Below, piece after piece: positions 1 to 36,772 of a stretch of 36,772 bases of DNA. Within the stretch, counting starts at the first letter, position 1; each line of letters opens with the position of its first letter. The notes under the pieces are model-generated. The model did not search any database. It was not told the DNA's origin and was given only the letters and a program-made list of their open reading frames with translations. Source of the stretch: an uncultured Desulfobacteraceae bacterium (GTDB lineage: Bacteria; Desulfobacterota; Desulfobacteria; Desulfobacterales; Desulfobacteraceae); assembly GCA_913041495.1 (NCBI GenBank), contig CAJWHT010000037.1, positions 1-36,772 on the forward strand, written 5' to 3'. The position numbers and the translations under genes are program-made.

Positions 1-1
1 G

Positions 2-166
2 GCAATTGCCTCGAACCGTCCGATCGAGCGCGTCGGGCGGGAAACCGACGTCCTGCTGGCGATCTCGCTGCACGCGGTAAGGGACGATTTGCGGAACGAA
101 ATCGTTCCGATCAACCGGAAATACCCGATCGCCGAGCTGATGGAGGCCTGCCGGACCTATCCGGCC
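2..166 (+). pseudogene. rlmN: fragment of a foreign 23S rRNA/tRNA methyltransferase RlmN
   Basis: Frame 2 from the left edge reads as an internal piece of RlmN, the radical-SAM enzyme that methylates A2503 of 23S rRNA and A37 of some tRNAs. The recognisable stretch runs [20 protein letters not shown] and continues [14 protein letters not shown]. It aligns by eye with LAISLNATDNETRSKLMPIN and YPIEDLLAACRNF in the complete rlmN of this window (14769-15809), but is clearly a different, more alphaproteobacterial-looking version (inference). The typical continuation into the ITFEY motif is missing. Instead the frame passes near bases 164-175 into a ThDP enzyme. No start codon or catalytic cysteines are present. 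It is best seen as a chimeric contig end rather than a gene of this organism. Confidence 0.75.
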
Positions 167-1330
167 TTCAGAACCCGGGGCGCCAGAAGAGAACTGGAAG
201 CCCTGGCAGATCACCTGGTGGCGGCAAAAAGACCGGCACTTGTGGTGGGCGGCGGTGCCAATCATTCCCAGGCAGGCGACGCTGTAGAGCAAGCCGCCCA
301 ATGGCTGGCCGCACCCGTGGTCTCCACCATCTCAGGCCAGGGTATCCTTGCAGACACCCATCCCCTTGCCATGGGGGTCATCGGTGACAACGGGTTCCAT
401 CCCCACGCCCTGCGGGCAGTGGAAGAATCCGACGCCCTGCTCTATATCGGATGTAAAATGGGTTCCGTCTCCACCATCAACTGGACCTTTCCCTCCCAAA
501 ACGATAGCAGGAAAATCCTCCAGATCGACCTGAACCCGGAAATGCTGGGCAACAACACCTGCAATACCCTCAGTGTGGCAGGAGATGCCCGGCTGGTGCT
601 TGAAGACCTTGTCACCCTGCTCCGGGGCCGGTGCGGACAGCGGTCCCAGTCACCCTGGATGAAAGAACTGAACCGGCAGCGCAGTGAATTCTGGCAAACG
701 GCGGGGACAACGCTTGCCAATACGGATCAGCCCCTTTCACCCCTCCAGGTCATCACCGCACTCAACCGGCACCTGGACGGCCCCTCCGTCGTCATTGCCG
801 ACGCCGGCACCCCGACCCCGTATATTACCCGGTATCTGCGACTGGCTCACAAAGAGTCCAGATTCCTTATCCCGCGGGCATACGGGGGGCTTGGATACGC
901 CATCCCCGCCGTGACCGGCGCCCATTACGCCAGGCCGGATGCCCGGCTGGTGGGACTCTTCGGAGACGGGTCCCTGGGCATGTCCGCAGGAGAACTGGAA
1001 ACCTTGTCCCGGCTCAATATTCCTGCGGTACTGATTCATTTCAACAATGCCGCATTCGGATGGATCAAGGCCCTTCAGAAACTTCACTGCAATGCCAGAT
1101 ATATGTCCGTGGACTTCAACGCCAACCACCCGGCCATGGTCGCGGAAGGATTCGGCGTCCCCGCCGTCACCGTTGAAACAACCGACCAATTGACAGCAGG
1201 ACTTCAAAAGGCGTTTACCGCTTCCGGCCCCTTTTTCCTGGACATCAAAACCGCACCGGAATCCGAAGAGATTCCCCCGGTGTATTCCTGGATGAAAGCA
1301 GCCGCAGCAGCCAATGAATCAGAGACGTAA
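167..1330 (+). CDS. thiamine-diphosphate-dependent enzyme, acetolactate-synthase-like, 5'-truncated
   Basis: About 387 residues are present, covering the central domain (LVVGGGA near its start) and the C-terminal ThDP-binding domain. The latter has the [15 protein letters not shown] motif followed by NN about 25 residues after the GDG, the usual Mg/ThDP signature of the acetolactate synthase / benzoylformate decarboxylase superfamily. Full-length members are about 550 residues and begin with a PYR domain of about 170 residues holding the catalytic Glu. That part is absent, because the frame upstream belongs to an RlmN fragment. The true gene therefore starts outside this sequence. Substrate is unknown. 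It precedes the TRAP genes by 39 bases and is probably the first visible gene of the catabolic operon. It may decarboxylate or ligate a 2-oxo acid made by the downstream dehydrogenase (inference). Confidence 0.8.
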
Positions 1331-1369
1331 ATGGAATAGTCCATCAACCATAAGCATAAGGGAGACATC

Positions 1370-2395
1370 ATGAAAAATTCTGTTTATTATTTCCTAAGCA
1401 TTCTTATCCTCGGCATCTTTGCCTTTGCCCCGGCAGCGTCAGCCGGAAATTACGGAGTGGATAAGCCCGTCACCATGACCTGGGTGGCCGGCGGCGTGGG
1501 CGGCGGCTGGTATGTTCAGGCCGGCGGCATTGCCAGGATGATCGCCGAGTCCGAACCCAACCTTATCCTGAAGGTGGTCCCCGGCGGCGGCGTCGTCAAT
1601 CCCGTGCGGGTGTCCAAAGGCAAGGATGACATCGGATGGGGCATCACCTTTGTGGACAAGATGGCCCTCAAAGGCCTGGCACCGGTCTACAAAAAACCGA
1701 ACCCGGATGTCCGCTCCCTGGGCGGGATATTCGGGATCTATCACATCCATGTACTGGGTGCGGCAGATCAGGGGGTTACCGACATGCAACAACTGGCCGA
1801 CATGGTAAAAGCCGGTAAAAAGATCCGGGTGGCCGCCCCCATGAAGGGCACCTCCGACCTGCCTTTGATGAACACCATTTTAGGGTTTTACGGCATTTCC
1901 CTTGACGACATCAAAAAGGCCGGCGGTAAGGTTTTCCACGCAGTCTATTCCGACATGGTCAACCTGTACAAGGATAAACACGTGGACTTTGTATTCACCC
2001 ATCTGGGGCTGCCGGGCGCTGCCGTCACTGAAATGACCGTAAGCCGGGACTCCAGCCTTATCTCCCTTTCCGATGCCTGTCTGGACCACCTGAGCAACGA
2101 ACTTGGCACGCTTTCAAGGGATACGGGCAGAAGCTTTATTCCCAAGGGCACCTACAAGGGACAGGACATGGATATTCCCACGGTGGTATCGGCAGGGGAG
2201 CTGATCATCAACAAGGATGTCCCGGACAACGTCGCCTATGCCATCATAAAAATCATCTGCGACAAAAAAGAAGAACTGTACAAAATCAATCCGGCCAACA
2301 AGAACTTTCTGCCTGAAACCGGCTGGAAAAACGTGGCACTTCCCCTTCATCCCGGGGCTGTGACATACTACAAGGAAGCCGGAGTGATGCCTTAA
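1370..2395 (+). CDS. TAXI-family TRAP transporter solute-binding protein
   Basis: A 341-residue periplasmic binding protein for a tripartite ATP-independent periplasmic transporter. A signal peptide is visible: Lys at position 2, a hydrophobic core, and a likely cut after AASA near residue 25. The mature part has the glycine-rich start typical of TAXI proteins (GGVGGGWYVQAGGIA) followed by VVPGGGVVNP. An AAGGGAG-type ribosome site sits just before the ATG. The fused permease follows 98 bases later, with two inverted repeats between them. Known TAXI proteins bind small carboxylates or amino acids, but the ligand cannot be read from sequence. The flavoenzyme and racemase genes downstream suggest an amino-acid-like ligand. 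Confidence 0.9.
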   Translation: MKNSVYYFLSILILGIFAFAPAASAGNYGVDKPVTMTWVAGGVGGGWYVQAGGIARMIAESEPNLILKVVPGGGVVNPVRVSKGKDDIGWGITFVDKMALKGLAPVYKKPNPDVRSLGGIFGIYHIHVLGAADQGVTDMQQLADMVKAGKKIRVAAPMKGTSDLPLMNTILGFYGISLDDIKKAGGKVFHAVYSDMVNLYKDKHVDFVFTHLGLPGAAVTEMTVSRDSSLISLSDACLDHLSNELGTLSRDTGRSFIPKGTYKGQDMDIPTVVSAGELIINKDVPDNVAYAIIKIICDKKEELYKINPANKNFLPETGWKNVALPLHPGAVTYYKEAGVMP

Positions 2396-2420
2396 ACCTT
2401 TGAGGTTTTTCTGATAGCCA

Positions 2421-2448
2421 CAGGCCGGTGCCCTTTCGTACCGGCCTG
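2421..2448 (+). repeat. intercistronic inverted repeat between TAXI and TRAP genes
   Basis: CAGGCCGGT (2421-2429) pairs perfectly with ACCGGCCTG (2440-2448) around a 10-base loop, giving a G+C-rich 9-bp stem 26 bases after the binding-protein stop. No T-tract follows, so it is unlikely to be a simple terminator. Such hairpins often protect the upstream part of a polycistronic mRNA, allowing more binding protein than permease. Confidence 0.6.
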
Positions 2449-2462
2449 CCACTACCAACACG

Positions 2463-2478
2463 GGCAGGAGACCCTGCC
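2463..2478 (+). promoter_or_regulatory. small hairpin ahead of the TRAP permease ribosome site
   Basis: GGCAGG (2463-2468) and CCTGCC (2473-2478) form a 6-bp stem with a 4-base loop, just before the GGGAGA ribosome site and the ATG at 2494. Its position suggests an effect on translation initiation or mRNA processing. The function is inference. Confidence 0.4.
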
Positions 2479-2493
2479 GCCGGGAGATACACC

Positions 2494-4398
2494 ATGAGCA
2501 ACCAGACCACCTGGCAGGACAAGGCCGTAAGCGCCTGGCTTGTCATCATTTCCCTGTTCCAGCTTTATACGGCCACCGTCGGGATATACCAGCCCCGCAT
2601 CCAGCGCGGAATCCACCTGCTGTTCCTGCTACCGGTGGCTTTTGTGCTGTTTCCGGCCTTCAGGAAGAAAGGCAGTGAAGCTGTGGTCGGTGCGGTGAAC
2701 TGGTGCCTGGCAGCCCTGTCCATTCTGCCCCCGTTGTACATTGTCTGGTTCCATGAACGGCTCACCGAACGCCTGGAATTTGTGGACGATGTGCTGACCA
2801 TCGAACTGATCCTCGGCGGCATGATGATCCTTTTACTGCTTGAAGCGGTGCGCCGGGCCGTGGTACCTGCCATGGCCTTTCTCATTGCCGGATTTTTCCT
2901 GTATCTGTTTGCGGCCCCTTACCTGCCCGGTGTGTTTTACGCCAAGCCTGTGACCCTATCGGAAATCATCGAGATGCAATACCTGATCACCGACGCCGGG
3001 ATCTTCGGTTCAATCACAGGCGTCTCGGCCACCTTTGTGGCATTGTTCGTGATTTTCGGCGCATTCATGGAGGCCACCAAAACCGGTCAGTTCTTTACGG
3101 ACCTGGCCTGCCGGGTCGCAGGAAAGAGCAATGGGGGACCGGCCAAAATTGCCGTGATCTCATCTGGCCTGTTCGGCTCCATTTCCGGAGTGGCAGCCGC
3201 AAACGTATACTCCACAGGGGTATTTACCATTCCTTTGATGAAACAACTGGGGTACCGGAAACGGTTTGCCGGCGCGGTTGAGGCGGCTGCCTCCACCGGC
3301 GGGATGCTCATGCCCCCGGTGATGGGTGCCGGAGCCTTTGTCATGGCGGAAATCACAGGGATTTCCTATGTCAGTATCGTTATCGCCGCCATGCTGGGAT
3401 CTTTGCTGCTCTATGCGTCCATGGTGGTCCGGGTTCATTACACCGCGTTAAAAAACAACTTGTCCGGCGTATCTGAAGAGAAACTGGTCCCCTACAAACA
3501 GATCCTGCGGGACGCCTATCTTCTGTTGCCCATGATCCTGCTGGTGGTCCTTCTGCTCAAGGGATACTCCCCGTTCCTGGCGGCCAATGCCGCCATTGCC
3601 GTCACCTTTGTTATCAGCTTTGTAAAAAAGGACACACGGATGACCCCGGCCAGAATTTGGGAAACCCTGCGGGTCTCCGCGCAGAACATGGTCATGATCG
3701 CCCTGGCCTGCGCCGGTGCCGGTATGGTGGTGGCCATTGTCACCCACACAGGGCTTGCCCTGGGCATTGCCACCGTGATCACCAATTGGTCCGGGGGCCA
3801 GATGCTGCCCGCCCTTCTTTTGATCATGGTGACCTCCCTTGTCATGGGCATGGGACTGCCCTGCACCCCGGCCTATATCATCGCCATCACCATCGGCGGC
3901 CCCGCCCTGCTGGCCATGGGGGCGGAAATGTTATCCGCCCATTTATTTGTATACTATTTTGCAGTGCTTGCCGGGGTGACCCCGCCGGTGTGTGTGCCGG
4001 CCTTCTGTGCGGCAGCCATTGCCCGGTCCAAACCGCTGCAGACGGGATTCGAGGCCTTTAAACTTGCCATGGCCGGCTTCCTGATCCCATACGTATTCGT
4101 CTATAATCCCGCACTGCTGATGCAGGGCAGCCCCGCCGCCATAATTACGGTCTGCGCCGGCCTGATGCTGTCCATCTTCTTTTTTGCCGGGGCGTTAAGC
4201 GGTTATTTTTTCACAAGTCTTGGACCCATATCACGGCTGGCACTCTTTCTGATGGCAGCCGGAGTCACCTGGTGCTGTGCCATACCGAACCTGGTGAACT
4301 CTGCACCGGTGCGCCTCATTATTGTTGCCCTGCTTGCCTTTCTTGCCATACGACCGATCCGGCAGCGTTTTCGCACCGCTTCCCGGGCAGCCAATTAA
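2494..4398 (+). CDS. TRAP transporter permease, 4TM/12TM (DctQ-DctM) fusion
   Basis: A protein of about 634 residues, almost entirely hydrophobic helices, that fits the fused small-plus-large permease used with TAXI binding proteins. The large-subunit part shows the conserved runs GLFGSISGVAAANVYSTG, AAASTGGMLMPPVMGAGAF and VMGMGLPCTPAY, which are family hallmarks. It uses an ion gradient to drive uptake of the ligand delivered by the TAXI protein across the inner membrane. I start it at ATG 2494 because GGGAGA lies just upstream and the preceding in-frame residues are not like the family. The next gene begins 12 bases after its stop. Confidence 0.92.
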   Translation: MSNQTTWQDKAVSAWLVIISLFQLYTATVGIYQPRIQRGIHLLFLLPVAFVLFPAFRKKGSEAVVGAVNWCLAALSILPPLYIVWFHERLTERLEFVDDVLTIELILGGMMILLLLEAVRRAVVPAMAFLIAGFFLYLFAAPYLPGVFYAKPVTLSEIIEMQYLITDAGIFGSITGVSATFVALFVIFGAFMEATKTGQFFTDLACRVAGKSNGGPAKIAVISSGLFGSISGVAAANVYSTGVFTIPLMKQLGYRKRFAGAVEAAASTGGMLMPPVMGAGAFVMAEITGISYVSIVIAAMLGSLLLYASMVVRVHYTALKNNLSGVSEEKLVPYKQILRDAYLLLPMILLVVLLLKGYSPFLAANAAIAVTFVISFVKKDTRMTPARIWETLRVSAQNMVMIALACAGAGMVVAIVTHTGLALGIATVITNWSGGQMLPALLLIMVTSLVMGMGLPCTPAYIIAITIGGPALLAMGAEMLSAHLFVYYFAVLAGVTPPVCVPAFCAAAIARSKPLQTGFEAFKLAMAGFLIPYVFVYNPALLMQGSPAAIITVCAGLMLSIFFFAGALSGYFFTSLGPISRLALFLMAAGVTWCCAIPNLVNSAPVRLIIVALLAFLAIRPIRQRFRTASRAAN

Positions 4399-4409
4399 AG
4401 GAATCCGTA

Positions 4410-5582
4410 TTGACAGGACATACCCCCCATATCGTTGTCATCGGCGGCGGCGTCATCGGCTGCGCCATAGCCTGGCATCTGGCCAAAAGGGATGCCAGGG
4501 TCACACTCGTTGAACAAAAAGATCCGGCCGCCGGCAGCTCAGGCGCCTGCGACGGCCTGGTGTTCATGCAGTCTAAAAAGCCCGGTATCCACCTGACGCT
4601 TGCCATGAAAAGCCTTGAATTATTTGGCGCACTGTCCGGGCGGCTTCCCTTTGACATTGAGTTTCGGCAAACCGGGGGTCTGGTGGTGATTGAAACGGAT
4701 GCGGAATACCGTGCCATGGAAAAATATGTGACAGCCCAGCAGGATATCGGCCTGCCGGTTCACCTTCTGGACAGGAATCAGACCCTTGAGCGCGAACCTG
4801 CACTTTCCAAGAACATCGCCGGGGCCGCCTGGTCCCCGGTGGATGCCCAGGTAAACCCCATTAACCTGACCCTGGGGTTTGCCGCAGGGGCCAGGCAAAA
4901 CCATGCCCGAATCCTCACCCACACAGAGGTACTGGGATTCCGCCACCAGGGCAACCGGGTCACTGCTGTGGAAACCAGTCAGGGAACCGTGGAGGCCGAC
5001 ATCGTGGTGAATTGTGCGGGCGCCGCAGCCGGAATGGTATCAAAACGTATGGGCATGCACCATCCGGTAACACCGCGGCGGGGACAGATTGCCGTCACCC
5101 ATGCCACAGCCCCCCTGCTGACCCACTGCCTGATTTCCGCCAAATATGTGGCGGCCAAATTTGATCCGGCCCTGGCCCAGACCGCGGGCCAGGGAATCTC
5201 CGTTGAACAGACCGACAACGGCAACCTGCTGCTGGGCTCCACCCGTGAATTCGCCGGGTTTGATACCGCCAATACCATAGAAGGGATCCGTTCGATCATC
5301 CGCCAGACTGCGGCCGTACTTCCCGCGGTTAAATCCATGGATATCATACGGACCTTTGCCGGCCTGCGCCCTTATACCCCGGACGGCCTCCCATTATTGG
5401 GACCGGTCCGAGAGTATTCCAATGTCTTTATGGCTGCCGGACACGAGGGGGACGGCATCGCCCTGTCCCCGGTGACCGGATTATTGATGTCCGAACTCAT
5501 TTTAGATGGGAAAACACAGTTGTCTTTGAATCCGTTTTCACCGGACAGATTCAACACCGTAACAGGAGGGGACCATGCATGA
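4410..5582 (+). CDS. FAD-dependent amine/D-amino-acid dehydrogenase, beta subunit of an HcnABC-like complex
   Basis: About 390 residues of the DAO (D-amino acid oxidase/DadA) fold. The N-terminus has the FAD dinucleotide motif VVIGGGVIGCAIAWHLA, and the C-terminus has GLRPYTPDGLPLLG and AAGHEGDGIALSP, typical of this family and of HcnC, opine oxidase B and D-hydroxyproline dehydrogenase beta. The TTG at 4410 is chosen because AAAGGA lies 7 bases upstream and the residues before it are translated inside the permease gene. It overlaps the next gene by 8 bases (ATGCATGA), implying translational coupling. It likely carries the substrate-oxidising site that attacks a C-N bond, passing electrons to the other two subunits. 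The substrate is unknown. Confidence 0.88.
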   Translation: MTGHTPHIVVIGGGVIGCAIAWHLAKRDARVTLVEQKDPAAGSSGACDGLVFMQSKKPGIHLTLAMKSLELFGALSGRLPFDIEFRQTGGLVVIETDAEYRAMEKYVTAQQDIGLPVHLLDRNQTLEREPALSKNIAGAAWSPVDAQVNPINLTLGFAAGARQNHARILTHTEVLGFRHQGNRVTAVETSQGTVEADIVVNCAGAAAGMVSKRMGMHHPVTPRRGQIAVTHATAPLLTHCLISAKYVAAKFDPALAQTAGQGISVEQTDNGNLLLGSTREFAGFDTANTIEGIRSIIRQTAAVLPAVKSMDIIRTFAGLRPYTPDGLPLLGPVREYSNVFMAAGHEGDGIALSPVTGLLMSELILDGKTQLSLNPFSPDRFNTVTGGDHA

Positions 5583-5895
5583 CCATGGGATTCAACTCAG
5601 GATTCCTTCGGTGAACCGGGGACGAAAGGTCCGCATCCGTGTGGACGGCAGGGACCTTGCGGCCTTTAAAGGAGAAACCATACACGCGGCGATGATTGCC
5701 GCAGGAATCCAACATTTCAGACACGCCCCCGGCAGCGGCCCCAGAGGCGTATTTTGCGGGATGGGCATCTGTTATGACTGCATGGTCAGGGTCAACGGAA
5801 AAGACAATCAAAGGGCCTGCATGACACAGGTGAAAGACGGCATGGAGATCCAAACCCTTATCAGCAAGGAAACCGGTCCCAAGGAGCCCCGATGA
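5575..5895 (+). CDS. small [2Fe-2S] subunit of the HcnABC-like dehydrogenase
   Basis: A 106-residue plant-type ferredoxin-fold protein with cysteines arranged as CGMGICYDC followed, 12 residues later, by RAC. This is the pattern of HcnA, sarcosine oxidase alpha N-terminal regions and D-hydroxyproline dehydrogenase gamma. It should shuttle electrons between the flavins of the alpha and beta subunits. A strong AGGAGGGG ribosome site precedes ATG 5575. The gene overlaps its upstream neighbour by 8 bases and its downstream neighbour by 4 (ATGA), so the three subunits are almost certainly made together. Confidence 0.9.
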   Translation: MHDHGIQLRIPSVNRGRKVRIRVDGRDLAAFKGETIHAAMIAAGIQHFRHAPGSGPRGVFCGMGICYDCMVRVNGKDNQRACMTQVKDGMEIQTLISKETGPKEPR

Positions 5896-7328
5896 TACGC
5901 CCCTTTTACCCCATCGTCATCATCGGAGCCGGTATGGCGGGACTTGCCGCCGCAAACACCCTGTCCGGAAACGGATATGAGATCCTGATCATTGATGAAA
6001 ACGATCATATCGGCGGCCAGCTTCTCAGGACCCGTGACCCAATTCAGCCGGGAGGCTGGTCCCCGGACCCCATGAAATCCATCGGTTTCGATCTTATCAA
6101 AAGGCTGAAAACCGCAAAGGATATCACCGTGATGCCCCGGGCCGAGGTCCTGGGAATTTTGCCGGACAGGCGATTATTGGTCCATACCATGGACCGCCCG
6201 GACACCTGCAAAGAGATAAGGGCCGGGCGCCTCATCCTTGCCACCGGCGCCCGGGAACGCTACCTGCCCTTTCCGGGCTGGACCCTGCCCGGCGTGATGT
6301 CCCTTGGTGCTGCCCAGATCCTGATGAAGCACCACGGTGTCCTTCCGGCGGCAGACACCCTCATTGCCGGCAGCAGCCCTTTGATGATGGTCCTGGCGGC
6401 GGAACTTCTTGCCAACGGCGGAAAGGTGGCAGGACTTGCGGATGAAAAAGGGATGAAGGATAAAGCCGCATTCCTTCCATTCCTGCGGCACCACTGGCCG
6501 AAGCTTCTGGAAGGGGGATGGTATACGGGAAGGATGATCATGGGCAGGGTAAACCAGTATCCGCGCACCCGTGTCATCACAGCCACAGGAAACGGACGCT
6601 TTAAAACCACCGTACTCGCATCCATAGACCCCAAGGGCAGGATCATCCCCGGTACTGAAATGGAAATTCAGGCAGGCGCCCTGACCGTTGGGTACGGTTT
6701 CGCCCCCAATATCGAACTGGGTGTCCAGGCCGGCTGCCGCACAGGATATAAACCGTCACTGGGCGGCTGGGTACTGGAAACGCCCCACTCACGTTACGAA
6801 ACCTCCGTCCCCGGCATCTACGCCGCAGGAGAGCCAACCGGCGTCGGTGGCGCAAAAAAGTCATGGATCGACGGCAGACTGGCCGCCATGGGGATTCTAA
6901 AGAGTGATGGCAAAGTCCCTGCGGCACGGCATAAACAAAGATTTGACGCAACACGTGCACACCTCAGACGTCAAGCAGAGCATCAACTGGCTTACGCAGG
7001 ATTCCTGAACCGGCTGACCGCCCTGCCCGATGCGGCCTACACCACAATCCCGGACGAGACACTGATTTGCCGGTGCGAAGCCGTAACCATGGGGGATATC
7101 CGCAAACGTATCACCCAGGGATTCGACACCCCGGCCGTACTCAAGAAGGCCACGCGGTGCGGAATGGGAAGGTGCCAGGGACGGATATGCGGCCCGGTCA
7201 CCCAGGATATTATCCGGGTACTTACCGCCAACAAACCGGACGCTCCTGCCACAGGCACCCGGGCAAGGGTACCGGTTAAGCCCGTTCCCGCAGCAGCTCT
7301 CTTTTCATCGAAAGAAAACAACAGGTGA
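5892..7328 (+). CDS. FAD/NAD(P)-binding oxidoreductase with C-terminal BFD-like [2Fe-2S] domain, alpha subunit
   Basis: A 478-residue flavoprotein. The first FAD motif IIGAGMAGLAAANTL is near residues 12-25, followed by GGQL. A second dinucleotide-type region lies in the middle and a C-terminal FAD contact near GIYAAGEPTG. Around residues 395-440 a BFD-like cluster site shows CRC followed by CGMGRCQGRIC. This architecture matches HcnB, opine oxidase A and D-hydroxyproline dehydrogenase alpha. It is the electron-output subunit in the known relatives. In an anaerobe the acceptor would be a quinone or an electron-transfer protein, not oxygen (inference). It overlaps the 2Fe-2S gene by ATGA. Confidence 0.9.
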   Translation: MIRPFYPIVIIGAGMAGLAAANTLSGNGYEILIIDENDHIGGQLLRTRDPIQPGGWSPDPMKSIGFDLIKRLKTAKDITVMPRAEVLGILPDRRLLVHTMDRPDTCKEIRAGRLILATGARERYLPFPGWTLPGVMSLGAAQILMKHHGVLPAADTLIAGSSPLMMVLAAELLANGGKVAGLADEKGMKDKAAFLPFLRHHWPKLLEGGWYTGRMIMGRVNQYPRTRVITATGNGRFKTTVLASIDPKGRIIPGTEMEIQAGALTVGYGFAPNIELGVQAGCRTGYKPSLGGWVLETPHSRYETSVPGIYAAGEPTGVGGAKKSWIDGRLAAMGILKSDGKVPAARHKQRFDATRAHLRRQAEHQLAYAGFLNRLTALPDAAYTTIPDETLICRCEAVTMGDIRKRITQGFDTPAVLKKATRCGMGRCQGRICGPVTQDIIRVLTANKPDAPATGTRARVPVKPVPAAALFSSKENNR

Positions 7329-7333
7329 GATCC

Positions 7334-8044
7334 ATGTCCCCCAACAACCCCGCCTCCCCTTTCATCGGCATTATTATGCTGGATACGATCTTTCCGAGAA
7401 TACCGGGGGATATCGGACATCCCGATACTTTCACATTCCCGATCCGCTACAGCGTGGTTAAAGATGCCTCCCCGGAACGCCTGGTCATAAAAGCGGATAA
7501 GACCCTGCTCGCCCCCTTTGTCGAGGCCGGACAGGGCCTGATCAGGGACGGTGCTTGTGCCATCGCAACCTCCTGCGGATTTCTGGCCCTGTTCCACCGG
7601 GAACTCACCCGGGCGCTGGATGTGCCCGTTTTTTCCTCCAGCCTCCTCCAGGTACACACGGCGGCATCCGTGATACAGCCCGGCCAGAAAATCGGAATCC
7701 TGACAGCAAGAAAGGCGAGCCTGACCCACGATCATCTTGCTGGAGTCGGCATAGAAAATTATCCCCTGGCCATCCAGGGCATGGATGATTCGGAGGAATT
7801 CACATCGGTGTTCATCCACGGGAAGAAAACGCTGGACACAGACCAATGCCAGAAAGAAATAAATCGCGCGGTCGCCGCTCTTATGGCAGCCACCCCCGAT
7901 CTTGGGGCCCTTGTTCTGGAGTGTACCAATATGCCACCATATACTCCTGCGCTAAAGGAAATCACCGGCACCATGCCGGTATACGACAGCACCACCCTCT
8001 TGAACACAGTCTGGGATTCGATTGTCTCTTCACCACGAATTTAA
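7334..8044 (+). CDS. aspartate/glutamate racemase family protein
   Basis: A protein of about 236 residues with the two-cysteine pattern of the Asp/Glu/hydantoin racemase superfamily: Cys in IATSCGFL (first half) and Cys in VLECTNMPPY (second half), each at the expected end of a pseudo-symmetric domain. These act as acid and base in cofactor-free proton exchange. I prefer ATG 7334 because AGGTGAG lies 4-5 bases upstream. A GTG at 7325 overlapping the previous stop is also possible. Placed last in the operon, it could convert an L- to a D-substrate for the dehydrogenase, but relatives also include arylmalonate decarboxylase and maleate isomerase, so the reaction is open. Confidence 0.8.
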   Translation: MSPNNPASPFIGIIMLDTIFPRIPGDIGHPDTFTFPIRYSVVKDASPERLVIKADKTLLAPFVEAGQGLIRDGACAIATSCGFLALFHRELTRALDVPVFSSSLLQVHTAASVIQPGQKIGILTARKASLTHDHLAGVGIENYPLAIQGMDDSEEFTSVFIHGKKTLDTDQCQKEINRAVAALMAATPDLGALVLECTNMPPYTPALKEITGTMPVYDSTTLLNTVWDSIVSSPRI

Positions 8045-8095
8045 ATTGAATCGTAAAAGCTTGGATTTGGTCTGACAGGCTGTGTAAGAAAGTTC

Positions 8096-8127
8096 AACTC
8101 AATATCCACATTCCTCCTTATTGAGTT
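8096..8127. repeat. inverted repeat AACTCAATA / TATTGAGTT
   Basis: AACTCAATA at 8096-8104 pairs perfectly with TATTGAGTT at 8119-8127 over a 14-base loop. If a 3-base bulge is allowed, GAAAG before it also pairs with CTTTC after it, giving about 14 bp. It may end the catabolic operon transcript or be the relic of a small mobile element. There is no T-tract. Confidence 0.5.
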
Positions 8128-8148
8128 CTTTCCATGGTCACGTTAATG

Positions 8149-8203
8149 TCCAATACCCCTGATTTTTCGCCTCCAAGGGGGAATTACAATTTATGGTATT
8201 GGA
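8149..8203. repeat. inverted repeat TCCAATACC / GGTATTGGA
   Basis: TCCAATACC at 8149-8157 and GGTATTGGA at 8195-8203 are perfect reverse complements separated by 37 bases. It lies in the region where base composition changes. The role is unknown. Confidence 0.5.
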
Positions 8204-8386
8204 TAAGCGATTGAAAAAGTAACCTTATACACCATTATTCATGGGTTCGAATTTTCTTTATTTCTTGTGGCAATTGCCTTGTTATGTTGATTTGTGTAAC
8301 GTGAATATGATCCACAGAAAAGAAAATTCTGATAGTGTCTAACGCTATACTTTTGGAGAAAAATTCCACTATAAAGGAGTGTTGCA

Positions 8387-8821
8387 GTGAATTTGTTGGT
8401 TTTACTTTTGGTTGCGGCTATTGGTGGTGTTGCGGTCACTTTGCAAGGACAGTTGATGGGCATCGTGGATAAAAATGTGGGAACTGTTGAAAGTGTCTTT
8501 ATAACTTACGGAGTTGGCGGACTAATCGTAGGCATTGCTATGATGTTTTTACGGGGTGGGAATTTATCCTCGCTACAAGGCGTTCCCCATTATGTTCTTT
8601 TATCAGGTCCTCTGGGGCTTGTCATTGTTGCAAGCATCGGTTTCAGCGTACCACGATTAGGACTTGTTACGGCCTTCACAGTTCTGGTCGCATCCCAGTT
8701 TGTTTTAGCAGCAATAATCGATCATTTCGGACTTTTAGGAGCAGAAATAAAGCAATTAAATATGCCTCGCCTGTTTGGTATTTGCATGATGCTTGTGGGA
8801 ATTTGGTTTACAATACGCTAA
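8387..8821 (+). CDS. DMT-family transporter of the YdcZ (DUF606) type
   Basis: A 144-residue membrane protein with about five hydrophobic helices and almost no loops, matching the usual 140-150-residue length of the YdcZ/DUF606 branch of the drug/metabolite transporter superfamily. It starts with GTG at 8387, preceded by AAAGGAG. These proteins are thought to work as dimers; substrates are mostly unknown. Codons are A/T-ending, unlike the G+C-rich operon just upstream, so the gene belongs to the AT-rich island. No operon partner is evident: the next gene starts about 100 bases later. Confidence 0.8.
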   Translation: MNLLVLLLVAAIGGVAVTLQGQLMGIVDKNVGTVESVFITYGVGGLIVGIAMMFLRGGNLSSLQGVPHYVLLSGPLGLVIVASIGFSVPRLGLVTAFTVLVASQFVLAAIIDHFGLLGAEIKQLNMPRLFGICMMLVGIWFTIR

Positions 8822-8922
8822 AACGATTTAGTTCAATTTCCTTCCTTGTATTGTAGCGGGTATTAGCTATCTTAATATATTCATCTGGCGTAAAAAGTTC
8901 TCACGAAAGGAGCATTGAATAG

Positions 8923-10008
8923 ATGAACGTTGATATTTTGCTGCTGATACTTTATGTACTGCTGGCATTGATTTTTTCATTTTTATGTTCAGTGGCAGAG
9001 TCGGTACTCTTAAGCATTACACCTTCATATATTGAAGGACAGATAGAAAAGCGGCCTAAATATGCAGTGCTTTTGAAACAACTGCGACAAGATAATGTAG
9101 ACCGCTCACTCGCCGCCATTTTGACATTAAACACCATTGCCCATACGGTTGGTGCGATCGGTGCCGGTGCCAAATCCGCAGTTGTATTTGGAAGTGCATG
9201 GTTTGGCCTTTTTTCGGCTGTAATGACACTTTTGATCCTTTTCCTTTCCGAAATCGTTCCTAAAACGTTAGGTGCTGTCTACTGGTCAATACTTGCCGGT
9301 CCAATTTCATACTTTATAAACACTCTGATTGTGGTCCTTTATCCGGTTGTGTGGATTTCGGAGAAACTGACAAAATTTATATCGCACGGAAAAGAGGTTC
9401 ACACGTTCTGTCGCGACGAGCTTATTGCTATGACCCGTGTAGGTGTCAAGACGGGGCATATTCGTGATAAGGAATCAAGGCTCATTCGAAACATATTCCG
9501 ATTTGAGTCGATAAAGGTGACCGATATCATGACACCACGTACTGTAATCACTTCATTACCTGAAGACATGAAGATCATCGATTCATTGGAACGAATTACC
9601 CAAACCCCCTTTTCCCGTATCCCGATCTACAAAATGCATATTGATGAAATTACAGGTTTTGTTCTTAAAGAGGATGTTCTAATTAACGCGGCACAGAAGC
9701 GAGGCGATGAAAAACTCAATTCTTTGAAGCGAGACCTACTTGCTATTCCGGATTCAGTATCTTTAACCCAATTGCTTGAACGGTTTCTTAAAAATCGCCA
9801 GCATATCGCTTTAGTCGTTAATGAGCATGGAGGAACGGATGGACTGGTGACATTAGAGGACTTAATCGAAACGCTTATGGGTATGGAAATTATGGATGAA
9901 ACAGACGATGTTGAGGATATGCGTGTTCTAGCTCGTAAGCAATGGCAGAAGCGAGCCAAAACAATGGGGCTTGATGTCGATATTTTTCATCAAAAAAGAA
10001 CCAAATAG
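8923..10008 (+). CDS. CNNM/CBS-domain membrane protein (CorC/HlyC-related)
   Basis: A 361-residue protein. The first 150 residues or so form a CNNM (DUF21) transmembrane domain, with AESVLLSITPSYIE near the start and FLSEIVPKTLGA, a strong family marker. Residues about 185-320 form a paired CBS module, with VTDIMTPRTVI, FSRIPIYK and VVNEHGGTDGLVTLEDLIE. The C-terminal transporter-associated domain of CorC-like proteins is missing; the protein ends about 30 residues after the CBS pair, so it is a short-form member. Relatives are linked to magnesium or cobalt transport. AGGAG lies 10 bases before the ATG. Base composition is AT-rich; one 60-base line counted by eye gave about 37% G+C. Confidence 0.88.
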   Translation: MNVDILLLILYVLLALIFSFLCSVAESVLLSITPSYIEGQIEKRPKYAVLLKQLRQDNVDRSLAAILTLNTIAHTVGAIGAGAKSAVVFGSAWFGLFSAVMTLLILFLSEIVPKTLGAVYWSILAGPISYFINTLIVVLYPVVWISEKLTKFISHGKEVHTFCRDELIAMTRVGVKTGHIRDKESRLIRNIFRFESIKVTDIMTPRTVITSLPEDMKIIDSLERITQTPFSRIPIYKMHIDEITGFVLKEDVLINAAQKRGDEKLNSLKRDLLAIPDSVSLTQLLERFLKNRQHIALVVNEHGGTDGLVTLEDLIETLMGMEIMDETDDVEDMRVLARKQWQKRAKTMGLDVDIFHQKRTK

Positions 10009-10357
10009 GCAGATCAAGGTAACACCGAAACCTGCGCAAACTGAGTAGCGGTTTTAGCTGGGCACAGGCATAAGCAGCTTTATAATAAGAGTCTGATTTG
10101 GCCTGCCTTATTTTACATACTTGCTGAAATCATCATTGACTGTCACCGGCATATCTAAATTAATAAGTCAATTCGGAGGGCACGCCTCCCCCTTCCAGCT
10201 TCTATTTTTGTGACAGCACTTTCAGGTACGACGCGTTCTTGTAAATAAGCTTAATATGTATTAGGATTGAAAAACAATCTGAAATTCATCTTTTCGCAAA
10301 TTAAGTGGCTGTTATTATACAAAAACCGATCATGCCAAGATTCTGGGGAGCGCCATT
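10009..10357. other. 349-base intergenic stretch ahead of the hybrid kinase
   Basis: No coding sequence is supported. It contains AGCTG/CAGCT and AAACC/GGTTT short inverted pairs and a 5-bp G+C-rich hairpin GGAGG-GCACG-CCTCC at 10175-10189 without a good T-tract. I compared it by eye with the c-di-GMP riboswitch consensus and did not find a match. The promoter of the kinase gene presumably lies in the AT-rich last 100 bases. Confidence 0.5.
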
Positions 10358-12799
10358 TTGGATAAAAAAATTGATTTCAATTATGTTCAATTTGCAACCG
10401 TAGGGGCCGCCCTTGCTGGTTTATGCGGCTTGATGGGCTACATTCCGGGATTGAATCTTTTAGGAAGTATAAATTCAATTTTTATCCCAATGGCCCCAAG
10501 TACATCCATTTCATTTATATTTATGGCTACCGCCTTATTTGTTTATAATAGAAAGGATCTGAAGGTATCATTTCAATATTTAGTTCTAATCCTTACCGTC
10601 TTAACCACTCTTTTTGGATTGTTGGAAGTAATTGGATTTTTTATAGACAAGGATCTCACTTTGGAAGATAGATTAGTCCCTGACTTTGGTGAACTTGCAG
10701 GAATCCCTATTGCTCGTATGTCACCAAGTACCGGAGCTTTGTTTTTTCTTTCAGGTATTGCATTGTTATTATTATTTCAGAATAAAGGACACAAAGCTTT
10801 TCAAAAAAAATGGAGCCATTTATCCGGATTTTTTTCAAGCTTGGTTTTGATGTCGGCAGCAACCTTTTTGTTAGGGTATCTATATGGGACCCCACTTTTA
10901 TACGATCAGAAAATCATTCCCATGGCATTGACAACTGCTATTGGATTCGGCTTTTTGAGTGTTGGTACCACCTTGGCTGTCGGAGTCAATTTTTTCCCCT
11001 TAAATCAAGTTTATGGTACGTCAACTCGAGCACAATTAATGAAAGCATTTCTTCCTTTAGTGTTTATCATTATACTTGCTCATGATTTCACATCCAAATT
11101 TTTAAATTCGTATTTCAACACAAATACAGCCCTTTTATCCGCCACCCTCATAATTATATCATTTGTCATCACAGGCATAATTATTAATGGAATATCAAAA
11201 GTCGTTGGGAGTAAAATTGACCGACTTGAACAAATTCGGATGAAAAATGAAACCGAGTTGAGAGAAAGTGAAAATAAATTCCGGTCAATTTTTGAAAATT
11301 CGCCTTTGGCAATTGTTCATTTTGACAAATCTGGAATCACCACAGATTGTAATGATAATCTATGTGAAATGCTTGGTAGTTCCAAAGACAAATTAATAGG
11401 TCTTGATACGCTTAGCAAAATAAAAGATAAAAAAATGATTTCAGCAATTTATGGCGCTCTAAATGGAGAAAAAACCCAATATGAAGGCGAATATAAATCC
11501 GTTACCGGAGAAAAGACAACACCCATTAACGCAAACTTTGCTCCGATTCTTTCAGGAAACAGGACAGTGCTAGGAGCTATCGGAATACTGGAGGATATTA
11601 CGGATCGAGTCGCTGTTCAAAAAGAAAGAACAATGCTGGAAAAACAATTACAACAATCTCAAAAAATAGAATCCATTGGTACCCTGGCTGGAGGCATTGC
11701 ACATGAATTTAACAATATTCTTAGTATCATTATTGGTAACAACGAACTGATAATGAAGGACTTGCCAGAATGGAGTCTTTCCAAAGAAAGCTGCGAGGAA
11801 ATTCGTTTGGCGGGTATTCGTGCAAGGGATGTTGTAAAGCATCTTCTTACATTCAGCAGAAAAGATTATTCGAATAAAAAGCCCATTGATATCGCATCGG
11901 TTACTATAGATGCCTTAAAATTAGTTCGAAGCACAACACCTTCTAATATCAAAATCAGAGATAGGATATCCCCAGATTGCTGGCCCATTTTTGGCGATTC
12001 CACTCAAATCCACCAAATATTAATTAACCTTTGCAATAATGCCGTGGACGCTTTGCCAATATCAGGTGGGGAAATCGATATTGAGCTTTGTAACTTAAAC
12101 ATCGAAAAAAGCAAGGCTTCTTCAACAGGATCCAAAAAGCCAGGCAAGTACGTTAGGTTAATAGTCCGGGACAATGGCAGCGGCATGGATACAAAAACTC
12201 TTGAAAGAGTTTTCGAGCCTTATTTCACAACAAAAGATGTTGGAAAAGGAAGCGGTATAGGATTGTCAGTTGTCCATGGAATCGTTGAAAATCATAATGG
12301 ATCAATTACCTGTGAAAGCTCTAAAGCTCAGGGAACAGAATTTACAATCTATATACCAGCATATGAAGGGCGTGTAGAAGAAAAATCGGCCAAAGAAAAC
12401 ATTTTGCCAGGAAAAGGAGAATGTGTCCTTTACGTAGATGATGAACCCTCAATAGCAAAACTTGGTAGGCGTCACCTTAAGTCACTGGGATATGATGCTT
12501 ATTCAACAACTGACCCTAAAGAGGCTTTAGAAATGGTTAAAGCCGAGCCAAATCGATTTAATCTTGTCATTTCTGATATGGCAATGCCAAATATGCCAGG
12601 TGATCAATTGATATCTGAGATCTTATCTATAAATCCGGAAATGCTAACAATGATATGTAGCGGCTACAGTTCAAGGATGTCGGAAACAAAAGCATCTGAA
12701 ATGGGTATAAAGGCGTTTGTGATGAAACCGTTAGACATAACTGAATTGGCCAAAAAAGTTAGGGAAGTTCTCAATGAAGGTAACCAAATTATTAAATAG
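10358..12799 (+). CDS. membrane-bound PAS hybrid histidine kinase with receiver domain
   Basis: An 813-residue sensor. Residues 1 to about 275 carry some seven or eight hydrophobic helices and no signal peptide. A PAS domain follows at about 295-415 (ENKFRSIFENSPLAIVHFD). The dimerisation box LAGGIAHEFNN places the phospho-accepting His at residue 449. The ATPase domain has NAVDAL, DNGSGMD and GKGSGIGLSVV. A C-terminal receiver has the phospho-acceptor Asp at residue 740 (VISDMAMP) and the conserved Lys in VMKPLD. The start is TTG 10358, with GGGGAG upstream. There is no response regulator next door, so output must go to a distant phosphotransfer partner. It is AT-rich like its neighbours upstream, and the ligand is unknown. 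Confidence 0.93.
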   Translation: MDKKIDFNYVQFATVGAALAGLCGLMGYIPGLNLLGSINSIFIPMAPSTSISFIFMATALFVYNRKDLKVSFQYLVLILTVLTTLFGLLEVIGFFIDKDLTLEDRLVPDFGELAGIPIARMSPSTGALFFLSGIALLLLFQNKGHKAFQKKWSHLSGFFSSLVLMSAATFLLGYLYGTPLLYDQKIIPMALTTAIGFGFLSVGTTLAVGVNFFPLNQVYGTSTRAQLMKAFLPLVFIIILAHDFTSKFLNSYFNTNTALLSATLIIISFVITGIIINGISKVVGSKIDRLEQIRMKNETELRESENKFRSIFENSPLAIVHFDKSGITTDCNDNLCEMLGSSKDKLIGLDTLSKIKDKKMISAIYGALNGEKTQYEGEYKSVTGEKTTPINANFAPILSGNRTVLGAIGILEDITDRVAVQKERTMLEKQLQQSQKIESIGTLAGGIAHEFNNILSIIIGNNELIMKDLPEWSLSKESCEEIRLAGIRARDVVKHLLTFSRKDYSNKKPIDIASVTIDALKLVRSTTPSNIKIRDRISPDCWPIFGDSTQIHQILINLCNNAVDALPISGGEIDIELCNLNIEKSKASSTGSKKPGKYVRLIVRDNGSGMDTKTLERVFEPYFTTKDVGKGSGIGLSVVHGIVENHNGSITCESSKAQGTEFTIYIPAYEGRVEEKSAKENILPGKGECVLYVDDEPSIAKLGRRHLKSLGYDAYSTTDPKEALEMVKAEPNRFNLVISDMAMPNMPGDQLISEILSINPEMLTMICSGYSSRMSETKASEMGIKAFVMKPLDITELAKKVREVLNEGNQIIK

Positions 12800-12901
12800 C
12801 CAATAACGGCCATGGGCCGCCCATGAACGTCATACGCCGTGCCCACAACAAACCATGAAAGAATTCAACGAGTTGCCTGGTTCTTTCATATAAATTCATA
12901 G

Positions 12902-12932
12902 GCGATCGATATGTCTATTATCGGTCGCTTTT
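12902..12932 (+). terminator. Rho-independent terminator after the hybrid kinase
   Basis: GCGATCGATA (12902-12911) pairs with TATCGGTCGC (12919-12928), with one G-T wobble and a 7-base loop, followed by TTTT. It lies about 100 bases after the kinase stop and before the convergent nth gene. A second inverted repeat, TGAAAGAA/TTCTTTCA, lies just upstream (about 12855-12888). Confidence 0.7.
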
Positions 12933-13028
12933 GATCATTCAAGAAAGACCACAATATATCGGGATGCCAGGGGAATCAAGCCATCGGCCAAGTGCCTTGT
13001 TTTTAGAATCTGAACTTCCTTCCAACGG

Positions 13029-13688
13029 TTAATCTTTACCCCGGGTAGGACAGATATCATAAAGGAAACATTCACCGCAAAGGGGTTTTCTGGCATCGCA
13101 GATCTCCCTGCCCAGATAGATAAGCTGGAGGGATATATCATTCCAGGAGGATTCGGGAATGATCTCCATGAGTTCGAATTCCACCTTCACAGGATCTTTG
13201 TGACAGGACAGTCCCAGACGGCGCGAAAGTCTGTGCACATGGGTGTCCACCACAATGGTCTGTGCACCAAAGCAAACGGACCGGACCACGTTGGCGGTTT
13301 TTCGCCCCACCCCGGGCAGGGTGGTCAAAAGTTCTATGTCTTCAGGGACAACACCTGCAAACTCATCCATAATTTTTCGGGCACAGGCCTTGATATTTTT
13401 AGCCTTGTTATTGTAAAAGCCCGTGGAATAAATGATCCGCTTAATGTCATCCATAGGGGCGCAGGCCAAAGATTCGGGATCCGGGTAATGGTAGAACAGC
13501 ACCTGGGTGACCTTGTTGACCTGGCTGTCCGTACACTGGGCCGACATGATGGTGGCAATCAGCAATTGGAACGGCGTCTCGTGGTTAAGCTGGGTATTGA
13601 CAACCGGATACCTTGCCTTTAACCTTTCGAGAAGTATGGCAATAACTTTTGGGTCGGCATTCGGCCCTGATTTGGACGTTTTACGCAT
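13029..13688 (-). CDS. nth: endonuclease III, DNA glycosylase/AP lyase
   Basis: A 219-residue base-excision repair enzyme that removes oxidised pyrimidines and cuts at abasic sites. Visible features are the helix-hairpin-helix LPGVGRKTANVV with the catalytic Lys, the catalytic Asp in VVDTHVHRLSRRLGL, and the C-terminal 4Fe-4S cluster cysteines spaced C-x6-C-x2-C-x5-C (C-DARKPL-C-GE-C-FLYDI-C). I start it at the ATG at 13686-13688, preceded by AAGGTG. An extra 12 upstream residues are open but unlike the family. It is divergent from the PP-loop gene, with only 14 bases between the two start codons. Confidence 0.95.
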   Translation of the reverse strand: MRKTSKSGPNADPKVIAILLERLKARYPVVNTQLNHETPFQLLIATIMSAQCTDSQVNKVTQVLFYHYPDPESLACAPMDDIKRIIYSTGFYNNKAKNIKACARKIMDEFAGVVPEDIELLTTLPGVGRKTANVVRSVCFGAQTIVVDTHVHRLSRRLGLSCHKDPVKVEFELMEIIPESSWNDISLQLIYLGREICDARKPLCGECFLYDICPTRGKD

Positions 13689-13702
13689 AAAGCACCTTAT
13701 AT

Positions 13703-14713
13703 ATGAATCAGGATAAAACCACAAGACAGATACGTGCCCTGGGCCTCTGCTCAGGCGGCCTTGACAGCATCCTTTCCGCCCTCGTTCTAAGAGACCTGGG
13801 CATAGACGTAAGCTGGGTCAGCTTTGAGACCCCCTTTTTTAATGCCGGGGCCGCAAAAAAGGCATCCCAACAGACCGGCATCCCCTTGATCGTAAAGGAT
13901 ATCACCCCGATTTACATGGAAATGATGCGGGCACCCAAAGCCGGTTTCGGCAAAAACATGAACCCCTGCATGGACTGCCATGCCATGATGTTTGCCCAGG
14001 CCGGTGAAATCATGAAGGCGCAAGGCTTTGACTTTCTCTTCAGTGGGGAAGTGATGGGGCAGCGGCCCAAATCCCAGAACAAAAACGCCTTGCGCTATGT
14101 GGAGAAAAACTCGGGAATGGACGGTTATATCCTGCGCCCCCTGAGTGCCAAAGTGCTGCCGGAAACCCAGGTGGAAAAAGAGGGGCTGGTGGACCGGGAG
14201 CAATTGCTGGATATCAACGGCCGGTCCAGAAAAGTTCAGATGGCACTGGCAGAGAAATTCGGGGTTACCGACTACCCCTCCCCCGCCGGCGGCTGCCTTT
14301 TGACCGACAAAGGATTCTCCGACCGCCTCAAAGACCTGCTCTATGTACAAAAGACCGAGGATGCCCGGCAGTTGCACCTTCTCAAATCCGGCCGCCATTT
14401 CAGGCTGTCCGAAGGGTGCAAACTGATTGTGGGCAAAAACCGGGGAGACAACAAGCGGATCATGACCCTTTACGATCCGGATGTACATATCCGCCTGCGC
14501 CACGCCAATATGCCGGGCCCCGATGCCCTGTTGTCCGGCACCATCACCGAAGAAGACCTGATGACCGCCGCCCGGATTACGGCAAGTTACACCAAGGCCA
14601 AACCCGGCGAGACAGCCCAGGTCCGGATTTACCATGGTGAACGGACCCGGGATATTGAAGTGATTGCGCCAAAGGGAGGCGCATTCAGCGATCTGCTGAT
14701 TTCTAAAGGATAA
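13703..14713 (+). CDS. PP-loop ATPase, tRNA 2-thiouridine (MnmA-like) family with C-terminal RNA-binding-like region
   Basis: A 336-residue protein. The N-terminus has a PP-loop, LCSGGLDSILSALVL, as in ThiI, MnmA and other tRNA-thiolating enzymes, where it adenylates the target base. A CxxC pair (NPCMDCHAMMF) sits near residue 92 and a further Cys in PAGGCLLTD near residue 197, a spacing resembling the two catalytic cysteines of MnmA. The last 110 residues or so do not look like MnmA and may match the NFACT-R-like RNA-binding domain seen with this subfamily (from memory, unchecked). It is often annotated loosely as a tRNA thiouridylate methyltransferase, which is probably wrong because no methyltransferase motif is seen. 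No clear ribosome site precedes ATG 13703. Confidence 0.75.
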   Translation: MNQDKTTRQIRALGLCSGGLDSILSALVLRDLGIDVSWVSFETPFFNAGAAKKASQQTGIPLIVKDITPIYMEMMRAPKAGFGKNMNPCMDCHAMMFAQAGEIMKAQGFDFLFSGEVMGQRPKSQNKNALRYVEKNSGMDGYILRPLSAKVLPETQVEKEGLVDREQLLDINGRSRKVQMALAEKFGVTDYPSPAGGCLLTDKGFSDRLKDLLYVQKTEDARQLHLLKSGRHFRLSEGCKLIVGKNRGDNKRIMTLYDPDVHIRLRHANMPGPDALLSGTITEEDLMTAARITASYTKAKPGETAQVRIYHGERTRDIEVIAPKGGAFSDLLISKG

Positions 14714-14735
14714 ACCGGTATAGATTTGGATTTTT

Positions 14736-14764
14736 AAGGGCTGCCGTTTGGCAGCCCTTTTTGT
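14736..14764. terminator. bidirectional terminator between the PP-loop gene and rlmN
   Basis: AAGGGCTGCC pairs with GGCAGCCCTT around GTTT. T-rich sequence follows on the plus strand, and TTTTT (A-rich on the plus strand's complement) flanks the left side, so it can serve both convergent genes. Confidence 0.85.
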
Positions 14765-14768
14765 TTTT

Positions 14769-15809
14769 TTACAATTGTTGTTTGGCCTTGAGCTGTCCGC
14801 AAGCTGCCGAGATATCATCCCCCTTGCTCTTTCGGATAATGGCGGTCATATCACGGTCCAGGAGAATCTTTAAAAAGCCTTCAATCCTCTCCCTTGACGG
14901 CCTTTTGTAGGGCGCGCCCTCATGGGCGTTAAAGGGAATCAGGTTGACCTTGGCCCGGATGGGTGTCAGCAGTTTCACCAGCCTTCTGGCATCTTCATCG
15001 GAATCGTTGATGCCTGCCATGAGGATATATTCAAAAGTGATCTTTTTCCTGGGTTTCATGGAAAAATTACGGCAGGCCGCAAGCAAATCCTCAATGGGAT
15101 ATGTATCGTTGATGGGCATCAGCTTGGAGCGGGTTTCGTTGTCCGTGGCGTTAAGGGAAATGGCCAGGTTTACGTCGGTGTCCAGCCCGAGCTTCGGGAT
15201 TTTGGGTACCAGGCCGGAGGTGGAGACCGTGACCCGCCGGGTGGAGAACTTCATCCCGTAGTCGGTGTCACAAAGGACCGCAAGGGCCCGGATCAACTGG
15301 TTATAGTTGGCAAGGGGTTCTCCCATGCCCATAAACACAAGGTTGGACAGCTTTAAGGGATCATGGCCCAGAGATTTCACGTAGATCCTTGCATCCCGGA
15401 CCTGTGCAATGATCTCCCCCATGGTCAGATTCCGTTTCAGACCGTTTTTGGCGGTGAGACAGAAGTGGCAGTCCATGGCGCAGCCCACCTGGGAGGAAAC
15501 ACAGAGGGTGAAATTATTTTTTCCAGGAATCAGCACCGATTCCACAAGCTCGCCGTCGGACAGGCAGTGAAGAAATTTTTCCGTGGTGTCGGCAGAGGTC
15601 TGTTTGTCCACCAGGGTCATGGTTTCCAGGGTAAAGTGATCGGTCAGGGTGGCCCGAAGGGCCTTGCCCAAATCGGTCATGCTGTCGAAATCTTCGGCCA
15701 GGTTGAGGTAGAGCCACCGGAAGATCTGATTGGCCCGAAAGGAACGAATGCCCCTGTTTTCAAACCATTGGCTCAGTTCCTCACGGGTGAGATCCAGTAT
15801 ATTTTGCAT
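14769..15809 (-). CDS. rlmN: 23S rRNA (A2503-C2)/tRNA (A37-C2) methyltransferase RlmN
   Basis: A full-length, 346-residue radical-SAM methyltransferase. The cluster motif CAMDCHFC (CxxxCxxC) is near residue 110, followed by GMGEPLANYNQLIRAL and the SAM-contact stretch RVTVSTSGLVPKI. The catalytic region includes LAISLNATDNETRSKLMPIN and KITFEYILMAGIND. The C-terminal Cys needed for methyl transfer is expected in the SKGDDISAACGQL region, and a Cys is present there. It faces ffh in divergent orientation. This is the genuine copy for the genome and contrasts with the RlmN fragment at the left edge. Confidence 0.96.
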   Translation of the reverse strand: MQNILDLTREELSQWFENRGIRSFRANQIFRWLYLNLAEDFDSMTDLGKALRATLTDHFTLETMTLVDKQTSADTTEKFLHCLSDGELVESVLIPGKNNFTLCVSSQVGCAMDCHFCLTAKNGLKRNLTMGEIIAQVRDARIYVKSLGHDPLKLSNLVFMGMGEPLANYNQLIRALAVLCDTDYGMKFSTRRVTVSTSGLVPKIPKLGLDTDVNLAISLNATDNETRSKLMPINDTYPIEDLLAACRNFSMKPRKKITFEYILMAGINDSDEDARRLVKLLTPIRAKVNLIPFNAHEGAPYKRPSRERIEGFLKILLDRDMTAIIRKSKGDDISAACGQLKAKQQL

Positions 15810-15862
15810 GAATTGGTCCTTGGGTGTTGCTGCAGTTGTTGCACGTGTTTTTTACAATTTTC

Positions 15863-15891
15863 TTGACATTACACGGAAATCAGTTTAAATT
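15863..15891 (+). promoter_or_regulatory. sigma-70-type promoter for the ffh-led operon
   Basis: TTGACA at 15863-15868 is a perfect -35 element. Seventeen bases later TAAATT (15886-15891) gives a fair -10 (4 of 6). It sits 36 bases before the ffh start in an AT-rich divergent gap. Confidence 0.55.
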
Positions 15892-15927
15892 CAATGATTT
15901 GATTTGATATTAGAAGGTGATCTCTTT

Positions 15928-17253
15928 ATGTTTGAAAATCTGAGCGACAGACTTGATTCGGTATTTAAAAAGTTAAAAGGTCACGGCACCCTTAACGAGA
16001 AGAACATTGACGACGGTTTAAAGCAGGTCAGAATGGCACTGCTTGAGGCGGATGTCAATTATAAGGTTGCAAAAAATGTCATTTCAGATATAAAGACCAG
16101 GGCCCTGGGCCAGGAGGTAATGGAGAGCCTTACCCCCGGGCAGCAGGTCATCAAAATTGTAAACGAAGAGTTTACAAAAATGATGGGGTCTTCTCACCAG
16201 GAACTGAACCTTGGCAAAAGTGCCATGGGATCGATTATGCTGGTGGGCCTGCAGGGTTCCGGTAAAACAACCACGGCGGGAAAACTTGCGCGCTACCTGC
16301 GCAAGGAAGGCAGAAAGCCTTATCTCGTTCCCGTGGATGTGTATCGTCCGGCCGCCATCGACCAGCTCACAAAGCTGGGCAAACAGATGGACGTGCCGGT
16401 TTTTCCGTCCACAACGGAAATGAAGCCGTTAAAGATCTGCCAGGACGCGCAATTGGCTGCAAGGGAAGCGGGATGCGACACCCTCTTACTTGACACGGCC
16501 GGCCGGTTGCATCTGGACAACGAGTTAATGGCGGAGCTTGAGGGTATCAAGACCGGCATCAATCCATCAGAAATCCTCCTGGTGGCAGATGCCATGACCG
16601 GACAGGATGCGGTCAACATTGCCGGAGAATTTGACAAACGCCTGGATATTGACGGCTTTGTCCTGACCAAAATGGATGGCGACGCCCGCGGTGGGGCCGC
16701 CCTTTCCATCAAAGCGGTCACTGGCAAACCCCTGAAGTTTATCGGTGTGGGTGAAAAAACAACTGCGCTTGAGCCCTTCCATCCGGACCGGATGGCCTCA
16801 AGGATATTGGGGATGGGGGATACCCTCTCCTTTATTGAGAAGGCCCAGGAAGCGGTTGACGTAAAAGAGGCAAAGGCCCTTGAACAAAAGCTTAGAAAAA
16901 ATGCATTTACCCTTGAGGATTTTAAAAACCAGATGCAGTCCGTCCGGAAAATGGGGTCCATCCAGGACCTTCTGGGCATGCTGCCCGGGGTAAATAAAAA
17001 AATGCTCAAGGATTTAAATATCAGTGACCGGGAGTTTGTGAGAATAGAGGCAATCATCAATTCCATGACACCTCAGGAGAGGGCGAACCACGGCATCATT
17101 AAAAGTTCGCGGAAAAAGAGGATTGCTGCAGGGAGCGGGACCACGGTCCAGGATGTGAACAAGCTCCTCAAAAGCTACACCCAGTCCATGAAAATGGTAA
17201 AGAAATTTAATAAAGGCGGGATGCGCTCACTAAGAGGCATGCTGCCGTTTTAA
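15928..17253 (+). CDS. ffh: signal recognition particle protein Ffh (SRP54)
   Basis: A 441-residue GTPase that binds 4.5S RNA and signal sequences and delivers ribosomes to FtsY. The G domain shows GLQGSGKTTTAGKLARYL (P-loop), DVYRPAAIDQL, DTAGRLHLDNELM and TKMDGDARGGAALS. The M domain follows with GSIQDLLGMLPGVNKKM and a methionine-rich C-terminus. I start at ATG 15928, with AAGGTGAT just upstream; a longer frame from 15904 adds eight residues of no family likeness. It opens a cluster of translation and RNA-modification genes on the plus strand. Confidence 0.97.
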   Translation: MFENLSDRLDSVFKKLKGHGTLNEKNIDDGLKQVRMALLEADVNYKVAKNVISDIKTRALGQEVMESLTPGQQVIKIVNEEFTKMMGSSHQELNLGKSAMGSIMLVGLQGSGKTTTAGKLARYLRKEGRKPYLVPVDVYRPAAIDQLTKLGKQMDVPVFPSTTEMKPLKICQDAQLAAREAGCDTLLLDTAGRLHLDNELMAELEGIKTGINPSEILLVADAMTGQDAVNIAGEFDKRLDIDGFVLTKMDGDARGGAALSIKAVTGKPLKFIGVGEKTTALEPFHPDRMASRILGMGDTLSFIEKAQEAVDVKEAKALEQKLRKNAFTLEDFKNQMQSVRKMGSIQDLLGMLPGVNKKMLKDLNISDREFVRIEAIINSMTPQERANHGIIKSSRKKRIAAGSGTTVQDVNKLLKSYTQSMKMVKKFNKGGMRSLRGMLPF

Positions 17254-17268
17254 GGAGAGACCAAAACA

Positions 17269-17517
17269 ATGTCCGTGAAAATCAGACTCACCCGTAAAGG
17301 TACCAAGAAAAAACCCTTTTACAGAATCGTTGCTGCAGATGTGGAATGCCCCAGAGACGGCAGATTCCTCGAAAACCTGGGCACCTATGACCCCATGCAG
17401 GATCCCGCTGTGATCAACCTGAAAGAAGAACGGGTTCAATACTGGCTGGGTGAAGGCGCCAAGCCCTCCACAACAGTGGCCAGCATCCTGAAAAAACAGG
17501 GCGTCACCAAGGCTTAA
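17269..17517 (+). CDS. rpsP: 30S ribosomal protein S16
   Basis: An 82-residue protein with the standard S16 opening ([20 protein letters not shown]) and the mid-protein LGTYDP. GGAGA precedes the ATG. It lies 15 bases after ffh, in the widely conserved order ffh-rpsP-khpA-rimM-trmD-rplS. Confidence 0.97.
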
Positions 17518-17583
17518 GGCTTCCTTAGGAAAATTTGCGTTCGGCCCGGAACCCTCTATACACCATTAAAAGGAGATGTTTTT

Positions 17584-17814
17584 ATGAAAGAGCTGATAGA
17601 GTACATTGCAAAAGCACTGGTGGACAATCCTGAAGAGGTTCAGGTATCGGAAGTTGTGGGTGACCAGACATCCGTACTGGAACTGAAGGTGGCAAAAGAG
17701 GATCTGGGCAAGGTGATCGGCAAACAGGGCAGGTCTGCCCGGGCCATGCGCACCATTTTGAGCGCGGCTTCCACGAAGCTTAAAAAGCGTACCGTTCTGG
17801 AGATCATCGAGTAG
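17584..17814 (+). CDS. khpA: KH-domain RNA-binding protein KhpA
   Basis: A 76-residue single KH-domain protein. The RNA-binding GxxG loop is seen in [14 protein letters not shown]. This is the YlqC/KhpA family, which partners with KhpB/Jag in Gram-positives; its role in this group is less defined. AAAAGGAGAT precedes the ATG. It is placed between rpsP and rimM, as is usual. Confidence 0.93.
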
Positions 17815-17820
17815 TCGTTT

Positions 17821-18390
17821 ATGGCCCCTTCCAACACCCCCACGACCACAGACACCTGGCTGACCATCGGCAAGGTTACCGGCGTTCACGGCCTTGCCGG
17901 AAACCTGAAGGTGTGGTCTTTTGCAGACACCCCGGAAACATACGGGAAGGGACGCAAGGTGAGGTTGCTAAAGGAAGGGAGCAAGGCGGCACCCGGCAAG
18001 GAATGTGTTATCGAGAAAGCCTCCCCCCGCAAAAAGGGGTTGTTGCTCACCCTCAAGGGGGTAAGCACCCGGGAGGCGGCCGAGGCCCTGGTGGGTTGGG
18101 AGATCCTCATGCACAAAGATCAGCTCCCGGAACTCGGGGATGACACCTGGTACTGGGAAGATCTCATCGGGCTTTCGGTAACGGATAGGAATCTGGGGGA
18201 ACTTGGGACCATAGATCACCTGTTTGACACTGCGGCCCATGACATCCTGGTGGTAAAATCAGCCCCGGAGACGCCCGGGGCAAAGGCGCCTGAGATCATG
18301 ATTCCCTTAGACGATCACTTTGTGGAAGATGTGGATATGGAAACCGGAACGGTAACCACAGCACTGCCCGAAGGATTCATTCTGGAATAA
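17821..18390 (+). CDS. rimM: 16S rRNA processing protein RimM
   Basis: A 189-residue 30S assembly factor. The N-terminal domain has TIGKVTGVHGLAGNLKV and the PRC-barrel part starts at DDTWYWEDLIGL, the family marker. A short insertion rich in Pro and Lys (about residues 142-150) precedes MIPLDDHFV. It begins 6 bases after khpA with a weak ribosome site, suggesting coupling. Confidence 0.94.
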   Translation: MAPSNTPTTTDTWLTIGKVTGVHGLAGNLKVWSFADTPETYGKGRKVRLLKEGSKAAPGKECVIEKASPRKKGLLLTLKGVSTREAAEALVGWEILMHKDQLPELGDDTWYWEDLIGLSVTDRNLGELGTIDHLFDTAAHDILVVKSAPETPGAKAPEIMIPLDDHFVEDVDMETGTVTTALPEGFILE

Positions 18391-18434
18391 GGGGCCGAAA
18401 GGGACCACCGAAAGGCTATACTCGGATCTGCACC

Positions 18435-19223
18435 ATGGAATTTACCGTACTGACCCTTTTCCCGGAGTTTATCCAGGCCTTTTTTGACAACGGCATTATT
18501 GCCCGGGCCATTCACCGGGGTACCATCCGGGGGCAGGCCATCAACATCCGGGACTTTTCCACGGACAAACACAACACCGTGGATGACCGGCCCTACGGGG
18601 GCGGCAGCGGCATGGTGATGAAGCCTGGGCCATTGGAAGCGGCCCTGGAAGCTGCCAGGAAATCCGCACCGGATGCCAGGGTGATTCTCATGAGCCCCCA
18701 GGGGGAAAAATTCTCCCAGGCCAAGGCCTGTGAACTCTCGTCGTGCAAAGACGGCTTAGTCTTTATCTGCGGCAGGTACGAAGGGATTGACGAACGGGTG
18801 TATGCACGGCTGGTGGATGAGGAAATTTCCATGGGGGACTTTGTCATGACCGGCGGAGAAGTGGCGGCCATGGCCATGATAGATGCCACGGCACGGATGA
18901 TCCCAGGCGTTCTGGGATGTGAATCCTCCAGCCAGACCGACTCCTTTATGGACACCCGTCTGGAGCACGCCCAGTACACCCGCCCGGAGGAATACAAGGG
19001 GTTGAAGGTGCCGGATGTGCTGCTGTCAGGCAACCATGAAAAGATCAGGCAGTGGCGGAAACGCTCATCCCTGGAACGGACCTTCATGAAGCGGCCGGAC
19101 CTTTTCGACATCCAGGCCCCGGATGCTGAGGAAAAAAAGATACTCAGCGCCTGGTGCAGGGAACTAGAAGCCCTGGTGGCGGATGATAAAACACCTGGGA
19201 GCGGAGCATCCCATGCCGGATAA
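18435..19223 (+). CDS. trmD: tRNA (guanine-N1-37)-methyltransferase TrmD
   Basis: A 262-residue SPOUT methyltransferase that makes m1G37 and prevents frameshifting. It shows the classic motifs DDRPYGGGSGMVMK, ICGRYEGIDERV and SMGDFVMTGGE, with SSLERTF-type residues in the C-terminal tRNA-binding part. Length is normal. Its 3' end overlaps the start of the next SPOUT gene by 11 bases. Confidence 0.97.
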   Translation: MEFTVLTLFPEFIQAFFDNGIIARAIHRGTIRGQAINIRDFSTDKHNTVDDRPYGGGSGMVMKPGPLEAALEAARKSAPDARVILMSPQGEKFSQAKACELSSCKDGLVFICGRYEGIDERVYARLVDEEISMGDFVMTGGEVAAMAMIDATARMIPGVLGCESSSQTDSFMDTRLEHAQYTRPEEYKGLKVPDVLLSGNHEKIRQWRKRSSLERTFMKRPDLFDIQAPDAEEKKILSAWCRELEALVADDKTPGSGASHAG

Positions 19224-19785
19224 CCTATACGTGGCCCTGATTCACTACCCGGTTGTGAACAAGCGGGACAAAACCATCGGCTCGGCCGTCACCAACATGG
19301 ATCTCCATGATATTGCCAGAGCCGGCAGGACCTTCGGGGTCCGGGGCTACTACGTGGTGACCCCCTTCGGGGACCAGGCGGAACTGTGCGGCCAGATCAT
19401 TGCCCACTGGACCCAAGGAGAAGGCGGCAGGGTAAACCCCTCACGCAAATCCGCCCTTGAGCGGGTCCGGGTGGTGGAAACCTTTGAAGATGCTTTAGGG
19501 CAGATCGAAGAAGAACGGCAGCAGCCCGTGGTAAAAATTGCCACCAGCGCCAGAGCGGCAGACGGCGGCAGTGGCAGCAGGCAGGTGAGCTGTAAAAGAC
19601 TTAAAGAGGAACTGAACGGTAATGCATCCCATGTGCTCGTGTTCGGCACGGCCTGGGGGCTGGCAGAGGAATTGATCGACCAATGTGATTACATCCTTGA
19701 CCCCATTGCCGGGGCGGGATCATACAACCATCTCTCTGTCCGGTCTGCTGCATCCATATATTTAGACCGACTTATAAATGGCTGA
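19213..19785 (+). CDS. SPOUT-type RNA methyltransferase (Methyltrn_RNA_4 family)
   Basis: About 190 residues of the uncharacterised SAM-dependent RNA methyltransferase family known in deltaproteobacteria and Aquificales next to trmD. It opens with [21 protein letters not shown], then [18 protein letters not shown], and ends with a SPOUT-like knot region: [19 protein letters not shown] and [18 protein letters not shown] start at ATG 19213 because homologous sequence begins there and GGAG lies upstream; an upstream ATG at 19183 lies inside trmD. The overlap with trmD suggests co-translation. The target RNA is unknown. Confidence 0.88.
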
Positions 19786-19813
19786 ATGTCAGCCAAAAGG
19801 GAAGGAAACAACC

Positions 19814-20164
19814 ATGACAAACGTAATTGAAAAACTTGAAAGAGAGCAGATGCGCCTTGATATCCCCGATTTCGACTCCGGGGACACCGTAAAGGTTCAC
19901 GTAAAAATCAGGGAAGGTGAAAAAGAGCGTATCCAGGTATTCCAGGGTGTGGTCATCAAAAAGACCAAAGGGCTGTCCAGCGCCAGATTTACCGTAAGAA
20001 AAATCTCCGGCGGCATCGGGGTTGAAAGAATTTTCCCCCTCTACTCCCCCGCCATCGACAAGATTGAAGTGGTCACCCGCGGCCGGGTCAGAAGATCCAA
20101 ACTCTACTACCTGAGAAATCTGCGCGGCAAAGCAGCCAGAATCAAAGAAAAACGCTTTGCCTAA
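19814..20164 (+). CDS. rplS: 50S ribosomal protein L19
   Basis: A 116-residue protein with the L19 features [35 protein letters not shown] and the basic C-terminus [20 protein letters not shown] (all conserved). ATG 19814 is chosen because GGAAGGAAAC precedes it; the open frame before it is not like L19. Its 3' end overlaps the rnhB start. Confidence 0.97.
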
Positions 20165-20774
20165 GCAGACGTACCCCGATGTCTGGTCCTTTGAAAAAGG
20201 GGCCAGGGAAAAGGGATTCAGACAGATTGCAGGCATTGACGAGGCCGGCAGGGGACCCCTTGCCGGCCCTGTCGTGTCTGCGGCTGTGATTTTACCCGAA
20301 GGGTTTGACTGCCCGGGCCTTACCGACTCCAAAAAGCTGAGCGAAAAAAAAAGGGACGCCCTCTATCCTAAGATTCGGGAATTGGCTGTGGCTGTGGGTG
20401 TCGGCATGGCAGACCACGAGGAGATCGACCGGATCAACGTGCTCCAGGCCGCCCTGCTCTCCATGAAAAGGGCGATGGACGACCTTGCAACCACACCGGA
20501 TTATCTCCTTATTGACGGCAAGTTCACCATCGACAGCGACCTGCCCCAGGAAGCCATTGTCAAGGGGGATTCCAGAAGCATATCCGTGGCAGCGGCATCT
20601 ATTATTGCCAAGGTCACCCGGGACCGGATCATGAAAGAATTGGCACAAGAATATCCGGTGTACGGTTTTGACCGCCACAAGGGCTATCCCACCAAAGCGC
20701 ACAAGCAGGCGATTATCGACCACGGCCCCTGCCCGGTTCATCGCCGAAGTTTCCGCGGAGTACGCCAGGAATGA
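20157..20774 (+). CDS. rnhB: ribonuclease HII
   Basis: A 205-residue enzyme that removes ribonucleotides from DNA. It has the catalytic [16 protein letters not shown], with Asp and Glu of the D-E pair, then [16 protein letters not shown] and [13 protein letters not shown]. The start is TTG 20157, overlapping the last codons of rplS, so translation is probably coupled. No better in-frame start lies before the catalytic motif. Confidence 0.95.
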
Positions 20775-21166
20775 CGGCAAAAGCCCCACCCAAACACCTG
20801 GCACTGGGCAAGGCTGGAGAAGACGCTGCGGCCCGGTATCTTGAATCCCGGGGCTATACCATCCTGGAGCGTAATTTCCGGCACAAAACCTTTGAGATGG
20901 ACATCATTGCCCGGGACGGGGATACCCTTTGCTTCATTGAGGTAAAAACCCGGAGCAACACAAGAAAAGCCATGCCCAGGGAAGCTGTGCATCATGCAAA
21001 GCAAAAGAAGATGCTGCTCGGGGCCACCTGGTATCTCAAGCACAAACAGCTTGCCGATCAACGGGCCCGGTTTGACGTGGTGGAAGTGGTATACCCTCAT
21101 AAAACACCAGGCCCCAATGATATCCCCCACATCACGCTGATACCCAACGCGTTCCATGGAGGTTAA
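20771..21166 (+). CDS. YraN/UPF0102 family nuclease-like protein
   Basis: A 131-residue protein of the UPF0102 family, a PD-(D/E)XK nuclease-like fold. LGKAGEDAAARYLESRGYTI opens the fold, and EMDIIARDGDTLCFIEVKTRS carries the D...ExK active-site pattern. It overlaps rnhB by ATGA. The exact role is not established; it is commonly found in this cluster next to rnhB or rsmI. Confidence 0.92.
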   Translation: MTAKAPPKHLALGKAGEDAAARYLESRGYTILERNFRHKTFEMDIIARDGDTLCFIEVKTRSNTRKAMPREAVHHAKQKKMLLGATWYLKHKQLADQRARFDVVEVVYPHKTPGPNDIPHITLIPNAFHGG

Positions 21167-21167
21167 G

Positions 21168-22025
21168 ATGACCGGCACCTTATGTGGCACCCTGTATATT
21201 GTCGCCACCCCCATGGGGAATCTGGAAGACATCACCTTCAGGGCCGTCCGCACCCTGAAGGAAGCAGATATCATTGCTGCCGAAGATACCCGCCACTCAA
21301 GAAAGCTGCTGAACCACTACGGGATCACCACGCCAATGACCGCCTGCCACGAGCACAACGAGGCACAGCGTATCAGCGATCTCATCCAGCGTCTTGAAAG
21401 CGGCCAGAGTGTTGCCCTGATCTCGGATGCCGGGACCCCCCTGATCTCCGATCCCGGATACACCCTGGTCCGGACGGTTTCCGAACACCGTATCCCGGTG
21501 GTGCCGATCCCGGGCTGCAATGCCGCCGTCACCGGATTAAGTGCCGCAGGGCTGCCCACTGACGCCTTTTTATTCTGCGGTTTCCCCCCCAAAAAGCAGG
21601 CCCGTCTTAGCAAGGCCCTGACCGCCCTTAAATCCCAGACCGCCACCCTTATCTTCTATGAGTCCCCTAAACGGATAAAGACCCTGGTAAAAGCCAGCCT
21701 GGAGACCCTTGGGGACCGCGACGCCTGCCTGTGCCGGGAGCTGACCAAACGGCATGAGGAATTCCTTCGGAGCAGCCTGTCAGAACTATCTGCCACCCTG
21801 TCCGCAAGAGAACAGATTAAAGGGGAGTGCATACTTCTGATTTCCGGGGCCACAGACCAACCGGCCGAACTCGGCCAAAATGATCTGGAAGATGTCATCC
21901 GCCGGCACCTGACCTGCGATTCCCCCCCCAGAACCGGCGATCTTGCCAAAGAACTTTCTTCCGTATTTAATCTTCCCAAAAAGCAGGTATACGACACCAT
22001 CCTCCGGGTCAAACAAACCGTTTAA
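21168..22025 (+). CDS. rsmI: 16S rRNA (cytidine-2'-O-1402)-methyltransferase RsmI
   Basis: A protein of about 285 residues from the tetrapyrrole-methylase fold family. It has LYIVATPMGNLEDITFRAVRTL, the AAEDTRHSRKLLNHYGI motif, and ISDAGTPLISDPGY. I choose ATG 21168 because GGAGG lies just upstream (21159-21163); an ATG at 21156, inside yraN, would put that site within the coding region. It is the last gene of the ffh-led cluster. Confidence 0.94.
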   Translation: MTGTLCGTLYIVATPMGNLEDITFRAVRTLKEADIIAAEDTRHSRKLLNHYGITTPMTACHEHNEAQRISDLIQRLESGQSVALISDAGTPLISDPGYTLVRTVSEHRIPVVPIPGCNAAVTGLSAAGLPTDAFLFCGFPPKKQARLSKALTALKSQTATLIFYESPKRIKTLVKASLETLGDRDACLCRELTKRHEEFLRSSLSELSATLSAREQIKGECILLISGATDQPAELGQNDLEDVIRRHLTCDSPPRTGDLAKELSSVFNLPKKQVYDTILRVKQTV

Positions 22026-22053
22026 TCCGCATCCCAGTCATCCCCGGGATTAA
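22022..22053 (+). terminator. possible weak terminator after rsmI
   Basis: TTAATCC (22022-22028) pairs with GGATTAA (22047-22053) around an 18-base loop, followed by TTGTTTATATATT. The stem is AT-rich and begins inside the stop codon, so efficiency is doubtful. Confidence 0.3.
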
Positions 22054-22064
22054 TTGTTTATATA

Positions 22065-22175
22065 TTGTTAGCGTTATGTTAGAATCCCCGCTGACACCTT
22101 GAAATTTTAAGGAAAACAGCCTAAAACACGCACTGTTTATTAGTGTTAAATTAGTTAGAAATGAGAGTAATGTTA
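22065..22175 (+). promoter_or_regulatory. repeated TGTTA motifs ahead of the phosphate transporter
   Basis: TGTTA occurs at 22066, 22077, 22144 and 22171, and AGTTA at 22153. The first two repeats are spaced 11 bases apart (TTGTTAG-CGTT-ATGTTAG), a geometry like PhoB-type direct repeats of 7 separated by 4, though the sequence match to the PHO box is only partial. The stretch is AT-rich and likely contains the promoter of the gene at 22260. Confidence 0.35.
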
Positions 22176-22206
22176 GACAACTTCTCGCCAACCCTTTGCT
22201 TACAAA

Positions 22207-22228
22207 CGGTCTCTTTGCCTAGAGACCG
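22207..22228 (+). promoter_or_regulatory. leader hairpin before the phosphate transporter
   Basis: CGGTCTCT (22207-22214) and AGAGACCG (22221-22228) form a perfect 8-bp stem with a 6-base loop, ending about 15 bases before the AAAGGAA ribosome site. It is not followed by a T-tract, so a role in translation or mRNA stability is more likely than termination. Confidence 0.5.
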
Positions 22229-22259
22229 GAATTAATCCAACAAAAGGAACAATTACACA

Positions 22260-24518
22260 ATGGGCATCGAACTGTACTATGTCATCGTCGGGATGCTGAT
22301 CCTGTTCGCCGTTTTTGACCTGGTGGTGGGGGTCACCAACGATGCGGTGAATTTTTTAAATTCATCCATCGGGTCCAAAGCCGCCCCGTTTATCACCATA
22401 ATGATCATCGCCAGCCTGGGTATCCTGGCTGGCGTTACTTTTTCAGGAGGCATGATGGAAGTGGCCCGTAAGGGTATTTTCCATCCGGAATTCTTTACCA
22501 TGCCGGAACTCCTGACAATTTTTCTGGCCGTTATGATTACGGACATCCTGCTTTTGGACCTGTTCAACACCCACGGTCTGCCCACCTCCACCACGGTTTC
22601 CATCGTGTTTGAACTGCTTGGGGCTGCGGTGGCCCTGTCCGTTTTAAAAATCCTGTCCCAGGCCAACGGCGGCCTGGCGCTCTGGGATTATATCAATACG
22701 GCCAAAGCCATGGCCATTGTGGGCGGCATCCTTTTGTCCATTGTCGTGGCCTTTGCCTCAGGCGCGCTGATGCAGTTTGTCTCCCGCCTGATTTTTACCT
22801 TTGACTACAAGGAACGCCTAAACCGCTATGGTGCGGTATGGGGCGGCGTTGCAATGACGGCCATCACCTTCTTCATCCTTGTAAAAGGCTCCAAAGGGGC
22901 CACCTTCATGGATGCGGAAACCGTAACCTGGATAAAAGGCAATTCCCTGACCATCATGGCAGCCATTTTTGTGGTTTCTGCCATTGCCCTCCAGGCCATG
23001 ATCAGTGTCTTTAAAATTAATATTCTCAAACCCATTGTCCTGGTGGGCACCTTTGCCCTGGCCATGGCCTTTGCCGCCAACGACCTGGTAAACTTTATCG
23101 GGGTTCCCCTGGCCGGCCTCAACGCCTTCCAGAGCGCCCTGGCCTCGGCCGACCCCATGAACGTCACCATGGAGGCGCTCAGCAAGAAGGTGCAGTCCCA
23201 GACCTTTATCATGCTGCTGGCCGGCGCCATCATGGTTATCACCCTCTGGGTATCCAAGAAGGCCAGAACCGTCACGGAAACAGAAATTAGCCTGGGCCAG
23301 CAGGATGAAGGCATGGAACGCTTTGAATCCGTATGGCTTTCCCGCAGGATCGTCAACTTGTTTGACAGCCTCTTCACATCCGTTAAGGCCTTTACCCCTG
23401 AACCGGTACGTAAATTTGTCGCCCACAGGGTGACCCCTCTGACCGAAACCAAACACGTGGCCCATAAAGAGAAGCCCTCCTTTGACCTTGTCCGGGCCTC
23501 TGTCAACCTCATGGTCGCCTCTGCCGTTGTTTCCTTTGCCACATCCTTAAAACTGCCGCTCTCCACCACTTACGTAACGTTCATGGTGGCCATGGGCACC
23601 TCATTCTCAGACCAGGCCTGGGGCAGGGAAAGCGCAGTATACAGAATCACCGGCGTTCTCACCGTTATCGGCGGATGGTTTATGACCGCCCTGATCGCCT
23701 TTATTGCCGCTTTCATCACCGCCAACATTATCTACCACTTCAACGTCGTGGGCATCATCGGCATGATGATCTTTGTGGGTGTCATGGTCTGGAAAAACAA
23801 AAAGCGCCATGCCGATAAGGAAAAGAGCAAGGAAGAGATCACCATCTATCATCTTAAAAAGGTGGAAAACTTCCAGGAATCCGTCTCAGAGACCTTTGAC
23901 CACCTGGCCTACCTGCTCAAAGAGTATAGAACGTCGTTTGAAGCCGCCTTTGATGCATTGTTCCAGGAAGACCTTGAAACACTGCGGGCGGAACGCAAAC
24001 GGGTCAAACAGTTCCAGAACAGCACCAACATCATCATTGCCAATATATTCAAGGTGCTGCGGCTTCTGCAGAAGGAAGACAATAAGATTTCCTACAACTA
24101 TTACCAGATTATCCGGCGGCTTCAAAAATTGTCCGACGGCCACAGGGATACGGTAATCAAATCCACCATGCATGTGGCCAACCGCCATAAGGGACTTTTG
24201 CCCGTGCAGATCGAAGAGCTGACAGAAATAAAGAACGTCTTTCTTTACATCATCGAACAGGTGGAAATCGCCCTGAGCAAGAAAGATATTATTGACTGCC
24301 ACCACATCGGTTCAAAATTTCATTATCTTCGGGAACTGGTGGACGATTACAATACCAACCAGATTGAAAGAATCCGGGACGACTCTTCAAAAACCCGCCT
24401 GAGCATTATGTTTTATTCCATTTCCGGCAACTGCGTGATGATGGCCAAGCAGAATGTAAAGATGCTTGAAATTTTTAACGAGGCATTTCCCCTGAAGGAC
24501 AAGAAAAAAGCCTGTTAG
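22260..24518 (+). CDS. PiT-family inorganic phosphate transporter fused to a PhoU-like (DUF47) domain
   Basis: A 752-residue protein. Residues 1 to about 510 form the PiT (PHO4) permease with two signature repeats, GVTNDAVNFLNSSIGSKA near residue 25 and AFAANDLVNFIGVPLAG near residue 280, and many TM helices. Residues about 512-752 are cytoplasmic and helical (KSKEEITIYHLKKVENFQES onwards), like the DUF47/PhoU-like proteins usually encoded as a separate partner next to pit genes. It moves phosphate with a cation and may be gated by its own PhoU-like tail (inference). It is preceded by repeated TGTTA motifs and a hairpin. Confidence 0.92.
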   Translation: MGIELYYVIVGMLILFAVFDLVVGVTNDAVNFLNSSIGSKAAPFITIMIIASLGILAGVTFSGGMMEVARKGIFHPEFFTMPELLTIFLAVMITDILLLDLFNTHGLPTSTTVSIVFELLGAAVALSVLKILSQANGGLALWDYINTAKAMAIVGGILLSIVVAFASGALMQFVSRLIFTFDYKERLNRYGAVWGGVAMTAITFFILVKGSKGATFMDAETVTWIKGNSLTIMAAIFVVSAIALQAMISVFKINILKPIVLVGTFALAMAFAANDLVNFIGVPLAGLNAFQSALASADPMNVTMEALSKKVQSQTFIMLLAGAIMVITLWVSKKARTVTETEISLGQQDEGMERFESVWLSRRIVNLFDSLFTSVKAFTPEPVRKFVAHRVTPLTETKHVAHKEKPSFDLVRASVNLMVASAVVSFATSLKLPLSTTYVTFMVAMGTSFSDQAWGRESAVYRITGVLTVIGGWFMTALIAFIAAFITANIIYHFNVVGIIGMMIFVGVMVWKNKKRHADKEKSKEEITIYHLKKVENFQESVSETFDHLAYLLKEYRTSFEAAFDALFQEDLETLRAERKRVKQFQNSTNIIIANIFKVLRLLQKEDNKISYNYYQIIRRLQKLSDGHRDTVIKSTMHVANRHKGLLPVQIEELTEIKNVFLYIIEQVEIALSKKDIIDCHHIGSKFHYLRELVDDYNTNQIERIRDDSSKTRLSIMFYSISGNCVMMAKQNVKMLEIFNEAFPLKDKKKAC

Positions 24519-24546
24519 AAAAAGCCAGTAATCAAACGGCAACAAC

Positions 24547-24585
24547 AAAAAGGCCTGGTCCCCCAAAAGAGACCAGGCCTTTTTG
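24547..24585. terminator. bidirectional terminator between phosphate transporter and potassium channel
   Basis: AAAAAGGCCTGGTC pairs with GACCAGGCCTTTTT around a 10-base loop. The perfect stem with A- and T-tracts on both sides suits the two convergent genes. Confidence 0.92.
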
Positions 24586-24606
24586 TTTGCAGCTATGGGG
24601 GGGGAT

Positions 24607-25632
24607 TTATGCCCTGGCCTGCTTTTTCAGCCAGTTGACGGCATTTTCCACATCATCGGTTCTGCCCATGACGATGAGCTCCGTGGGCTGATTGAGCACC
24701 TTATCGTGGGAGGGATCGAATTCAACATCACAGCCCCTCTCCTTGATTCCCATCAACAGGAGACTGAACCGTTTTCTTAATTCCAGATCGGCAATGGCTT
24801 TTCCCATAAAAAGGGAGTTTTCATTGACGGACAACTGGTTGATCCTAAGATTCCCCTGATTGCTCCTGAGCATGGAATCCAGAAAATCCACCACGGTGGG
24901 CCGGATCATCTCCGAGGCCAGCCTCAGGGCACCGATCAGGTTCGGGGACACCACACCGTTTGCCCCGGCCTTCATCAGCTTGGGTTTCAGCTTCTGGTTG
25001 GTCATTCGGGAGATGATGCGGATGCCATGATTCATCATTCTGGAGGTCATGGTAATATAGAGGTTGTCCTTGTCAGACGGCAGGGTGATAATGATACCGG
25101 CAGCCCTTTCAATGCCTGCAGACATCAAAATATCATCGTCCGTGGCATCCGCCACAAGATAAAGCAGATCATCCACCAGAGTCTTACACAGGGCAATCTG
25201 CTCTTCATCCGCTTCGATCAGAACAATTTTTTTCTGATTCTTCACCAGTTCCGCAAGCACTGGTCTGCCTGTTTTACCGCCACCGCAGACGATGTAGTGC
25301 TCTGATAATCCCTTAATTTTTTCAAGCATTCTCTTTTTCCTTATGGCTCCTGATAATTCCCCTTCAATGATCGCCGCCGTAAGCATGGAAATCGCATAGA
25401 GGATGACCCCCATGCCGGAACAGATCAGACAGATGGTAAACACTTCCGCAATCCGGTTTCCGGATACCGGCACCACCTCACCATATCCGACAGTGGTCAG
25501 GGAAATTACCGTCATATAGAGGCAATCCATGATCCCGACCTTCGGCACGATGATATAGTATCCCAGTGTGCCTGCAAGGATAACAAGACAGACGGACAAC
25601 GCGGACAGGTAGATTCGTTTTGTAAGGCCCAT
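24607..25632 (-). CDS. two-TM potassium channel with RCK (TrkA-N and TrkA-C) domains
   Basis: A 341-residue protein. TM1 spans about residues 9-29, the pore loop carries the selectivity filter TVGYG at residues 47-51, and TM2 spans about 62-88. An RCK N-domain follows with the nucleotide-binding motif VCGGGKTGRPVLAEL near residue 115 and an acidic ligand position in VLIEADEE. The C-terminal part looks like TrkA-C (about 250-335). This is the MthK/Kch-like architecture and should give ligand-gated K+ flux across the inner membrane. It is monocistronic and converges on the phosphate transporter. Confidence 0.92.
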   Translation of the reverse strand: MGLTKRIYLSALSVCLVILAGTLGYYIIVPKVGIMDCLYMTVISLTTVGYGEVVPVSGNRIAEVFTICLICSGMGVILYAISMLTAAIIEGELSGAIRKKRMLEKIKGLSEHYIVCGGGKTGRPVLAELVKNQKKIVLIEADEEQIALCKTLVDDLLYLVADATDDDILMSAGIERAAGIIITLPSDKDNLYITMTSRMMNHGIRIISRMTNQKLKPKLMKAGANGVVSPNLIGALRLASEMIRPTVVDFLDSMLRSNQGNLRINQLSVNENSLFMGKAIADLELRKRFSLLLMGIKERGCDVEFDPSHDKVLNQPTELIVMGRTDDVENAVNWLKKQARA

Positions 25633-25813
25633 ACTACTTCCCGACGAAATAAATGATACGTTGATGAAAAATTCACTTTAATAAACAATGATCGGCACGG
25701 AAAGTCAATTCCAAAACGACCCGTGATTCAATTCTTGACTTCTTCGGACCGCCGGTGCACACTAAAGGGTAACTCCTCTTTGCATAACACCTTTTGAACC
25801 ATTTGGGATAAGA

Positions 25814-28636
25814 ATGAGCCGTATTTCCATCATTTTTACCGTTGTCTTTCTATCCCTTCCCATAACAGCTTCATCCAGGGCCTATGCAAGCCCCCCTATC
25901 CCGGAAGTTCAGGCGGGCCTGATTGATTTTTCCGGGTGGAACTTTGCATCAGATGGACCTGCATCCCTTACCGGCAACTGGGAATTTTACTGGCTCACCC
26001 ATCTTGCGCCCCAGTCCCTTGAAAACCGGCCTGAAAAGGATGCGCTCATTCAGGTCCCCGGTGCCTGGAACGGCCTTGAGATCCACGGCAACCCTATTTC
26101 CGGCCAGGGGTTTGCCACCTACCGCCTGGTGGTCAAACTATCGCCGCTTACCACGGCTTCCCCCAAGAATATCGGGTTAAAATTCCTGGATATGGCCACA
26201 TCGTTCAGGGTCTTTGTGAACGGCGCGGAAATCACGGCAGCGGGAAAGCCGGGGACGAGCAGGGAACGGACAAAACCCTCTTACGCTCCCCGTGTGGTCC
26301 CCCTCCCCGATTCACTGCTTACCCCGGAAACCGAAATCCTGATTCACGCCGCCAACTTCCACCACTGGCAGGGGGGCATGTGGGAGAATATCACCATAGG
26401 AAGAACAAAAGATCTCACCCATATGCGTGAAAATCAGTTGTTTTTAAATGCCTTGCTTTTCGGCAGTATTTTGATCATGGGGCTATACCATCTCATTCTT
26501 TTCCGGCTGCGCCCCCAGGACAGATCCACCCTCTATTTCGGCCTGTTTAGCCTCATGGTCGCTGTTCGCCCCCTCACCCACGGTGAACGCCCCTTATTGG
26601 CATTTTTCCCGGACATCATCCCCTTTACCCAGTTTCTCCAGTTGAACTACATCTCCTTTTACTTTTGCGTCCCCTTATTTGCCTGTTATACCCGGACACT
26701 TTTTCCCGGGCAGGTATCCCACACCGTCATTCGGTGTATTACCGTGGCCGGTATCCTGGCAGCATTAACCACCATTGTATTTCCCCCTGCCGTCTTCACA
26801 GGATTTATGCCATGGCTTCAGGGAGCTACCATGGCTGCCGTTGCCTACGGGGCCGCCTGCGCGGTGGGTGCCGTCCGGATGAAACAAAGGGATTCACTGA
26901 TTTTCGTTTCAGGATTTTTGCTGTTCGGCCTGACCATATTCAACGACATCCTCTATACCCGCCAGGTTATCACAACAACGCACCTGGTCCCTTTAGGGTT
27001 GTTTACCTTTATCCTCTGCCAGGCGTTTCTGCTGTCCAGACGGTTCTCAAGAGCCTTCCATCTTGTCACCCGGCACCAGGCGGAACTTGAAACCGAAATC
27101 GCCCACCGCAAGCGGGTGGAGGCGGATCTTGTCGAAAGTGAATTCAGGTTCCGGCAGATGGCGGAATTTTTACCCCTCCCCCTAATTGAGACGGACAAAA
27201 CCCTGCACATTGTCTATGCCAACAGGGCGGCGCTTGACTGGTTCGGGTATACGGAACCCCAGATGTCCACAGGGCTGCACCTGTCGGTATTATTTAAGGA
27301 AGAGGTGAGCCGTTTTTTTGACCTGTCCGCACCGGAAATCCTCGGACACAAAGAGATGACGCTTTGCAGAAGTGACAGCAGCCACATCTGGGCCATGGTT
27401 GAAACAGCACGGATACGGGTAAAAGACGAATCCCTTGGACTGCGAATCTGCTTTGTGGATCTGGCGGAACGAAAAAAAGCAGAGGCCGCTGTCCTGCATG
27501 CCGCCGAACAATCCAAGTATGCCCTGGTGGGCCAGGTGGCAGGAAAGATGGCCCATGACTTCAACAATATTCTGGGCGCGATCATGGGCAATGCGGAGCT
27601 GACACTGATGGACTGCACCGATGCGGAAACCCGGAACAATCTGAACATCATTTTGGATCAAACCAAACGGGGCCACATTCTAACACAAAACCTGGTGGCC
27701 TTTGCCAGGGATCAGGCCCCAAGCAAAGAGTGGTTTAACCTGAACCGGAAGATAGAATCCGTAATAACAATACTCGGCACGGATTTGAACGATATCCGGC
27801 TCAATGTTCGGTTTGACGAAGATCTGCCGCCCATTTTGGCAGATCCGGGGATGATTGAACAGAGCCTGGTCAACATGTTTCAGAATGCGATTCATGCCCT
27901 GAGCCGGACCCGGGCACCTGAAATCACACTGAGCACCCGCCTTTCAAAAGAGATGTTTGAAATCCAAATGTCAGACAACGGGTGCGGAATTCCCGAAGCA
28001 TCGCATCCGGACGTGTACACCCCCTCCTTTACCCTTAAAGGAAGCCGGGATGTCCTCGGGGCATATGCCTCCGGCATCAAAGGCACCGGTTACGGCCTGG
28101 CCAATGTGAAAAAGTATATGGACAAGCATGGCGGGAAAATCACCTTTACCAGCGCACCGGAACGGGGCACCACGTTTACCCTGTCCCTTCCCGTCCATGC
28201 GGAAAACAAAGACCGCCTGCCCGAAGGTGGCAACGGTATGATTCAAAACGTTGCCACCGGCCGCCATATCCTCCTGGTCGAAGATGAAAGCGCCATTGCC
28301 GTCGTATTCCGGGCAATTCTCACCAAACCGCCCTTTGAGAATAATGTCACCCTGGCCGATACCGGCAGAATGGCCATGGATCTATTTGAGCCCGGAAAAT
28401 TTGATCTGGTCAGCCTGGACTACATGCTGTCCGGCACCATCAACGGCCTGGATGTTTACCGCCATATTCGGAAAAAAGACAAGGAGGTCCCGGTGGTATT
28501 CGTGTCCGGAAACATGGAGTTCGCAGCCTCCATCCAGGATCTGAAAAAAGAAGATCCGTTCCTTGGCTACCTGCCCAAACCCTGTGACAATCAAACCTAT
28601 GCCACGGCCATTGGAAAATGGCTGAACCGGCAATAA
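25814..28636 (+). CDS. 7TMR-DISM hybrid histidine kinase with PAS and receiver domains
   Basis: A 940-residue sensor. It has a signal peptide (cut near AYAS, residue 26) and then an extracytoplasmic jelly-roll domain about 30-200 with GNWEFYW, typical of 7TMR-DISMED2. Seven TM helices follow at about 208-400, then a short coiled coil, and a PAS domain at about 440-555. The kinase box AGKMAHDFNN has the phospho-accepting His at residue 581, and the ATPase motifs are NAIHAL, DNGCGIP and GTGYGLANV. The C-terminal receiver has Asp at residue 869 (VSLDYM) and Lys in LPKPCD. Extracytoplasmic domains of this type often bind carbohydrates. No cognate regulator is adjacent. It lies about 180 bases from the divergent potassium channel. 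Confidence 0.93.
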   Translation: MSRISIIFTVVFLSLPITASSRAYASPPIPEVQAGLIDFSGWNFASDGPASLTGNWEFYWLTHLAPQSLENRPEKDALIQVPGAWNGLEIHGNPISGQGFATYRLVVKLSPLTTASPKNIGLKFLDMATSFRVFVNGAEITAAGKPGTSRERTKPSYAPRVVPLPDSLLTPETEILIHAANFHHWQGGMWENITIGRTKDLTHMRENQLFLNALLFGSILIMGLYHLILFRLRPQDRSTLYFGLFSLMVAVRPLTHGERPLLAFFPDIIPFTQFLQLNYISFYFCVPLFACYTRTLFPGQVSHTVIRCITVAGILAALTTIVFPPAVFTGFMPWLQGATMAAVAYGAACAVGAVRMKQRDSLIFVSGFLLFGLTIFNDILYTRQVITTTHLVPLGLFTFILCQAFLLSRRFSRAFHLVTRHQAELETEIAHRKRVEADLVESEFRFRQMAEFLPLPLIETDKTLHIVYANRAALDWFGYTEPQMSTGLHLSVLFKEEVSRFFDLSAPEILGHKEMTLCRSDSSHIWAMVETARIRVKDESLGLRICFVDLAERKKAEAAVLHAAEQSKYALVGQVAGKMAHDFNNILGAIMGNAELTLMDCTDAETRNNLNIILDQTKRGHILTQNLVAFARDQAPSKEWFNLNRKIESVITILGTDLNDIRLNVRFDEDLPPILADPGMIEQSLVNMFQNAIHALSRTRAPEITLSTRLSKEMFEIQMSDNGCGIPEASHPDVYTPSFTLKGSRDVLGAYASGIKGTGYGLANVKKYMDKHGGKITFTSAPERGTTFTLSLPVHAENKDRLPEGGNGMIQNVATGRHILLVEDESAIAVVFRAILTKPPFENNVTLADTGRMAMDLFEPGKFDLVSLDYMLSGTINGLDVYRHIRKKDKEVPVVFVSGNMEFAASIQDLKKEDPFLGYLPKPCDNQTYATAIGKWLNRQ

Positions 28637-28660
28637 AAAAGCCCAAGACCGGAATGACAA

Positions 28661-28695
28661 AAAGCCGCCTCCCCCGTTTCAGGAGAGGCGGCTTT
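28661..28695. terminator. bidirectional terminator between hybrid kinase and sat
   Basis: AAAGCCGCCTC (28661-28671) pairs with GAGGCGGCTTT (28685-28695) around a 13-base loop. It can end both the kinase and the convergent sat transcripts. Confidence 0.88.
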
Positions 28696-28738
28696 CTATT
28701 TACTGCAAGTTGTATTTAAAGGCGATAAAAACCTTTAG

Positions 28739-30016
28739 TTACATCTTGGAACCTTCTGCATGGCTCTGCAGTTTTACTTCAACTTTTTCTTTCAGACCGG
28801 CATAGTACTTTCTGAGGATAACCAGAACCTCTTCACGGCCGAAGTGATCAACAACTTCTTCGTTGTTGGACAGGGCGTGGCGCAGTTTGGTACCGGACAG
28901 GATAACACGGTCGTCTTTGCCGTGGGGGCAGGTTCTCATGGAAGCCATGCCGTCGCATTTGTGGCAGTAGAACGTCCAGTCGATCTTCAGGGGTTCGCAC
29001 AGAAGGCGTTTGCCTTCTTCTTCCGGCGTCGGAATGGTGTCGAAGATTTCCTGTGCTTCGAACAGGGTGTAGAAGTCGCCAACACCTGCGTGGTCGCGGC
29101 CGATGATCATTCTGTTGACGCCGTAGTTCTGACGGAAGGTGGCGTGCAGCAGACCTTCGCGGGGACCGGCATATCTCATGTCAAGGGGATAACCGCCGTT
29201 GATTACATGCTCGGGTACGAAGTAATCCTGGATCAGACGATCGATACATTCGATACGAACTTCTGCGGGGATGTCGCCGGGTTTCAGGTTACCGATCAGG
29301 GAGTGGATCAGAACGCCGTCACATACGTCGAGAGCGATCTTGCAAAGATGTTCATGGGATCTGTGCATGGGGTTTCTCAGCTGCATGGAAGCAACGTTTG
29401 CCCAGCCTTTTTCATCCATGATGGCACGGGTTTCAGTCGGGGTCAGGTATACGCCTTTGAACTTCTCGGGGAATTCGCCTTCGGAAAGAACTTTTACGGG
29501 ACCTGCCAGGCAGAACTCTTTTCTGGCCATAACAGCCTGAACGCCGGGATGGTCTTCCATGGCGATTTTCCAGAATACGTCGTCTTCAGACTCTTCGCCG
29601 TGGCCTTTGTATACTTTTTCGCATTCCCATTTTTTCTCTTCTTCGGTCATTTCGAATTTCTCTTCGATTTTCATGGTGGCATATACTTCACCATTTCTTT
29701 CGAGAGCAATTTCGTCGCCTTCGTTGATCTCAGCGGCATCGGCAGCAGAGGCATCGAGCATTACGGGAACCGGCCAGAATGTACCGTCTGCCAGCAGGAA
29801 GTCAGCGCAAACGCCTTTCCAGTCAGCCTTGGTCATGAAACCGTTCAGCGGAGAGAAACCGCCGATACCGAGCATGATCAGGTCGCCTTTAACCTGGGAA
29901 GAGATTTCGATTTTTTTCAGACCTTCGGCTTTTTTGATTTCAGCTTCCAGTTCAGCGCCTTCGAGCTTGCAGATGACAAGACCTTTTCCACCGTGGGGTG
30001 CAACTAATTTAGACAT
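28739..30016 (-). CDS. sat: sulfate adenylyltransferase (dissimilatory)
   Basis: A 425-residue ATP sulfurylase that activates sulfate to APS, the first step of sulfate reduction. The nucleotide-binding motif is [11 protein letters not shown], followed by [12 protein letters not shown] zinc-site-like cysteine group [20 protein letters not shown] is present, as in enzymes of sulfate reducers and sulfur oxidisers. There is no APS kinase domain. Length is normal for the homo-oligomeric prokaryotic form. AAGGAGA precedes the ATG. No aprBA or qmo genes are nearby, so sat is a stand-alone unit with its own leader. Confidence 0.97.
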
Positions 30017-30061
30017 ATACGTCGTTCTCCTTGTTAATTGGTTATCTTACCACTATTAGGG

Positions 30062-30086
30062 GTTAGATACTGTCCCAGCATCTAAC
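30062..30086 (-). promoter_or_regulatory. inverted repeat in the sat leader
   Basis: On the coding strand GTTAGAT and ATCTAAC pair (7 bp, 11-base loop) about 30 bases upstream of the sat ribosome site. It would form a hairpin in the 5' untranslated mRNA, or could be a protein-binding site. The role is inference. Confidence 0.45.
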
Positions 30087-30101
30087 ATCAATTTTATTTA
30101 A

Positions 30102-30141
30102 AAATCTTGTAAGATTTAATGATGATTGAGGAATTTGTCAA
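30102..30141 (-). promoter_or_regulatory. candidate sat promoter with overlapping palindrome
   Basis: On the minus strand TTGACA (30141 down to 30136), right after the HAD stop codon, is a perfect -35. A weak -10 (TAAATC) lies 17 bases on. The palindrome AAATCTT-AC-AAGATTT (30117 down to 30102) overlaps the expected -10 and start point, which suits an operator. As an alternative it could be a weak AT-rich terminator for the HAD gene. Confidence 0.45.
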
Positions 30142-30146
30142 GAAAT

Positions 30147-30779
30147 TTATTCATTTATATTTAAGAGGCCGGCAAGTTCCCCCATGGAGGTGACATGGGC
30201 ATGGGCTTCAAGTCCCATGTTCTTAAATGCAACAAACCAGGTGCCTGCCGCCAGGGCGGCTTTCCGGTCATATTCCGAGTCGCCGATAAAGAGGATTTCT
30301 TCGGGCAGAAGATCAAACTTGTCCATGATTTTTTGCAGCTGATCCGGGGCGGGCTTCGGGTTTTTAACATCTGCAGCCGTAACCACGGTTTCAAACATGG
30401 CAGTCATCTGGTTGTCCTCCAATACGCTTTCCATGGTATTGGTCCGGTTGGTGGCCACCCCCCGGATAAAGCCCTCTTCTTTTAGCCTGCCAAGCAATGT
30501 TATCAGCCCCTTTTCCCGCTGCATGTAGGGGATGAACTTGGCGTACCCGATGGAACGTATCTTATCGTATACCGGAAGGTGGTCCCCGAACTCAGGAAAG
30601 AGGTATTCGATGGCCGCCGTCACCGTCATCATATGCACGTTGATAAACTGTTCTTCGGTCAATTCGGGTTTGCCGAATGCATCCAGAATTTCATCGTAGA
30701 ATTTACGGTTGGACAGGGCCGTGTCAAACATCACCCCATCGCAGTCGAACACCACGGCCTTAACTTTAGAAAGTTCCAT
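30147..30779 (-). CDS. HAD-family phosphatase, phosphoglycolate-phosphatase-like
   Basis: A 210-residue haloacid dehalogenase-fold hydrolase. Motif I is VVFDCDGVMFDT (nucleophile Asp and the second Asp), motif II is the VATNRTNTM region, and motif IV is FIGDSEYDRKAA with the metal-binding Asp pair. A helical cap lies between motifs I and II. The specific substrate cannot be assigned; phosphoglycolate phosphatase and nucleotide phosphatases are both possible. AAGGCG precedes the ATG. It lies between the DUF1573 gene and sat on the same strand. Confidence 0.9.
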   Translation of the reverse strand: MELSKVKAVVFDCDGVMFDTALSNRKFYDEILDAFGKPELTEEQFINVHMMTVTAAIEYLFPEFGDHLPVYDKIRSIGYAKFIPYMQREKGLITLLGRLKEEGFIRGVATNRTNTMESVLEDNQMTAMFETVVTAADVKNPKPAPDQLQKIMDKFDLLPEEILFIGDSEYDRKAALAAGTWFVAFKNMGLEAHAHVTSMGELAGLLNINE

Positions 30780-30847
30780 TGAGTCGCCTTAAAATTGATT
30801 CGCTAAAAAAATAATCTGCCCGAAGTCAGATGCCAGTCGTGAAAACG

Positions 30848-31555
30848 TCAGGATTTTTTGCCGGATTCGTCAAAATAAATGGCATACACCCGGATTTTCA
30901 GCTTGGGTTTGAGCGTGCTGTCGGTCTTCAGCGTAATAACATCGTAGAGGTCATCCGCCTTGTCCGAATGGGCCAAAACCTTCACCTGCCAGTCCTTTTC
31001 CCCGTCTTTGGGCGGAATCAGCTCCGCTTTGATCTGGGAGTCGAACCGCTGGGATATTTCCTTTATCGTGAACGGATATTTTTCTGCCGGCGTAATGGTT
31101 ACATAAGTTTCCAAAGATTCACCGGGAACGCCGCTGAGGCTGACTGTGGCAGGTGAAATTTCGACAACGGAATCCACCTGGCCTGTAACGGTCAGATAAA
31201 ACTGCTTGTTCTTCGGATCATCGGTTTTCACAAGGATCCGTTTATTCAACTGCTTGCCGCCGTATCCGCCGGTTTTAATACCGATTTTGATTTTGCCTTC
31301 CCCTCCCGGGGGAATTCGCCTGTCATAGGCACGTTTGTCGCAGCCTCAGGGGGGAATCACGCCGAGAATATTCAGGGGGGTGTCCCCTTCATTCCGGATC
31401 ATGAATTCATGGGTGATACTCCGGCCCTCTGCCACATCTGAAAATTCAAAGGACGGGTTCACCGGTACGGCCTTGGGTGCGGCCAGCCCCACACCTGCGG
31501 ACACAGCCATAATAAAAACGGTGGCTGAAATAAGTAGTAGTCTTTTCATGGTCAT
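30848..31555 (-). CDS. exported DUF1573 protein, candidate selenoprotein with in-frame TGA (Sec70)
   Basis: A single frame of 236 codons is continuous except for one TGA at 31346-31348 (codon 70). The N-terminus is a signal peptide (MKRLLL start, hydrophobic core, likely cut near GLAA). It is followed by a DUF1573 beta domain with FEFSDVAEGRSITHEFMIRN and the motif PP-(TGA)-GCDK, then IPPGGEGKIKIGIKTGGYGG and ILVKTDDP. DUF1573 members usually carry Cys-Gly-Cys (SCGCT) at this place, so TGA replaces the first Cys exactly and homology continues undisturbed on both sides. Hairpins that could serve as SECIS follow. Residues about 145-235 form a second, Ig-like domain. It could also be a nonsense mutation or base-calling error. 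The DUF1573 function is not established; a redox or metal-related role would fit Sec-Gly-Cys (inference). Confidence 0.72.
31298..31330 (-). promoter_or_regulatory. candidate bacterial SECIS hairpins downstream of the in-frame TGA
   Basis: Reading the minus strand after the TGA, hairpin A is GCCT-ATGAC-AGGC (31330-31318), with its loop 19 bases after the TGA. Hairpin B is TTCCCC-CGGGA-GGGGAA (31314-31298), with a G-rich loop 37 bases after it. Bacterial SECIS loops usually lie about 16-37 bases after the UGA and need a G in the apical loop. A fits spacing best and B has the stronger stem and G-rich loop. No folding was run. Confidence 0.45.
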
Positions 31556-31669
31556 TCCATTCCTAACTTGATTGATCTTTCTGAATAGAATCTATCCCAA
31601 TCCCAGCGTAAATACAATAGTCCGGTATCGGGTACCCGTTAAACCTGCGTGACTGGAAAATAGGCGCGT

Positions 31670-33943
31670 TTATCTTTTTGCCAGTTCACGGTTGATTCGG
31701 TCACTGACCCCCGCATCATGGTGGACGGGCCTGCCGTTGATTCGATTGACCCGGACCGCCCCCATGAGTGCATTGGTCACCATGACATTGGGCAAATTCG
31801 TCAGCGCCTCGGGTGTCAACGGCCTGGTCTCAACAGTATACCCCTGAGCAGCCAATGCCTCTTTCACCGCCTCAACCGTGACCCCCGGCAGCACATTCGG
31901 TGACGCAGGTATAACGATTGAGTTTTCCGCCACAGCCATAATATTGCAGGTGTTGGTTTCAGAGACACTTTCGTCAGGATTCAGGATCAGGGCTTCGTCA
32001 GCCCCCTGCGCCTCAGCAAATGCACCGGCCCTTTCATAAAACAGGTAGTTCATGGACTTGTGATCCGCCAGAAAACTCTGGCGGGGATGGGGAAATGTAA
32101 CCAGGTCAATCCCGGTTTTTCCGAGCATCTCCAACCGGTGGACATAGGGCCGGATAAAGGCGGCAGAAAAAAGTTTCTCACGGCTGCCGTCGATGGCGGC
32201 CACAAGTTTCACCGCACAGATCTCGTTCTCCAACCTGTTTTCTTTCACCAGCAACCGGATTACGGCGTCCCATGTAACATCCGGCGGATGGGTTTCAAAC
32301 AGGCTGCGCCAGGACTGAGCTAACCTGCGTTCATGGGCATCCAGCCGCAGGGGAACCCCTTTTTCCACCCGGATGGTTTCAAACAGTCCGGCCCCGTATT
32401 GGAACGCCTGGCTTGCCGCAGGCACACGGGCACGGTCCTGATCCGTAAGTTTGCCGTTTACCCAGGCTTTCTGGCATAAATCCCGGGTACCTGATGATGC
32501 CGCCATCAGGGTTTCCATTAGGGTTTTGCCCTTATCCAGGGTTTCCTGGTACTCTTTTTCCGGATCGGAATCATAGACAATGCCGCCGCCCACAGAAAAG
32601 AAAAGCCGGTTTTCCGTGATGGTGGCTGTCCGGATGGCAATGGACAGATCCATGGTGCCGTGAAAACTTAAGTACCCGATGGATCCCGTATAGACGTGCC
32701 GTTTTACCGGCTCCAGTTCATCAATGATCTCCATGGAACGGATTTTGGGGCACCCGGTAATGGATCCCCCGGGAAAGGTGGCCCGGACCAGGTCAACGGC
32801 GGTCTTGTCTTCTTGCAACACGCCCTCCACCACGGATACCAGGTGGAAGACATTTTCATAGGGTTCCAGGCGTTTGTGTTCCGTGACCGCCACGGAACCG
32901 AACTCCGTGACCCTGGAGATATCGTTGCGCATCAGGTCCACGATCATGGTGAGTTCTGCATCGTCTTTAAGACTTGAGGCAAGCATCCGGCCGTTTTCCT
33001 CATCAGCTTCAGGGGTGCGGCCCCGGGCAATGGTTCCCTTGATGGGCCGGGTCTCCACGTGCCGGCCGGACAGTTTGATGAACCGTTCGGGTGATGTGGA
33101 CACCACATGGTGGTCTCCGGCATGGATATAGGAAAAGAACGCGGCAGGATTCCGGTTGAACAACTCCATAAAAAGGCTGTAGGCATCCCCTGTGAACCCT
33201 GTGTCAAAGCGCTGGGAAAGATTGGCCTGATAAATGTCTCCGGCCCTCAAATAGTCGATGACCTTTGAAACGGCGGCCATATATTCCGGTTTGGTAAACG
33301 AAGAGGTAAACCCGCGGCTGTCAATGGCGTATCCGGAAGGTTCCCAGGCCCTGTCAAGCGTGGCCAGAAATTTGAGTTCCGTATCCGCTGCCAGTGCATC
33401 AGCGTCCTCCCGGTCAAAAAGGGGAATGCACAGACGGGTCTTGCCGGTTTCACGGTCATGGATCATCAGGGCGGCGGGGGCGTAGAGCAGGATGTCCGGT
33501 AAAAAGGTATCCGAACACGTCCTGGGCAGATCTTCGATCCGGTCCTTAAGATCATAGGCAAAATAGCCGAACAGCCCCGATGCCACCGGCAAATCGGTTA
33601 CCAGACGCTCGGGTGAGCACTGCTCTATAATCGCCCGGACCAGGTCAAAAGGGTCTGCTTCAGCTGGGGTGCCGCTGCCATCTTCGGCATTCGAAACTGC
33701 GCCCAAATCCACGGACTCACCCGCAACTGTCAGAGATAGTCTGTTCTGGTATCCGCGCAGTTCGAGCCAGGGATCCACGGCCAGACAATTGTACCTGGCG
33801 CAGTCCATATCTGAACCGGACAGCAGCAGAACGGTGCCGGGCCGGTCCGAAAACCGGGCAGCAGCATCCTCAAAGGACAGGTTCAGACTCAGGTCCCGGA
33901 CAACGACATCTTTTATTTTTGGCAGGTGGTGCAGGCGTTCCAT
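31670..33943 (-). CDS. pabBC: fused aminodeoxychorismate synthase component I and aminodeoxychorismate lyase
   Basis: A 757-residue bifunctional enzyme for p-aminobenzoate (folate) synthesis. Residues 1 to about 470 are PabB: GDIYQANLSQRF, the PIKGT motif (Lys marks aminodeoxychorismate rather than anthranilate synthase), FPGGSITGCPKIRSMEIIDE and GSIGYLSFHG. Residues about 485-757 are a PabC-type PLP lyase: FQYGAGLFETIRV, the PLP Lys in DHKSMNYLFYERA, and SETNTCNIMAV. The start ATG overlaps the stop of the upstream hydrolase (TAATG). The glutaminase PabA is not in the window. Confidence 0.94.
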   Translation of the reverse strand: MERLHHLPKIKDVVVRDLSLNLSFEDAAARFSDRPGTVLLLSGSDMDCARYNCLAVDPWLELRGYQNRLSLTVAGESVDLGAVSNAEDGSGTPAEADPFDLVRAIIEQCSPERLVTDLPVASGLFGYFAYDLKDRIEDLPRTCSDTFLPDILLYAPAALMIHDRETGKTRLCIPLFDREDADALAADTELKFLATLDRAWEPSGYAIDSRGFTSSFTKPEYMAAVSKVIDYLRAGDIYQANLSQRFDTGFTGDAYSLFMELFNRNPAAFFSYIHAGDHHVVSTSPERFIKLSGRHVETRPIKGTIARGRTPEADEENGRMLASSLKDDAELTMIVDLMRNDISRVTEFGSVAVTEHKRLEPYENVFHLVSVVEGVLQEDKTAVDLVRATFPGGSITGCPKIRSMEIIDELEPVKRHVYTGSIGYLSFHGTMDLSIAIRTATITENRLFFSVGGGIVYDSDPEKEYQETLDKGKTLMETLMAASSGTRDLCQKAWVNGKLTDQDRARVPAASQAFQYGAGLFETIRVEKGVPLRLDAHERRLAQSWRSLFETHPPDVTWDAVIRLLVKENRLENEICAVKLVAAIDGSREKLFSAAFIRPYVHRLEMLGKTGIDLVTFPHPRQSFLADHKSMNYLFYERAGAFAEAQGADEALILNPDESVSETNTCNIMAVAENSIVIPASPNVLPGVTVEAVKEALAAQGYTVETRPLTPEALTNLPNVMVTNALMGAVRVNRINGRPVHHDAGVSDRINRELAKR

Positions 33944-34563
33944 TATCTGAGAAATGGATTCATCCGTTTTTCGTTCCCGATGCTGGTCTCAGGGCCATGA
34001 CCGGTATAGACCACCGTATCCTCATCCAGTCCCAGCAGCTTTGTTTTGATGCTGGAAATCAGGGTGTCGTAATCGCCTCCCGGCAGGTCTGTCCGGCCGA
34101 TGGACCCGGCAAACAGGGTGTCTCCTGCAAAGAGATGCCCGGGGGTGTAAAGGCAGACGCCGCCGGGGGAATGGCCGGGCGTATGGATGACTTTGAGGGT
34201 AATGTCACCGAAAACAATTTCATCCCCGTCTTTGAGAAGCTGGTCAGCTTCGGGGGAGTTTTCAGCGGACAGTCCGAACATGGCGGCCGACCGGGACAAC
34301 TCGGTCAGCATGGGGGCGTCGCCGGGGTGGATGGCAATGGGTGCAGCCGTGGTTTCCTTCATCCGCTTGTTGGCCCCCACATGGTCAAAATGGCCATGGG
34401 TGTTGATCAGGTATTTGACCGTCAATTCCTCCTTGGCCAGGGCCATGAGGATTCTGTCCGCATCATCACCCGGATCAATAACAACCGCTTCTTTTGTGTT
34501 CTCACATCCAAGGATAAAACAATTGGCCATGATGGGGCCGACTTCAAGCTTTCTTATAATCAC
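33943..34563 (-). CDS. metallo-beta-lactamase-fold hydrolase, glyoxalase II-like
   Basis: A 206-residue MBL-fold protein. It has the metal-binding THGHFDHVG (HxHxDH), a third metal His in HTPGHSPGGVCLY, the bridging Asp in LFAGDTLFAGSIGRTD, and a late GHGPET. The size and motifs match the small glyoxalase II-like thioesterases (hydroxyacylglutathione hydrolase-like), but glutathione use in an anaerobe is doubtful. The start is GTG 34563, overlapping the nusB stop (GTGA); the stop overlaps the pabBC start (TAATG). Confidence 0.9.
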   Translation of the reverse strand: MIIRKLEVGPIMANCFILGCENTKEAVVIDPGDDADRILMALAKEELTVKYLINTHGHFDHVGANKRMKETTAAPIAIHPGDAPMLTELSRSAAMFGLSAENSPEADQLLKDGDEIVFGDITLKVIHTPGHSPGGVCLYTPGHLFAGDTLFAGSIGRTDLPGGDYDTLISSIKTKLLGLDEDTVVYTGHGPETSIGNEKRMNPFLR

Positions 34564-34985
34564 AACGCGCCTCCCATGTTTTCCACGGACCTTATCCGGT
34601 CCAACACCCCGTTGATAAAGGATCCTGAATCCCGGGTCCCGAATTTTTTCCCGATCTCAACCGCTTCGTTGATGGAGACGGAAGCCGGGATGTCATCCCG
34701 CTTTAACATCTCGAATACGGCGATCCGCATGATGTTCCGATCCACAGCCGGCATCCTGGAAACCTTCCAGTTGCGGGCAGACTTGTCCAGAAGCCGGTCA
34801 ATCTCTGTCTTGTGGGTCATCACCCCGTCCACCAGTTCAAGAAAAAACGGCTTGACTCCCGCCGTCAGCATGTCCTCGTGCTCGGCACAGAAATCATCCA
34901 GGCCCTGATTGGTATCCGTCTGATTTACATCCAGAAAAAAAAGGGCCTGGAGCGCCGCTTCCCTGGATTGACGTCTATCGCCCAT
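34560..34985 (-). CDS. nusB: transcription antitermination factor NusB
   Basis: A 141-residue all-helical protein that pairs with NusE/S10 on boxA RNA during rRNA transcription. It opens with RRQSREAALQALFFLDV, has VDRNIMRIAVFEML and ends with SINEAVEIGKKFGTRDSGSFINGVLD, all NusB hallmarks. I start at the ATG at 34983-34985; 18 further upstream open residues overlap ribH's end and do not match. The order ribH-nusB is conserved widely. Confidence 0.95.
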   Translation of the reverse strand: MGDRRQSREAALQALFFLDVNQTDTNQGLDDFCAEHEDMLTAGVKPFFLELVDGVMTHKTEIDRLLDKSARNWKVSRMPAVDRNIMRIAVFEMLKRDDIPASVSINEAVEIGKKFGTRDSGSFINGVLDRIRSVENMGGAL

Positions 34986-34989
34986 CTGC

Positions 34990-35466
34990 TTATTCCGCCC
35001 CGTCCATGCCCTGGCAGAGGTTGGCCATTTCAACGGCACCTAAGGCCACATCAAAGCCTTTGTTCCCCGCTTTTGTACCGGCACGCTCAATGGCCTGTTC
35101 AATGGTCTCTGTGGTCACGATACCGAACATAACCGGAACCATGGCGTCCATGGACACAGCGGCAATGCCCTTGGAAACTTCCGCACACACGTAGTCGTAA
35201 TGGGTTGTGGCACCGCGGATGACCGCTCCCAGGCAGATGATGGCATCATACTTCTTCTGGGCCACCATCTTTTTGGCAACCAGGGGGATTTCAAAAGCAC
35301 CGGGTACCTTGAGCACGGTAATGTCGCTGTCTTCGGCACCGCTTCGCACGAGTGCATCAACGGCACCGTCCGTAAGTTTGGAAACGATAAAGTCATTGAA
35401 CCTGGAGGCAATAATTCCGAATTTCTTTCCCTTGGCATTGAGATTGGCTTCAACGATCTGAGGCAT
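34990..35466 (-). CDS. ribH: 6,7-dimethyl-8-ribityllumazine synthase
   Basis: A 158-residue enzyme that condenses the aminouracil with dihydroxybutanone phosphate in riboflavin synthesis and forms pentamers or capsids. It has [46 protein letters not shown] with the catalytic His, and [20 protein letters not shown] precedes the ATG. It is transcribed between ribBA and nusB. Confidence 0.97.
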
Positions 35467-35548
35467 GGTTTTATCCTTATATTATTTTTATTCCTGCGTA
35501 TTCTTTACGGCAAATTCTAAAATCTTGCATGGTGCCGGGGGGAGATCC

Positions 35549-36772
35549 TTATTTTTCCGGGATCATGTGCAGCAAATGTCCCATCTTTGCCTGTTTGCAC
35601 TCCAGATACCCCTGGTTGTGACAATTGGCAGCCACTTCAATGGGAACCTGCTCCACAACGGAAAGACCGTAGCCTTCCAGCCCGACCATCTTTTTTGGGT
35701 TATTGGTCATCAGGCGCATTTTCTTTACACCCAGATCCACCAGCATCTGTGCACCGACACCGTAATCTCTCATATCTGCCTTGAACCCGAGCTTTTCGTT
35801 GGCTTCCACCGTATCAAATCCCTGACGCTGATATTCGTAAGCTTTCAACTTGTTCACCAGGCCGATCCCGCGGCCCTCCTGGCGCAGATAAAGAATCACG
35901 CCGCAGCCTTCTTCGTCAATCATCCCCATGGCGGTATGCAGCTGATCCTGGCAGTCACAGCGCAGGGAACTGAAGATATCGCCGGTCATACACTCAGAAT
36001 GGACGCGAACCAGGATGTCATCCTCAGGATTGATGTCCCCTTTCACCAAGGCAATATGGGTAAGGCTGTCAATGTCGTTTTCATAGGCAATGATCCTGAA
36101 ATCCCCCCCAACCCGTGTGGGAATGACGGTTTCCGCAGCCCGCCGGACAAAAATCTCCGTTTTCAGCCGGTATTTCACCAGATCCGCCACGGTGCAGATG
36201 CCGATATCGTGCTTTTTGGCAAACTGTTCTAAAGAGGGCATCCGGGCCATGGTGCCGTCATCATCCATAATCTCGCAGATGACACCGGCAGGCTTCAGGC
36301 CGGCCAGCCGGGCCAGATCCACAGACCCTTCGGTCTGTCCGATTCTGACCATAACACCACCGTCCCTTGCCCGTAGCGGAAAGATATGGCCGGGCTTTGC
36401 TATGTCTGCGGGGGTGGTATCATCAGCCACGGCTGTCAGAATGGTGGTGGCCCTGTCCGCAGCGGAAATCCCGGTGGTGACACCCCGCTTGGCCTCAATG
36501 GATACGGTGAACCCGGTTTCAAACTGGGAGGTATTGTTCTCGACCATCAGCGGCAGGTCCAGACGGTCGGCGATAGTGGAGTCCAGAGAAAGACAGATCA
36601 GACCGCGTCCGTAGCGCGCCATGAAGTTGATGTCTTCCGCTGTGACCTTTTCAGCAGCAACCACCAAATCTCCTTCATTCTCTCTGTCCTCATCATCGAC
36701 CAAGATGATCATCTTACCAGCACGAAGGTCTTCGAGCGCACTCTTGACGCGTTCAATCGGATCTGCGTCCAA
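35549..36772 (-). CDS. ribBA: bifunctional dihydroxybutanone-phosphate synthase / GTP cyclohydrolase II
   Basis: Two riboflavin-pathway enzymes in one protein of at least 407 residues. The N-terminal RibB half has [17 protein letters not shown] and [12 protein letters not shown]. The C-terminal RibA half has [19 protein letters not shown] with the zinc cysteines, and [13 protein letters not shown]. The frame reaches the right edge with a TTG as its first codon, so the true start may lie a few codons outside. The first 45 or so codons use GGT, GCT and CGT more than the rest of the gene. It heads the ribBA-ribH-nusB-MBL-pabBC run. Confidence 0.94.

Follow-up and report, generated by a model that had tools for sequence, protein, structure and literature searches.

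An in-frame TGA in a DUF1573 gene of an uncultured Desulfobacteraceae bacterium very probably encodes selenocysteine in a member of the OS_HP2 selenoprotein family

The DUF1573 gene described here very probably belongs to OS_HP2, a known family of DUF1573 selenoproteins, with selenocysteine (Sec, U) encoded by an in-frame TGA as the first residue of a U-G-C motif. It lies in a stretch of 36,772 nucleotides (the window: contig CAJWHT010000037.1 of assembly GCA_913041495.1, positions 1 to 36,772) from an uncultured Desulfobacteraceae bacterium, and the features discussed below are collected in Table 1. As far as sequence can settle it, the apparently broken gene is a selenoprotein gene. The replacement of Cys-Gly-Cys by Sec-Gly-Cys, proposed in an earlier sequence-only reading, is strongly supported by the codons of the homologues, by selection on the part after the TGA, by the local RNA structure across the family and by the sel genes of the genome.

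Table 1. Features of the DUF1573 gene and its downstream neighbours (positions of the window)
Feature	Position	Strand	Basis
Very probable selenoprotein gene of the OS_HP2/DUF1573 family (235 codons and a stop; Sec encoded by codon 70)	30848..31555	-	Frame translation, DUF1573 and NF041425 matches, homologue column
In-frame TGA, very probably read as selenocysteine, first residue of U-G-C	31346..31348	-	TGA in 100 of 134 non-redundant homologues
TGC codon for Cys72, the partner of Sec70	31340..31342	-	Cys in all 28 aligned Sec forms
Signal-peptide-like N-terminus, residues 1-26 (basic start, hydrophobic core, GLAA end before PKA)	31478..31555	-	By eye from the sequence
DUF1573 Ig-like domain, residues 34-127, contains U70 and C72	31175..31456	-	Pfam match and predicted model
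Second all-beta domain, about residues 130-235, without a Pfam name	30851..31168	-	Predicted model; Pfam names the first domain only
Candidate SECIS hairpin (UGCCU-AUGAC-AGGCG), beginning 17 nt past the T of the TGA	31317..31331	-	Fold; not significant alone
HAD_2 phosphatase-like gene, directly downstream, conserved neighbour	30147..30779	-	Neighbourhood comparison
Sulfate adenylyltransferase gene, two genes downstream	28739-30016	-	Gene order in the window

On the minus strand, the frame runs from an ATG (31555-31553) to a TGA stop (30850-30848) with a single in-frame TGA (31348-31346) at codon 70, preceded by 69 codons and followed by 165, and the peptide around it reads LNILGVIPP-U-GCDKRAYDR. 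On the plus strand, the frame translated over the same positions contains several stops; the sequence-only reading named no strand, and its description of one TGA in an otherwise intact 235-residue frame holds for the minus strand. When codon 70 is read as Cys, Pfam DUF1573 (PF07610) matches residues 34-127 (58.4 bits, cut-off 26.1) without a frame change, so that the homology crosses the TGA and continues in the same frame on both sides, again as that reading had stated.

The protein also matches the NCBIfam profile NF041425 (OS_HP2_seleno, "OS_HP2 family (seleno)protein") over residues 33-127 with 124.4 bits (curated cut-off 100), and all 28 rows of the alignment of Sec forms match that profile at E ≤ 1e-10. 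In the accessible parts of the literature, OS_HP2 is tabulated with pfam07610 and a UxC motif (PMC2398784, 2008), and DUF1573 is tabulated with UGC in two reviews (PMC9312934, 2022; PMC13188914, 2026), both of which trace the DUF1573 selenoprotein to Zhang and Gladyshev 2007; DUF1573 occupies one row of an iron-response table in the accessible part of PMC10434189. With a profile match and with DUF1573 tabulated with UxC or UGC since 2008, the family is known and the gene is one more member; the suggestion that it might represent a new selenoprotein family is not borne out. The domain, the Sec motif (UGC or UxC) and a score above the curated cut-off are common to this gene and OS_HP2, whose original sequence is that of an Olavius symbiont, and, judged by profile and motif, we found nothing that sets the gene apart as a family. 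Cys-containing DUF1573 proteins (PF07610) share the Ig-like domain and the place of the Cys motif, but they have Cys for Sec, little RNA structure downstream and, more rarely, a HAD gene alongside (4 of the 23 judged). TlpA proteins have a thioredoxin-type fold. The UGC-containing TlpA family selenoprotein in the accessible part of PMC13188914 has the same tripeptide motif and, by its label, a TlpA/thioredoxin-type domain, whereas the protein here is predicted to be all-beta.

Homologues occur in 54 of the 59 related genomes searched. In this first set, with 69 of 76 rows examined (the seven left out include one in G039:C48 with one TGA), the Sec column holds TGA in 58 of 72 aligned homologues, TGC in 12 and TGT in two. 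A profile of the 28 Sec forms, run against 395 genomes of the phylum, gives matches in 150 at E ≤ 1e-15; 70 loci of this search (30 returned and 40 fetched) contain 50 TGA and 20 Cys codons, a ratio that favours Sec forms because the loci come mostly from among the best matches listed. After removal of eight duplicates among 142 loci, 134 non-redundant homologues remain, 100 with TGA and 34 with Cys, counts that are not natural frequencies since the queries were Sec forms. The recurrence of TGA at this column is far beyond chance. The search for Sec/Cys exchange proposed in the sequence-only reading returns, among the homologues examined, only TGA or Cys codons at the column, and the TGA falls, as was claimed there, at the first position of the x-Gly-Cys motif of DUF1573: the motif is U-G-C in every one of the 100 TGA copies, and the Cys copies have CGC (16), CAC (11) or other forms (7). 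Placement of the column was aided, with L071 moved one residue by hand and, in the second set, a scripted shift of up to two residues toward TGA, TGC or TGT; in L075, L147, L156 and L158 the motif is CCG-like and the column uncertain. In all seven homologues fetched that were flagged with TAA or TAG alone (L056, L065, L074, L076, L079, L119 and L126), the Sec column holds a Cys codon; two more such rows (G016:C1:1580543 and G390:C55) lie outside this count. Among the genomes searched, 16 of the 18 others in the genus and 16 of the 17 others in the rest of the family have a verified Sec copy.

The surroundings of the motif show trends of their own. Of the 100 TGA copies, 67 have Gly and 24 have Pro directly before Sec; in the Cys copies that position is Gly in 4 of 34 and mostly Asp (11) or Ser (9). 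The clade of the present gene has P-P-U-G-C-D, and in most other Sec forms Gly precedes Sec, and T, S or A follows Cys. A G directly follows the TGA in all 100 TGA copies.

A tree of the 134 proteins, computed with the Sec column masked, requires 15 changes between U and C, at least seven of them forced by well-supported branches, and none of 500 shuffles of the labels gives a number as low as 15; it is a quick tree, with 56 of its 131 inner branches poorly supported. Recent exchanges separate L010 (Sec) from L040 (Cys), its sister within genome G008, and L066 (Sec) from its sister L068 (Cys). A Sec copy and a Cys copy (L111 and L127) also stand in tandem in one genome (G094:C37:14652-16313). 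Ten of ten pairs tested have a lower dN than dS downstream of the TGA (for instance, 0.018 vs. 0.28 for L038/L039), with several of the dS values in the test saturated; before the TGA, dN equals dS in one near-identical pair (L015/L018). Purifying selection acts on the codons that follow the TGA. The sequence-only reading had named decay, with other disruptions in close relatives, as a sign against a selenoprotein; the relatives share the TGA instead and keep the region that follows it.

Bacterial SECIS hairpins lie within the coding sequence, just 3′ of the UGA, and as a rule have a G among the first two bases of the apical loop. At this place, RNA structure in the family is clear and selected. 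In a synonymous-recoding test that drew on pooled codon usage and took the 30 nt from 9 nt past the T of the UGA onward, the mean z is −1.86 (se 0.12, n = 100) after TGA vs. −0.48 (se 0.21, n = 34) after Cys, the standard errors being too small because the sequences are related; at seven control positions in the same genes, z ranges from −0.35 to +0.11 in TGA copies and from −0.41 to +0.04 in Cys copies. A helix of seven pairs can be placed on an alignment of 78 of the 100 TGA sequences (those omitted are mainly near relatives of rows kept), with 65.4% of the cells paired and a covariation score of 0.375 vs. at most 0.222 when the helix is slid by one to three columns. Three of five measures lie above all 500 shuffles (paired cells, cells with changes on both sides, and covariation score), and two do not exceed theirs (pairs changed on both sides, 7 vs. 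6.9; further pair types, 21 vs. 20.6). RNAalifold finds no consensus structure on the 78-sequence alignment, we think because the hairpin registers differ between clades.

The candidate hairpin of the window's own gene has a register different from that of the seven-pair helix, and it is not significant alone (p 0.15 by energy and 0.09 by hairpin score); single-sequence folds of the gene give z from −0.12 to −1.04 and show no SECIS. Its predicted apical loop, AUGAC, has no G in the first two bases. An Rfam search of the window at gathering scores returned no match, and a scan of positions 30000-34100 for promoters and terminators gave five promoter-like sites vs. 3.5 in shuffles and three terminator-like sites vs. 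5.3. The Cys copy L068 (G003:C28:21892-22476), sister to the Sec copy L066, has a strong hairpin at the SECIS place (energy z −2.84, p 0.012), which may be left over from a recent change from Sec to Cys.

The genes for Sec synthesis and insertion that the sequence-only reading proposed to look for (selA, selB, selD and selC) all occur in the genome of the window. The tRNA-Sec scores 74.6 bits (cut-off 47) and selA 605 bits, with selA over the cut-off in one of 14 control genomes. There are two selD genes (G000:C31:12717-13640 and G000:C39:2378-3307), each with one in-frame TGA, so that both SelD proteins may themselves be selenoproteins. The selB gene is apparently split into two pieces, one in contig C20 (profile positions 1-268, 294 bits, above the cut-off) and one in C313 (positions 306-580, 42.6 bits, below the cut-off). 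Of the 395 genomes sampled from the phylum, 354 have a tRNA-Sec over the cut-off, as have 5 of 14 control genomes; it is so common in the phylum sample that its co-occurrence with the gene discriminates little. Among the matches listed, at least four TGA-bearing genomes (G038, G134, G241 and G288) have no tRNA-Sec match; in each of them selB is matched over its full length and above the cut-off. A looser tRNA-Sec search of these four gives 42-47 bits, one over the gathering score, and says little, since other tRNAs also score near 40 (in 14 of 14 control genomes at that threshold).

Three other explanations of the TGA (a pseudogene, a sequencing error, a change of code) are judged very unlikely. 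Under translation table 11, TGA is a stop, and the gene could be a pseudogene with a nonsense mutation that truncates the protein at residue 69; the presence of the same codon in homologues of many genera, purifying selection beyond it in every pair tested and RNA structure downstream of it in the TGA copies leave this practically no room. An error of assembly or sequencing, with TGC or TGT as the true codon, is conceivable, since the draft has 328 contigs and an estimated contamination of 4.63%, but the nearest relatives (L008/L037, L009 and L010, 60-69% identical), which come from other assemblies, share the TGA, as do dozens of further assemblies at the same codon, and such an error is hardly credible. 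The UGA could also be decoded otherwise, through a genome-wide assignment of TGA to Trp or through leaky read-through that gives Trp or another residue. This is highly improbable as well: the column alternates with Cys only (34 of 34 non-TGA homologues examined), the genome has tRNA-Sec, SelA and SelD, and TGA also terminates the DUF1573 frame itself and other frames of the window.

The AlphaFold2 model of the selenoprotein, built from four sequences, is all-beta with two Ig-like domains (mean pLDDT 84.2, pTM 0.67, with pLDDT below 50 for residues 1-22), and in it the strands 61-67 and 72-77 lie to either side of U70 and G71. The best Foldseek rows are proteins of the ciliary central apparatus (7sqc and 9ijj), which we take to be HYDIN/ASH-type from a Pfam match rather than from the Foldseek rows, and 2qsv of Porphyromonas gingivalis. 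They have in common with the predicted model an Ig-like fold; the TM-score over the query is at most 0.47 in the best 50 rows, identity is low, and no redox role is implied. A profile search of the PDB sequences gave five rows (four troponin I and one 2qsv, E 0.027-0.088), none of which is taken as evidence. In the accessible parts of the literature searched, which covered few subscription journals, we found no description of DUF1573 function.

In the 28 Sec forms (with U written as C), the invariant residues are G44, N55, G57, L61, C70, G71, C72, G87 and T211, among which U70 and C72 are the sole ones suited to redox chemistry. Because no other residue of redox or metal type is invariant, a periplasmic selenol/thiol redox pair is favoured. 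The CGC tripeptide is described, in the accessible part of PMC4316792 (citing Woycechowsky and Raines 2003), as a mimic of disulfide isomerase with a potential of −167 mV. In the mechanism that we propose, SelB bound to the candidate hairpin downstream would deliver Sec-tRNA to the UGA, and the full-length protein would be exported by its putative Sec-type signal peptide, recognized by eye. Separated by a single glycine on a predicted loop of the first Ig-like domain, Sec70 (through its selenol) and Cys72 (through its thiol) would form a reversible selenenylsulfide and exchange, in the periplasm, with the disulfide of a partner, as a reductase or an isomerase would. We give a redox role of the pair in the periplasm about even chances, and the precise reaction would be far less certain than that. 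The Sec/Cys pair might otherwise be a ligand of a metal or cofactor, or the protein a structural binder of Ig type outside thiol-disulfide chemistry. An Ig-like fold is often a binding fold, and the Cys forms with CAC, CSC and CRC retain the spacing and not the glycine; but the 28 Sec forms have no further invariant His, Asp, Glu or Cys for a metal site, and we consider a ligand or binder rather unlikely.

In the window, the minus strand carries, in order, a pabB/pabC-like fusion, the DUF1573 gene, the HAD_2 phosphatase-like gene and the gene for sulfate adenylyltransferase. A HAD homologue on the same strand and at most 1 kb downstream is found in 59 of 80 judged Sec copies vs. 4 of 23 judged Cys copies, a copy being judged if it has a HAD match or a flank of 500 bases or longer. 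Neither applies to 20 Sec and 11 Cys copies; their omission slightly favours HAD matches, and the counts are inflated since the copies are related. With the count restricted to copies with at least 500 bases of flank, the numbers are 56 of 77 vs. 2 of 21. Some of the more distant Sec copies (L120-L122) stand beside other genes. By eye, the start of a sulfate adenylyltransferase gene lies 3′ of the HAD gene in 11 of 24 further loci listed.

The conserved HAD gene downstream suggests co-expression, not a known reaction or function. In L043, L044, L059 and L062, the ATG of the HAD gene overlaps the stop codon of the DUF1573 gene. The Sec DUF1573 gene and the HAD gene could, as a speculative and rather doubtful proposal, form an undescribed module of Desulfobacterales in which an exported selenol redox protein is co-made with, and functionally tied to, a cytoplasmic phosphatase; where stop and start overlap, translation of the phosphatase would depend on read-through of the UGA and hence on the supply of selenium. 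Our literature search, which covered few subscription journals, found neither work on the gene neighbourhood of DUF1573 nor a prior report of a Sec DUF1573 gene beside a HAD phosphatase gene.

In the literature examined, the OS_HP2/DUF1573 selenoprotein family is described only in lists and in a profile library. It is not rare near the window, for it is present in most of the related sulfate-reducing bacteria examined. A Sec protein of sulfate reducers that is predicted to be exported, that has exchanged Sec and Cys repeatedly and that keeps a constant neighbour offers a role that can be tested.
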